The notes under the pieces: generated by a model | What the model was told of the DNA's origin: nothing | What the model saw: only the letters and a program-made list of their open reading frames with translations | The model's database searches: none | Shown: in pieces, positions 1 to 64,000 of the stretch | How the letters are laid out: each line of letters begins with the position of its first letter | Numbering within the stretch: position 1 is the stretch's first letter | Translations under genes and position numbers: made by a program | Source of the DNA: Chrysophaeum taylorii | Taxonomy: Eukaryota; Sar; Pelagophyceae; Pelagomonadales; Pelagomonadaceae | Direction: 5' to 3' | NCBI GenBank assembly: GCA_029834535.1 | Contig: JAQMWT010000334.1 | Location: 248,001 to 312,000 of the forward strand | DNA: 64,000 nucleotides

Positions 1-149
1 AGCCTGCGACGCCTACGACGCCTACGACGCCGACGACGCCGACGACGACGACGACGACTTCCGGCTCCGAGTCATCAAAGCAGCAGCAGGTGGTGGTCGG
101 GGTGGAGTGAGGGGGTCCGGCCCCCCGCTTCGCTTTGCGGCTTTGCGAA

Positions 150-1157
150 ATGGAGGAGGAGGAGACCGTCTCGGAAGCGGAAGTGATCGAAAAGTCGCCG
201 CGGGAGCGGTACCTGCGTTTCAAGGACCTCCTCGGGCAGGGCGCGTACAAGCAGGTGTGGCGTGCCTACGACACGATCGAGGGCATCGAGGTAGCATGGA
301 ACGTGGTGAATTTGAAGAAGATGCCCCCGGCGGAGAAGGCCCGAGTGATCAACGAGGTCAGGCTCCTGGACCGATTGGAGCACACGAACATCATCGATTT
401 TCACGGGTCTTGGGTGAACCGCGAGAAACACGAGGTCGTCTTCGTCACCGAGATCCTCAGCTCGGGGAGTCTGAAGAAGTTCATTACAAAGGTCCAGGTG
501 ATTCGGTGGAAAATCATCAAGCGCTGGTGCAAGCAGATCTTGAGAGCGCTCTCCTACTTACACTCGCAAGAACCTCCGATCATCCACCGAGACATAAAGT
601 GCGACAACATCTTTATCAACGGAACTACCGGCGATCTCAGAATCGGGGACCTCGGTCTCTCGACGACAGCGATCATCGGAAAAGGCCAGTCCGTTCTGGG
701 GACTCCAGAGTTCATGGCTCCCGAGCTCTACGACGAGCAGTACGACGAAAAGGTCGACGTCTACGCCTTCGGCATGTGCGCGGTCGAGATGATTACGAAA
801 CAACTCCCCTACGCCGAGTGCGCCAACGCGACCCAGATATATCGGAAAGTCACGGCCAACGTCATGCCGCGCGCCCTCGAGCTCATTCCCGAGGGACCCG
901 CCTACGAGTTTGTCACGTGTTGCGTCAATACGGACCCTGCTCTCCGATGGAGCGCCGAGCAGCTGCTCCTTCATCCGTTTCTTCAGAACGATCCCGAGTT
1001 CGACGAGACCGAAGTCAAGATCAGGGAACAGCCCCAGCTCCCGCCCATTTCAGAGCCGTCCACGATTCTGCCGCCCCCCCCCCCGACGCCCCCCGCGGTC
1101 TCGAGGGAGCAATCTCTCGAATCGGAGCACTTAGCCGCCGCGGTCCAACCGCCCGCC

Positions 1158-1201
<44 letters not shown>

Positions 1202-1337
1202 CGTGGTCAAGCCAAAGGAGGCCGTCAAGCTGGCGGTCTCGGCGGCCCTCAACGCCTACGTCGCAGCCTCCGAGGCGGCGGCGAGCGCGATGCGCCGGGC
1301 TGGGCACGCGAACGAGCGAGCGCGCAACGTCGGCTTT

Positions 1338-1368
<31 letters not shown>

Positions 1369-4300
1369 TGCGGCCGCCAGTTGAGGTCGCGCCCGTCGTA
1401 GTGGAGTCGTCGCCGGAGCCTCCTCCGACCCTCTCTATCGAGGGCACGCCCGGCCCCGTCACCGCCCCGTCGCCCGTGTCGACGCCCTTCTTCACTCCAA
1501 AGATCCGCGAGGACCTCCCGCCGCACGTTTTCATCTCCGAGGCTTCGGTCGACTCGCCGTCCGCGAGCGAGCTCAGCACGCCCTCGCCGCCGCTCGGTCC
1601 CTCGCCGGATTTCGACGAGACCTTACCACCAAAAGACGACGAGCCACCCAAGCAATTGCCGTCGCCCGAGCGCTCCTTCAACGGTCTCTGGTTCGAGAGC
1701 GCGCAGGAGACGGAAGCGCCGCCGCCGCCGCCGCCGCCGCCATCTTCTTCGGAGGACGTCGGCCTCGTCGACGACGATTACGACGCCGCCAGAGCCCTCG
1801 CCCACAAGCTTCTCCCCGACGCGATGCCCCCGCCACCCCCCGACACGCCGCCGCCCTCGCGCGCGTCGCGCTCCTCGAGCCTCGACCACGTCGAGCTCAC
1901 GAGGGAGAGGGAAATGGAGCGCGAAATCGAGAGCGAGGACTTCCTGTCCAAGATGCGAGACAGGGAGACCTTCGAGAAGAGCCACAAGGTCCGCATCAAG
2001 GAGGGCAGGGAAAAGCGGGAAGACTCAGATCCGCGGCCGTTGGCGAGGCTCGGACCGGCGCCCGCGCCCGCGCGCTCTTCGCCCCCGCAGCCCGCGCGCT
2101 CTTCGCCCCCGCAGCCCGCGAGACCGCCAGCCCAGCAATCGGCGCCGCCGCCGCCTCGGCCAGCGGGCCCGGTTCAGTCCCCGGCGGTGACCGCCGCGAA
2201 ACATCTCGGACCAACGCCCGCTCCGGCGCGGGTCCCTGCCCAGCAGCCAGCACCTGCGCCAACAGCCAAGGCGGCAGCGCCGGCGCCAGCACCCAAGGCG
2301 GCAGCGCCGGCGCAAACACCCAAGGCGGCAGCGCCAACACCCAAGGCGGCAGCACCAGCACTCAAGGCGGCAGCGCCAACACCCAAGGTGGCAGCGGCGG
2401 CGCCAACACCCAAGGCGCCGGCGCCAACACCCAAGGCGCCGGCGCCAACACCCAAGGCGCCGGCGCCAACACCCAAGGCGCCCGCGCCAACAACCAAGGC
2501 GCCGGCGCCAACACCCAAGGCGCCGGCGCCAACACCCAAGGCGCCGGCGCCAACATCCAAGGTGGCAGCACCAACGCCGGCGTCGCCGGGAAGGGCGAAA
2601 CCGGCCGCCCTGGGGACGGCGCCGGCGAGCCCGAAACCGGCAGTGCCAGTGAGCCCAAAACCGGCGGCGTCCAAGGCGGCGAGCTCGAAACCAGTGCCAG
2701 CGCGGTCGGCTGCTCCCCATCAGCCAGTGCAGCAGCCGCCGTCGGGGAGCACCACGGCAACGACCGGGCCAGTACCGGCGCGGTCGCCTGCTTTCCAGCA
2801 GCCAGCTCCGTCTTCGTCGTCGCTCGCGCAGTCGAGCAGCAGCACCGCCGCATCGGCGGGGCCTGCGGCCGCGCCAGGGTGGACGCCTCCCCAGCAGCTG
2901 CCTCTGCATTCAACGAGCGCGAAATCCGGACAAGCACAAACTCAGGCGTCGTCGACGCCTAACGGCGTCTCCGCGGCGAGGCCGCCGTCGCCGGCGCAGC
3001 AGCAGCGCCCCGCGCCGAGCTTTCGCGACACGGCGACGTCGCCGGGTCCACCTGCTGTGACACACGTCGAGGGGGCGAACGGCAGCGTCCAGCCGTACCG
3101 CGCGCCGTCTCCCGCTTTGAGGGATGCGGCGGCGAAACCGCCGTCGCCCGGAGGACCCGCGCGAGCGACTCAGGCGCCAGCGCGCGCCGTCATCCCCGGG
3201 AGACCACCGGCGGGCGCGCCTCCGCCGCGCGGCCCAACAGGCGTCCCGTCCCGCGCGGCGTCGCCCGGACCCGGCGCGCAGCGGCCGCCGACGGCGCCCA
3301 AGGAAGCAGCGAGGGTCGGCGATAAAAACCACCACCAGCTCGAGGGCGAGGTGGCCCAAGCGTTCGCACCGCCGCGGTCGCGACCAAGCTCGGCCGGATC
3401 GCAGTCGTCGCAGCGATACGGACGGTTCGGGCGCGCGAGCCGCGACGACGATTTTTTGGACGACGCGAGCTCGACGGCCAGCCGCAGTCGCGGACACTCG
3501 CCGGCGCGGCAGGTCGACGCGGCAACCTGGCAGCAGCAGCAGCCGGCGCGGCGGCGAGACGCGGGTCATCCTCGCAAACAGGAGGCCTTCGACGAGCGCA
3601 CGAGCATGAGGACGGCCGACATGCCGCCCGTGCTCCTCGAAGGCGACCCGCCGACGGCGGGCGCGCTCCAGCAGCTCGAGGCGGCGTTCCTAAACAAATA
3701 TAAGAACAACGCGGCATCGACAAACGGGTCGTCGGCGCACGTCGTCGACGACGACGCGTCCTCGACGTCGTCGGTCATCATCGACCCTACGGACTCGGAG
3801 GACGTCGTGAGCCTGTCGTTCAACTTTTCGTTCGACGGCGTCAAGCGTCGCGTGAGCTTCGAGTACGACCTCGGCGAGGACCCCGTCGAGGTCGCGTCGG
3901 AGTTCGCGCGCGAGATGGGGTACCCCTCCGAGGAGATGCGACCCCTGGCCGACTTTATATCGGGCGTTCGCGCAAAGTACCGCGCGCACCTCCGCCTCAA
4001 GCTCGCCGGCCAAGAGAGGCCGCCGGAGGACACGCCCCAGGAAGTGGCCGAACCGAGGGAGTCGCTGCGCGTCGAGCCCAGAACCGGAGCTTTCGACGGA
4101 GCTATGCGCGAAGCTCCTAAGCCGCCACCGCCGCCGCTCCTCGAAGAGCCCGTGGACCAAGAGGACGAGGAGGAGCAGCGAAAACTGAACGAACAGTACG
4201 AGCTCATGAAGAAGCGGGCGCAGCGAATCCACGAGGATAGGATGGACAAGCTCGCGCACTCGCGGGACGATTGCGTTCTCTCGCACGAACAGGCGGCGGC

Positions 4301-4634
4301 AAAGTACGAGCAGGAAATGCTCGATCTCGGCCGTAAGGAGCGCGACATCTCGACCTCGCGCGAGGCCGCGCGATCGGACCACGAGCGGGTGGTTAAAAAG
4401 TACGAAAAGGACATGCTCGACTTCGAGCGAAAGTTTGTTATCGAGCAAGAGAACCACTCCAAGAGACTCCACGACTTTGACCTCGAGTTTAGGCTAAAGC
4501 AGGACGAAGCTCGCCGCCGCGCGAAAGCCAAACACGAGATCTCGACGCCCCCCCCACCAGAAGGAGCGGCTTATGCCTTACCCCCCCCCGCGGCGCCTCC
4601 CCCGGCGCCCTCTACGGCGGCATCACCCCGATAG
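150..4634 (+). CDS. WNK-type serine/threonine protein kinase with OSR1_C-like domain
   Basis: The 1494-residue single-exon frame begins at the first ATG in a kinase-compatible position. The catalytic domain spans about residues 22-278. The beta-3 position where most kinases have lysine reads VAWN, while a lysine sits in the glycine loop (GQGAYKQV, K34). Together with HRD (146-148), DLG instead of DFG (167-169) and APE (190-192), this is the WNK family signature. Residues 300-1200 are low complexity, with poly-Ala, poly-Asp, polyproline and a run of about eleven APTPKAP-like repeats. At about residues 1218-1280 an OSR1_C-type domain follows (SLSFNFSFDG, then a YDLGEDP segment), as in WNK and SPAK/OSR1 kinases, which bind RFxV peptides. 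Residues 1345-1480 look like charged coiled coil. WNKs sense osmotic or chloride status in animals; the role here is inferred only. The low-complexity middle may hide missed introns. Confidence 0.88.
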
Positions 4635-4845
4635 CATAGCACGTGGCGTGCGCCCCTCTTCCCCCCCCTCCGCCGCCTCAACTTCTTCTTGTTGTGATTT
4701 CCTTTCCCCGCCGACCCCCTCCATCCTCCAAGCAGCGGCGATGTGTTCGACCACCACCACCACCACCTCTGGGCCCTGCTTCCTTCTGCTTCCTTCCTCG
4801 AGCTCCACCTGTGACCCCGCCTGCGTCGCGCCGCCGCGTCTTTCT

Positions 4846-4890
4846 TAACGCAACGCAACGCAACGCAACGCAATGCAATGCAATGCAATG
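4846..4890. repeat. Pentanucleotide repeat (CAACG)n drifting to (CAATG)n
   Basis: About four units of CAACG are followed by about four units of CAATG, so one base substitution has spread across half of the array. Confidence 0.85.
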
Positions 4891-4975
4891 CCCCAGAGAA
4901 TCGGAGGACCTTGACCGACGAAACGCGCAGGCTCTAAAAAGAACAAGCCCGGCAACCAAAAAAGAGGCGGCGACA

Positions 4976-5031
<56 letters not shown>
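4976..5031. repeat. (GAC)n trinucleotide microsatellite
   Basis: About 18 copies of a GAC/ACG repeat in noncoding DNA between the kinase and lipoyl synthase. Confidence 0.9.
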
Positions 5032-5301
5032 ATCCAAAAACGAAAAATGACGAATCGCCCCGCGACGAAGAAAGAATGAAATACAAGCGTGCCTGTTGTC
5101 CACGGGACGCGTCTGCTCCTCCCCCTTGTTGTTCCAAGCCTGCCACCACACCCAAGTTCTCCTCCGCTCCGTGGCGCGGCAACTCGCGATCGATGATGCG
5201 AGGCCGCGCCGCCCCTTCCCTTTAAAATCCATTGTTATGACCGTCGACAAAAGTTATTAGTTACTTACCCTTGGATCCAGGAAAAGTCTCGGGAATAAAT
5301 A

Positions 5302-6270
5302 ATGAGGAGGGTGTTGGTGACCGCCTTGGGAGTCTCTGGCATGGTGTCCGTGCCGTCTCGGGTGCCGCGCGTGGGCGACCCGATGCCGCTGCGGCCCAAG
5401 GAAGGATTCCTCGTTGAAGCGCCCGGCGGGGAGCGGTACCAGCGCATGCGCGAGTCGCTGTCAGAATTGTCGCTGAATACCGTGTGCGACGAGGCCGCCT
5501 GCCCAAACGTCGGCGAGTGCTGGAACGGCGGCACCGCGACCATCATGCTCCTGGGAGACGAGTGCACGCGGGGGTGCAAGTTCTGCAACGTCAAGACCTC
5601 GAGTGCGCCGGCAGCGCCCGACGAAGACGAACCGTTGAACGCCGCCCTCGCGGTCGCCGCGTGGGACGTCGACTATGTCGTCTTGACGTCGGTCGACCGC
5701 GACGACCTCCCGGATGGTGGGGCGGGCCACTTTGCCAAAACCGTTAAACTTCTCAAAGAACTTCGACCATCGATTTTGGTCGAGTGTCTCGTCTCCGATT
5801 TCGGCGGGGATATGGACGCCGTCGCGACCCTCGCCGCCTCGGGCCTCGAGGTCTACGCCCACAACCTCGAGACCGTCCGCAGACTCACCCCGAGGGTGCG
5901 GGACCGGCGCGCTTCCTACGACCAGTCCCTCGCTTGCCTGCGACGCGCGAAGCGAGGGGGGGGCGTCGTCACCAAGAGCTCCTTGATGCTGGGGCTTGGC
6001 GAGACCGAGGACGAGATCCGGTCCGCCATGGCGGACCTGCGCGCGGCGGACGTCGACGTTCTAACTCTCGGCCAGTACCTCCGCCCGACGCCCCACCATC
6101 TCAGCGTCGTCGAGTATCTCCGGCCGGACGCGTTTGACCGCCTCAAGGAGATCGGCGAGCAGGAGTTTGGCTTTTCCTACGTCGCCGCGGGCCCGATGGT
6201 CCGCTCCTCCTACAAGGCGGGGGAGTTTTATCTCGCAAACATTGTCAAACGACAACGTCTAAATTTATAA
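5302..6270 (+). CDS. Lipoyl synthase
   Basis: The 322-residue enzyme is a radical SAM protein that inserts two sulfurs into octanoyl groups on E2 or H-protein lipoyl domains. Both iron-sulfur cluster motifs are present: the auxiliary cluster motif C-x4-C-x5-C (C62, C67, C73, in [12 protein letters not shown]) and the radical SAM motif C-x3-C-x2-C (C88, C92, C95). The C-terminal RSSY (301-304), whose serine ligates the auxiliary cluster, is also intact. The 30-residue N-terminus could be a mitochondrial or plastid presequence, which cannot be decided here because an upstream exon may exist. The TAA stop lies inside the 8-bp target duplication of a hAT transposon starting two bases later, so the transcript's 3' end must now lie in transposon DNA. 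Confidence 0.95.
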
Positions 6271-6271
6271 C

Positions 6272-9225
6272 CAGCGGTGGGAATTAATTAAATTCACTGG
6301 GCTCACTTCACTAGGTTCACTGAATTTACTTCACTTCAATGTTCACTTCACTTCACCGAAAATTTTCGTCCGAAGTCCAATCTTCACTTCACGTTTCATT
6401 CACTTTGGCAGACGGCCAAGTGTCTGATGAGCAAAGTCGAACCGCGCTATACCTGGAGGTAGAGGATAATGTTGATGGTGAGGAGGAATTTAAACGCGGT
6501 GTTAACAGAAGGAGGAAGTTCACAAGAACGAGCCGATTGCGACGTCGATGTTGTGACGTAGAACACACCCGGCAACAAAAGTGGACGATCAACCAGGTTT
6601 TTCCAAGGTGTGGTGGGACTGCGTGCGTCGACTGAAGGAAAATCATCCTGACCGCGTTGACCAGTGGGAAGGCGACGCATGCGTGTATCCGGTGCTGGGG
6701 GAGTGCCTGAAGGTGACGAGAGATTTTCAAGAAAGGCACATGGCAGACGACCAAGCCTTCTTGGGGCCCACTTCGAGGTTGCGCATCCGGAGGAGGACGA
6801 CCTGGGACGTCAACAGCTCACCAAGAAACAGAAGACAGACCAAGAAAAGGAGGGCGTTATGACGGCCGTGGGCGTTGTGGCAGCCTCGAAGGGTAAATCG
6901 GATATTACGAGATACTTCATGGCCATGCCCAGCCAGGCAAAGCACTCTTCCCTGATGGCGTTCTCGGCTCGGCACTACGTGTACACGTCGCAGCGGATTT
7001 TTTCCAAGCGCGCCTTTGACGACGAAGATCATCGCAACTTAATTGAGGCGTATTACAGCGTCGGTCGCGGGAAAGGCAAGCGCCCGTTCATGACTCGAAA
7101 GGCGCTCTTTGAATGGGTGGACGCTGAATATCGTTGTTTTGTTGTTCGAATCTTGAAGCACGTCGCTGCGGAGTGTTATTTATGAAGCGGCTTTCGGCAA
7201 TCCATTCGCCCAGGTGCTGCATGACGGCGGGACACTCAAGGATAAGTTCAAGCGACAGGCCGTTGGCCTATCCTTCATCTTGTCCGATTTGAGTGGCGTT
7301 GAGACGGTGTGCGTGGGCCTTGTTCCAGCTGACGACGGAACCGATTCCGGCACGGCTTCTCTGCTCCGTTCTGTGGTCGCGGAGCGTGCGAGAATCGATA
7401 TCGATTTGGCGGCCGCAACCATTGTTCAAGACCGGGCTGCAATTGGCGTCGCTGAAGAAATTTTTGTTGAGGTCGAAGCGCGTGTGACATGCATGATATC
7501 TCAAAAATCTCGGCAGCGGCATGTGGCGACTTGACACGATCCAGAGGCAAGCAGGTGATCAATCCATTCCCAGCTGGCCAGGAGCTGTTGAACAGTGCCC
7601 ATGATTGATGGAGCCAAGTTCTTTTCTTACGGCATACGTTTGAAGGATCTGCATGCGCTTTTGCCATTACAGCCGCGGAAATCGCCGAAGCTCACGCTCG
7701 ACCTCAATAAGACGTGGTTCCGGGCGCGATACCAACTTATTCGTTCCTTGCTGCGTATGCGCCACGTGCTCAAACTGTACGCGGCTACCAACATTGGACT
7801 CCCCTGGACAATCAGTGATGAGCAATGGGTGGCGTTGGCTGAATTCGAGGCGATTTTTGCTATAACGGATGCGGCCGTTATTTTCGTGCAACATGAACAC
7901 TTATACCTGGGGGCATGCGCCGCGTTGATCAAGCAAAACATGATCGAGTCTCAGCGAGCTGGGACGCTAGAAGTCATCATCTCCCGAACATAACTGCGAA
8001 ATCCATGCCACGTAAGACTGTCGATGTTGACGACCTCAGCGAGACCGGCAAAATCTGTCTTGAGCGGGCTATACTCGAATTTTGAGCGTCGGTTTTGCGG
8101 GAATAATGAAAAAAACTACGTGCGTCACTTCGACTACGAATTCAACGATCGCGAGCTGATTGCCTTCCTTCTTGACTTTAGGACTATCAACTGCCGGCAC
8201 CTGTCGTCCAATCAGAGAGCTCAGGCCAGGAAGTTGCTCAAGGAAGAATATGTGATTTACGCACGGACTGCATTCCACCACGAAAAGGCAAAGACTTCCA
8301 CCGAGCCTGCGCCGCCATCCGAGCCTGCGCCTGCCCGCAATCTCTTGGCGGCACTCGACGCACCCGACGCTTGGGACGACGACATTTGTGGCGACGTGCC
8401 TTCTTTTGCTATGCCTGAGAACCAGATGCCCGATTTCAATGTGGAGTTTGGACAGGTCTTCACTCAATGGATCAGGCTCTCGAGATCGCCCAACAGGAAA
8501 GTGCATTATCCTGAACTTGAGAAGAAGGATGAAGTCGGCTTCACAGATCTGGCTGTGCTCGACGTTGGAAAGCTGTGTCGACCGCTCACCAAGGAGCAGT
8601 ATGGGTTCCTTCCGGGCATGGCGAGAGCCTCTAAGGGTTCAATTGGTACACATGGCGCGCAGAGCTACTGTGAGCGCTGCCTGAGCATTGGAAATCTTGT
8701 CCTGACCGAGGGAAACACGTTGCTCGGCGCGGACGAGACGGACAAAGTTGCCCTACTGCGCATGAACAAGAATTTCATTGCGGCGGCCCGGGTTAAGTAC
8801 AGGGACCTCGGACACGAGTCCAAGTTTTTCAAAAACGCCGAGAGCACCATGATTCCCCGAAGACTCTTTGGAAATGGAGGTTGATGAGGAAGAACCAGAC
8901 GAAGATGCCGAGGTCGGTCGTTCACATCGCCTAGAGTAAGAAACACTGAACCCCATCCACGGCAACTCCTCCCTCACCCCCCGAAACGCGAACGAATCTA
9001 AGAGCACCAGACCTAGGCAATAGCGCGGGGGGGGCACGGAACTGACGGGGCGCGGCAAGGACCGGCGCTGGCGTTAAAAAAAAAAAAAAAGTTGGTGTTC
9101 ACTTTTCACAAAGGTTCACGATGGCCACGTAGGGTGACGTGTTCACTTCAAATCACTTCACCAATATTGCGGCGAGGCTGGTGAAGTGGTTCACGTTCAC
9201 TTGCTGAAGTGAATTCCCAACGCTG
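6272..9225 (+). mobile_element. hAT DNA transposon, copy 1
   Basis: The 2954-bp element has hAT-type termini: the right end read inward is CAGCGTTGGGAATTCACT, and the left end is CAGCGGTGGGAATT, slightly diverged. It is flanked by an 8-bp duplication with one mismatch (TTTATAAC at 6264-6271, TTTTTAAC at 9226-9233). Subterminal regions are dense in short GTGAAGTG/TTCACTTCAC motifs, as expected for hAT transposase binding. The internal transposase is broken into several frames. A near-identical copy lies inverted at 14420-17387. Confidence 0.92.
6581..8884 (+). pseudogene. hAT transposase remnant (copy 1)
   Basis: Conserved transposase segments are spread over at least four frames. A BED-zinc-finger-like N-terminus lies at about 6581-6800, and a segment starting MTAVGVVAASKG at 6859-7185. 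The catalytic-core block LHDGGTLKDKFKRQAVGL is at 7211-7534, a middle block at 7620-7990, and a hATC dimerisation-like block (ERCLSIGNLVLTEGNTLL) near 8665-8780. The first break, right after ECYL at 7185, is shared with the other copy, so it predates their separation. Other small indels differ between the copies. The copy cannot encode a full transposase as read. Confidence 0.85.
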
Positions 9226-9296
9226 TTTTTAACAACAAAATCCCCAAAAAAACGTTGTCTGTCTGTCTGTCATTAGGGGGGGAGAGAGAGAGAGAG

Positions 9297-9809
9297 ATGG
9301 GCACCGAGGAACTCGTTAAGAAGGAAGACGGGTGGTGGCACCCCCAGGGCGGGCTGATCGAGGAAGTCGAGCCCCCCGCGCCGCAGAAGATCGAGTCCCA
9401 CAAGGCCGCCGACTACAAGGAAGTCCTGCCCTTCGAGAGCTTTGCGCTCTCCGACGAACAGGGCGTCGTCAAGCTGTACTTCGGGCTCAAGAACGCCAAA
9501 GAGCTCCTCGCACCCGACGCCGTCACGGCGACCTTTCGCGTGCAAGCCCTCGAGGTCGTCGCGCGCCTCTCGCCATCGCGTATCTTTCGGTTCCACGAGT
9601 CCATTCTTTACGAACACGTCGTTCCGGACAAGTGCAAGGTCAAGGTCAAGACAGACCACATCCTCGTCACCCTCCTCAAGGCGAACCAGGCCTACTGGCA
9701 GCAGATCGGGGTCAACCGGAAAGCGATCGGTCCGGTTCGGAAGAGTCCGCCCGACTTCGGCCACCCGACCATCGTCGTCGCCGGCGGCACGTCGCGACCC
9801 CTCTCATGA
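9297..9809 (+). CDS. CS-domain protein, CacyBP/SIP-like
   Basis: The start is ATG 9297 (MGTEELVKK), preceded by a GA-rich tract; the longer reading needs a non-ATG start. The 170-residue protein has an N-terminal aromatic stretch (GWWHPQGG). Residues 55-145 look like a CS/p23 beta-sandwich, with the pattern KVKVKTDHILVTLLKANQAY near 120-140 matching the last strands of CS domains such as calcyclin-binding protein (VKTDTVLILCRK and then a Trp/Tyr). CS proteins act as co-chaperone or ubiquitin-ligase adaptors, but assignment to a subfamily is tentative. The gene starts 72 bp after the hAT element and converges on the Psb31 gene. Confidence 0.6.
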   Translation: MGTEELVKKEDGWWHPQGGLIEEVEPPAPQKIESHKAADYKEVLPFESFALSDEQGVVKLYFGLKNAKELLAPDAVTATFRVQALEVVARLSPSRIFRFHESILYEHVVPDKCKVKVKTDHILVTLLKANQAYWQQIGVNRKAIGPVRKSPPDFGHPTIVVAGGTSRPLS

Positions 9810-9984
9810 TGACGAGAATAATAACAGACCGACTGTAGTGTTAGCTATCCCCGGCGGCGGCGGCGGTGTTGTTATCATATTTTAGGTAGGCAGTCCGTAG
9901 ACTAGACTGCCAGCAACGCGCGTGCCATGGCGTGGTCTTCTTCGGGACGGCTCGGCGCACAGCTAGAACACCCGACCTGTTATT

Positions 9985-10549
9985 TTACCGCTGGTAGATG
10001 GAGCCCTTGGCCGTGCGTTGCTTCCAGTCGTAGTCGCTCGATATCCCCTGCCCGGCGGTGACGTCGATGGCGGAAGTGTCGATGGCAGCGTTCTTCATGA
10101 ATGCATCGTAGGCCGACTTGAGCTTGGACTTGTCCTTGGCCTCGCAGGCGGCGAGGATTTCGTTGGTGGCGGCGACCGAGGCCGCCTTCTTTTCCTTGGA
10201 GGTGGGGGACTTGAGCATGTACGCGCCCGAGTTGAAGAGCTCGAAAGCCAACTTCTCGTCGACGACCGCGTCGAAGTCGCCCTTGTCAACCGCGCCCTTG
10301 AGCGCCGCGATCCGCGCGCCGTAGATTCCCTTAGATCGCGCGACGGTCGCCTGGCTGACGGCGCCGTCGGCGAGGGCAGGCTTGGGGGCGATCAGGGAAG
10401 CTCCAAGCACGCCTGCGGCCTGCTCGAAGACTTCGCGGCGGCTGCGGGGAGCGTGAGCGAGAACGACCGGATTTTTCGTACCTTGGGGTGGTGGTGGTGG
10501 TGAAGCCGGGGACGAGGGCCGAGGCGCCGAGGAGGAGAAGTGCGAACAT
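9985..10549 (-). CDS. Photosystem II extrinsic protein Psb31-like, two exons, thylakoid lumen
   Basis: Exon 1 is 10482-10549 and exon 2 is 9985-10441, separated by a 40-nt GT-AG intron (10442-10481). The spliced protein has 174 residues. It begins MFALLLLGASALVPGF, an ER signal peptide with an ASA-L variant of the heterokont ASAF cleavage motif. Next comes a twin-arginine lumen signal (SRREVF, R24-R25, a hydrophobic stretch, then ALA/D at 45-48). The mature part is about 127 residues, close to the 13-kDa size of diatom Psb31. The YGARIAALKGAVDKGDFDAV and FELFNSGAYM segments resemble heterokont PSII extrinsic proteins. An unspliced frame with another N-terminus exists, but it lacks the signal peptide. 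A PsbQ'-type relative is the alternative. Confidence 0.8.
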
Positions 10550-10631
10550 GTCGATCGATCGATCCGTGTGAATTGATATTGTTCAAGTCGCGTCACTGTT
10601 CCGTTCGAATGCTTCTTAACGGAAAAAGGAT

Positions 10632-11747
10632 ATGGTCGTCGTTAGTCATGGATGGCGCTTCCTCGTAGAGGATACCCCCCAGGAGCAGCCGACTTTGACG
10701 ACCAGGCCTGCCTTGGACGAAAACCTCCGCAAGTTGTTGGCTCGGAGGGTCGAGGCACGCTTGGAGGCGTCCCTCGCGGTGTCGCTGGTTGAGGAGACTG
10801 CGCAGCCAGAGGAGGTGGTCCACGAACGGAGTAGCGCGTGGACAGCGGACCTCGCAACGCCCAATCCCTCCTCGGTAGACTGCTGCGAAGACACCGCTTC
10901 CCTCGTGCCGATTCGAGGGTGCTTGTTTCTCGAGCAGCCGCCCGCCCTGTCGCTCCGCGAACCGCAAACGGTGAAGCTCGTGCCGTCGAGACCAACGGTC
11001 GAAAATTTAAAAGTCCACCATTCTCATCATCCAAGGCAAAAAACGAAGCGCGTCCGGGCCGCTCTGGAGGTGTTGCGCGCGGCGCGAGCAAAGGGGAGCG
11101 TCCCAAAACGACGACCGCCGCGATACTACGGCCGCTGGTACTTGCCCGCCGCGACGTGGGGACGCCCCGAGCCAGCAAAAAAGGAAGCGGCAGCCTTTAA
11201 GGACGCGGCGTGGGCGACCGAAGAACGACAACTCGATGCCCACGAACAGGCCCTCCAACTCGAAATCGGCAAGGCCTACATCGCGAAACTATTCAGACAG
11301 TACGTCGAAGAACGAGGGTTTCGGACGCCCCGGGCCCTCGCCGCGCGAGCCGACCACTCTCAGACCGTTCGAGCTCACCTCGTTCCCACGCTCTCCGCGA
11401 TGCGCGCGGCGGCCCACTTCCTCAAGCGCGACCTCAAGGACAAGGCCGTCTTTTCCTCGTCGTCCCAAGTCTCCGCCCGCAACTTCCGCGACGTCCTCTC
11501 GCGCCACGGGTTCCGCTTCACCGACGACGAGTTTCGCCAGCTCGTTGCCATCGCCACCAACCTTCCCGACCACCACCGCAGCAGCAGCAGCAGCAGCAGC
11601 AGTCGCGCCCTCAAGCTCGACTTCAACCTCTTCTTCCTCCGCGTCGACCACGTCCTCGCCTCCCCACAAGGCAATAATACCCCGCCAGCCCGACCAACAA
11701 CGAGCAGAAGATCAGCATCATCGTCCCGACGACGACGACGACGATGA
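10632..11747 (+). CDS. Uncharacterised protein with FAM47-like RWYLP motif and EF-hand-like C-terminus
   Basis: The 371-residue frame starts at ATG 10632, 82 bp from the divergent Psb31 start. The motif RRPPRYYGRWYLPAATWGRP near residues 157-176 resembles the short RYGxWYLxPxxW motif of FAM47-type proteins. About residues 270-345 read like a degenerate EF-hand pair (FRDVLSRHGFRFTDDEFRQL, then LKLDFNLFFLRVDHVL), with no clear calcium-binding loop. The C-terminus is poly-Ser and poly-Arg, running into a GAT microsatellite. I do not recognise a function. It converges on the HMG-CoA reductase gene with 31 bp between stops. Confidence 0.6.
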   Translation: MVVVSHGWRFLVEDTPQEQPTLTTRPALDENLRKLLARRVEARLEASLAVSLVEETAQPEEVVHERSSAWTADLATPNPSSVDCCEDTASLVPIRGCLFLEQPPALSLREPQTVKLVPSRPTVENLKVHHSHHPRQKTKRVRAALEVLRAARAKGSVPKRRPPRYYGRWYLPAATWGRPEPAKKEAAAFKDAAWATEERQLDAHEQALQLEIGKAYIAKLFRQYVEERGFRTPRALAARADHSQTVRAHLVPTLSAMRAAAHFLKRDLKDKAVFSSSSQVSARNFRDVLSRHGFRFTDDEFRQLVAIATNLPDHHRSSSSSSSSRALKLDFNLFFLRVDHVLASPQGNNTPPARPTTSRRSASSSRRRRRR

Positions 11748-11770
11748 TGATGATGATGATGATGATGATG
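11732..11770. repeat. (GAT)n/(GAC)n microsatellite
   Basis: GAC repeats passing into about nine GAT repeats span the stop codon of the upstream gene and the gap before the convergent HMG-CoA reductase stop. Confidence 0.85.
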
Positions 11771-11778
11771 TTGTGCAC

Positions 11779-12939
11779 TTATACCTTGATATCTTGGCGC
11801 GAGCGAGCGTGGAGGCGCATGTGGCCCTTCTGTATGCCGTCGGTCGCGAGGGCGCGGAGCGCGGCGAGATTCTGGGCGAGGCCGGCGGCGACGAGGACTT
11901 TGGCGAGGTCCGCGGCGGAATCGACGCCCAAAATCTTGAGATTAGCGCGCGCCGCGGGATGCAGCTTGACGTTGCCGCCGACGGTGCCCACGGCCATCGG
12001 GAGCTCGATGGCGCCGACGAGGTCGCCGTCGTCGTTTTTGCGCCACGCGGCCATGGGCGCGTACGAGGGGCCGAGCCCGCAGTAGGCGTGAGCCGCGGCC
12101 TCGACGGCGCGCCAGTCCTGGCCCGTCGCGAGAGCGACCGCCGAGATCGCGTTCATGACGCCCTTGTTGTTGGTGCACGCGCGGAAGGGGTCGAGGCGCG
12201 CAAACTCGTAGGCTTCGACGATGGCGTCGACGACGGCGTCGCCGTCGGGATCGAGCTCTCGAGGCGTGAACGTCGCCTCGCACCTGGCCACGCGGTGCGT
12301 GCAGAGGTTCGAGAGGATGCGGAGGCCGACGCGCCCCCCCGATATTTCTGCGAGCCGGGGAGCTGCAGCCTCGGCGACGGTGTTGACGAGATTCGCCCCC
12401 ATCGCGTCCCGGCAGTCTAGGAGGAGGTGAGCGACGACGATCGACTCGGAGATCTGCCTGGTCTCGACTCCGCGGAACCCGCCGCCGCGCCGCACCATCG
12501 ACTCCATGCTCGCGTCGCATATCTCCCCAAGCTCCTCGGCGGCCCCTCGGATCGCCGCGGCGGCTCCGGGTCTAGCGTCGCGCAGCTCGACTTGCGCGAT
12601 CATCACGCCGCCGTCGTCCGACGACGTTCGGAATCCGCCGCGGACAAGGCATCGCTTCGCGGCGTTCGAGGCCGCTGCGACCACCGAGGCCTCCTCGACC
12701 ACGAACGGCACGAGGTACGCGGCGCCGTCGATCACAAAGTTGGTCGCGATACCCACCGGCAGCGCGTAGGTCCCCACGACGTTCTCGATCATCCTGTCCG
12801 CGACATCCTCGCTCAGCGCGCCCGTCGAGAGAGCACCCTTCTCATCCTCCCCGAGCCCCGCGAGCTCGGCCACGATGTCGCGCCGCTCGCGGACCCCGTG
12901 CTTGTAAAAACCCGGCAACCGCGACCTGCTCACAGGCAT
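11779..12939 (-). CDS. HMG-CoA reductase, class II (bacterial type), truncated flap domain
   Basis: The 386-residue protein aligns end to end with Pseudomonas mevalonii HMG-CoA reductase as I remember it. It starts MPVSRSRLPGF and has ENVVGTYALPVGIATNF (52-68), the catalytic Glu in EEAS (E83) and the dinucleotide-binding DAMGANLVNT (178-187). It also has the catalytic Lys in NNKG (K259), Asp in GQDW (D275) and His in LHAR (H377). It interconverts HMG-CoA and mevalonate using a nicotinamide cofactor. Oddly, it ends nine residues after that His, whereas the family has about 45 more in the mobile flap domain. A CAAG/GTATAAG sequence at the end could be a donor site, but no suitable exon follows before the neighbouring gene. 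Eukaryotes normally have class I reductase, so bacterial origin is likely. Confidence 0.92.
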   Translation of the reverse strand: MPVSRSRLPGFYKHGVRERRDIVAELAGLGEDEKGALSTGALSEDVADRMIENVVGTYALPVGIATNFVIDGAAYLVPFVVEEASVVAAASNAAKRCLVRGGFRTSSDDGGVMIAQVELRDARPGAAAAIRGAAEELGEICDASMESMVRRGGGFRGVETRQISESIVVAHLLLDCRDAMGANLVNTVAEAAAPRLAEISGGRVGLRILSNLCTHRVARCEATFTPRELDPDGDAVVDAIVEAYEFARLDPFRACTNNKGVMNAISAVALATGQDWRAVEAAAHAYCGLGPSYAPMAAWRKNDDGDLVGAIELPMAVGTVGGNVKLHPAARANLKILGVDSAADLAKVLVAAGLAQNLAALRALATDGIQKGHMRLHARSRQDIKV

Positions 12940-13007
12940 TGTTACGATCACACGCTTGAGCTTTTGATGAGAAGAAAAAAAAAATTTCGGCTTGCAGTAA
13001 GTAGCAG
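12940..13007. promoter_or_regulatory. Bidirectional promoter between HMG-CoA reductase and pseudokinase
   Basis: Only 68 bp separate the two divergent ATGs, so the genes must share a promoter. An A-rich tract is visible, but no defined TATA box can be assigned. Confidence 0.5.
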
Positions 13008-14411
13008 ATGGTGCATCATGCTTTGGGCGCACTGATGGTGTGGCGGGGCCGCGTCGAGATGAAGAACATGTTTTACTTCCGGAACGGCGGGGACCTCCCC
13101 GCGTTGAGGTCTCCGAGGCGGCTGATGGTGGCCCACGAGGTGATCTTGGAGTCCGAAGACGCCTTCGCCTGGGTCGAGGAACGACGAGAATACAACGCTA
13201 TCTCCGACGACAAGGTGCCGCGCGGGCTGTCGGACGTGTACCAGCGGTCGTACACGATAGCGCCGCCGCTGGACCGCAAGCCGAGCGCCGCGGAAGTCCG
13301 TTACGTCCACGCGTTCGACGCGCACTACCCGGCGCTCGAAAACGCGAACGTTTCGGCCTTGGACAAAAATAAGAAGCTATTTTTGATTCGCGAGCTCCTG
13401 GATGCGGTCTGCTACCTCCACGCGCGCGGCCTCCCGCACCTCGCGCTCAACTCGAAGCTCGTCAGAGTGGGCTACGAGAAGGACAGACTCGGTCTCAAAA
13501 TCGTGGGAGCGGGCGCGGGACCTCGCCTCGTCGCGACAAAACGACCCTTCGCGCTTCCCGAGGAGTGGTGGCCCTTCAACGCCCCGGAAACCACGGGCGT
13601 CGGTGCGATGATCATCCGCTCGAACCTCCGAGCCCTCTTTTCGATGGATTCCTGGTCGGTCGGCGTCCTCGTCGTCTATCTCCTCGCCGGTTACTCGCCC
13701 TTTCGAGCCGAGCCCGACTGGACGCGCGGGATATTCGACGATCGCGCGGCCGTCGGAGCCAAAACCCGGGCCGTCTTCGGCGACTTCGCGGCCTTTTTGA
13801 GAGACCTCGACGTCCGGAGCGACGGCCTCGCCTTGGAACATCCCTGGATCCTCAGGATCATCCTCGGCTTGCTCGATCTCGAGGCGACCGAAAGACTCAC
13901 CGTCGCGGCCGCGCGAGACATCGCGCGCCAGGCCATGCCCACCACCCCCGAGTTTGGCCGCTTCGGCAAGCCCCTCGTCAGGTCACCCTCGGGCGAACCC
14001 TTCCGGAGCCTCGAGGCCATGGTTAACGTCATCGACGCCGGCGCCTGCGACTGCGTCTTGCAGTACCGACCCGACGCCGCCTACGTTCCCTACGGCGAAA
14101 TCGTCGGCTACCGCAACCGCGGCGACGGCGACCGCTGGGACGTCATCCTTCCCGGCCTCGACGTCGACCCACACTCCCCGAGCGGCCTTTCGGGGGTCCA
14201 ACACGGCCAGCCCCTTCGCCTCGCCAAACTCCTCGGGGTCGTTCTCGTCAAGGGCGGCAACCACAAGTTGGCCGTCGAGGTCGACCATCATCCCCCCGTC
14301 TCCAGACATCGCATCCTCAACGATGTCCGCGCCTTCATCGACGGCTACGTTCAGGCCAAGCCCGGCCTCACCAAGTCCAGAGTCCGCTTCCTCGAGTACG
14401 GCGGCGAGTAA
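13008..14411 (+). CDS. Pseudokinase fused to an inorganic-pyrophosphatase-like domain
   Basis: The 467-residue frame starts at ATG 13008; MKNMFYFRNG at 13059 is an alternative start. About residues 120-300 have protein-kinase lobe order: RELLDAVCYLHARGLPHLALNS replaces the HRD catalytic loop, KIVGAGAGPRL stands where DFG should be, then NAPE and MDSWSVGVLVVYLLAGYSPF. The catalytic Asp and metal Asp are both absent, so it is a pseudokinase. Residues 355-465 resemble family I inorganic pyrophosphatase: GDGDRWDVILPG keeps the three aspartates of the family's DGDPxDV motif, and AKLLGVVLVKGGNHKLAVEV fits the next strands. The later catalytic Asp pair is missing. A scaffolding role is possible. The stop abuts hAT copy 2. 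Confidence 0.65.
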   Translation: MVHHALGALMVWRGRVEMKNMFYFRNGGDLPALRSPRRLMVAHEVILESEDAFAWVEERREYNAISDDKVPRGLSDVYQRSYTIAPPLDRKPSAAEVRYVHAFDAHYPALENANVSALDKNKKLFLIRELLDAVCYLHARGLPHLALNSKLVRVGYEKDRLGLKIVGAGAGPRLVATKRPFALPEEWWPFNAPETTGVGAMIIRSNLRALFSMDSWSVGVLVVYLLAGYSPFRAEPDWTRGIFDDRAAVGAKTRAVFGDFAAFLRDLDVRSDGLALEHPWILRIILGLLDLEATERLTVAAARDIARQAMPTTPEFGRFGKPLVRSPSGEPFRSLEAMVNVIDAGACDCVLQYRPDAAYVPYGEIVGYRNRGDGDRWDVILPGLDVDPHSPSGLSGVQHGQPLRLAKLLGVVLVKGGNHKLAVEVDHHPPVSRHRILNDVRAFIDGYVQAKPGLTKSRVRFLEYGGE

Positions 14412-14419
14412 TAAATAAT

Positions 14420-17387
14420 CAGCGTTGGGAATTCACTTCAGCAAGTGAACGTGAACCACTTCACCAGCCACGCCGCAATATTATTGGTGAAGTGATTTGA
14501 AGTGAACACGTCACACCCTACGTGGCCATCGTGAATGAACCTTTGTGAAAAGTGAACGCCACCTTTTTTCTTTTAAAACGCCAGCGCCGGTCCCTGCCGC
14601 GCCCCGTCAGTTCCGTGCTGCCCTCCGCGCGCTATTATTGCCTAGGTCTGGTGCTCTTAGATTCGTTCGCGTTTCGGGGGGCGAAGGAGGAGTTGCCGTG
14701 GATGGGGTTCAGTGTTTCTTACTTTAGGCGATGTGAACGAACGAACGAACGAACGAACGAACGACTCCGGTATCTTCGTCTGGTTCTCCCTCATCAACCT
14801 CCATCTCCAAACAGTCTTCGCGGATGGAGATCCCGGCGTTTTTGAAAAAAAAAACTCGGTCGCGCGTGTCCGAGGTCCCTGTACTTAATCCGGACCGCCG
14901 CAATGAAATATTCTTGTTCATGCGCAGTATACTGGCAACTTTGTCCGTCTCGTCCGCGCCGAGCAACGTGTTTCTTTCCCTCGGTCAGGACAAGATTTCC
15001 AATGCTCAGGCAGCGCTCACAGTAGCTCTGCGCGCCATGTGTACCAATTCAACACTAAAAGGCTCTCTCCATGTCCGGAAGGAACCCATACTGCTCCTTG
15101 GTGAGCGGTCGATACAGCTTTCCAACGTCGAGCACAGCCAGATCTGTGAAGCCGACTTCGTCCTTCTTCTCAAGTTCAGGATAATGCTCTTTCCAGTTGA
15201 GCGATCTCGAGAGCCTGATCCATTGAGTGAAGACCTGTTCAAGCTCCACATTGAAATCGGGCATCTGGTTCTCAGGCATAGCAAAAGAAGGCGCGTCGCC
15301 ACTAATGTCGTCCCAAGCGTCGGGTGCGTCGAGTGCCGCCAAGAGATTGCGGGCAGGCGCAGGCTCGGAGGGCGGCGCAGACTCGGAGGAAGTCTTTGCC
15401 TTTTCGTGGTGGAATGCAGTCCGTGCGTAAATCACATATTCTTGCTTGAGCAACTTCCTGGCCTGAGCTCTCTGATTGGACGACAGGTGCCGGCAGTTGA
15501 TAGTCCGAAAGTCAAGAAGGAAGACAATCAGCTCGCGATCGTTGAATTCGTAGTTGAAGTGACGCACGTAGTTTTTTTCATTATTCCCGCAAAACCGACA
15601 CTCAAAATTCGAGAAAAGCCCGTTCAAGACAGATTTTGCCGGTCTCGCTGAGGTCGTCAACATCGACAGTCTTACGTGGCATGGATTTCGTAGTTATGTT
15701 CGGGAGATCAATGACTTCTAGCGTCCCAGCTCGCAGAGACTCGATCATGTTGTGCTTGATCAATGCGGCGCACGCCCCCAGGTATAAGTGTTCATGTTGC
15801 ACGAAAACAACGGCCTCGTCAGTTATAGCAAAAATCGCCTCGAATTCAGCCAACGCCACCCATTGCTCATCACTGATTGTCCAGGGTAGTCCAATGTAGG
15901 TAGCCGTGTACAGTTTAAGCACGCGGTGCATACGCAGCAAGGAACGAATAAGTTGGTTTCGCGCCCGGAACCTCGCCTTATTGAGGTCGAGCTTGAGCTT
16001 CGGCGATTTCCCCCGGCTGTAATGGCAAAAGCGCATGCAGATCCTTCAACCATGTGCCGTAAGAAAAGTACTTGGCTCCATCGTGGGCACTGTCAGCAGC
16101 TCGTGGCCGGCTGGGAATGGAGTGATCACCTGCTTGCCTCTGGATCGTGTCAAGTCGCCACATGCCGCTGCCGAGATTTTGAGATATCATGCATGTCACA
16201 TGCTTCGACCTCAACAAAGAGTTCTTCGGCGACACCAATAGCAGCCCGGTCTTGAACAATGGTTGCGGCCGCCAAATCGATGTCGATTCCCGCACGCTCC
16301 GCGACCACAGAACGGAGCAGAGAAGCCGTGCCGGAATCGGTTCCGTCGTCAGCTGGAACGAGGCCCACGCACACCGTCTCAACGCCACTCCAATCGGGCC
16401 AGATAAAGGTTAGGCCAATGGCCTGTCGCTTGAACTTATCCTTGAGTGTCCCGCCGCCATGCAGCACCTGGGCGAATGGATTGCCGAAAGCCGCTTCATA
16501 AATAACACTCCGTAACGACGTGCTTCAAGATTCGAACAACAAAACAACGATATTCAGCGTCCACCCATTCAAAGAGCGCCTTTCGAGTCATGAACGGGCA
16601 CTTGCCTTTCCCGCGACCGACGCTGTAATACGCCTCAATTAAGTTGCGATGATCTTCGTCGTCAAAGGCGCGCTTGGAAAAAATCCGCTGCGACGAGTAC
16701 ACGTAGTGCCGAGCCGAGAACGCCATCTGGGAAGAGTGCTTTGCCTGGCTGGGCATGGCCATGAAGTATCTCGTAATACCCGATTTACCCTTCGAGGCTG
16801 CCACAACGCCCACGGCCGTCATAACGCCCTCCTTTTCTTGGTCTGTCTTCTGTTTCTTGGTGAGCTGTTGACGTCCCAGGTCGTCCTCCTCCGGATGCGC
16901 AACCTCGAAGTGGGCCCCAAGAAGGCTTGGTCGTCTGGCATGTGCCTTTCTTGAAATCTCTCGTCACCTTCAGGCGCTCCCATCACCGGATACACACATG
17001 CGTCGCCTTCCCACTGGTCAACGCGGTCAGCATCATTTTCCTTCAGTCGACGCACGCAGTCCCACACCTTTGAAAAACCTGGATGTTCGTCCACTTTTGC
17101 CGGGTGTGTTCCACGTCACAACATCGACGTCGCAATCGGCTCGTTCTTGTGAAGTTCCTTCTTCTGTTCCGGGTATTCCTCCTCCTCATCAACATTATCC
17201 TCCACCTCCAGGTAGCGCGGCTCGACTTCGCTTATCAGACGGGGTCCCGGTCAGGCCGTCAGCCAAAGTGAATGAACGTGAAGTGAACATTGGACTTCGG
17301 ACGAAAATTTTCGGTGAAGTGAAGTGAAGTGAAGTGGACCAAATTCAGTGAACCTAGTGAAGTGAGCCCAGTGAATTCCCAACGCTG
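14420..17387 (-). mobile_element. hAT DNA transposon, copy 2 (inverted relative to copy 1)
   Basis: The 2968-bp element has perfect 18-bp terminal inverted repeats (CAGCGTTGGGAATTCACT at both ends read inward). It is flanked by an exact 8-bp duplication, TAAATAAT (14412-14419 and 17388-17395). Its transposase remnants are on the minus strand. It is closely similar to copy 1 along its whole length. A GAAC tetranucleotide expansion at about 14738-14763 is private to this copy. Confidence 0.95.
15055..17094 (-). pseudogene. hAT transposase remnant (copy 2)
   Basis: The same conserved blocks as in copy 1 are present in the same order. The BED-like segment is at 16819-17094, MTAVGVVAASKG at 16496-16822 and LHGGGTLKDKFKRQAIGL at 16150-16467. 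The middle block is at 15602-16036 and the C-terminal part at 15055-15663. The break after ECYL is shared with copy 1, while others are private. The dimerisation block is decayed. No complete transposase can be read. Confidence 0.85.
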
Positions 17388-17561
17388 TAAATAATCTAAC
17401 AAGTACCTCTAACCTTAGTTCCGTTGAATTCAGACAACAACAGAACTATAAAGATGAGGTGAGATGATCCTTTTTTCCAAACGCCCGGTGGGTGGGGGGT
17501 GTCTGCGGAGTTCACCAAGCCGAGGGAAGAAAAGAAACGAAGGAAGGTCCGGCACCGGAGC

Positions 17562-18200
17562 ATGGGTACGACAGCTCAAGCACAACAACGAAACCGACGA
17601 GCAGCAGCAGCGCGGGGGTCTCGCCAAACGCGCTGCCACCCACCACAGCGTAGTAGTAGTGGCTGCGAGCGTGGTTGCGGCAGGCCTCCGGCCGCCGGTA
17701 AAGAGAGCGTCTTACCGTAGCGACCTGTTTTTTCAGGACTTGCAAGCATTTCTTGACTCTCTCGTCATCCCAGGCTATAAAACGTGCTGTAGGGCGTGCG
17801 GAGTTTCGGGAGACAGCGCGCGCGACGCCGCGTGCACGCCACCAGTTCGACCCAACTACAAACACGGCGTAGCATTGTGCCAAAAAGGATGCGGCCGCGC
17901 AGTAGTTACGAGACGTGTTGTCGCGGGTGCGCCGTCTCGGGCCGGCACGACGCGGGCTGCGCGCGGCCGCCGCGCCGCGGCTGCCCGTACTGCAGTTTTC
18001 CGAGCAAAAAAGGGGGGGCGTGCTGTCGCGCGTGCGAGGCTTCGCGCGGAAGAAACGGCCACTCAATTTTCGTCGCGCGTAACGAGGTCGTCGACGCGTG
18101 CGCGGGCGTGCGACTATTCTGCGCCAACTGCCTCCGCTTGTTGGGACAACTGCCTGGGGCCGGTTGGGCGACGGACCGGTGCTGCGCCGGGTGTGTCGCG
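17562..18200 (+). pseudogene. Broken gene with repeated CCR cysteine modules
   Basis: A start at ATG 17562 (MGTTAQAQQ) leads to CERGCGRPPAA, ending at a good donor at 17697/17698. A pyrimidine-rich acceptor (…ATCCCAG, 17773) continues in phase as GYKTCCRACGVSGDSARDAAC, then CQKGCGR. The next module, YETCCRGCAVSGRHDAGC at about 17903-17960, is one base out of frame. It is followed by CPYCSFPSKKGG-ACCRACEASRGRNGH in that frame. The pattern CxxGCGRxxxxYxTCCRxCxxSxGxxHxxxC matches cysteine-rich modules I recall from microalgal proteins and the N-terminus of the PARG gene at 23.3 kb. The module is probably zinc-binding, by inference. The frameshift and the lack of a catalytic domain suggest a pseudogene or fragment. 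Confidence 0.55.
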
Positions 18201-21200
18201 GGCAAAACCCATGCCAGCAGCTACAATCGGCGGCTATCCTATTCAGCCGCCTCGAGGCCGGGGAGCGGGTCGTTAGCTCTTCGACTCGTGCTGCGCCGGA
18301 CGCGGTACAGCGTCTTGGCCGCCGCATTGTTGGTGCACTCGACGCCGTGGCCGCTGCCCACAGCACATTCGTAGCAAGATGTCGCAAATGCCCCTCGCTG
18401 CTCACTCGCGGCGGCTGTATTGGAAAGCCGCAACGCATGCGACACCCGCACCGCGCGTCGTACTTCGCGGAAACGCAGACCCGTGTACCCAGGTCTTTTG
18501 TCGAGTCGCCAGCATTGCAACTCGACCATCTTGAGCAAAGCACAGGCGGCGATGACGATGTGCTCAGTCGCCGCAATCAATGAACCCACTTGCCTTGCGA
18601 GACCTTGCGCGCGCGTCAGCAAAACTCGAAGCCGCGAGCGACGTGCCGCGGGCGCAACCGTATGTTTGCTGGTATGACACAGTCGTCGTCGTGGGGGGAC
18701 CTACGGCGCAGCCGTATTGGTGTGCTTCGGGCGCTGCGACTCGCGGGGTCTGGCGACCATTCATGGGCGTGGTGTTCTCACAAGCCTCGGCGCCGCCGAC
18801 GCGTGCAACGTTACGCGCCAGCTTACCTCCAAGCATATCATCCCGCCCGCAAGGATGTTCTCGCTACCTTTCCCATCTACGCGCAGGGAAGCGCAACACT
18901 CGACTTCACTTTCGGTTGGCCTTGTAGTCGAGAAATGCTGCAGGCTCCGGCCGACGACGCGCGTATGCCCCGACCGTGCCGCAGCTAATTGCAGCAACAA
19001 ATAACGTCATAGTGCGTTCCGTGATGGCTTTGAGACATTTTTGGTTCGCGGGGCGTTGCCCGATTGGCACTACTTCGTCTCCAGCGACGAACTCGCTCAT
19101 ACCACTGGTTTTACGGGCGCCCTATGTTCATGCCGAGGCACCGCCCCACCGCCATGCCACGGTGCCTCGCGCGTGACTTGCACTCCGAGCTCTCGGAGGC
19201 GCTGTATTCGATCAACGTCGCGGTGGGTGTTAAGGGCAGTCCCTCGCGCCTCGTCTTTGGCGTCCGCACGCATGTAGAGCTGTTTCCCAAGCAAGTCATC
19301 ATCGAGAGCTCGACACGCGAAATGACCTCAACCGGCGGACGGTCGCGCACAAGCTCGCCCTACCTCTTGCCGGTCTTTGAAAATGTCATGTTAAAGTTAT
19401 TATCTCAGCAGTCTTGGCGGTCTACGGCCCGGCCGGCCTCCCTCGCACACCCTTCAATTCTCAGCTGGCGACATCCAAGCTAGCGGCGAGGAGCTCGGCC
19501 TGGAGAAGTGTGCGGCGTTCTGTCCGGCGCTTGGCGCGGGTGTCCCTCAACCAAGTCGCGCCGGACAGCAAGCGCACTCTTGCGGGCATTCCTGCTGTTG
19601 CCGACGAATCGTCGTGTTAGGCGCGCTCATCGGGTCTGACACCCACGGGACTCTCATATCCTTTCCACTACGCACGGCGCGATGTTGATGATCTAGTGAG
19701 CTAATTGAACACTATTCGCACCCAGAACCTCTTCCTCCAATTTTTTATGGACCCCTTTGTTGCTATCTACTGCACCCGCATGGACGACATTGCCGACGAC
19801 GTGGTTTTCAACTTGGTCGTCACCGCCCTCGGAACCGAGACAAGTCGTGTCTTTGGCGCCGACGACATAGTCATCCAGCTCCTCCGTCTTGAATCCTACG
19901 CGAGCATCATCCGCTCTCGCGCCGACATCAGCGTCGTCGGTACGGCGGTCTCAAAACTCCCGCTCAACTTTGACCGCTGCAACTCGGCGGGCGCTGCTGT
20001 GGTGCCTGAACATCACCTCGGCTTGATTCGATGCTGGGCACCGTTTCTTTCGGAGCCGGAAATCAGATGCGCCACTGGCGCTGCCTTCTCCCGACCCCGC
20101 CTGGCCTGGGCCAGCAAGTCAATAGCTTTCCACGGCGGCGTTGGCACCGGTGACCCCGCCAACGTCCAGCTCGTCAACGGTCCCCTCGCCCGCGAGTTCC
20201 TTTTCTCGGGCGTCATCGCAGGGTACCCGTCCGCCCCGAGCTCGTGTCTCGGGTAGCTGCCCTCTAACGACAGGCGGCCTCGCTTTTGATCGACGATGCC
20301 CGTAGGGTTGCGGCATCCTCTTGGGATAGCTTCTTCACCAACTTACCTCGTAGCTCGCGGTTCCACCAGATGCTTCACGTGCTCAATCCTGCTGGGCTGA
20401 GAATTCCCCCTAATACTACGGCCATCCTTTTCCGGCGTGCGAGGGCCTGGTGGCTACGCGCATTCTGGGCACCGATGCACTTCTTGACGCGCACGGCCAA
20501 CAACCCTCACCCACACCCGCCTTTTCACAATCGCGACTAAGCGCGCACAGTTTGACACGACCGCGTGCCATCTCCCTCTCTCTTTCTCATCGTCGCCTCC
20601 CACAGCGAAGCTGCTGTCCCCGTTCTGCTCGAATCTTCGGCATCTTTGCCGACATTGTCGCTCCTTCCGTCCGCTCGTGACTCTACGGCCGGTATCGCGG
20701 CAACTTTTTTCGTTGCCGCGTCGTACCCAGCATCGACGTCGCGCTCGACCGTGAGCACGTATACGACCTCAAGACGCTCTTCTGGGGCACAATGTATCTC
20801 GTCAGCGCCCACCATTCCCACCCCTATCAATACAAACACGCCGCTCAAGTCCATAGAAACTATGTTCACCAAGCATCGACGACACCCTCGCGCGGGCCGG
20901 CGCCCTGCCGCCACCCAGTTCAATGGGTCCCATGGGAAACAGCGATTGCGCAGCTACGGTACCGCCGATGGCCACATCCTCGGCGCCTCCGGCAAGCTGG
21001 TGTGGCGCGCCAAACGCTCCAACACACCCCTGCTTGACACAGAACGTCGAGCGGACGCGGATTTGGCAGCAGCTGCGCCAACAACGTCACCGAAGCCACC
21101 GCCAGCTCCGCAGCATCTACCGGAAGTGGATTCTGGCAGTGGCATTGGGCCGGACTCGCTGCGCCCTCGCAGCCATCAGCTCGTTGCTGCCTCGGCCAGC

Positions 21201-22330
21201 CTAGCCCAACCTCGGCCGCCCGAGCCCCGCAGAACGCCACGCTCCGTCGCACGCAAGTCCAGCGGGAGGACGCGTACGACCTCCGGGCTGGCTCTTCCCT
21301 CTCTTCGCAAGCCCCCCGGCTCAGTGGTGCATCGGCCTACGTGATGCCCTCAGTTTGTGATGATGCCCTGTTTTCGGATCCAACCCCCTCCTCCTTTTCC
21401 AGTCCTAGGATTGCAGCTCAGTGTTGATTCTTTGACCCTGAAAAGCCATCAAGCCATGACCTGTACTTAACTTAACTGAACTCAACCACTTGAACTTGAC
21501 ATGCCCGCCCCTTCGGGTAAGGGGTTGACATGGCCCCTTGACTTGCGGGCTCGCACGCGCATTCCGCGGCTAATATAGGCGCGTTCCCGGCCGAGGGCTT
21601 CTGCAAGCGCGCCTTGTCCGTTGGCGCCGTCATACTCCCCGCGTGCGCATATCTTGGCTCAGAGGTGCGGAGACCGACACGGCCGTCGTCATGCGCACCA
21701 ACGGCCAGTTCCTGGAATGGGGCCGTGCCAAAATTGGCAACAAGCAGACCCGCGAGATTGTCATTCCTGTCTTTTTTGGCCGCTTTCCCCGCATTTCCTC
21801 TGTAAAACGCCCCAATCATGACTTGACCATTATTGTGCGCGGTACCGGTCAAGTGCACTACTACTACTTGGCTTGACTGGGCCCAAAGTCAACTCGATGT
21901 ATTTGCTCTTTATTAGGTCAAGAATCAACGCTGTTGCAGAATCTTGAATATTCAACGGTCTAGAATCATCGGAAGAGTATCGGAAGTGTCCTGAGTCACG
22001 AACAAGTCAAGTTCCGCGGAATCTGTAGTCGTCCTCGCTGCCCCCTTATTTATAGCTGTCGCCTTTAAACAGCACCCACCCCAATCTTAGCAGTCGACCA
22101 GTCGACCTTGAAAAACCACACACTCCCGCTTTTAGCTCTCGACTCTTAAAAAACACGCGCGCGGAATTCTGACGTCGAGCACAGTAGAGAAAGACTAGCA
22201 TGAACACTCGCCATCAATGGTTGCCCCTCCGGCGATCACTCTGCACGGCGTCCCCAACCCCTGCGCGCACACACACGCGCCCCCCCCCCTCTTAGCAGTA
22301 GACCCATCTATAAAAAACACTCGTCATAAG
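18201..22330. other. Gene-poor decayed region
   Basis: Open frames here are short and none gives a recognisable domain. The longest are 19705-20256 (183 codons), which has plausible residue composition but no recognised motif, and 20565-21344 (259 codons), which is low complexity. The sequence around 18500-18680 resembles 22610-22790 (shared LSKAQA and a Cys/Arg-rich continuation), so parts may be further decayed copies of the PARG-region family. No tRNA or intact transposon was seen. Confidence 0.5.
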
Positions 22331-22540
22331 CTCCACAGTCCTGGAGAACGACTTGCTTGAGCGCGCTGCGATAAAAGTTTGTCGGACTTGCCGTAAGTCG
22401 TGCGTTCTCGGTCGCGAGAAATGTGGCGAAAAACCTAACTTAAATTTACTGCGGGCGACGCGGCACCTCGCGAGCGACTGCCCCACGTGCAGCGCTCGGA
22501 CGTCTTTACTACCGGCGACACCAAGCCGCCCCCCGAACCT
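22331..22540 (+). pseudogene. Decayed duplicate of the PARG gene 5' exons
   Basis: This segment matches 23335-23550 in order: TCCTGGAGAACGACT, a Cys-rich stretch (CRTCRKSCVLGRE), a decayed copy of intron 1, and then CCCCACGTGCAGCGCTCGG. The reading frame is lost soon after. It is a tandem partial copy of exons 1-2 of the downstream PARG gene. Confidence 0.7.
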
Positions 22541-23295
22541 TCGACGATCAAGTTACTGTGCAGTAGAGGGGCTCGACTCCTGATAGCGGCAGGGTGGCAA
22601 CGTTCGTTGTAAACAGACGCAGAGGCAGCCGTTGTTGCAAACTTTGAGCAAGGCGCAGGCGTTTGCTTGGTCGCCTGAATCGCACGACCCCGCTCGTCGC
22701 CGCGGCTTGCACGCGCGGCTACAGTACAAGAAGCCGCGAACAACGGGCTACCGTCTGTTCGGCATCGCGCAGTCGTCGTCGTCGTCGTCGTCGTAGAGGC
22801 AACTCCGGCGCGGCGGCCGGTGTCGTGTCGGGTCCCTTGGAACAAGCTCACGCGCGGCGGCAGCACGTCTTGCTCGTAACACCCATTATGTAGACGATGA
22901 TCACGTTTCTCCTCGCTAAAGGCGGGCGCCGCCTCGCCTATACGCCGAAATTGTTTCGTCGCCGGCGGAAGTCACAACGGGGGTGATTGGTTTGGGCAAG
23001 AAACCTTAGTAGTCGCGTCCCACCGCTCCCACGATTTGCAGTTGGGGCTGCTAAGATTCCTAAGAAGCCACATCACAGGACGTTTTCAAAGATACTGCGT
23101 CAGAACTTGAAGCACTTGGCGGTGCTCCCCCATACTTGAAGTTCGAATGAAGGCGACGAATTTTACGTCATAGTTTGAAGCCGCCAGAGATTGGCGGTGT
23201 CAAATGTGTGCTCCAACGGTCGAGAAAAAGGCATATCGGCAAGTGCCCTGCATCATGAACCACTGATTCTCTGAACTATCCTGCGCCAGAGACTA
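22541..23295. other. Intergenic region upstream of PARG
   Basis: Only a short run of CGT repeats near 22770-22796 and unrecognised short frames are visible. The PARG promoter should lie near the 3' end of this stretch. Confidence 0.5.
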
Positions 23296-25604
23296 ATGGA
23301 GCAGCATGCTTGGCATGAATACTCGTCGAGCTCGTCGAGCGCCTCAATCCTGGAGAACGACTGGTGTGAGCGCGGCTGCGGCTTTCGTGCGGCGAAAGGA
23401 CATCGGGCTTGCTGCAGGTCGTGTGAGCTCGGTCGCGTGAGATGATGTGTCGAAATTTTTTTTAACCCCGTTTTGCTCCAGTCGACGCGCGATCCCTCGA
23501 GCCACTGCCCCACGTGCAGCGCTCGGGCGCCGTTGTTGACTCCCCAAAAAGTGAAGCGGACTGTCGACGAGCACGTGGCGCGGTTGGCGCGGTGGCAAGG
23601 CTCGACTCCCGATCGCGTCGCGGTAGCGACGGCGCTGTCGGCGGCGTTCGAGCGGCGCGTGTCCGAGTCGCTCGCGCGACCGCTCACCAAGGTAAAGCGC
23701 GCCCAGTGTCTAGACGACGACGAAGTATGGTGGTGAATGGACCGAGAGCACAGGTCATTTCGTTTGCTGCCAAGGTCTCTCTCGAGGAGGCGCCGTTCGT
23801 CGAGAGACTCCGATCTGGCGTTAAGGGCAAAGTGCGCGTCTCGCAGGCCGATTGTGCGCGCGTGCTGTGTCGAGCCCTGTTTGGCTTGGGCGAGATATCG
23901 TTCGAGCGATGGTTTTCGCAAGGTCAACGCGAGAAGATCAAGTGCCTCGCGGTATACCTTTCGGCGATCAAGGGACGGTGGAAGCCAAAATGGACCGGAC
24001 GGACCCTCGAGGTCGTTCGCAAGATAGTCGGTCAGTTCGAGCCAGCCACAAACACGGGGGAATTGTCGGGTTTGAAGATCGTGCCCAAAGGGAGCATCGA
24101 GGGCGCGAGCGGCCTGCGCGCCGATTTCGCGAATAAAGAGCTCGGCGGCGGCGCGTTGGGCCGAGGATTGGCCCAGGAGGAAATATTGTTTGTCACTCAT
24201 TTCGAGCTCCTGGCGTTCATCCCGCATTGTGACGCCATGGGCGCAGACGAGGCGATCGAGCTGCGAGGCGCCGAGCGCTTTGCCGACCACACCGGCTATG
24301 GATCGGACGACGGCGAGCGCGCGCGCCCGTTCGCGTGCGGCGGGCCGTATCGCGATAAGCGCGCCGATACGGCAAGGTTTGTCGCGCTCGACGCCACCGA
24401 CTATCGAGCGTCGGACCCACTCAAACAACACGAGAAGCATCACGTCGATCGCGAGCTCCGCAAAGTTGTCGCCGCGTGTCAGCCCGTTGGCGACGCGGAT
24501 GCCGAACCCTTCGCCACCGGTAGGTAGGAAGGAACGCGCGCCATAATTTTTATTGTTGTTACGCGTTCGTCAGGCCAATGGGGCTGCGGAGTGTTTGGTG
24601 GCGATCCTCTCCTCAAGGCCCTCATCCAATGGCTCGGCGCCTCAATCTGCGGCCGCGCGGTTCACTACTTCGCCTTCGCGGATAAGCGCGTCGCCGCGCG
24701 ACTGGAGGCCGTCGTCGCCGACCTCCGAGGCGCCAAGATTAGAGACCTCTACTTTGTGCTCACCACCCTGCGCACTACCTACAATATCCACGACCAAATT
24801 CGCCAGGCGTTGCTCCTTGACGTCCTTCAACGGCCACCGACGTCAACGTCCGCGGAACAACAACCGCGTAAGGAACGGCCGCAGAGTAGGGCAATCATCA
24901 ACAGTCTCGCCTTCTGGCGATCTCCCGTCTCCGCGAATGACGACGTCGAAAGTACTACCAAGCCCCTTCAAGACGACACCATCGCTGCCACGACGAAGGA
25001 CGACGACGACGCTGCCCCGGAGGAAGAAGAAGGGCATAGGACCGGAGCACCGCCGTCGCGAGCGTCGGCAAAGATTCCGGAGACGATTATTATTACTGAA
25101 GATTCCAAGACGCCGTCACGCTCATCGGTAAGATTTTCGAAGATTGGTGAAGGACGAAAAAAATCGCCGCCGCGCGCCTCGGCGAGTTTTCCGGGAAAGT
25201 TTGATCAAGGACGGAAAACAACTACGCCGCCGCGCGCCTCGGCGAGTTTTCCGGGAAATTTTGATGATCAAGGACGGAAAACGCCGCCGCGCGCCTCGGC
25301 GAGGTTGCCGGGAAATTTTGACGAAGGACGGAAAACGCCGCCGCGCGCCTCGGCGAGGTTGCCGGAAAGAATTGATGAAGAAGAAGAGATCGATCCAGCC
25401 GCGACCACAAAACAACCTGTGCTGCCAGAAGATTTTCCATCTGCGACAGCAACGACGACGACCAAGAAAAAGAAGAAGGCTAAGAAGAAAAAGACTCCGC
25501 TCCCAACGCCGACACATTCTGACGACGATGATGATGATGACGATGATGATGATGACTCAACCTCTTTCTTTGGCACCAAATGGACCCCGTCGTTTTTCTT
25601 CTAG
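23296..25604 (+). CDS. Poly(ADP-ribose) glycohydrolase with N-terminal cysteine-rich module, four exons
   Basis: The exons are 23296-23436, 23482-23691, 23754-24519 and 24574-25604, giving 715 residues. All three introns are GT-AG (45, 62 and 54 nt), and every junction keeps the frame. Residues 30-55 carry the module CERGCGF…ACCRSCELGR-STRDPSSHCPTC. The PARG macrodomain covers about residues 118-450. It includes the signature FANKELGGGALGRGLAQEE, whose QEE (258-260) holds the catalytic glutamates, then GAERFADHTGYG and ATGQWGCGVFGGD, the last spanning intron 3. The enzyme removes ADP-ribose polymers. The C-terminus has about four repeats of a KTPPRASARLPGNFDEG-like unit, a Lys-rich stretch (a possible nuclear signal), a poly-Asp run and ends TPSFFF. 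An upstream 5' duplicate lies at 22331-22540. Confidence 0.88.
25130..25375. repeat. Coding minisatellite in PARG exon 4
   Basis: About four imperfect 57-66 nt units each contain a CGCCGCGCGCCTCGGCGAG core, encoding PPRASA-type repeats. Unit lengths stay multiples of three, so the frame is preserved. Confidence 0.85.
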
Positions 25605-26741
25605 TTTCGGAGGTCTCTCGACGTCGGGTGATGCTGGCGTGCGTGCGATATACCAGCTCGGCACTGGCCTCACCCTCACCAAAATTTTTTCCGACTCCTG
25701 GGGTGGCTACATTTATACCACAGCCGCCTGCAAAGTTATCCCCTGGACGCATCCAGCACTTTCCCCTTTCTTTCATGGATCTAAAGAGGGTGTCGTCTGT
25801 CGCATAGACAGGAGGAGTCACCCTCCTTTTGAGGCTAAATGAGTTGGCCAGAAGCGAAAGACGTTTCATTTTTGGGCGGGATTTTGGAATAGAAAAAATC
25901 TCGCGACGATCAGGACTTGAGCTCCGACTTGGGCCTCCGGCGGATTCCGGACTTTGACTCTCTGTCTACCTTGTGCCGTGGTGGTGGTGGCCGTGGGTCG
26001 GGGGGCTTTGAGGCGGTGCGTCCCATCGATGAGCGCAAGATAGACACAACTTTTTTAGCATCATCGTCTATGCGGAACTGGCAGTGATATGGACGGACGG
26101 ACGGACGGACTCCTTTTCGATGCGAGGCTTGCTGTAGGCGGTGAGCTTGGTGACGGCCCCTCCCAAGAGTGATGACCATCAATGCGGAACCGTCGCGCTG
26201 CTCGAGGGATTGGTCACGCGCGATCAATGTCGAGGTGAATAAAGGGAACGAGTGTGTCTTTAAACGTCGACAACGAGTGTGTCCCTGATCGCCAGATGGC
26301 CAATGGTTAACACATGACAACAGGTTGCTGACACTCAGAATGAACGAATTATGGTTTGTGGCGGCGACTTCGAAAAAATGGGCGAATTATTAATGTAAAT
26401 GAACATAATATCGCAGCAAAAAGGCAACAACAGGAAATTTCACTTCACCCAAAAAAAAAAAAAAAAAGGTCAGGTCTGTCCGTTGCACGGAGGAGCTCTG
26501 ATTCTAGACCCCAAGGCACGCACGCAGGCCCGCCTCGCGTCGCGTCGCCCAAGTTCCAAGGAAAGGGCAGAGAGAATAGACGAAGGGGGTGTTGCGCATA
26601 CCGGGGGTGCCCCGATTCGATTCGATTCGATTCGATTCGATCATCAAGAGGAGTGGGCCCAGGAGCGTAGGAGATAGATCGATCGATCCCCACAACCACA
26701 ACACCACCACCACCACCACTAGGCTGTTGTTGTTGCTGGTT
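25605..26741. other. Intergenic region between convergent genes
   Basis: No gene was recognised. It contains a GGAC repeat near 26091-26111, an A-run at about 26449-26467 and a GATTC pentanucleotide run near 26612-26640. Confidence 0.6.
26612..26640. repeat. (GATTC)n pentanucleotide repeat
   Basis: About five GATTC units lie just downstream of the SFI1-like gene's 3' end. Confidence 0.85.
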
Positions 26742-28767
26742 ACATGGAGGCTTTGAGCTGGGCGATCTCGAGTTTTGCCTCGATGAGCATGGCCTCGAGC
26801 TCGGACTCGTTGCTGGAGGCGGCCTCGAATTGTCTTTCGCGGTCCTCGAGTTCGGCTACGCGTCTCAAGGCTTGGGTGTCGCGGCTCGAGGAGGCGAGTT
26901 GCGCGTCGTCGGCACGCTTGGAGGCGAGGGCGAGGGCGCGGCGGAGGGGCTCGAGTTGGGTAAGGAGGGCGTCGAAGGCGGCGGTCATCGCGGCGTGGCC
27001 AGAGTCGGAGGCGGCAGCCTGGCGCCAGGCGGCGTCGACCTCCTGGGAGGCGCGGCGGTGGCAGGCGGAAAGTTCTTCCTTGGCAATCGCGTGCAATTCG
27101 CGGAGTTCGGCCGTCTGAAAACCGTTGGCTTCGACCCGGGCGAGGGCGGCGGCCTTGGCGCGGCGCTCGAGGGCGAGGGCGCGGCGCGCGCACCGCGCTC
27201 GAAAGGTGTGGAGCACGAAGCGCAACGTTATTCTCGCGACGCGGGCGGAGGCGCGCGCGAGCGCGGTGGCTGGATCGGCCGGACGGAACCGAAACTCCGA
27301 GAGGGGCGAGGAGGTAGCGTCGTCGTCCTCCTCCTCTCGTCGGCGGCGGGTCCGCGCGAAGCGACTCGGGGTAGGGGTCGAGGACCTCCGAGGTCGCCCG
27401 GCCGTCGGAGGGGCTTTGGCGCGGGCCGCGAGGCGGATCCAGCCGAAGAGGAGGACTGCCGAGCGGTAGGCGCGGATTCGCGTCGTGACGATCGTCTTCA
27501 AGAGGAGCTGGCGTTCGCGAAGCTCGTGAGCCCGGAAGAGGGCCCGGTGCGCGCGGCGCGCGTCCTCGTCGTACCACCGGCCGCGCCCGAGGCTCCGCCA
27601 CCGGGTCCAGGCTCCTCGAAGCGCGCCTCGCCGAGCGCGCCTCGAGAAGGCCCGCGACACGAAGAAGAGAGCGTACCTCGCGAAGCGCTCGTCCTCGTCG
27701 TCCGACCGGTCCCGTACCCGGGGTTCGTCGACGCTCGACGACGACGACGATACCGCGGCGATCTCGTCGTTGCTCCGCTTCCTGCCTAGCTTCTGCTCGA
27801 TCGTCGACCGCCATCGCCAGAACCGCGACGCGAGGGTTCGGTTCTGCCTTCCGCGCCACGCGGCCCGCACGGTAATCGATACCACGACCTCTCGCGCGCC
27901 GCCCGGTAAGCCTTCGTGTTTTTCGATTCTTGGCTCCTCGGGCGGCTCGGGGTCCTCTATTTGGGGGAAGAGGCGCCGCGACAAGCTGGGGGTGCTTCCG
28001 TCGGGCGGGACGGTCGCGAGAAAGTCCGCGAGCGTGTTCTTCCGCTTGCTCGGTTCCGAGGAGGAGGCGGAGCTCGGCTCGTCGCGGGGCGACGGCGTCC
28101 GGCTTCCGTCCGCCGCGACGCGCGCGACGAATTCTGCCAGCGTGTTCCTCCTGCTCGGCATCGGCTCCTCCTTTTGTTGCTCGGGCGTCGTCGCCTCGAA
28201 ATCCCTGAGAAAGGCATTGAGTTTGTTCGACGTCTCGAGCTTGAGGGGGGCCTGCCGCAGCTTCTCGAGCGGGGGTTGCGTCTCGAGCTCGAGGGGGGGC
28301 GGCTGCCTCGTCTCGACGGCGGGCGAAGGCTTGAGTGGCTCCAGGAAAGGAAGCGTCCGCGTCGAGGAAAAAGCGGGAGAGAGGTTCGAGTCCTCGCACT
28401 TCTCCTCGTCGTCCTCCTCCTCCGAGGCTTTGAGGTCCGAGCCCTCGGAGCCCTCCTCGTCGTCGTCGTCCGAGGCTTCGCTCGGCGTCTCCTCGCTCGT
28501 CGTCGTCGACAAACGCCGACGGGGCCCACGCCAGGCCTCGAAATACGCCCTCACGCGCCGCCGCGTGAGGATCGTCTCGAGCCCGCGCACCTATATATTA
28601 TTGACGACGTCTGGAGCGTCGTCGCCGCACGAGAACCAACTCACGAAGAGTCGCCGCTGCAGCGGAGAGACCGCCGGCGCGTCGCGCCGTCGAATGTACG
28701 CCTCCCATCGAGCCTCCTCAAACGACCCCGACGTGACGGTCGGATTTAGAACGAGCCTTGTCGACAT
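26740..28767 (-). CDS. SFI1-like tryptophan-repeat, coiled-coil protein, two exons
   Basis: Exon 1 is 28645-28767 (41 codons, MSTRLVLNPTVTSG) and exon 2 is 26740-28590, separated by a 54-nt intron with a strong GTGAGT donor and TATATAG acceptor. The spliced protein has 657 residues; without splicing exon 2 has no ATG. Several segments fit the SFI1 or centrin-binding pattern of spaced Leu/Phe and Trp: AYFEAWRG, RFWRWRSTIEQKL, GAWTRWRSLGR and LLFGWIRLAARAK. Two related 20-residue units (NTLAEFVARVAADGS and NTLADFLATVPPDGS) lie in the acidic, Ser-rich N-terminal half. The last 150 residues are Ala/Glu-rich coiled coil. A centriole or basal-body role is inferred from the pattern only. Confidence 0.6.
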
Positions 28768-29008
28768 AATAATATTACTGATCCATAGTCTCGTCGAAAT
28801 ATCTCCTCAAGGAGAACCCGACCACCTCACTGATACATACCTTTAATTATTTAATGACAAGAAGGTTCCAAATTTCCCCTTGGTTGATGTACTAGAGGGC
28901 GGCGGCGGCGCCACTCCATTCCACTCCACTCCATTCCATTCCATTCCCCGACGAGAGAGAGGCCTTCGTCCCTCCTCTCCCCGGAGAGAGAGCGAATGTG
29001 AGACTCAT
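28768..29008. other. Gap with CATTC pentanucleotide repeat
   Basis: This 241-bp gap lies between the SFI1-like gene start and the prefoldin stop. It holds a CATTC/CACTC satellite-like run at about 28915-28948. Confidence 0.75.
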
Positions 29009-29377
29009 TTACTTTTCTTCGAGGTTTATGCTCGTGCCGAAGCGCGCGTACAAGTCGGCCTTGAGGACCTTCTGCCTCGTCTCGATCTTTCCGATGGCCG
29101 CATTGTGCTCTTCCATGTCCGCCTGGAGCTTTTCCTGCATCGTCTCGCAGTACTCGTTGGCGTAGTCTTCATCAACCTCGAGAAAGGCCTCGCCGCCGAG
29201 CATCAACTTGACGTTCTGGCCGTCGCCCATCGCGAGCTCGGTTGTCGCGTCCTCCATTTCTTCGATCATTTTCCGGAGCGCGTCGCGGTCGCTTCGTCTC
29301 TCGTGGAGCTTGGCGTTGAGCCGACCGAATTCGTTGATTTTCAGCTGGTCTTCTCGTCGGACGTCGGCCTCCTCCAT
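29009..29377 (-). CDS. Prefoldin subunit 4
   Basis: The 122-residue protein begins MEEADVRREDQLKINEFGRL at ATG 29377 and is of full family length. It has two helical coiled-coil arms (about 8-50 and 80-115) flanking a beta-hairpin segment (TTELAMGDGQNVKLMLGGEAF), the prefoldin-beta layout. The phrase VKLMLGGEAFLEV is close to PFDN4 in other eukaryotes. Prefoldin is a hexameric cytosolic co-chaperone that passes nascent actin and tubulin to the CCT chaperonin. There is no intron. The gene lies upstream of the SINE-like repeat and the Copia element. Confidence 0.9.
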   Translation of the reverse strand: MEEADVRREDQLKINEFGRLNAKLHERRSDRDALRKMIEEMEDATTELAMGDGQNVKLMLGGEAFLEVDEDYANEYCETMQEKLQADMEEHNAAIGKIETRQKVLKADLYARFGTSINLEEK

Positions 29378-29461
29378 TATTATTACTTTGTGAGTGCGCG
29401 GGCTATTATTATTAATTTGGAACCGAACAGCTTCGAACGTCTTTTTTAACGGGCCAAAAAA

Positions 29462-29745
29462 TAACTAACTAACTAACTAACTAACTTCAGACCTCTCCCG
29501 AGCATGGGAGCCAGGCCGGACCGACAGGAGCCAGTCCGGAATCACGGGCCTGTAGACGAGGAGCGCCGAAAGGTCGGTCGGCGGAGAGTGACCATCAAGC
29601 TTGTCGCCATGCGACGAGGAGACCGCGATGTGACTGACAACCAACTCGTCGATAACCTTCCGTCTTCGCCCCCCGGCCATACCCCGTCCCACTGTGAACA
29701 TTCCGGCTGCCAACCGGCCCGCCCGGGAGGCGAATAGGTGCCAAC
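29462..29745 (-). mobile_element. SINE-like element with (TTAG)n tail, copy 1
   Basis: About 284 bp are nearly identical to 41744-42023 and, for the 3' part, to 34398-34594. Read on the minus strand, it ends in a (TTAG)n tail of about six units, the sign of target-primed retrotransposition. No coding capacity or clear tRNA-type promoter boxes were recognised. No flanking duplication could be defined for this copy. Confidence 0.75.
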
Positions 29746-30044
29746 CTACGCCGGGAGGGCGGATGCCCTCGCAAGGCTCAGGATTCATGAGGCACCGTCC
29801 TCCATCGCAACCATGCGGTCGGCGATCAGGGAAAAAATAATTTCGTTTTATTTCATTTTAATATCGTTTCGTTTGTATTTTTTCAATTTTCGCTTTGAAA
29901 AAAAAAATCCTTTTGGCGCGTCAGTACTTTTTTGAGAGGCGGTTGCGTCGACGAAGGCGTGGCCGCAAAAAGAGCATCGTCGCGGATCAAGGGACCTACG
30001 AATTCCGAGAATCAAGCGACGACGAATTCTTGTGCGGCACATGG
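29746..30044. other. Sequence left of the Copia insertion
   Basis: AT-rich DNA is followed, from about 29935, by an Arg/Lys-rich open stretch that runs up to the CATGG target site. It may be host coding sequence interrupted by the element, because an open frame continues at 42493. No domain was recognised. Confidence 0.4.
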
Positions 30045-30359
30045 TGCTGAGAAATCTGCTGCCTCTTACCCTTATCCGTCCGTTGAGAACGTGACCTCTT
30101 CCTTACCCTTCTTCTTCCTTTCTACACAATCAAATAGTCCTCTGATTTGTGCCTACGCTCATCATCATGGTCTAGCGCGTCCCGAGGTATCTAGCACTAT
30201 ACACTTTACCTTTCTCGTGTAGTTCTAGATGCCGCCTGTCGTGTTCTGAGGATATAGGGAACATACCTTTTCATTCCCCGAATTAACTACTTCCAGACGT
30301 TCACGATGAGACGGGATGGTTTCCCAGGTTAGTTACCACTGCTTGCTAAATGCTCTGCA
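30045..30359 (+). repeat. Copia 5' LTR
   Basis: It begins TGCTGAGAAATC, ends CTCTGCA, and pairs with 42183-42492. The TG…CA ends and the CATGG duplication just outside define it. Confidence 0.92.
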
Positions 30360-30374
30360 GGTTATGGGCCCAGG
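30360..30374 (+). promoter_or_regulatory. Primer binding site, initiator-tRNA anticodon-arm type
   Basis: The bases directly after the 5' LTR read GGTTATGGGCCCA. This is one mismatch from the complement of the eukaryotic initiator-Met tRNA anticodon arm as I recall it. Half-tRNA priming of this kind is known in Copia elements. Confidence 0.6.
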
Positions 30375-31323
30375 CGGGTCCCTGAGAAATCATGTGTTAA
30401 AACGTGCACGTAACCTATGGGTATTGGGTCGTTACCGCGCCGACCTAGCCTCGCCACGAAAACACACTTGTAAATACAACGCCATTACCACTGGGCTGTA
30501 TATAATATTTTTTGCACACGTGATCGTGTAGCCTTGTGTGCACCTGTTTTATAGCATCGTATTGTCATGTCAATGTTGATGTGTGTGTAATTGGCTAACC
30601 TGTACTCTTGCACACATGTTATGGAATATTTTGGGTACGTCCACTCGTACATTACATGGCAATGCACTTAACAAGCTCCTTGAGAGCACCAAAACGAACC
30701 AGCTGCCTGAGTGACTACGCTTAGCGACACTACTCTGGACTCACAGCTTGCACAGTCGTCATATAGACACATTTTCCATCGAAAAATCGATGAGTGTACA
30801 TAGACACCGACAGACAGACCCCCTTAGAATGTCTAGACAGTGTCAACTGCGTGACTGAACCCACAGGTTCCCCGTCAACTGCTATGGCAGAACACGCAGC
30901 ACGAGCCGCACCCAAGGCGATCACAGGTGCGGATATATTGAAGCTCGAAGCTCCTGTAGCTGAGTTTCTGAACCCTATTTTTTTTGGCATTTCACCAACG
31001 AAGCTTTCCCCCACTTACCTGATGCAGAAGTAGCTCAGCTAGCTACTGTCTGTTACGACTATGAAGTCAAGGCATTACGTCCTGAAATCAACGCTCGTTT
31101 CTTAGAAGAGGAACGAATCTTAAATCGCGCGCACCCGAAGGCATTAGCTTTCGACACTCGTGTTCGTGCCCCGGTTACCATATTTTCGTTAACTGCAGCT
31201 GACTGGCACACTTACCAGAACACGTACGCTACTTTCTTTCATACTTACTTCAATCTTGAAAGTGTTGGAAAACCGGCACTTGCGGCCTGGCCCGCCATCA
31301 ATGAGATATACAACAAAAGCTAT

Positions 31324-33423
31324 TTGCCCAACAAGGCTCGAGCTATTATGCTCATCGCCTTTAGTCACTACGAGTCTGTTACGACTACTGATGTGTCTTA
31401 TTTGAAACAGCAATTTAACTCTGTTGTTTATAATCCTAACTGGTATGTCCATGTATTTATCGAAGCTGTCCTAGCATTTAGGCAAATCTCTTACCAACTT
31501 AACCAGGAAGAGACTGACCTTCAATTCGACTTTGGCACTCTTTGCAGAAAAATCTATGAAGAGATACATCGGCATTATGCCGATAATACCAGCAACAACC
31601 GCTACGATCGTGGTTGGGTAGATTGGTGTTATATGTACGAAACCCGATCTTCATCTCGACCTGTACCAGAAGCTGAACGATTGTGTCACCCTACCAACCC
31701 AAGCTACATTTTAGAATACGCATTAGACCTTTACAATGTCGTATCAAATGGGTCGAACAAAAGACGCTTAGAACGCCCTGTTTCTTGGCAACCCTATGCC
31801 GAAGGTTTATCATCTCAACCAAAGCCAAAGTTACTCCTTACACATACTTTGGACTCATCGGACAAAAGTCTGACTCAAACTGCTAACACACTCGCCTTCA
31901 TCACTTCGTCCCAACCTGGTACATCTTCCACGTTTAATGCTAGACGCTTGCGTAACTCTAATGATGCTCGCCAGCCTTTCTCTCGCAGCGATTTATCGTA
32001 TTATCGTCCTGGTGATTCTTACGTCACCAAGAAAACTGCCGGACAGTCCCATGACCGTCCAATTTACCCCCGCACTTTTGACAGGTCCTCTCGGTCTAAC
32101 ATGAAATTATTAGATCGAACAAACCACACCTTAAACACCCTGCGAGAACAGTGTAGCGAACTCACGAAGCATGTGACAGATAATGATACCACGGCTCAGC
32201 TACAACATAATATCAACAAGTTATTTGAGACTTTGCTACAATCAGCCGATATCCTGTCAACAACATCTACTGAGGACAACAGTAGTTTACTTCGTCTAAA
32301 CGAACAGCTCATGTTTGCAGAAGACATCATTTATGATGTAGACGTTCATCTATCCTCGACCGAAAAGTCGTTAAACTACGTGGGGCCACAACACCATACT
32401 GTCGTTACTGCTCCCACCCCAACAACAACTCCTCCTACTACAAACACACAGGGCAATCCTTCCAATACTGCGTCTAACCTCTTTACCGCTTCCGCCATCT
32501 CGACTTTACCACCAGCATTATTGTCCTCGCTATCTTCACTGGTCCAATCTGCCCTCAACCTACCACCACAAGCCGAAACCAAAAGGGATGCCGATCATAC
32601 CTCTCTATCGTCATTTGACGAAAAGCACGGCATGGCTGATGAGGCTGACGAGCCATCACCACCTGTTCAGCCGATCATTATTCCACCGAATCTGCTATTG
32701 CTGAAGAATCTTCTTTACCGCCAGTCTCTCCACTACTTGCCCACATTCGGAAAAAACGCCTTCCTCACCAACTACATGAAGGTAAACAGTGTCCCTCCAC
32801 ATTGCTCTTTTCTATATTTTGACTCTTGTGCTACCATCTCATTGATGTCCACCTACGATTTCGCTATACCCAATCATATAATACCATTGGACTCTACGTA
32901 CGCTCCGATTGTTATTCAGACGGCAACAGGACAACAACGGGCATCACACATGATGTTAACACGCAACATCGTTATTCCCCTACCAGATCATCCACAAATT
33001 GGCTACGTTAAGATCGACTTCGCTTTATGTCTTCAACCAGTGCATGACCGACATCTCGCTATCCTGAGCATGCTCGAATGGAACCAGACCAATCTTACCA
33101 CCGTGTTCAACGATCGAGCTGAGCCAAAGCTCAGCGCTGTCACGAGCCGCATAGACAAAGATGTACGTATACCCATACACTATGTCGCAGCTAATTTGCC
33201 CGCTCTCCCTTGTATCACTTACAACATCGCGCGCGACAAGCGGCTGGAACTTCGCTCCCTTGCATTTCCCCTCAAGCGATACCATGAAAACAGGGAGCTA
33301 CTGGCATACTACAATTACCTACTCCAACGAGTTTTACCAGATCGGCCGTGGATTCGCCCTTTGGTTCTCAATCTTCGGAAACAGAACAAATTTGTTCAGC
33401 AAAATACGCAGCCATTAAGTTGA
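31324..33423 (+). CDS. Copia element gag-like and protease-like open frame
   Basis: This is the largest 5' open frame of the element, 699 codons. Its N-terminal two thirds are gag-like: helical and Ser/Thr-rich, with no recognised zinc knuckle. At about nucleotides 32815-33090 it has a retropepsin-like pattern (YFDSCATISLM, later HLAILSMLEW). Related open sequence extends upstream from about 30880. It is part of the retroelement, not a host gene. Confidence 0.65.
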   Translation: MPNKARAIMLIAFSHYESVTTTDVSYLKQQFNSVVYNPNWYVHVFIEAVLAFRQISYQLNQEETDLQFDFGTLCRKIYEEIHRHYADNTSNNRYDRGWVDWCYMYETRSSSRPVPEAERLCHPTNPSYILEYALDLYNVVSNGSNKRRLERPVSWQPYAEGLSSQPKPKLLLTHTLDSSDKSLTQTANTLAFITSSQPGTSSTFNARRLRNSNDARQPFSRSDLSYYRPGDSYVTKKTAGQSHDRPIYPRTFDRSSRSNMKLLDRTNHTLNTLREQCSELTKHVTDNDTTAQLQHNINKLFETLLQSADILSTTSTEDNSSLLRLNEQLMFAEDIIYDVDVHLSSTEKSLNYVGPQHHTVVTAPTPTTTPPTTNTQGNPSNTASNLFTASAISTLPPALLSSLSSLVQSALNLPPQAETKRDADHTSLSSFDEKHGMADEADEPSPPVQPIIIPPNLLLLKNLLYRQSLHYLPTFGKNAFLTNYMKVNSVPPHCSFLYFDSCATISLMSTYDFAIPNHIIPLDSTYAPIVIQTATGQQRASHMMLTRNIVIPLPDHPQIGYVKIDFALCLQPVHDRHLAILSMLEWNQTNLTTVFNDRAEPKLSAVTSRIDKDVRIPIHYVAANLPALPCITYNIARDKRLELRSLAFPLKRYHENRELLAYYNYLLQRVLPDRPWIRPLVLNLRKQNKFVQQNTQPLS

Positions 33424-33480
33424 CTACTCGCACGGCCAGTTTTTCTCTCACAAGAGTCCAATCTCCGCAAACCCTCTGTC

Positions 33481-34404
33481 ATGTTACTTTGTTCTGGTTT
33501 GTCAACTCCGGCGTTCCTGTCTCAAGCCACTAATGACTTAGGCTTAAATATCAATGTAAAAGTTGTTGTTGAGTCTGATGATACGCTTGTTCGTATGTTA
33601 CGCCACCGTTTTCCTACTGTACTATTATTTGAATCTCCCCCCGCCTTTATTAACCATCTTCACCTAATCTCACCCGAGGAAAGGCGCACATTCTATTGTG
33701 ATATAATTGAGATCACTCCTCCCTGCACAAACAGGAATTTACTCAAACAACAAAAGTCAGAAGACTTACACAGCCTGCTGGACGATTCTCTTTTCGACAG
33801 CATGCTATCTGTCATCAAGCTACTCCAGCCCTTGGTACTACTGGCTGAGATGACGCCTCCGCATAAGTACTGTCATCAAGACCACATCACAGTGGCCAAC
33901 CTTATCTATGCTACTCTTGATTACTGTGTCGATGTTGTTGATAGGTTCCCGACCTACCTATGTGGCGACTACCAATCTAGAGAAAGGTGGATATGCGTCG
34001 CCCGCAGATATTCTACTGGACCAATTAAACTATCATCGTGGCCCATCCTCCATCCACGCCCCTCCCTAAAGATCGTGGATGATCTACAAGCTATTCCCAA
34101 GCGCCTTTGGCTACCTAACCACATAACCAAAGACTGGATCCGGGTGTTCCCCGATCCTCCATACATATCCATTCCTAAAACGTTTGCACCTTACTCTCGC
34201 ACAGGTTCTGCTCAGCTTACTATGGCTGACCTTGAATCCCTCAATATGTTACTACTTCGCCTTCACTCACAACAGGCTCACGAGCAACGTACCCACTCTG
34301 TTCAACCCGAGTGTACTTACCATCAGTTGTGCTTTAAACGCTCCTCTATGGAGACCTTACCCAATGCAACACATCCTATACACGTCAATATTTTTACTAA
34401 CTAA
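33481..34404 (+). CDS. C5-cytosine DNA methyltransferase-like open frame inside the Copia element
   Basis: The frame reads like the N-terminal part of a Dcm/DNMT-type catalytic domain. A motif I-like stretch (LLCSGLSTPAFLSQ) is followed by an acidic SAM-pocket position (VVVESDD) and motif IV (CDIIEITPPCTNRN, with the PPC catalytic core). Next come a motif VI-like segment (LLQPLVLLAEMTPP) and motif VIII (GDYQSRERWICVARR). Motif IX/X-like signatures (YPTRPELIRANNH and SNALPAGTY) appear farther along at about 35,225-35,350, beyond a SINE-like insertion. The domain would methylate cytosine at carbon 5. It lies between the protease-like and integrase parts, an unusual place for cargo in Copia. Part of a probably broken element. 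Confidence 0.7.
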   Translation: MLLCSGLSTPAFLSQATNDLGLNINVKVVVESDDTLVRMLRHRFPTVLLFESPPAFINHLHLISPEERRTFYCDIIEITPPCTNRNLLKQQKSEDLHSLLDDSLFDSMLSVIKLLQPLVLLAEMTPPHKYCHQDHITVANLIYATLDYCVDVVDRFPTYLCGDYQSRERWICVARRYSTGPIKLSSWPILHPRPSLKIVDDLQAIPKRLWLPNHITKDWIRVFPDPPYISIPKTFAPYSRTGSAQLTMADLESLNMLLLRLHSQQAHEQRTHSVQPECTYHQLCFKRSSMETLPNATHPIHVNIFTN

Positions 34405-34594
34405 CTAACTAACTTCAGACCTCTCCCGAGCATGGGAGCCAGGCCGGACCGACAGGAGCCAGTCCGGAATCACGGGCCTGTAGACGAGGGGCGCCGAAAG
34501 GTGGGTCGGCGGAGAGTGATCATCAAGCTTGTCGCCATGCGACGAGGAGACCTCGATGTGACTGACAACCAACTCGTCGATAACCTTCCGTCTG
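34398..34594 (-). mobile_element. SINE-like element, copy 2, nested in the Copia element
   Basis: The 197-bp, 5'-truncated copy has its (TTAG)n tail at the left on the minus strand. It is flanked by an exact 12-bp duplication, CAATATTTTTAC (34386-34397 and 34595-34606). The duplication and 5' truncation are typical of LINE-driven insertion. It lies within the methyltransferase-like region. Confidence 0.92.
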
Positions 34595-35759
34595 CAATAT
34601 TTTTACAATCCTCTATAACGTGTTCGCAAGCATACATCCTAACTCACCCACTCCTGTGTCCTATTACATGACCGTTTTCGAAACTAACCAACCGTCACAC
34701 AGGTTATTACTTACAACCTCATCAACATCACACAACTCCTACTTCTTAACTGGTGGCCACCATTCCGACGGCAACCTCACCACAGAGAACGCCACCACCA
34801 ACCAAAAGACCCCCATCAACGCCTTTGGGAGCACGTATACGTTCACTGCTTCCGACATTCCCCGCGACCGGGACAGGTCCATATATCTGGAGCCGTTTAT
34901 GGGTTACTTGTGGATAGTCCAAGCCCTTCCCCAAGTTGGCTCCGCTACCACCTATGGCACCGCCATACAAAACCTCGTGTCCAAATGCGCTCTCGTGATG
35001 CCTGGCTGCCTTACCTACAAGGCCACCGACAACTCTTTCGATTACAAGGATTCTCTTTTCGCTCTGGAAGATCATCACCTATCTCATAGTCGCTATATAG
35101 GGTACCTTCGTGGAAGTGACCGCAAGCTCGGCTCTAAAATCCACTCAATGCTTGCTCCATTGCCAACCGTCCGAGGGTATGCCAGTATTATTTTACTCGA
35201 CCCTCGCAACGGGAAATTACGCTACCCCACTCGACCGGAGTTGATTCGTGCTAACAACCACACCAAACAACAGGAATCTTTCCTCTTGTCTCTACGCCAT
35301 GACCTTTGCTGTGACATGCTCAGCAATGCTCTGCCTGCCGGTACGTACAGCACTCTGTACAAGCACCTTTCGCTCATCGTCGCCGATATTAAATCCCTTA
35401 TGTTGGACCCTACCTTCCAACATACTGCTGCCGTGACGAAGAAATCCTATGTATCCAATTTCATGACCGTTGACCAAGCCTCCACCACGTGCAGCACAGA
35501 TATCTTGTCTTTGGCACAATCTTTTATGCTGTCTATTTCCAGCAACTGCCTGACCGAAATGTCGTTAAACTATATGTCTTCGTCCTACGAAGATACTCTC
35601 GCTACTTGTGATGATGAGGATGCACCTCCAAGTGACCCTGCTGTGCACCAGGATGACGACGCACCGCCTTCCACTGCTTTAGACACCGAACTCAAGTTCG
35701 ATGTTCGGCGCAAACGGCACATTCCCGCTCATCCAATTCCTCGTAAGTCCCTCGCACAC

Positions 35760-36985
35760 GGATCCACCGAATATCTCAATGCCAAAGAACGTGCTAATCG
35801 CTTTCACCGCGTGCATTACTGCCCCGACAACGTCGCTGCCAAGGCCCCCAACGTACTTGCTCGCCCTGGATTCTCTGCTTCGGACATACCATATCGCGAC
35901 TTATGCACCGACTGCATCGCACACAACAAGCGCCACCCGCACAAGCATATTTCAATGCGACCAAGCCTTCTTTTGAGCAAACCCACAAAGCCGGTGAAGT
36001 CTGGGCGTGCGACGGCGGCTATGTGACCATCCCATCCGAATGGGGAGGCTTCACACATATCATCGTCTTCAAGGAACTCATTTCGAAATTTCTCTTGGTG
36101 TACTTTACACGCACCACCAACGCCACGGAGTTCACTCAAGCTCTGGATTTTGTGTATGACTTCTGTCGTACACAACTCAATGTGCACATGCGCACCCTCT
36201 ACTCCGATGCATTCAAGCCTTACTTTAGCCAGCACATTACCTCCCCGTACCGCGTCGATAAGGGCATTCAACTCATTGCCTTCCCGCCGTACATGCACCA
36301 CTTTAACTTTGAAGTTGAGTCTGCCATCGGTTTCATCGCCTCCGCCTCCTCAACTCGCCTTCGTTCTCTCCTTAATGCTCACTATCGTGGCGCCAAGATC
36401 GTGGAACCCGCTATCATGTTCCCATGGGCGGTGATACACACCGTTCAAAGCTATAACCTTCTCCCGAACGCCACGCTCGAGCGCATTCATCATGCTATTC
36501 TGAGTCCGCAACAGCTACTCTACAACCAACTCAGCACTCCCCAACACGATATGCTCAAGATTTTTGGCGCTGAATGTTACCTCCTATTGGAGCCCCATGA
36601 ACACCACAAGTGGGAACCGTGCCGCCGCAAATATCTGTATCTCTGTTGCGCCAACGCACAAAACCCGCTCGTCTCCCCACGCGTCGACCATCTCGCTGAC
36701 GTCGTCCTCAACCCTGAAAACGGACAAATTCGTGTTTCGTCCAAGCTGCAATTCCTCTACATGTTGCAGCATCCTACTCCTGATCCTGAACTAGCTCCTC
36801 CGCCACACGCTCCTTCCGCGCCTTTCTCGCTCACACCCCACACCACTATGCAAGATCATGTCATTCAGAGGGGGACAAGGACTTCTCATCCTCAGAGGGG
36901 GCACTCCCCACCTCCTTCAGCTCCTCCTTCTTCGTCCCCTACTCCGGCCTCTTCTCCATCTTCTGACGCTTTTTGCACAAGATGA
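35760..36985 (+). CDS. Copia element integrase region
   Basis: An H-H-C-C zinc-binding segment (RFHRVHYCPDNV, then LCTDCIAHNKR) at about 35,800-35,930 precedes a retroviral-type integrase core (VWACDGGYVTIPSEWGGF, then LYSDAFKPYFS, then FNFEVESAIG) at about 36,000-36,340. A Pro-rich tail follows. The domain order is that of Copia pol. Confidence 0.75.
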
Positions 36986-37626
36986 CCTCATTCTTGTCCC
37001 AGGTTCCAAACAGCCTAACACTCGCAAGGCCACTTCTATGAAAACTATCCGAGCCCGGTTACAAGCGTCTACTATTGGTGCTTACAAAGCCGCTGGTGGC
37101 AAGCTCGCCGATTTCCGCTGGGATCTTCGCCACCACTTTCTTACGTTCAAGTCTCCCGCCCTCTCCGCCCTTCATCTCCGTGGTGGTATCCTCTGGTCTG
37201 CTATCTGCTCAGAGGGGGAACATGCGTTGTTAGCTCGTCTTCTTCTCCCGACTTGCCCGCTACCCGCACGTCGATGGTTACTTCGCCCACGCCAAGTGCG
37301 CATCCAGCATCCCAGCTGCAACCTAACTGCTGATGGTTCATAGCTCGTCTTTTTCTCCCGTTGCGTACTGACTTACTTGCCCGCTACCCGCACGTCGATG
37401 GTTACTTCGCCCACGCCAAGTGCGCATCCAGCATCCCAGCTGCAACCTTCTTAACTGCTGGTGGTTTACCTACGTGCCCTATTCCTCAGCCCCTTTTATC
37501 TGCGTTCACTGAACACGCTGCTGCCTTCGGCACTTCTTACAATATGCACTTACGTACCTGGCGCCGACCAGCTTTATTGATCACAACTCATCCGAGTTTG
37601 GCGCTACGTCTGCATCTCTGGCTGAC

Positions 37627-39591
37627 TTGGAGGAAAACCTTCTGGTCTCTACAGAGTTTATCACCCAGGTCTTACGTACCGACCCTACTATCCATATCCA
37701 ACTGGAATCTACTACTACTCCTACCGACGCTGTTCCCGCTTATCCCGAAGTTGCGCACACTGCCTCGACCGCAACGTCGCTAAACTATAATTCACCAGCC
37801 ACTGTTGGTCCTGACGAATATAAGGTCCAAGAAGCGGACGTTTCCATTGACGAATATAAACTTAAGTGCCTCCACGGTTTGTCGCCTGAAAACAGGCACG
37901 CCTACCTCAAGGCCATCGCCAAGGAACTCCACGACATTATCCGCTTTGGCTGCTTCAAACTTTCCTTACCCGACGGTGTCTCTCGTCCTATTGACAGCAA
38001 GATGGTGCTGAAGATTAAAACAGACTCTGCAGGCAAATACGTTAAGCACAAGGCTCGCCTCGTACTACGTGGCTTCCTAGCATCTCTTGGCGCCGATTTC
38101 TTTGGTACCTTCAGCCCCATGGCCACTATGACCGCAATCCGGGTACTACTAGCTATTGCAGCATACAAGCAATTGCCTGTCTACCATGCAGACGTCCCGA
38201 ACGCCTTCGTTCAGTCTGACATCGATGCCAATGTCTATGTTCAGTTACCAGACGGCATCAAGCTTATCGACCCCGATGACGCTAAGTACAAGGGCCGACG
38301 TCTACCGAAACTGCTGAAGTCACTTTATGGACTTAGGCAATCACCATCCCTTTGGAACAAAGAGATAGACGGCTTCTTCCGTAGCCTTGGTTACAAACGC
38401 CTGCATTCGGACTCTTGCCTATATGCTCGAGTATCCGCACATGCTAAGTTCGTCGTATGCAGTCTGTCTGTAGACGACATTGTTATTGTGTCCAATGACG
38501 ACCCTCTTCGTACTGAATTACAGGATGCCCTCCACAAACGGTATGCTGTAGAGCAGTTTGAACCTGTCCATACCCTCCTAGGCATGCGTGTGTGTCGCAC
38601 ATCTGACGGCTCCATTTCTCTGGATGTGCAAGCCAAGCTGGATGAACTCTTCGCTGATCACCCAGTCTTGCAGCAACTGACCCCGCTTAAATATCCTATG
38701 TCATCGTCCTTCAAGTATAAAGATGGCACTCCCAGCACTGAAACAGAGTTGTACATCAACTCGCACTTTGCCACCCTCCTTGGCAAGCTGGTGTTCATGC
38801 AAGTTGCCTGCAGACCTGACTTCTCGCAAGCCTTGGGCAGATGTTCGCGTGGTATGCATGCACCCACGTATGTTCACGTCCAAATGCTAGAGCATTTGCT
38901 TCGCTACCTCAAGAAGCCGGAAAACCGCTCACTTCGCCTCTGGTTTCACCCTAAAGGTAATGCCATTGAAGCTCACCTTCGCACTGTCTCCGCTAATCGA
39001 ATTGATCTATCCACTGTGGTCGACTACCAACCGCAGGATGTATCTACTGGACAGTTTGACCCCTTAGTTGCCATGGTTGACGCTGACAATGCCCCTTCCT
39101 TAGCACAGGAAGATAGGAAATCTACCACCGGGTTTGTCTTCTATCTTTTCAACTGCCTTATTGGTTGGAAAAGCAAACTTCAACCGATTGTCTCCTGCTC
39201 AACTCACGAAGCTGAGTTGATTGCCCTCAGTATTTGTGCTGATGAAGCTGTTTGGCTACGCAAGCTGCTGTTGGAACTCTCCTTTGTCGTCAACCCCACC
39301 TTCTACGTCAACAATGCTAATGGTGAGAACACCGCTGACCCTGTTGACTTTGATGACAATGACAACCCAATTGCTGAAGATATGCGCTTCATCAGAAGCC
39401 TACCTCTTTTGTCTGACAATGCTGCCGCTGTTCACACCTCTAATAACCCAGATGGGTCCTCTCGATCCAAGGCACTGTCGACCAGATGGTTCAAAATCCG
39501 TGAGTACATATCGCTTCAGAAAATACGAGTCCATCATGTTCCCGGCAAGCTGAACGTGGCGGATGGTTCTTACAAAGCCACTTGCTGCTGA
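37627..39591 (+). CDS. Copia element reverse transcriptase and RNase H
   Basis: The 654-codon frame has the Copia RT pattern: KHKARLVLRGF, YHADVPNAFVQSDI, LKSLYGLRQSPSLWN, then LSVDDIVIVSN. It is followed by a Copia RNase H (MVDADNAPSLAQEDRKSTTG, IVSCSTHEAELIALS, KIREYISLQKIRVHHVPG). These motifs place the element in the Copia superfamily. Confidence 0.93.
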   Translation: MEENLLVSTEFITQVLRTDPTIHIQLESTTTPTDAVPAYPEVAHTASTATSLNYNSPATVGPDEYKVQEADVSIDEYKLKCLHGLSPENRHAYLKAIAKELHDIIRFGCFKLSLPDGVSRPIDSKMVLKIKTDSAGKYVKHKARLVLRGFLASLGADFFGTFSPMATMTAIRVLLAIAAYKQLPVYHADVPNAFVQSDIDANVYVQLPDGIKLIDPDDAKYKGRRLPKLLKSLYGLRQSPSLWNKEIDGFFRSLGYKRLHSDSCLYARVSAHAKFVVCSLSVDDIVIVSNDDPLRTELQDALHKRYAVEQFEPVHTLLGMRVCRTSDGSISLDVQAKLDELFADHPVLQQLTPLKYPMSSSFKYKDGTPSTETELYINSHFATLLGKLVFMQVACRPDFSQALGRCSRGMHAPTYVHVQMLEHLLRYLKKPENRSLRLWFHPKGNAIEAHLRTVSANRIDLSTVVDYQPQDVSTGQFDPLVAMVDADNAPSLAQEDRKSTTGFVFYLFNCLIGWKSKLQPIVSCSTHEAELIALSICADEAVWLRKLLLELSFVVNPTFYVNNANGENTADPVDFDDNDNPIAEDMRFIRSLPLLSDNAAAVHTSNNPDGSSRSKALSTRWFKIREYISLQKIRVHHVPGKLNVADGSYKATCC

Positions 39592-39754
39592 GTTCTCCAC
39601 CTTTCGCTCTCTACTCGGTATGCATCATGCCTCTGACGACAATCCTTTACAGGATTGAAGATGTCTAACCCTAGTGACCACAACGTCGTTAAACCAGCAA
39701 CCTAGCCCTGGCCCTACCTTCTTTTGCCACATTTTTTTTGTACGTGTCGTGTGA

Positions 39755-41746
39755 GTGTCACTCATGTCTTTTTTTTGGCACTCCCGTGGCCGTGGCATCT
39801 CTCCAGTCGTTCGAAGGACAATTCCACGTTCGCTGCCCACGGCCGAGCCTTCTCCCAAGTTGGTTCACAAGCGACAACCCATAACCACTGTCACTCCTAC
39901 TACCTCCCAGGCTGCTACTGTTTCACCGACACCAGCTGAGCCTGTTTTACTACAATCCTTAACATTCCAAGATGGCCTCAACATGGATTTTACCCTGATT
40001 GAACGAGGATTCTCTCTTTTTGAGAGCTTCCGTACTCCTGCTACGCCCTTTCTCTCTTCTGTTATGCGAGCGGAAATCTCTACGGCACTCAACTCGATAT
40101 ATGAATCTGCTGACTCTTTACTGTTTGTGGAACTTACGAGCTTCATATCTATGCGCCTACCCATTACTACATTTTGGGAAGCTGCTCCTGCTATTACTTC
40201 TATTGGCTGCTACAGAGGCCCCAAACGTGAACGTTTCATCCTGTCATCCTATTGTACGCAGTGTCTCAATGACTTAGGACAGCCCACATTTCCTGCTTCT
40301 ACCACATATAATTCGAAGTCACAAGCACCTAGTGAACTCCCCACTGAAGTACTGAGTCACCTCAACACAGATGACCACAAGGAAAATTGTCATATTCCCA
40401 TCTCAACTATCACCACTAACATTTGTTGTGCTTGTCACAACACCGATCAGGCGCCCATACAACCTAACGTATGTGCACGTAATGCTCCTTCCTTCCAACC
40501 CCCCTGTAATGGATGCTCAGCCGGTCATATACGCGCAACCATCATACGCACGTATAATTTGCCAAAGGAGCTACATGTTCTCTTGACCAGGAATCTAACG
40601 CAACACTCGTCACTTGCTCATTTAGTCTTATCAGTAACCGATGCAGCCACAGATTCCGCTACTCAACTACCATTGGCACTGGATCTTCGGCTTATTACTC
40701 AGATGCACCTGGAGCATCTTAACTTTCTTGTAACGCTTGAGCGAACACAAGCTCGTAAAACTCAGGCTATGTTCAAGGCCACCAAATACCACCATGTGAT
40801 TCATACTGTTATCCAATCGTGGGTACAACACCTTGACGACTACGTATCATCCTCAGACGATACAAAGCCGCCATCACTCTTGGATGTAATGTTCGGTTCC
40901 ACCTATACTTCGGCCGAACGTCAAGACTTTATGCACTTCTCAAACACGAAATACCCCTCACTTGCACAGCATGTGTTGACCGAAATGTCATCTAACTACT
41001 CACTTCCCTCATCAGAATCTACTCTGGAAATGTCTTCGCCATCGACACACCCTGCTCCTTCTGCCTCGCCTGATGATGTCGATGCATTGCGTCAACAAGT
41101 CGAACAACTCCAGGAAACTCTTCGCCTATATATTCGCAAGGTCAACACCCTTAGCGCTGAGAATCTATCTCTGCACACAGAAATACAGGCAGCCATTGCT
41201 TCAATTACCTCCCTGGAAAACCGGCTCTTTCCTCCTACAGCCAATGCACACGTGCTGCTTGTAACACTGTTCAAGATCACAGAGCTACTGTCTCGCTTAA
41301 CGCTAACAGCTCATGATCAATATGCCGCCAACCATTCCTCCACGGACGATCACCTCCATCGTCTACGTGATAATTTGCTCTCGTGTATTCAAAGTATTCC
41401 CTTCGCATGTGAATTGGAAGACCCTTCTATCCTCTCGGATCCGTTCGCTGAGTCCAACTTTTTGGAAAACCAACTGGACACCATACAACTTGACTCACTA
41501 GTGCCATCCCTACTGAATGCTTTACTTGCACTCACGTTTCGTATGGTACCACACCTACCACACCACTCTACTATTGGCATTCACCGCCTGACAGCAGAAG
41601 CTGACGAAGACGATACCGATATCCTCGAACCAGTAACGTCCGCTACCTCAGATAGCTTTAACACACTGTCTGTCGTACCTGTGTTTCGTAATGCTCTGTT
41701 CAAAAGCGTCAAGTCGACTCTCAGCTCCACCAAGTCCAAGCCCTAA
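39755..41746 (+). CDS. Extra 3' open frame of the Copia element, function unknown
   Basis: A 663-codon frame lies between RNase H and the 3' LTR, where standard Copia elements have none. It contains a Cys/His cluster (CCACHNTDQ, CARNAP, CNGCSAGH) near nucleotides 40,425-40,530 that may bind zinc. A clear heptad-type coiled coil follows at about 41,070-41,230. No signal peptide or membrane segment suggests an envelope. I do not recognise the family; the style resembles a second gag-like protein. Confidence 0.6.
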   Translation: MSLMSFFWHSRGRGISPVVRRTIPRSLPTAEPSPKLVHKRQPITTVTPTTSQAATVSPTPAEPVLLQSLTFQDGLNMDFTLIERGFSLFESFRTPATPFLSSVMRAEISTALNSIYESADSLLFVELTSFISMRLPITTFWEAAPAITSIGCYRGPKRERFILSSYCTQCLNDLGQPTFPASTTYNSKSQAPSELPTEVLSHLNTDDHKENCHIPISTITTNICCACHNTDQAPIQPNVCARNAPSFQPPCNGCSAGHIRATIIRTYNLPKELHVLLTRNLTQHSSLAHLVLSVTDAATDSATQLPLALDLRLITQMHLEHLNFLVTLERTQARKTQAMFKATKYHHVIHTVIQSWVQHLDDYVSSSDDTKPPSLLDVMFGSTYTSAERQDFMHFSNTKYPSLAQHVLTEMSSNYSLPSSESTLEMSSPSTHPAPSASPDDVDALRQQVEQLQETLRLYIRKVNTLSAENLSLHTEIQAAIASITSLENRLFPPTANAHVLLVTLFKITELLSRLTLTAHDQYAANHSSTDDHLHRLRDNLLSCIQSIPFACELEDPSILSDPFAESNFLENQLDTIQLDSLVPSLLNALLALTFRMVPHLPHHSTIGIHRLTAEADEDDTDILEPVTSATSDSFNTLSVVPVFRNALFKSVKSTLSSTKSKP

Positions 41747-42023
41747 CTAACTAACTAACTAACTTCAGACCTCTCCCGAGCATGGGAGCCAGGCCGGACC
41801 GACAGGAGCCAGTCCGGAATCACGGGCCTGTAGACGAGGAGCGCCGAAAGGTCGGTCGGCGGAGAGTGACCATCAAGCTTGTCGCAATGCGACGAGGAGA
41901 CCGCGATGTGACTGACAACCAACTCGCCGATAACCTTCCGTCTTCGCCCCCCGGCCATACCCCGTCCCACTGCGAACGTTCCGGCTGCCAACCGGCCCGC
42001 CCGGGAGGCGAATAGGTGCCAAC
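41744..42023 (-). mobile_element. SINE-like element with (TTAG)n tail, copy 3
   Basis: About 280 bp, nearly identical to 29462-29745, with the tail at the left on the minus strand. It lies between the extra open frame and the 3' LTR. The flanking duplication is unclear (CCCTAA-like on both sides). Confidence 0.75.
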
Positions 42024-42182
42024 CCTAAGACACCCTGTTACACTCTTGATGCCTCTTATGTGACCTCTGAGAGTATCAAGACTGTATTCTCCTCCCTTTC
42101 TTTTTTTTTTCTCTTTTCTTCATCATCATCTTTCTCAAGAGATGCTCTACAGTCGCATTGCGCTTAAGACATCTCGAGGGGG

Positions 42183-42492
42183 TGCAGAGAAATCTGCTGC
42201 CTCTTACCCTTATCCGTCCGTTGAGAACGTGGTCTCTTCCTTACCCTTCTTCTTCCTTTCTACACAATCAAATAGTCCTCTGTGCCTACGCTCATCATCA
42301 TGGTCTAGCGCGCCCCGAGGTATCTAGCACTATACACTTTACCTTTCTCGTGTAGTTCTAGATGCCACCTGTCGTGTTCTGAGGATATAGGGAACATACG
42401 TTTTCATTCCCCGAATTAACTACTTCCAGACGTTCACGATGAGACGGGATGGTTTCCCAGGTGACTTACCACTGCTTGCTAAATGCTCTGCA
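42183..42492 (+). repeat. Copia 3' LTR
   Basis: It begins TGCAGAGAAATC, ends CTCTGCA, and is followed by the CATGG duplication. A purine-rich GAGGGGG tract just upstream is the likely polypurine tract. Confidence 0.92.
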
Positions 42493-43068
42493 CATGGTCG
42501 TGCACCTATTCGAAGGAGACGCAGACATGGACGGCGTCGTACTGGGCGGTTCATATTGTTGGTTGCAAGTTTACTACTGATGAGGTCAAAATCGCCGTCG
42601 CCAAGTCCACCAGTACGACGAAGACGCGGGCCTTCGTTTGCGCACTATGGAGAAGACGGCCACGGCGGAACTGGTGACGTGCGCCATGTCAGAATCGATC
42701 TGCGTCCCCTCGAAGCGAAGTACAGCCTCGAGTCCGAGCCGGCCGCGAGCAGTAAGAGTAAGCGACTTCCTCGTGCAGACGCTGAGCAACTGCCACGACG
42801 AGGACGAGCCCCATCTCGAGGCGCCGGGCGCTACGAAGACCCAGCCGCAGTCGCCGATGACGCCTCCTTCGTCGCCGCAGTGCTCGACGACGAGAGCATC
42901 ATTTCCTTCCTAGAGTTAGATTTAAGTTTTTTGCTGTTGGTTTTTGTCTATTATTGCATCATAATGGTGCTTATTTTTTAAAAGCGGCTTCTATACAATA
43001 TCAATATAAAACAAAAAAAACGATATTATATTTTTTTTCCAATATAATATATAGCGTTCATTCAAAAT
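42493..43068 (+). other. Sequence right of the Copia insertion, possible interrupted host exon
   Basis: GC-rich open sequence runs from the insertion site to about 42,915 in more than one frame, then turns into AT-rich DNA. One frame (VRHVRIDLRPLEAKYSLESE) has plausible coding composition and ends DDESIISFLELD. No domain was recognised. It may be the rest of a host gene split by the element. Confidence 0.35.
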
Positions 43069-44364
43069 TCAATAGATCGGGCTAATCTTGGAAAGTCTTT
43101 TTCGCTTGGGGGGGACGGGAGAGTCGTACTCTTCGGGGGCATCGTCGTCGTCGTCCGGCAGAAGAAAGGCCTTGGTGGCGAGGGGGACGAAGAAGAGGAG
43201 GACGAAGGTGAGGAGGCCGGCCACAGCGACACAGACCCAGGCATTCAAGAGTCCGGCGACGGTCTTGTCGCAGATCGCGTCGTTAAACAGCGTGTCGACG
43301 ACGTCGCTCCAGTGGGCGCAGGAGAGCAGGGCGGTTGAGAGATTGTGGACAGCGTGCCCCAAAGACGCGGCGCCCCGATCGATGGTGTCGACGGCGCTCG
43401 TTGGGGTACAGCCCGCCGCCCGGAGTCCGTCGGAGGCGTCGGCGAGGCGAGCGACGGCGCGCGTCGCGTTGTCGACGTCGCTCTGGTAGGGGTTGGTGGT
43501 GCCCTGGTCGCACTCGAGGTAGTAGGCGATGTTTTCGTAGTCTTTGTTCTTGCCGGTGATCGCCTCGGCAGGCCCGAGATAGCAGAAGTCGGCGAGGAAG
43601 ATGTTGAGGACGAGGAAGCAGGCGAGCGCGAGGAGCGACACCGTGAGGCCAATCGTGCCCACCCAGCATCCAAACAAGTTGAGGTGGAAGGAAGCGAGTT
43701 TTGGGGCACGCGTCGACCAGCCGACGCCGCAGCACGCCAACACCAACGACACGACGAAGGGCGCGGCGATGACCACGGGCACGCCGCGGCGCACGTACCG
43801 CTTCGTCTCGACTTTTGATTGCAGGTTTTCGAGCGGATCCCTGGCGTTCTTGAGTTCGTCTTTAAGCGTCGAGACGGTCTCGTTGACGTCGCTAACATGC
43901 TCTTCGAACTCGTCGACGTCCTCGCAGTTCTCGAGGATCGTGGCGGCGCCCGTGACCGAGGCGGTGGTGCGGAGCATGTCGTTTGCCGTGTTTTGGATGT
44001 CGTCAATTCTTTCGACGAACTCGTCGACGGCCGTCGCGACGTCGCCGACGGCGTCGACGAGTTCATCGCGAGCCCGCGAACTGCCTATACCGACGATACC
44101 GGCGACCCCGACCACCGCCAGCACGATCCAGGCCCGCCACCACACTTTCCTCCCCCGCTGCCGCCGTTTGTGGCGGCGCAGCAGGCAACACCGATACGCC
44201 GCGTGTGCTGCCAACAGCACAAACCCACACCCCACGACGAAGGCCCCCAGAACGATAAGTCCCCGCAAGTAAGGTCGCTGCCACAGGTCTTCGCCGTCGT
44301 CGGGGCGTTCGTGCCCCCGCGGAAACCGGCGCACCGCGTTGACCTGCCTGCTGCGCGAATCCAT
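43069..44364 (-). CDS. Five-pass membrane protein, Tweety/prominin-like topology
   Basis: The 431-residue protein starts at ATG 44364 (MDSRSRQVNAV). Five hydrophobic segments lie at about residues 34-58, 77-95, 197-218, 230-262 and 366-397, with two long, helical, probably extracellular loops between 2-3 and 4-5. The second loop holds several Cys (C-x2-G…ECDQGTTNPY, AAGC, LLSCAHW, AICDKT) and a possible N-glycosylation site. This five-span, two-loop plan matches Tweety-homologue and prominin families and the related plant plasma-membrane proteins. Sequence identity is too weak for a firm family. The C-terminus is acidic then basic. The role may be in membrane organisation, by inference. Confidence 0.6.
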   Translation of the reverse strand: MDSRSRQVNAVRRFPRGHERPDDGEDLWQRPYLRGLIVLGAFVVGCGFVLLAAHAAYRCCLLRRHKRRQRGRKVWWRAWIVLAVVGVAGIVGIGSSRARDELVDAVGDVATAVDEFVERIDDIQNTANDMLRTTASVTGAATILENCEDVDEFEEHVSDVNETVSTLKDELKNARDPLENLQSKVETKRYVRRGVPVVIAAPFVVSLVLACCGVGWSTRAPKLASFHLNLFGCWVGTIGLTVSLLALACFLVLNIFLADFCYLGPAEAITGKNKDYENIAYYLECDQGTTNPYQSDVDNATRAVARLADASDGLRAAGCTPTSAVDTIDRGAASLGHAVHNLSTALLSCAHWSDVVDTLFNDAICDKTVAGLLNAWVCVAVAGLLTFVLLFFVPLATKAFLLPDDDDDAPEEYDSPVPPKRKRLSKISPIY

Positions 44365-44542
44365 CCGTGCAACTAACTTCTTTCTTTCGTTGAAGTAATA
44401 ATAGTAGTAACGTTTCCTCCTAACTACTAATCGACAGATGTTTGTCTGTCTGTCTGTCTGTTTGTTTGTTTGTCCCTCGATTTAGGGTAAGGATCAGGTA
44501 GGCGCGAGAGTAAGGATCAGGTAGGCGCGAGAGCCAGACAGT

Positions 44543-45062
44543 GATCCTCCAAGCCGTCTACGGCGACCTCGCAGACTATTTCCACGACCCGCGGCGGCTC
44601 TTTTAGCCAGCGCGCCATTCTCACGCCCCGTCGAAACGATGTTGTCGATGCTGACAACGCGCGCATGACCGCGGCCTTTATTTTCCCGGAGACGAGGCGT
44701 CGGAGTTCTTTTCGGCTGACTAGGCTGGGTCGGAAGACGACGCCTCGCTCTTTACTGTAGAGTTTTCAACTCCCTGACAACCAACGGCATGCTGACTTCG
44801 ATCGCGAGCTTGATGTCTTCGCAACCTCGACCCGTCGCACGGCCACTGCAACGGTACCAGATACGTGATCGATCGTGTCGTTGTCACCGAGGCTCCTTCA
44901 ACCTGTATCCCTTGAGGCCCGCCGACGCCAAACGATCACCAAGAGCCAGGGCCTGACGCCCCGCGAGGTCGGCGTCCTCTAGGCGAAGCCCGTCTTCTGC
45001 CACGTCCAGCTCTACGTGGCTCTCTGTCGATCGGCAACCCCGAGGATATCCTCTTCTGGGTC
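44543..45062 (+). pseudogene. Helitron/PIF1-type helicase C-terminal remnant
   Basis: Blocks typical of the Helitron helicase end are readable in changing frames: AVYGDLADYFHDP, ILTPRRNDVVDADNARM, FPGDEASEFFSAD, LRNLDPSHGHCNGTRYVIDR, TITKSQGLTPREVGVL and VQLYVALCR. These correspond to the last PIF1-family helicase motifs in their normal order. At least three frame changes and several stops show that it is dead. No Rep/HUH domain or defined Helitron ends were found. Confidence 0.75.
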
Positions 45063-45133
45063 GACGACTCCACCCTACCCCACACGTGCTGCGCAATACC
45101 GATAAGCCCCCTCCCGGCGTCTACACGCGCACT

Positions 45134-45472
45134 GTAGGTGAGCTTGCTGGGACCAGGTGAACTTACTGGGGTTTGAGATTGGGACTAGGTGAGCTGAGTG
45201 ACCAGGTGAACTTACTGGGACCAGGTGAGCTTACTGGGGTTTTTAGAGTAAACTCAAGGGTTGGCGGCGCGTGCGGATCAAAGCAGCTTGGATTGGCGGG
45301 GGTGAGAGCGACGAGCTCGAAGGAGTTTGTGTGAGCACGATTGGGTTTACATCGAACTTACTGGGGTTAGAGATTTGGACTAGGTGAACTTACTGACCAG
45401 GTGAGCTTACTGGGACCAGGTGAACTTGCTGGGGTTAGAGATTGGGACTAGGTGAACTTACTGGCCTGCACT
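45134..45472. repeat. Two clusters of GTGAACTTACTGG-type repeats
   Basis: About ten copies of a GTGARCTTACTGG core, alternating with GGACCAG or GGACTAG spacers, lie in two clusters (45134-45242 and 45355-45472) around about 110 bp of other sequence. They directly follow the helicase remnant and could be part of that element's 3' region. Confidence 0.8.
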
Positions 45473-45480
45473 TGTTGTTA

Positions 45481-46407
45481 TTATGATGATGTCCAGATTT
45501 CGTCCGCAGGAACGGCGAGTCGTCGTGCTCTGTCGATCGCCGCGTAGAAGTTGTCGCCGTCGATTCCCTGGGCCTCGCAGAGCCGCTTGTCGCGCCTCAT
45601 CGCCGCCGCTTGCAGGAAGGCGAGGAACTTGACTTCCATGTCGGTGAGGTCAGGGTGCCAGACGTCGACAATCAGGACGATGCGGGCCATGGCGGGGTCG
45701 TCGTTCCAGGCCTCGTGGTCGAAGGAGTCGTCGAAGACGATGGCGCGGTCTTGGACGAGGTGGAGGACGCGGTCGGCGACCCGAAGTCGGCTCGGGCCCG
45801 GGCACACCAAGGGGAGGTGGCAGCGGAGCTTCTTGTTGGTTGGGCCGTGGTGCCTGGTGATATGGGTCGCCGGGGCAGCCGCCGAGAACAAGGCGTGACC
45901 GTAGGCGCGGGGTATGGAATCGAGAATAGCGCACGTTCGGGGACACCGCTCTCGGTTGGCCACCAAGTCGACGTTGTGGAGCGAAATGTAGTAGACATTC
46001 CAGGCGCCGGCGTCGGTCGCGGCGCCGCTCGGGGACCGGTACGGCTGGAAGCCGGCGTCGGCGTTCCGGAGCGCGAGAAGTTCCGCGCGAATCGTCTCAG
46101 CGTTGTTCTGGAGGGTTCGGATCCACCCAAGCTCCGCCGGCAGCTCGGAATTTCCGTCGAACCAGACGGGCCTCGCACGGAGACCCGGAAGAATCTCCGG
46201 GCAGCCGACCTGCGCTCGCGGCGTGTCGGCCGTGGCGATGTTTTCTCGCCCATTCAGGCGTCGGAGCCACCACTTGCTGACGTGCTCCATGTCCTCGAGC
46301 TTGCGGAGGTAGGCCATCGCGGCGGCCTTGCCGACGGCACTGAGGCAGTACTCGTCGAGGAGGCTCGAGAGCCGCGCGCTGATGGCTTGCTGCCGCGCAT
46401 CGTCCAT
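45481..46407 (-). CDS. Aspartyl/asparaginyl beta-hydroxylase family protein
   Basis: The 308-residue 2-oxoglutarate and Fe(II)-dependent dioxygenase domain is in one exon from ATG 46407. Hallmarks in order are NVYYISLHNVDL, CPRTCAILDSIPRAYGHALFSAAAP, HHGPTNKKLRCHLPLVCPG (first iron-ligand His region), FDDSFDHEAWN, and RIVLIVDVWHPDL with the second ligand His. The family hydroxylates Asp/Asn in EGF-like repeats, usually in the ER lumen. No signal peptide or membrane anchor is visible here, so the location and substrate are open. It is divergent from the acyl-CoA oxidase-like gene, with 104 bp between starts. Confidence 0.88.
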   Translation of the reverse strand: MDDARQQAISARLSSLLDEYCLSAVGKAAAMAYLRKLEDMEHVSKWWLRRLNGRENIATADTPRAQVGCPEILPGLRARPVWFDGNSELPAELGWIRTLQNNAETIRAELLALRNADAGFQPYRSPSGAATDAGAWNVYYISLHNVDLVANRERCPRTCAILDSIPRAYGHALFSAAAPATHITRHHGPTNKKLRCHLPLVCPGPSRLRVADRVLHLVQDRAIVFDDSFDHEAWNDDPAMARIVLIVDVWHPDLTDMEVKFLAFLQAAAMRRDKRLCEAQGIDGDNFYAAIDRARRLAVPADEIWTSS

Positions 46408-46511
46408 ACTTAAAATAACTTTACCCTCACTCCCAACGGGTCTTTAAAAAAAAAGACTCTGCTCTTCTTCAAGGTCGACTTAAACTTTTTTGTTCTGAAG
46501 TAGTTGCCAGG
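46408..46511. promoter_or_regulatory. Bidirectional promoter, beta-hydroxylase and acyl-CoA oxidase-like genes
   Basis: 104 bp separate two divergent ATGs. An AT-rich, T/A-tract core (about 46440-46500) lies inside, with no specific site assignable. Confidence 0.45.
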
Positions 46512-47993
46512 ATGTTGATGGCACGCAGAAACGCGAGGGTGCTCTTGTTCCAGGAGGGGCGGCGGCGGCTGGGGATGGCGGCGGTGGCGCGGGCGGACTC
46601 CGGCGCGGCGTGGGAGTCTGAATTTTTGCGGGTGACGTCCAAGGTGAGCGGGGACGCATCGCATGCCGAGTCGGCCGCGAGCATGCGCGAGCTCGTCCAG
46701 AGCGGCGTCGTCAAGCACACAGACATCCGCGAGCGACCCGAGCGCTTCTTCAAGGCGCACCGACTTCTCGCGCGTCACGCTGTCCGGGAAGGGCCGGGGT
46801 TCTGGATCCGGTTCACGGTCCACTACAACTTATGCCTCGGAACAGTGCTCGCCGTTGGCTCGCCGAAGCAAATCGAGGCCCTCGATGCCGACGAACAGGC
46901 GGGCAAGTTGGGCTGCTTTGCGCTGACCGAGACCCTCGCGGGCGTCCAGAGCGGACTCGTCGTGCAGACGACGGCGGATTTTGTCGGAGACGGTTTCGTG
47001 ATTCACACGCCGTCGCCCGGAGCCGAGAAAAGGTGGATTTCCCAGGGTCACGTGGCGGACCGCGCTGTGGTGGTGGCGGACCTCCGGGTCGACGGCAAGC
47101 GGAAAGGCCCGCACGCGTTTTACGTCGGCATGCGCGAAAACGGCAGCCTTTCCCCGGGCATTCAAGTCGGCGACATGGGCCTAAAGACCACCGGCAACGA
47201 CCTGGACAACGCCTGGATCCGGTTCGACCATCTCAAGGTCCCGACGGAAGCGTTGTTGTCCCGGTACTGCGAGGTCACGCGAGATGGCGGCTACGCGCTC
47301 ACGGACGCCGTCGACCCGTTCGCCATGATCGGCCAGCGCCTGTACACGGGTCGCGTCGCCGTCGCGCAGGCCGCCCTCGCCTACTCGCGCGAGCTCTTCA
47401 AGGTGACCAAGGAGTACGCGGATTCCAAGCCGATTCCCCGCGGCGCCGGCACGGTGCCTCTATCCTCGCTCCCGCAGCTCCGCGCTCTCTTCAAACAAGC
47501 CGACGACGCGATCTCGCACCTCGAGCGCTTCGTGGGGGCCTGCGAGGATGCCCTTGTCCCTCTGATGCGCGACTCTCTGACCCCCTCGCCCTCGCTCGCC
47601 AACGCGATCGCGACGGCCAAAGTCCGCGCGGTCGAGGCAGCGATCGATCTCTGCTGGCGCCTCAAGAACGACGTCGGCTCCTACGCCCTCATGGCCGACT
47701 CGGGATTCAAACACCTCGACTTCGTCTCGTGCTGCAAGTTTGCCGAGGGCGATTCGAGGATTTTGATGCAGAAAATGGCTCGCGACCAGATGCGACTCCA
47801 CGCCAACGGCTCGATCCACGCCGACCCAATCGTCGTCGACGCCAGCGCCCGCCTCGCCGATGCCCTCGCGCCAGCCAAGGGCAACAAGCAACTCCAGGCC
47901 GATCTCTGGGACGAAAACTACGCGCTCGTCTACGCCCTGGCCGACGCCCTCATGGACGCGACGATGCGCGACGTCCTTGCCAACGCTACTTAG
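46512..47993 (+). CDS. Acyl-CoA oxidase-like flavoprotein
   Basis: The 493-residue protein belongs to the acyl-CoA dehydrogenase/oxidase superfamily. CFALTETLAGVQSG (about 136-149) is the flavin-proximal signature, in the form found in acyl-CoA oxidases. Next come HTPSPGAEKRWISQG, the middle beta domain (GIQVGDMGLKTTGNDLDNAWIRFDHLKVP), and the C-terminal helical domain with QRLYTGRVAVAQAAL. It is shorter than peroxisomal acyl-CoA oxidases (about 660 residues), and the usual second C-terminal domain is reduced. There is no SKL-type peroxisome signal (it ends LANAT), while the N-terminus (MLMARRNARVLL) could be a mitochondrial presequence. Probable role: first step of beta-oxidation. Confidence 0.82.
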   Translation: MLMARRNARVLLFQEGRRRLGMAAVARADSGAAWESEFLRVTSKVSGDASHAESAASMRELVQSGVVKHTDIRERPERFFKAHRLLARHAVREGPGFWIRFTVHYNLCLGTVLAVGSPKQIEALDADEQAGKLGCFALTETLAGVQSGLVVQTTADFVGDGFVIHTPSPGAEKRWISQGHVADRAVVVADLRVDGKRKGPHAFYVGMRENGSLSPGIQVGDMGLKTTGNDLDNAWIRFDHLKVPTEALLSRYCEVTRDGGYALTDAVDPFAMIGQRLYTGRVAVAQAALAYSRELFKVTKEYADSKPIPRGAGTVPLSSLPQLRALFKQADDAISHLERFVGACEDALVPLMRDSLTPSPSLANAIATAKVRAVEAAIDLCWRLKNDVGSYALMADSGFKHLDFVSCCKFAEGDSRILMQKMARDQMRLHANGSIHADPIVVDASARLADALAPAKGNKQLQADLWDENYALVYALADALMDATMRDVLANAT

Positions 47994-48304
47994 GGGTACC
48001 TCTTCGATTTTTTTCTCTTTCTTTCTTTCGTTTTTGAAAGGGGCAGCACCACCAAGGCTGCTTGCTGAGAGCAGCATCCCTCCTCTTCGATCCTTTTTAC
48101 AATCAATCAATCAATTTCAATCAAACAATCAACACCACTCGTCGATCGATCGATTGGAATAAATAACTGGTCAGTCATCACTCGTGGCGATTAGAAGGAT
48201 GTTCAGCTTCCTAAGGATGTTCAGCTTCCTATTATTATTGTGACGCATGCCACGTGGACATGTTTTAAGAATTGTTTAAAATTTCCGACGAGAGAGAGCG
48301 ATCG
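47994..48304. other. Intergenic gap with short repeats
   Basis: Short CAAT and GATC repeats are visible, plus a direct repeat of AAGGATGTTCAGCTTCCTA (48196-48230). No gene was found. Confidence 0.6.
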
Positions 48305-49435
48305 ATGGGCGACGAGATGGAACAACCCATTCTTAAAAAAGCCAAGGTAGTGAATGGGGAGAAGGCGCTGAAGCGCGCCCTCATCACGGGCATCACGGGC
48401 CAGGACGGCTCGTATTTGACCGAGCTTTTGCTCGAGAAGGGCTACGAGGTCCACGGTATCATTCGCCGATCGTCATCGTTTAACACTGGTCGCATCGAGC
48501 ACATCTATCGCGACCGCCACGACACGGGCGCGAGATTGTTCTTGCACTACGGCGATCTGACGGATTCGTCAAACCTCTTCCACATCGTGAGCACGGTGAA
48601 ACCCGACGAGATTTACAATCTCGGGGCGATGTCCCACGTCAAGGTCTCGTTCGAGATGTCCGAATACACGGCCGAGGCCGACGGCATCGGGACGCTTCGG
48701 CTCCTCAACGCGATCAGATCGGCGGGCATGGAGAAACATTGCCGATTGTACCAGGCCTCGACGTCGGAACTGTATGGAAAAGTCCGCGAAATTCCGCAGA
48801 CGGAGACAACGCCCTTCTACCCGCGCTCGCCCTACGGCGTCGCGAAGCAGTACGCCTACTGGATGATCGTCAATTACCGCGAAGCCTACGGCATGCATCT
48901 CACCAACGGCATTCTCTTCAACCACGAGTCGCCGCGCCGCGGCCCGACCTTCGTCACGCGCAAGATCACGCGAGCCGTCGTCCGCATAAAGATGGGCAAG
49001 CAGGACACGCTCTTTCTGGGCAACCTCGACGCCAAGCGCGACTGGGGCCACGCTCGAGACTATGTCGAGGGCATGTGGCTCATGGTCCAGCGCGACGAGC
49101 CCGACGATTACGTCCTCGCGACGGGCGAATGCCACAGCGTTCGCGAGTTCGTCGAGGTCGCCTTCGCTCGCGTCGGCATCACCGTCCGCTGGAAGGGAAC
49201 CAAGGGTACCATCGATGAGATGGGCGTCGATGCCACGGACGAAAAGAGGGTCCTCGTGCGTGTCGACAGCAACTACTTCCGCCCGACGGAAGTCGATCTT
49301 CTCCTCGGAGACGCGACCAAGGCCAAAAAAGAGCTTGGCTGGATTCCCAAGATCACCTTCAAGCAACTCGCAGAGGAAATGATTGACGCCGACATGGCCG
49401 AACTCAACAACGAAACCCCCGACAAGCCACCCTGA
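48305..49435 (+). CDS. GDP-mannose 4,6-dehydratase
   Basis: The start is ATG 48305 ([12 protein letters not shown]); a longer reading uses a non-ATG codon. The 376-residue extended short-chain dehydrogenase/reductase has the NADP-binding [11 protein letters not shown] (28-38) and [17 protein letters not shown]. Other hallmarks are [13 protein letters not shown], the STSELYGKV active-site Ser/Thr-Glu region, and catalytic YGVAK. The substrate-binding segments [16 protein letters not shown] and [17 protein letters not shown] follow. It converts GDP-mannose to GDP-4-keto-6-deoxymannose, the first step to GDP-fucose, in the cytosol. Length and motifs are complete and there is no intron. No fucose-pathway partner lies nearby. 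Confidence 0.96.
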
Positions 49436-49604
49436 TTTTTCTCCACAAAATTATTCGTCGAGACAGACCACCTCCTGATTTTCTCGTTTTCTCCTCGCCA
49501 AATTTAATATCGTCAGCCTCAACACTTTTAAGACCACACAACGGCCTGAGATGAGACCGTCGCCGTCCTTGTCTCTTGATTCTCGTTCCGCGCTCCCGCG
49601 TTCC

Positions 49605-50090
49605 CCTGCGTTGCGAATTTTCTTATCCGCGCTCGCTCCGCACCTCTCAAATCGGAGACCTACCTCGCGTGATTCTTCCTTCCTCCCTCCCTCCCTCCCT
49701 CCCTCCCTCCTTCCCTCCCTCCCTTCACGGCGGCTCGTCGGCGCCAGCTCGTGCTTTCCCTTTGCCGACGTGTTCTTCCCTAGTGCGCCGCTCGTGGGCT
49801 CTCTAGAAGCTACGATCATTCCGGTTTTGTCACTTCGGCGCAACGAAAGAACGAACCACCTGACCCCTCAATAGCATTCCTCCGACTCCCTAGTAATTAT
49901 TATTATAGCTCTATAGTTGCGACCTCGACGCAGCGTTCGCGATGGGTGATATGGGAAAAAACATCGTCGCCCCGTTGCGTTTTGGTTTGATGCCATCAGT
50001 GGCGAGCGCGCTAGTCCTAGTGGGGACGTGGGGTTGTTGTTATTTTAGCCACCATCTCGTGGTGGCGGCGTTAAGCCTCCTTCCTCTACC
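49605..50090 (+). repeat. Dispersed repeat, copy A, with a small hydrophobic open frame
   Basis: It is alignable in segments with 52840-53340: CGCTCGCTCCGCACCTCTCAAAT, the AGCTCGTGCTT stretch, and the best-kept part TGGCGAGCGCGCTAGTCCTAGTGGGGACGTGGGG. At 49942-50100 it can encode a 52-residue hydrophobic peptide (MGDMGKNIVAPLRFGLM, then SVASALVLVGTWG). The other copy keeps SVASVLVLLGTWG in frame, hinting that the segment was coding. Confidence 0.55.
49677..49725. repeat. (CCCT)n microsatellite
   Basis: About twelve CCCT/CCTT units interrupt dispersed repeat copy A. Confidence 0.85.
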
Positions 50091-50744
50091 AGCCAGCTGA
50101 CGCTTCCCGAGATGAGCCCGCCGAGTCTGCCCCCGCCGCTGACGACGACGACGAGAACCTTGCCGAGAGCGAGATCGCCGGTTTCTTCGGCGATATTGGA
50201 GGTGATTTCGAAGTCGATGCTTGGTTTCTGCTCGCGCGCTGCGGTCTCACCCCTCGACCACCGCCAGCTCCAAGTTATCACCCTCGAGACACACCCCATA
50301 GGCCAATCGGCCTTGCTAGTGGGGCTTCTCATGGCCCTTCAATCAAATCTCTGTGTAAAAAGCTCACCCCACTTTGACCGCGTCAGCTTGGCCGCCTCGT
50401 CACAAGCAGGCCACTTTCGTGCGAAGTAGCTCAGATTATATTACAAACCATTTGTCAGCTAATCCGGCGCACACTTTTTTCTACCCATACATATGCCGAC
50501 CCACCCCCCGACCCGACCACTTCCCCACGCGGGCGAAAGCTTCCCACGCTCAACTCCGTCTGCGCCTGCCGCCCCGGCGACCTGACGCCCCCGTCGCCCC
50601 CCTCGCCCTCGTCGCGGCCGTTGCGGTTTGCTCCTCCCGCGGTCAAATTGCCCAGCGTCCTCAAACCACAAACATCCTGAGTGCACTCAAACGCCCTCCT
50701 CCCGCTTAGCACTCGATCTTTAAATACCCATTTTAACGAATTTA

Positions 50745-50815
50745 CTAGAGCCCAGCCCAACGCATGGGGCGTAGGCTGATCCCAGCGCCGTGGCGCGTGG
50801 GATCAGTGTCGCTGG
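50745..50815 (-). mobile_element. LINE 3'-end fragment with hairpin
   Basis: The reverse complement ends GCCCCATGCGTTGGGCTGGGCTCTAG-type sequence, closely matching the 3' end of the LINE fragment at 54,930-54,990. It contains the stem CTGATCCCA / TGGGATCAG around a GC-rich loop. Confidence 0.5.
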
Positions 50816-52039
50816 GCGTTCAGACGTGAGGGGGGGGTAGTAGGTAAATTGAGGGCGAGTTGATGTTCTGTCACCAGTTGTCACGGTTTTGAGCGAGGGA
50901 GTACCAGGTCACCGTTATTTTTGTCGAATTCGCGGAGTGCCTTGTTGAAACCAAGGTAGAACGTGAACTGTGGCCCAGTGTGGGGACCCGCGGGGACGTT
51001 TGGAGGGAGGTGAGCATCTTCCGAAGTAGGCGGCTCCATACATTTGCTCATTATTGATATGAGATTCCGCGGAATGTAGAAATCAACGACGCGAACTCAT
51101 GGACGGGACTCTACGGTCGTGATTTCCGAGGGAAAGAACATGAATGAGTTTTGCGATGCCGAACGCTGCGAAGCATCTCGTCTCGCCTCGAGGTTGAGTG
51201 ATGTCTTCGGATGTTCTGCAAGATTATCACGTCAAAGAGTTGGCAGTGTCGACGCATGGTGATCGTTGTCTTGTCCCTTCGCGCCGCAATTTGGTTGTCA
51301 TCCTCGAATTGACCTAACGCATCACTATCGCTGGTGGTGCGTAGCGCATCGCTGCCATTGGCTTCTGTCGTGGCTCTCCAGCAGTCGCGACGTCGCCTTC
51401 AGCATCCTTGCGCATCATCGTGGCGACCGCAGCCTCGTGGCCCACAGTCCGAAAAACCTCGCTTTCGCTCGCGATGTTTCGTTTCGCTTTTCGAGTCGCA
51501 GCCTGACGGCGAGAGTCCTTCCTCGCCCTCGCAATTCCAGCGTCGTTGCCCTCCGCGCGCAAGACGCGATCTTCAAGTCGAGTCGCGCCCATGCGCTTCG
51601 CATTCTTTGCCGCCCTCGCAGCATCGTCGCCTTCTGCGCGCAACGCGCTTCTCTTTCGGACGTGCAATTTTCGTTGCAGTCGATGGAGAGAACGACTAGA
51701 CATTTATGTACTTTACACTAATTCATAGTAGTCAACGACTATGAGTAGTACAGTAGGACCGCAGGTACAAAATACAATTACGAAATCATCGATTGAAGGC
51801 ACAAAAACATACTAAAATTTTGTTATCGTACTAATGAATACGTTAGTACACACACCCCCCTCTTAGCAGTCGACATCCTTACTACTAATGAATACGTCCG
51901 CTTTGCGACCGTTTCGAATGCTTTTCAGGATAATATGCCGACACCAATGGACTCATCAGAATCTTCTCATTATTCAGGTGAGGACATATCTCGCTTCCGA
52001 TAGACCGACATGGGCGCGAGACCTTGTAGCACCAGCGAC

Positions 52040-52337
52040 CTGAAGGTTTCGAGTCGCTCAAGCAGAAGCGCGAGTACGAGCTCGTCCAAGCTGAAATCGA
52101 CCGCCATGAGAACCTTCCGCCGTCGCGGACGGAGTTTGAGGCGCAGTTCGATGAGATAACATCTACAAGCGTTACGATGAGATCGGCAATCGCTTCGATA
52201 AGATCGAGATCACCATGATTGCGCAGACGATCTTGCTCGAGGCTATCCCGTTCCTTCTCGAGCTCTTTGATGTCCTGGTGAGCAAGACCGAGGTCGAGAA
52301 GGCCAAGCTGCGTGAGAAGCCACCCCGGTGGCGCTAG
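52040..52337 (+). pseudogene. Coiled-coil gene fragment with one frameshift
   Basis: Charged helical sequence is readable in two frames. KREYELVQAEIDRHENLPPS leads to FEAQFDEI at about 52070-52160. A second block (YKRYDEIGNRFDKIEI, then AIPFLLELFDVL, ending KLREKPPRWR and a stop) runs at about 52165-52337. One frameshift near 52160 separates them. No family was recognised. Confidence 0.5.
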
Positions 52338-52839
52338 CCTCCGTGACACGGACCGCAAGTAGTCCGGGGGTATACCAAGAAAACCTAGGAATAAGCGCCT
52401 ACTTGTCCGTCGAGAGTCTGTCTCGAGTTTGCCTGATGGTAGTGGGGTAGAATCTGTCTAGACACTACCTGGAGTCTGTTTGGAGTGCGCGGGAATCTTC
52501 CGATGAATGACTAGAGTGAGGGGGGAAGGGCCCGTCTCAATCAAGTGCCCGGTGGATCACTAGACCAGGCCGAGGTCCGGCGTGGAATCCACAGGAAGAA
52601 GTCCTGTGAGTTTCCTGCCCCCCGCAGCGGTGCGGGGACGTCCGGGGACAAAGCGGAGTGCAGATGGAGAGGGAAGACGGTGGAGAGAAAAAGTCGTGGC
52701 GGGTGCGCGCTTGATGCACTGGACGCCGGGAACCATGTTCCCTTGCCGCCGGGCGCCGGAGACCGTCGCCCCCCATGTTTCTGGCATCTCGTTTCGCGTT
52801 CCACTCTTCTGCGTTGTTAATGAATATTTTTCTCCTCAT
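52338..52839. other. Intergenic sequence without recognised features
   Basis: Short GC-rich open frames are present on both strands, with no motif and no repeat beyond the start of the dispersed copy B. Confidence 0.5.
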
Positions 52840-53340
52840 GCCCGAGCCCCCTCGCTGCGCACTTCTCAAATTGCGGACGTACATTGTACGATTCTCCCTT
52901 GACGGCGACCCGTCGACGGCAGCTCGTGCTTCACTTCGCCGACTTGTTCTTCTCCAGAGCGCCGTTTGTGGGACACGGAGGCTTCGATATTTTTTTTAGC
53001 CTTGTCGCCTCTGGCGCCCTCCGCACAACAAAAGGACGAACAATCCCATCCCTCAAAAAAGTCACTCCCTTGGTAATAATATGGCTCCCTTATTATCAAC
53101 ATTATGGCGAGGAAAGCTGCGTAGTAGCTCCATTATATGGCCTCGACGCGGTCTTTGCACGATGTGTGAAATGAAATGGAATGAAATGAAATAAGAACCG
53201 TCGCCCTGTTGCGTTATATACGGTTGTATGGCGCCATCCGTGGCGAGCGTGCTAGTCCTGTTGGGAACGTGGGGTTGTCGTTTTCAAGCCACCACCGCGA
53301 GATGGAGCACGACTCGCCATCTCATGGTGGCGGCGGCGGC
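52840..53340 (+). repeat. Dispersed repeat, copy B
   Basis: The diverged partner of 49605-50090 in the same orientation. Its 3' end overlaps the 3' end of the prolyl-hydroxylase-like gene on the other strand. Confidence 0.55.
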
Positions 53341-54186
53341 GGGAGCCTGGGGGGAATCGATGCGCCCGCTAATCGAAGGCCGAGGGCGCAAACGACGACG
53401 TTGAGGCCAACAACAAAGTAGGGGAATACCCCGGGCGTCGGACGCGGTGAGAGTGCGCGCCGTGCTGCGTATGTGACGCAGCGCGAGGCGGAACCTAGAG
53501 ACAGGGTGCGACTCGAAGACGAGGTCTTCGCGGTCGAGACGCCACTCGCGGAGAGTCGTAGCCCACGCGCCCCGCGCGCTCCAGAAGCGGGGCCATCGCT
53601 TGACGTGGACCAACCCGATGAGGACGTAGCGGGTCTCTTCGTCGCCAATGGCCTTGGCGGCGTGAAGGACGAGCGAGGGATGGGTCCAGAGCTCGCCGAG
53701 GTCGACGTCGGTAAAGCGCGCGTCCGTACGACGAAAAGGTGGTGGCACCCTTGCTGGCGTGGTCGGCCGAGAGCGCGATGCCAAAAGAGAGCTCGCAGCA
53801 GTCGTCCTTGTGTCGGACGAGCCGTTTCTGGGCGCGCCAATCATACTTGACGACAAAGAGGTTGCGCGGCCGCGTCTCGCGATCCAGGACGCCGAAGTGG
53901 CGAAGTAAAATGGGGAAAACGCGGGAAACGACGACGTCGTAGAGTTCGTCGGGTACGGGGCCTCGAGAGCCTCGACGGCAATGTCGGTCGTTCGAAACCA
54001 AGCTCGGCGGTCTGCCTGCCAGCCGCCGAGGGATGCGGCGTGGCGCTCGGCGACAATCTGATCAACGAGGCTGCCGCAGTCGCGTTCATAACGCCGCGCT
54101 TGCGCACCACATCCGCGACCCAATTGTCCGCACGACCGCTCGCTCCTTCTCTCGCGGGCGCGTGCCCCGCATGCTCCGAACCACAT
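53284..54186 (-). pseudogene. Prolyl 4-hydroxylase-like 2-oxoglutarate dioxygenase with two frameshifts
   Basis: Frame 1 from ATG 54186 gives SLGGWQADRRAWFRTTDIAVEALEAP. The next frame gives VPDELYDVVVSRVFPILLRHFGV, FVVKYDWRAQKRLVRHKDD (the HxD iron motif) and LSFGIALSADHASKGATTF. Reading then returns to frame 1: RRTDARFTDVDLGELWTHPSLVLHAAKAIGDEETRYVLIGLVHV, with the second His and the 2-oxoglutarate-binding Arg. Shifts lie near 53,945 and at a T-run near 53,760, and they restore each other's frame. So this is a mildly degenerate gene or a site of two sequencing errors. Algal proteins of this type are uncharacterised dioxygenases. The C-terminal tail beyond the domain is unrecognised. Confidence 0.65.
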
Positions 54187-54299
54187 CTCGCGCTGCCAAA
54201 GCGATCTGGACGATCGAACCAGGCAGGACCACCGTCAACCACGCCGCGAACAAGTACATTTCGGTGTCCATCGTCAACGATTCTGGCACTGTTTATCCA

Positions 54300-55010
54300 C
54301 AACGACTTTACTTCCAAGACAATGATAATCCTAAAGTTATTATGTTATGATGTTGCCAGGTCTGGCGACGAGCAATGCGGCAAATCGCGCGTGCGCACTG
54401 TGCGTGAAAGCATCGTAGACGATTGTAGGCAACCTCGGTTAGGCACCATGATTCCGCACCGTGAAGGAGGATGGCGAGGATGAGACCGACGTAGATGATG
54501 TTCGATTGTCTCACAGCAGGGACGTAATATCTTGAGGCAACACGTGACGGAGCGCATCGAAAGCCACTGCTGCCTTGTTAGGACGAGAGTCAGTCCTCAG
54601 AGTCACTGCAGTTGCGAGAGATTACATTCCATTCCTCCAGCGCCTGGAGAGTATCGACGTGTACACCTTGCGCCGACAACTTCGCTGGGCAGGCAACGTT
54701 GCCCGTATGCCCAGGCATCGCCACCCTATCGGATGATGCTTGCCTCCTGGTGCGCCTCCAATTGTCTCCGCGGGTCCCCACAGTTCACGTACGGCTCAAA
54801 GGACTCCGCAAATTCAATATTCTGACAACGACCTGGTAATCCCTCGCTCAAAACCGTGGAAACTGACGACGACAAATCAACTCGTCCTCCTTTTCTATCA
54901 TCCTCCCGTTTCATCGCCCAGTGACTCTATTCCCACATGGCGCGTGGGATTGGCTTATTAAGCCCCATGTATTGGGCCGGGCTCTAGTTAGTTAGTTAGT
55001 TAGTTAGTTT
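54300..55010 (+). mobile_element. LINE 3' fragment with inverted 5' part and (TTAG)n tail
   Basis: The plus strand at about 54605-54810 encodes the C-terminus of a non-LTR reverse transcriptase protein: LESIDVYTLRRQLRWAGNVARMPRHR, then MLASWCASNCLRGSPQFTYG in another frame. It is followed by a 3' region and a (TTAG)n tail at 54985-55009. The minus strand at about 54330-54590 encodes the block that normally precedes it: ALRHVLPQDITSLL, VGLILAILLHGAESWCLTE, and CFHAQCARAICRIARRQTWQH. The two adjacent blocks in opposite orientation are the signature of twin priming. The reading frames are interrupted, so the copy is dead. Confidence 0.82.
54985..55009 (+). repeat. (TTAG)n tail of the LINE
   Basis: About six TTAG units follow GGGCTC, the same tail motif that ends the three SINE-like copies at 29.5, 34.4 and 41.7 kb. 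Confidence 0.85.
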
Positions 55011-55147
55011 TCAATCCGCGCAACCCACCGGGTATGTATGTTGTGGGGACGACGACGACGACCACAGGAAGGAAAGAAGGAAGGAAGGTCGAAGAGACAG
55101 GAGGAGACTTGGAACGACGAACGAGAGATATTGCGCGAGAGCGAAAG

Positions 55148-55603
55148 TTAGGCTTCTTTCTCGGCCTTGCGCGCCTTGTAGAGCATTTGCTGGATCTCGA
55201 GGAGGCGGCGCATCATGAAGTAGATGAAGAGGGAGAAGCCGCTCATGTATGCGTTGCGCTCCGAGCGGAAGAGGCCAAGTTGAAATTCGCAGGCAAAGTC
55301 ATTCACGGGGGGTGGGGGCGGCATGCCGGGCAAGCCGGGCATGCCGCGGCGCGGAGGGGGCGGGGGCGGGGGTGGGGGCTCCGGCCACGAGAGGCGGCGG
55401 AGCTCCGTGATGAATAGAAAGGCGTTGAAGACGCACAAGAGGGCGGCGGCGCTCCTGATCGCAGGGTGCTGATCCCAGATACGATTCAACCCGCCGACGA
55501 TCATGCCCCTGACGGAATTGGAGGGCATCGGGATGACGAGCAAGAGGCACACCAGCGACTGGACGACGAGGCTGGCGACGGGTAAGACATCTCCTGGTAG
55601 CAT
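55148..55603 (-). CDS. BAP29/BAP31-family endoplasmic reticulum membrane protein
   Basis: The 151-residue protein starts at ATG 55603. It has three membrane segments (about residues 7-26, 48-68 and 118-136). The last contains LFRSERNAYMSGFSLFIYFMMRRLLE, which parallels the family's LFRAQRNLYIAGFSLFL…RRL. A Pro/Gly-rich loop lies between segments 2 and 3 (PPPPPPPPRRGMPGLPG), an unusual insertion for the family. The long C-terminal coiled coil of mammalian BAP31 is missing, but a basic KARKAEKEA end remains, reminiscent of the ER-retrieval dilysine. The family helps export and quality control of membrane proteins in the ER. Confidence 0.78.
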   Translation of the reverse strand: MLPGDVLPVASLVVQSLVCLLLVIPMPSNSVRGMIVGGLNRIWDQHPAIRSAAALLCVFNAFLFITELRRLSWPEPPPPPPPPPRRGMPGLPGMPPPPPVNDFACEFQLGLFRSERNAYMSGFSLFIYFMMRRLLEIQQMLYKARKAEKEA

Positions 55604-55737
55604 CTTCTTTCTCCCTTGCCAACAACAACAACAACAACAAAAACAAAGAAAGACTCAGGAAAAGGAGTGTTGAGAGCCAAACGGATACCTAACGGACGTA
55701 TAAATATATTAACGGACGTCAAGCCTCATCATCATCA

Positions 55738-56643
55738 TCAGTCTGTGGTGTCGTAGAGGATGTCGTAGTGTCCGGGTCGGTAGAGAAGTTTGACGGTGGG
55801 GTGGGCGCCTTCCGGAAAGACGATAGAGGAGGGGTGGCCGGAGGCGTCGAGGTACTCGATGGTGACGGGGACTTGGAGCATCTCGGTGAGGGCGATGATT
55901 TGGACTTGCTCGCACTCGTGGTTGACGGGCTCGACCTCGGTGCGGCAGAATTTGTCGACGTCGGCTAGGCCGTCCTCGCCCATGATGAAGGGTGCGAAGC
56001 GGTCGGCGTTGAGTTTGATTTGGGTGGCCGAGAGGGCACGGCAGAACCAGACGACGTGGTTCGAAACGCCCTGTTCGTCGTTCAATTTGAGGTGGAGGGC
56101 GTCGGGGGTGAGCGAGGGGACCTGGTCCAAAAGTTCGGCGAACATTTCCCAGAACATGTCCATCGCGGACTCGTCGTAGCCGACGTCGAGGAGTTTTTTT
56201 TTGGATCCCTTGACGACCTCGCGGATACGGACGAGTTCGGGGATGGTCGTTGGCTGTTGCTGCTGGGCGAGGACGAGGGCCTCGAGGTAGCGATAAAGAA
56301 AACCTCTATAAAAACAATTACCGTCCTTCCTGACGCGTCTCATCGCCGAGTATTTCGCGTTGAGGATATCGATCCCCAGGGCGAAGCCCTTCATCGGGTT
56401 CTCCGCGTATTCGGCGGCGAGGGCCTCGCTAATTCCTACTTTGGCTCCGACCATTGGCTGCTCCTGCGCGATCGTCGCTACGATGTCGTTGAGCTGGTCG
56501 ATTGTCAGCCGGTCCTGTTCCTGCGCCGACATGGTCCCTACGTCGCGCAAGCTCGCCTCGAGCGCGCGCTGCAGATCGCCGTCGGCGGCCTCGGTGGTGG
56601 TGGTGGTGGTCGTCGTCGCAGAATCGTCGCCGGCCGGGTTCAT
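55738..56643 (-). CDS. Otubain-type deubiquitinase
   Basis: The 301-residue protein starts at ATG 56643 and has full otubain length. The OTU catalytic triad is visible: Asp and Cys in RKDGNCFYRGF (D107, C110) and His in YRPGHYDILY (H292), followed by the acidic partner. MGEDGLADVDKFCRTEVEP and the ECEQVQIIALTEMLQVPVTIEYL stretch are typical of OTUB1/OTUB2. The N-terminus holds a poly-Thr run and DLQRALEASLRD (23-34), which fits a ubiquitin-interacting motif. Otubains cleave Lys48-linked ubiquitin and inhibit some E2 enzymes. Divergent promoter with the Sec14 gene. Confidence 0.94.
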   Translation of the reverse strand: MNPAGDDSATTTTTTTTEAADGDLQRALEASLRDVGTMSAQEQDRLTIDQLNDIVATIAQEQPMVGAKVGISEALAAEYAENPMKGFALGIDILNAKYSAMRRVRKDGNCFYRGFLYRYLEALVLAQQQQPTTIPELVRIREVVKGSKKKLLDVGYDESAMDMFWEMFAELLDQVPSLTPDALHLKLNDEQGVSNHVVWFCRALSATQIKLNADRFAPFIMGEDGLADVDKFCRTEVEPVNHECEQVQIIALTEMLQVPVTIEYLDASGHPSSIVFPEGAHPTVKLLYRPGHYDILYDTTD

Positions 56644-56783
56644 CTCGTCGGTCGTTTAACGGCTCCTTATTCCCTTTCTAACGGTCACATTTCGAGTGCG
56701 TATCTAGCGCGTCACCGCCCCAGACAGACAGACACAAAAGCAGCTTGATAACAAAAAGCTTTCAACAAAAACAATATAACAAA
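56644..56783. promoter_or_regulatory. Bidirectional promoter between otubain and Sec14-like gene
   Basis: 140 bp separate the divergent ATGs. A CAGACAGACAGACA tract (about 56721-56734) and an A-rich leader precede the Sec14 start. Confidence 0.45.
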
Positions 56784-58052
56784 ATGCTCACCAAGGCGCC
56801 GCCGGCGGCGGAGGCTCTGGAAGAGGACGATAACGACGACGAGGCCGCCCTGTGGGCGCTCGCACACTCCCAAAGCGAAAACATCGTGGGTCCTCTTGCG
56901 GAGTTGTACGGGTTCGCCGCGGACGACGAGGCCGCCGCGCTGTCTCAGCTGCTGCGGCGATTTGCGCGTGCTCGAAGGGGATCGCCGAAGAAAGCGCTGA
57001 AATTTTTGCTCTCCGACGTCGAATGGCGGAAGAAAATGGATGTCCCGGGGCTCCGGCGGCTCGCGCCGCACGACGTCCTCGAGAGCGAACCGAGCCTCGT
57101 GCGCTCGTACTACGAACGTCTTCTCGTCGGCGTCGACCGCCGAGGTCGCCCCGTCTACTACCAGACCTATCGGCGGTTTCTGGTCAAGGAGCTCCTCAAG
57201 CTCGCCCCGCACCGCGCCCTCGAAAGGTATCACATCTGGGAGCAGGAAAGAGCGTGCGCGGTCGCCGACCGACTGCGTCGTCGCGGCGTCGGCTCGGGCG
57301 CCCTCAGCGTCGTCCTCGACCTCGAGGGCATGACCCTCCAGCAGCACGTCGACGCCGACTTCCTCAGACTCATCAAATCCCTCGCGGTCATCGACCAGAA
57401 CCACTACCCCGAGCGCATGGGGTGTACGGTGGTCGTGAACGCGCCGCGCGCTTTCTGGTTCGTCTGGTCGGTCGTCAAGCCTTGGCTCGACCCGGTCACG
57501 GCCGACAAAATCCGCATCTACGAAGAAAAGTCCTGGCGACCTTCGCTCGGCGACCTCCTCGGCGAGCACATCGTCGACGCGATCGACCGCGGTACGAACT
57601 TCGACGACGTCGTCTCCGACCTTCCGATGGAACTCGACTTGCTCGAGGACGCGCTTTTTCGGAGTCACGAGGGACGACAGCACCACCATCCCAAGCGCAA
57701 CTACGACACCGAGGCCCAGAGACTCTATCTCCGTCTCACGCTCCGCGACCAGGAACCTTGCGAGGAGGAGCTCACGCCGATCGACGTCTCTCGCCTCCCC
57801 GTCCCCGCCGTTTCCCCGCGCCAGCCGCGCCCGCCCTCGGGGGGCACCAAGTCCGTCCAGGTCGCCCGCCGCCTCGAGCTCTTTATGCCACCCCACGTGG
57901 TCCTGGTCGCCTTCGCCTTTCTCTCCACTGTCGAGGTCTTTCTCACCGCCGCGGTCACCATGGGCCGCCTCCTCGCGACCACCCTCGGCGGCGGCCACCA
58001 CCACCACCACCGTAACACGCCCGGTGGCCAATTCCCCACGACCGCGGCCTGA
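56784..58052 (+). CDS. Sec14-like CRAL-TRIO lipid-transfer protein with C-terminal hydrophobic segment
   Basis: The start is ATG 56784 (MLTKAPPAAEAL); the longer frame begins at a non-ATG codon. The 422-residue protein has a CRAL-TRIO N-terminal helical part (ALSQLLRRFARARRGSPKKALKFL, about 55-80). The lipid-binding domain covers about residues 110-290, with GRPVYYQTYRRF, LSVVLDLEGMTLQQ, YPERMGCTVVVNAPRAFWFVWSVVKPWLDPVTADKI. The EHIVDAIDRG-like stretch after it is less conserved. At about 372-395 a hydrophobic segment (VVLVAFAFLSTVEVFLTAAVTMG) may anchor it to membrane, then a His-rich end follows. Sec14 proteins exchange phosphatidylinositol and other lipids between membranes. Confidence 0.88.
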   Translation: MLTKAPPAAEALEEDDNDDEAALWALAHSQSENIVGPLAELYGFAADDEAAALSQLLRRFARARRGSPKKALKFLLSDVEWRKKMDVPGLRRLAPHDVLESEPSLVRSYYERLLVGVDRRGRPVYYQTYRRFLVKELLKLAPHRALERYHIWEQERACAVADRLRRRGVGSGALSVVLDLEGMTLQQHVDADFLRLIKSLAVIDQNHYPERMGCTVVVNAPRAFWFVWSVVKPWLDPVTADKIRIYEEKSWRPSLGDLLGEHIVDAIDRGTNFDDVVSDLPMELDLLEDALFRSHEGRQHHHPKRNYDTEAQRLYLRLTLRDQEPCEEELTPIDVSRLPVPAVSPRQPRPPSGGTKSVQVARRLELFMPPHVVLVAFAFLSTVEVFLTAAVTMGRLLATTLGGGHHHHHRNTPGGQFPTTAA

Positions 58053-58077
58053 AAATTTCGTGATGAATCATGCCCTT

Positions 58078-58153
<76 letters not shown>

Positions 58154-58354
58154 TTCCGATTGATGGATGGAAACCAAACCAAACCAAACCAAACTCCCCC
58201 CCCCAGTTCTCAGGGTCGTCGTTCTTTTGTTTGTTAGTTTTTGTTTGTTGTGGAGATGAAGAAATTCATTCGTAACCACCCTTTTTTTGGGTTGGGATCC
58301 ACACATCTAACTAACGATAACCCCGTACTCATCATTATATTTCGCACTTCCGTG
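58053..58354. other. Gap dominated by a (CCG)n repeat
   Basis: It contains the trinucleotide array, an AAACC repeat (about 58170-58193) and AT-rich DNA before the methyltransferase start. No gene was found. Confidence 0.7.
58078..58153. repeat. (CCG)n trinucleotide microsatellite
   Basis: About 25 uninterrupted CCG units lie 26 bp after the Sec14 stop codon. Long open frames here are repeat translations. Confidence 0.95.
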
Positions 58355-59185
58355 ATGGCCACGGCATCAACCACCTGGAGGAGCGTCGCGGCATCGTACG
58401 ACAAGTACATTCGCGCGGGCGGGGAGGGCCCGGGAAATTACGAGAAGCGCGTCGCGAGCTGGGGCTACGACCCCCCCTTCCTCGCGCGGTGCGGTATCGA
58501 GGAAGCTGCGGACTTCCTGAGCGAAGCCTGCGGCGGCGGATGTCCGTTGCGGCTCGACGAACCGCGCCCCGGCGAGACGGTCCTGGACCTCGGATGCGGC
58601 AGCGGCCACGACCTCGTCATCGCGAGCCGCCTCGTCGGCCCCAAAGGCCGCGTTTACGGCGTCGACCTCTCTCCCGAGATGGTAGACGCGGCTCGACGTA
58701 AGCTCGACGCCTACTCCGCGCAAGGGGAACTCCTCCAGGGCGCGATCGACGACGACACCCTCGACCTACCTCCCGCCGACGTCTGCGTCTCGAACGGCGT
58801 TTTTAACCTCTGTTTCGACAAGTCCAAGGCCTTCGCGACCGCCTTTCGCGCCCTCAAGCCCGGAGGTCGCTTCCTGCTTGCCGACGTCTGCGAGGTTCCG
58901 CGCCAGGCTAATGTCGGTCCCGTCTGACGCGGTGGAAATTCGTGGTCCGAATGAGTGGCGGGCTGCGTTTCGCCGGATGAATACGCGAGGCTGATGTCGC
59001 GCGCTGGCTTCGTCGACGTCAGAGTCGTTGCCATCACCGACTTTTGGACCTCGGACCACACGCGCTGTTTCGAGTTCACGGCCCGCAAGCCCCCTATCGC
59101 GAGACGCCGCCGCTGGGTCCTCGAACTCGTCGCGACGATCTTCCTCCTCGCGACGACGGTTACGCGCTTCCGCTTCCGCTTCTGA
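58355..59185 (+). CDS. Class I SAM-dependent methyltransferase, arsenite-methyltransferase-like, probably two exons
   Basis: The start at ATG 58355 (MATASTTWRSVAASYDKYI) is preferred over an upstream in-frame ATG at 58256. The SAM motif VLDLGCGSGHDL (76-87), YGVDLSPEMVDAAR (101-114), VCVSNGVFNLCFDKSKAF and LKPGGRFLLADV follow the arsenite/ubiquinone-type order. The frame stops at 58925, but the family's next block (AGCVSPDEYARLMSRAGFVDVRVV) lies in another frame. A 39-nt GT-AG intron (58917-58955) would join them into 263 residues; the donor is weak (GTCCCG), so a frameshift is the alternative. The C-terminus has a membrane-like segment (VLELVATIFLLATTVTRF). The arsenic-specific Cys set is not evident, so the substrate is unknown. 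Confidence 0.7.
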
Positions 59186-59571
59186 CGGATGGATGGATGA
59201 ATACATGACGGTGCCGCGCCATCCTTTGAGTGCTGGCGTACCACCCGACGACGCTTCTCCCTCCTCCAGGTCTTCTGTGCATAATTTTGTCTGTACGTAT
59301 TCCCCATCATCATGTACGGCGCGGCGTCGCTACTTTCCCACTACTACTACTACTGCTCAGGATGTCCTCGAGGACTTGGTTTATAACGTGGCGGCGGATG
59401 TGATTGGTCCTTCGAATGGCGATCATCCGCGCAGCTTTGGATCGCAGGAGAATCTCCTGCTGCTCGTCGGTGCGCTTTACTTTATCGCACATTTTTTTTT
59501 TGTATCTCTGACTCAGAGCAGCTTCGGAATTGGTGTATCAAAATATAGGGACGCCAGGACTTTTCTGAAAG
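59186..59571. other. Region upstream of the leucine-rich-repeat gene
   Basis: An open stretch around 59350-59570 (DVLEDLVYNVAADVIGPSNG, then LLLLVGALYFIAHFF) has plausible coding composition but is not linked in frame to the downstream ATG. It may be a missed 5' exon or chance. Confidence 0.35.
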
Positions 59572-62500
59572 ATGTCAACCGCGTCGACCAAGGTGATGGT
59601 CCGAGACAAGGTGAGCGCTCGTCTCGGCGGGAACCTCCTGACAAACGAGGGCAACCAAGCCCACGTTTTGAGTCTGAGGCTGGGCGCGCGGGTCCCACCG
59701 CTGAGAGACGACGATCTGGTGGAAATGGCCAAGTCGTTCGTCGTTGAGGTCCGACGCCGCCACTGCGAGGTCCAAGCCTTGCGGAACACGTCGAACGTCA
59801 CGCTCGAGGTGAGTTCTCGTCGTTAACAATAACAAACTAATTTTCGAGTACAATAAAGCGCAGCTGTCGGTTTTTCTCGACGAGAACGAGGTCGGAGACC
59901 GAGGGGCGGCCGCTTTTGCGGCGGCACTGTGCCGCGTCTCCGACATCGCAAGGCTTCGAGTCGTCAACTTGTTTCGCAACCGTCTCGGGGACGCCGGAGC
60001 GAGCGCCGTCGCCGACCTCCTGCGAGATGCGAACAACGATATTCTCGAAGTGCGGCTCGGGGCGAACCCGATCGGTCGCGACGCTCGCGCCAAGCTCGAG
60101 GCGGTCGCGAGGGACCGCGGGACCTTCGTGCAGCTCCCCAGGACCACCGCCGCCTCGCGCTTTTTTTCTAGGGCTGCTGTCTTGTCGCAACGTGGCGTTT
60201 ACCAGAGCGTTCTATCCGCGCGATTCGTCGCGCTCGACCCGCCCATGAACGATGCCGACGCGATCGACTTGGCGCGGCGCATTAAAGCCGAGCTTCGAGA
60301 GCGTTCCAAGTCGATGCCGACGACGGGATCTCTTATCGAACTCAAAATTTGGCTTCAGCAAAACCGCATCAGCGATGAGGGGATGGCCGCGCTCTCGGCG
60401 GCGCTCGCGTCGGCGAGAGACGTGGCTTGGGTCTCTGATCTTCGAGTCTACGCTAATCGTATCGGTGATGTGGGGGCACGCGCGATTGCGGGCCTCATGC
60501 GCGGAATGGTCAAACCGCCCTCGGAAATCCACCTCTCTGACAACTTTGTCGGCAGCGACGGCGCCAAGGCGCTCCTCGACGCCGCCGCCGCGTCGACAAA
60601 GTTCGCGAGCGACGCGACGCCGCTCTGGCTCCAGCTCGGCAACAACGACCAGATCAGTGCCGAGGAAATGGTCGCGTATGCGCGCGACCGCCTGAAAATG
60701 CACGTTTGCTTGGCCGAAGATAATGGCAAGGCGTGCACGAAAACGAAATGCGCGGCGGCCGCGCGCAACGAGAAACCGGCCGTGCATCTGCTGTGCGGTC
60801 AAAGAGGAGGACGACGACGACGACGACTGGCCCCCCAGAATTTTATTGAAGACAAAAACGGGGCGCGAAGCAGTCTTCTTCTCCAACAGTCCCCAGGTGC
60901 GTCGAGCGGGGGGGTCAAATGCTGCTGCTCTGTGCGTCAGCAGGGCGTTGGTCTAAGCGACGACGACGCCGTGCAAGTCGCCGTCGCGATTACCGACGAG
61001 GTGCGCGCGAAGACGAAATCGGGACAACTACTACTACAGCCGTTGGACCTGGAAATTATCTTGGACGACAACCGTATCGGAGATCGAGGCCTAGTCGCCA
61101 TCGCAGGAGCGCTACTGCACGTGGGCGACCTCGCGCGCGTCACTTCGCTGAGTCTGGCTCGCAACGCCGTCGTCGACGCGACGCCTCTCGCCGATCTCAT
61201 ATCAAAAACTCCCTGGCCCGTAGCGAGCGTTTCGATTGCGCACAACCATGTCCGCTCCTGCGTAAAGTTGATCGAAGCCGCCAAAGGCCGCTATCCAACT
61301 CCGGACGGCGGTCCGTTCGTTCTCGACGCGAGCAACAACTTGATCCCTCCGGATTCCATCGAAAAAACGATTAGCCTCGCCAAAGTGCTCGGCGTCTCGC
61401 TCGACGACCAAGGGAAAGGAAACACGTGCTGCGCGATTCGTTTACCGCAATTCACCAAGCAACGATCGGTGTGTGTTGTAACACACGCAACAATATCACG
61501 TCGCTGCAGGGGCCGCCGACGCGAGATGAAGAACCTGTGCGAGCTCGTCCTCATCCTCCGAGTATCGACGAGGCGAACGAGAGCGCCTCCTCGCGCGCCG
61601 CCGTGCGACCGAAGCAGCCCGAGCGGCCAACGGTACAGGAGGCTCCACCGCAAGTCGACTCGGCAGAAGACGCGAGAAGTATAATTGAAGTTGCAACCAA
61701 GACGTCACGGCACCAGCTCGTTGCGCCCGCAGATCCAGCCGCGAATGCCTCCTCCTCCGAGACGTCGTCGCCGCAGCCGGCATCCAAAAAAAAGCTGTCC
61801 CCGACACGAGACGCGCCGCTCCGGCAGCAGCTCGGTGCACCCACTAAAAAAGCTGATCCAGCGGCGGCGAATGCCTCCTCCTCCTCCGAGTCTTTCCCGC
61901 AGCCGGCACCCAAAAAAGAGCTGTCCCGGACGCGAGACGCGAAGAAGAAGCCGATTAAGATGAGTGCGACGACCCAGCTCAAAGAAAGCAAACGAGCTTC
62001 TGTCGCCGGCGCAGCAAAGCTCTTCGAAGAAGCAATGCTCGAGTTGGGCTTCTCCGAAAAGCATGCGCAGTGGATAGCCGGAGCGTTTTTGAGATGCAAG
62101 AAGTCGGTCGCTAGCGACGCGGCCGAGTGGGTTATCTTTGGTCGCGACGACAGCTTCAACTATTCAATCCCGCGGGCCTTGAGTCCACAGCAACAGCGCA
62201 AATTACAAGATCGAATGCTGCTGCAGGGGTGCGTCGCGATTTTGACCGCGACGAGATCGGGGAAGAAGGGGAACACTAAGGTGTCAGTAATCGCTTGCAC
62301 CGAGAGACTATCGAGCCAATCGTTGTTCGAGGATGTCGAAATAATCTTAAGTGGCTGCCTCGGCGGCAACGACGTCGTCGCCCCGTCGATGAAAACAAAT
62401 GTGACCGAAAACGGCGACGATCATCAGTCCGCGTCGAATGATGATGTCGCCGACGTCAACGCCTCAGAGAAGCGTGACGCGAACGTACCAAACAGCGACG

Positions 62501-64000
62501 ATCAGCAGACGAGCAGCGACGCAGCCGGCAGCGTCGCGACCGATGATGGACGCAATGGTCAGCCCGCAACCAATGAGAAGAAGGCGGCTGCCAAGATCGC
62601 CGCCGCAAAAAAGAAAAAAAAGGCTCGGCTCCTGAAACGTCGAAAAGCGGTCAAGCTCGCTGAAAAAAAGACCGCACCCGACGACGACGACAGAGGCGAC
62701 GAGGAGGAGGAACCTACGCGAGAAGAGAGAAAACTGGCCTATGCTGCAGAGCCGGTGATCGTAGATGAAACCAGAACCGCGCCCTCGACGGGGTCGATCA
62801 GCGAGGCGAACCAAGTGTCATCAGTTTCGAATTGTGACGACGCGTTGGGCGGCGACGACGACGCGCAACGAGAGGCCGTCATCCAAGACGAACAACTGCA
62901 GAAAAAAGAAGCCGCGCTCGTCCACGATGATTCGCCGCAAGAGACTGGCGTACGACGGCACCGACAAAAAGCCGCGCTTGCGGCTGCCGAGGCGGCGACT
63001 GCCGCGTGGGTCGCGCAGGACGCGCTCGACGACGCGGCTATCGCGACGCTATCCAAGAAGAGTTCTATCGTTGGCCACAAACTGCGGATGAACTTGCAAA
63101 AGCTCGAGCATTCTGTCTGGTTGTATATCGAGGAGTCGATTGGCGAAGAAGAAGACGTCGATGCGATCGACAGGGTATCTTCAGTCTTGGATGCGTTCGT
63201 CCCTGCGTTCGAGGATGTCGCCGAGGCCTCTCGGGATGCTTGCGTCCGCGCAATAATCACTGGAGCGCAGCGCATTGAATCAGCCGCAAGCCTGCAGAGT
63301 ATCTTGGCTCTCGTTCGCTCGATCGTCCTTGCTGTGGTCGACGTCGACGACGCCCCTTCCGGTCCGGAGGGGAGGTGGGCGCTCCTCGCGTCGCGTGCTC
63401 TAGCTGCGAGCGAGCACGGTTCCAAGGATAGTGCCGTGGTCTTTGCGTCCGTGTTATTGCATTGGAGGGCACGCACTCTAGCCCAAGAAGCACTCGCGAT
63501 CACCATTCTCAAGTCGGCCACCCTCGTCGATTTTGGTCCCGGCGAACTGCGACGGGCGTATCACGATTTTGACGCGGACCTGATCGCCGTCTGCAGATGG
63601 CTCGCGGCAGGCGTCACGAGCGACGTCCGAGACCGCCCGCGACCTCGGCAGGCTGACGGTTCCCCAATCAAAAGCAAGGCCGAAGATGTACGTGACGATG
63701 CCGAGCGCGAGCGGCGCGAAGAGCGTCGGCAGCGAAGGCTCCTCCTCGAGAGATTCGCGCGACGGCCGAGCACGGCTGGCTGGAAGGCATCTATTAATGC
63801 CAAGAACGTCGTCTACGGAGGCGTCGAGAATGCAAAGATCAGATACCTTGACGGCAAGGTGTGTTCGAATGTGAAGATTATGAAGTATTTTTTGCGCAGA
63901 TCGTGACGACGACCGGACAGAAAGAAGTCGTAATCCGCGACGGGCCCGCCGAAGGCGAAGGCTACAACCGCTTTAAGAAAACGAGTGCGGGCACGCTGCG
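59572..64000 (+). CDS. Large leucine-rich-repeat protein, at least four exons, continues past the window
   Basis: Exons are 59572-59808, 59864-61468, 61510-63858 and 63900 onward; introns are 55, 41 and 41 nt, all GT-AG and phase 0. The first 614 residues are built of three similar modules. Each starts with an acidic helix (PPLRDDDLVEMAKSF, PPMNDADAIDLARRI, GLSDDDAVQVAVAI) and is followed by ribonuclease-inhibitor-type repeats (LDENEVGDRGAAAFAAAL, LQQNRISDEGMAALSAAL, LDDNRIGDRGLVAIAGAL). The rest is Ser/Lys/Asp-rich linker with two imperfect repeats (PQPASKKKLSPTRDA and PQPAPKKELSRTRDA), a folded-looking block (KLFEEAMLELGFSEKHAQWI), and a helical C-terminal region of unknown type. LRR modules bind proteins; no enzymatic domain was seen. 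Confidence 0.75.

Follow-up and report, generated by a model that had tools for sequence, protein, structure and literature searches.

Retrotransposons that carry cytosine methyltransferases were described by de Mendoza et al. (2018; PMC5890265) as SymbioDIRS-Dnmt3, SymbioLINE-Dnmt and KnitGypsy-Dnmt3. The passages of that paper on these elements place the DNMTs in LINE and DIRS elements of Symbiodinium and in Gypsy elements of Klebsormidium, and state that the Copia elements of Symbiodinium are without any DNMT domain. The original prediction for the present locus had pointed to precedents in a dinoflagellate and a charophyte; these are the correct hosts according to the same passages, although none of the elements described there as carriers (LINE, DIRS, Gypsy) is a Copia. 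DIRS elements with Dam-like adenine methylases (PMC5890265, same passages) are a further case of a retroelement-borne DNA methylase, although the enzyme is structurally unrelated and the element belongs to another class. A 2025 article (PMC12344493) cites the 2018 paper for DNMT3 members in 'LTR Copia and DIRS' elements, in streptophytes as well as dinoflagellates. It likewise names a Copia carrier, but the section concerned describes no comparable algal Copia family, and the mention may be a slip, since the cited paper, in its passages on these elements, has Gypsy in the streptophyte. The relevant passages of PMC9998398, PMC6338049, PMC3145265 and PMC12477816 contain no Copia-borne C5 methyltransferase, and no such Copia families are reported in the titles, abstract openings and passages surveyed (a set outside which lie subscription papers, preprints and repeat databases). 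On this coverage Copia looks new as a carrier of a C5 methyltransferase, save for the one passing mention.

The locus described here resembles the elements in those 2018 passages in having a cytosine methyltransferase within retrotransposon frames, in many copies and with key residues conserved. It differs from the DIRS, LINE and Gypsy carriers in being a Copia element with the domain between protease and integrase, and from their enzymes in that the enzyme in the window is too divergent for the PF00145 profile. We consider it probable that this is a genuine divergent C5-cytosine methyltransferase, captured once and now a standing domain of pol (protease / stop / DNMT-integrase-RT) in several Copia families, with methylation of the cDNA as its proposed role.

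The Copia element in the window

The window is a stretch of 64,000 nucleotides of Chrysophaeum taylorii (contig JAQMWT010000334.1, positions 248,001 to 312,000) and carries a 12.4-kb Ty1/Copia LTR retrotransposon with the following parts:

30040-30044 (left) and 42493-42497 (right): target site duplication, CATGG
30045-30359, + strand: 5′ LTR, 315 bp, TGCTGAG...CTCTGCA, from repeat pairs and alignment to the 3′ LTR
30360-30377, + strand: presumed primer-binding site, GGTTATGGGCCCAGGCGG, from the sequence
31324-33423, + strand: gag-protease open frame, the 5′ part unlike other copies
32821-32835, + strand: protease-like DSCAT, motif by eye
33421-33423, + strand: in-frame TGA, then CTA, between the gag-protease and methyltransferase-pol frames
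33481-34397, + strand: C5-methyltransferase part 1, motifs I-VIII (within 33481-34401) and start of the target-recognition region
34386-34606: inserted repeat, 197 bp (34398-34594), with 12-bp target site duplications at 34386-34397 and 34595-34606
34607-35400, + strand: C5-methyltransferase part 2, remaining target-recognition region and motifs IX and X
35903-36985, + strand: integrase (rve, E 0.0014; SH3_retrovirus, E 5.3e-05; both under the Pfam cut-offs)
37627-39591, + strand: reverse transcriptase-RNase H frame, RVT_2 of Copia type (E 3.2e-42, 145.3 bits)
39755-41746, + strand: extra predicted open reading frame of 663 aa, between RT/RNase H and the 3′ LTR
42183-42492, + strand: 3′ LTR, 310 bp

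The element has TG...CA ends and a 5-bp target site duplication, as in Ty1/Copia LTR elements, and the strong RVT_2 match together with the position of the integrase upstream of RT identifies it as Copia. The two LTRs have 301 matches and 9 mismatches in 310 aligned columns, with one mismatch just beyond the LTR end, and the nine mismatches show that the insertion is not fresh. The putative primer-binding site, GGTTATGGGCCCAGGCGG, resembles that of Drosophila copia and would likewise be of the internal half-tRNA-iMet type. The integrase models are below their cut-offs in the copies examined, except SH3_retrovirus in one copy (L040); RNase H is assumed from its position in the RT frame, where Pfam gave no RNase H match, and a Pfam search of the gag-protease frame gave no protease match. 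About 250 nt found in other copies are absent near 30973-30985. Downstream of the TGA ending at 33423 the methyltransferase frame continues in phase with the gag-protease frame.

The 663-aa open reading frame has no Pfam match above cut-off, and there are at least 72 matches to it in the genome (67 of 1259 candidates scored), many of them 660-665 aa long. It has a cysteine cluster (CCACH...C...CNGC) and occupies the usual place of env; its identification as a second gag was rejected by BLASTP. We also note a perfect 74-bp direct repeat (37251-37324 and 37375-37448) in the interval between integrase and RT, close to the frame breaks of this copy. An Rfam scan of the window found nothing at the gathering score.

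The other fetched copies do not have the 197-bp insertion; their alignments pass directly from 34397 to 34595 and overlap there by 12 nt, corresponding to the duplication CAATATTTTTAC. The insertion splits the domain and its frame, and the window copy therefore cannot make the whole enzyme. Repeats of 200-350 nt with a (TAAC)n end and a GC-rich body lie at 29465-29834, 34398-34594 and 41743-42024, one of them with the 12-bp duplication, and also occur inside other element copies; they are perhaps a SINE or the end of a LINE, and the inserted repeat has no Rfam match at E 5.

A divergent C5-cytosine methyltransferase domain

The original prediction had placed motif IV, a VI-like segment, motif VIII and IX/X-like signatures, in Dcm/DNMT order, between the protease and integrase of a Copia element. 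This arrangement is borne out by the motifs together with RVT_2, and the coordinates were confirmed in the window sequence:

33484-33507, + strand: motif I
33562-33579, + strand: motif II
33709-33735, + strand: motif IV, EITPPCTNR, catalytic Cys codon at 33724-33726
33838-33852, + strand: motif VI position, LLAEM, Glu codon at 33847-33849
33964-33987, + strand: motif VIII, GDYQSRER
35220-35258, + strand: motif IX, RYPTRPELIRANN, name assigned by eye
35319-35369, + strand: motif X, LSNALPAGTYSTLYKHL, name assigned by eye

In unbroken copies the domain is ~575 aa long; ~340 aa separate motif VIII from IX, and IX and X close the domain. Within the window family (family 1) motif I is degenerate (LLCSGLS) and motif VI has AEM in place of ENV (Asn to Met), whereas a second Copia family of the genome (family 2) keeps ENV; conversely, the QxRxR of motif VIII holds in family 1 and family 2 deviates from it (GDVISKTRY). 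The domain shares the motif order I, II, IV, VI, VIII, IX, X with M.HhaI, M.HaeIII and DNMT1/DNMT2/DNMT5, and may share their core fold, as a low-confidence model predicts. Identity to these enzymes is 12-21% in their Foldseek rows, and the domain differs from them in the AEM motif, the long interval between VIII and IX, and the fusion to Copia pol.

In the profile search that had been proposed as a check, neither PF00145 nor any other Pfam family matched the methyltransferase translation of the window copy, even at E 10, and the homology to C5 methyltransferases thus rests on relatives. One of these, P0002 (39% identical), passes PF00145 with 23.0 bits (cut-off 22), and family 2 passes it with 34.6 and 35.5 bits, so that the window domain is homologous to proteins that match the profile. 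A four-sequence alignment (A7) with relatives 38-52% identical shows no variation at the residues tested in motifs I, II, IV, VI and VIII, and chance occurrence of the motifs is ruled out by this conservation and the homology. Other searches added little. The NCBIfam dcm model scored 33.9 and 31.6 bits against family 2, well under its cut-off of 100.65, and NCBIfam gave nothing for family 1 or P0001; PDB sequence searches with the window frame, P0001, family 2 alone and profile A7 found no significant C5 methylase, the nearest being 3g7u at E 0.49 among DARPins with P0001. No relative turned up in IMG/VR. A protein search at polyprotein length had no match at E 0.001, so that the search of the protein collection yielded no relatives beyond P0001 and P0002; these could be further families of the same species.

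A C5-type core fold is tentatively suggested by a model of the window frame, itself of low confidence (pLDDT 47), for which C5 methylases occupy 48 of the 50 Foldseek rows listed; a structure model of the first part of P0001 matched dehydrogenases and was uninformative. The top row for the window model is a DNMT2, as might be expected if the enzyme were a DNMT2-like RNA m5C methylase acting on the genomic RNA of the element or on its tRNA primer and leaving DNA untouched, although DNMT1, HaeIII and HhaI are close behind. The interval between motifs VIII and IX is far smaller in DNMT2 than the ~340 aa present here, which would suggest target recognition of the DNA type. Taking the sequence evidence together, the window domain is a complete but divergent C5-cytosine methyltransferase, split by an insertion in this copy.

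Copies, families and origin

There are at least 131 matches to the window domain in the genome (129 of 1127 candidates scored), on many contigs, some being fragments of a single copy, and at least 99 listed matches to the family 2 domain (92 of 646 candidates scored). In one copy of family 1 (L029) a single frame of 1691 aa spans DNMT, integrase and RT, and in one of family 2 (L039) a frame of 1952 aa contains protease, DNMT, integrase and RT, with gag in a different frame. Family 2 (L037-L039) has the domain at the same position and in a more canonical form (LPCQ, ENV). A third family (family 3; L041 with L040, contig C483) is represented by one copy, 52% identical to the window family, with the same layout, a TGA that separates the methyltransferase from the protease region, and a frame break within the domain. 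A host-type gene lying by chance beside or inside one copy, or a chimeric assembly, might have been suspected from the stop and insertion that surround the domain in the window copy alone, but this explanation is refuted by the intact frames shared with integrase and RT and by the many contigs with matches, and we give it practically no weight.

The expectation that other copies carry the domain at the same position held for these matches; some other copies may lack it. A methyltransferase match is listed 2-8 kb upstream of 29 of the 68 scored RT matches; none is listed there for the other 39, a figure to be read with 6 of the 39 being too close to the contig start and only 129 of 1127 methyltransferase candidates having been scored. 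Six of the 39 were probed at the expected place: three have the domain, two (L044, L047) have other element parts, and one (L045) has none. We read the DNMT as an established part of the pol polyprotein, shared by several Copia families in the genome of Chrysophaeum taylorii.

Conservation was assessed in the window and 20 fetched copies of family 1, which were picked from the listed matches for having the domain and are uninformative on its absence elsewhere. All 21 agree at every residue tested in motifs I, II, IV, VI and VIII, including C82 of motif IV (also in 4/4 rows of A7), E123 of motif VI, and Q165, R167 and R169 of motif VIII. In motifs IX-X, R515 and N546 are present in 19/19 aligned copies and E517 and P549 in 19/20. 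Pairwise Nei-Gojobori dN/dS (a ratio of means, without confidence limits, and excluding for each domain copies with ≤90% of codons aligned or ≤40% codon identity) is 0.104 for motifs I-VIII (20 copies) and 0.104 for IX-X (18 copies), compared with 0.125 for integrase and 0.158 for RT (14 copies each), 0.238 for the VIII-IX interval (19 copies) and 0.374 for the linker (16 copies). The enzyme core is therefore under a constraint comparable to that on integrase and RT, and it is well supported by these sequence comparisons that selection has kept the domain in unbroken copies elsewhere in the genome. Purifying selection is a feature in common with the 2018 elements, for which Ka/Ks below 0.2 is given in the passages of PMC5890265, against 0.10 for the core here.

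The degenerate motif I and the missing Asn of motif VI in family 1 could reflect a catalytically dead relative, retained because it binds nucleic acids or has a structural role in the particle. However, the motif IV Cys, the motif VI Glu and the Gln, Arg and Arg of motif VIII are the same in every copy and in the four-sequence alignment, and dN/dS for motifs I-VIII is below that of the region behind them; we regard a dead enzyme as very unlikely, and an active methyltransferase as the better reading.

The methyltransferase diverges in step with RT and integrase in the three families, which fits one old capture. Between families 1 and 3 identity is 56% in the N-terminal half of the methyltransferase, 53% at its C-terminal end, 59% in integrase and 64% in RT. 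Between families 1 and 2, integrase is 26% and RT 36% identical, and the N-terminal half of the methyltransferase is barely alignable (19%, E 0.43), with 26% identity at the C-terminal end (E 9e-5). A single capture before the Copia families split, followed by common descent, is the most likely origin on these identities. Two host genes match PF00145, one DNMT2-like (L009:1498-2577, adjoined by a light-harvesting-like gene) and one DNMT5-like (L010:1006-3537), both named from motif reading. The light-harvesting-like gene would suit an alga with a secondary plastid, and the heterokont-like host suggested by the original prediction is plausible. The element enzymes have no significant similarity to either (best E 0.026), so that a recent capture from one of these genes is unsupported; the distance from the DNMT2-like gene also speaks against a DNMT2-like RNA methylase. 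In its broadest form, the reading is of a new and very divergent branch of C5 methyltransferases native to Copia pol, which was captured once, has kept its place between protease and integrase across lineages with RT only ~35% identical, perhaps extends to other protists (P0001, P0002), and marks the cDNA of the element; for this whole proposal we think the balance tips slightly in favour.

Expression, proposed role and significance

The junction between gag-protease and DNMT-pol is a TGA in 19 of the 21 copies, with one TAA and one gap. The context is TGACTA in 13 of the 21, TGAATG or TGAATA in four, and TGACCA and TGACTG in one each; the single family 3 copy has TGA CGC. UGA followed by C, especially CUA, is a leaky stop, and TGAATG would suit re-initiation. 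Readthrough of the gag stop, or re-initiation after it, might thus yield a pol product with the DNMT at its N-terminus, and either route would give methyltransferase, integrase and RT together at a low level. The methyltransferase could then be packaged along with RT and integrase and methylate cytosines of the new cDNA, either ahead of integration or as it takes place. The element might benefit because its DNA resembles methylated host DNA or, alternatively, because that DNA escapes nucleases or sensors of the host, or comes to lie in chromatin that is tolerated. Methylation of its own cDNA is the role that we infer to be likely.

Tests of CpG content and CpG decay for traces of methylation came out neutral. 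C>T differences between the copies and the window amount to 2.89% at CG, 2.31% at CHG and 2.75% at CHH, without a strong CpG deamination signature, and the self-marking or escape from silencing put forward in the original prediction stays hypothetical. The element has a CpG observed/expected ratio of 0.92, compared with 1.30 in either flank; seven other Copia stretches gave 0.93-1.02. The lower value of the element need not come from methylation. The want of a clear CpG signature would suit an enzyme acting on RNA, as would the failure of the SymbioLINE DNMT to methylate DNA in yeast, for which the passages of PMC5890265 propose an RNA target. Weighing these points with the size of the target-recognition region and the distance from the host DNMT2-like gene, we view an RNA substrate as unlikely, if worth keeping in mind, and favour methylation of cDNA.

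The absence of a PF00145 match in the window family means that surveys relying on this profile alone can miss such enzymes. Copia is a superfamily to be added to the LINE, DIRS and Gypsy carriers, and the findings point to an old capture and not a late accident. The compact genome of Chrysophaeum taylorii (a 70.8-Mb assembly) suits tests of how such a methyltransferase serves the retrotransposon that carries it. DNA methylation is usually a weapon of the host against retrotransposons, and the presence of a selected methyltransferase in the pol of three Copia families, with more than 200 listed matches (131 + 99), suggests that here cytosine methylation probably works to the advantage of the parasite.
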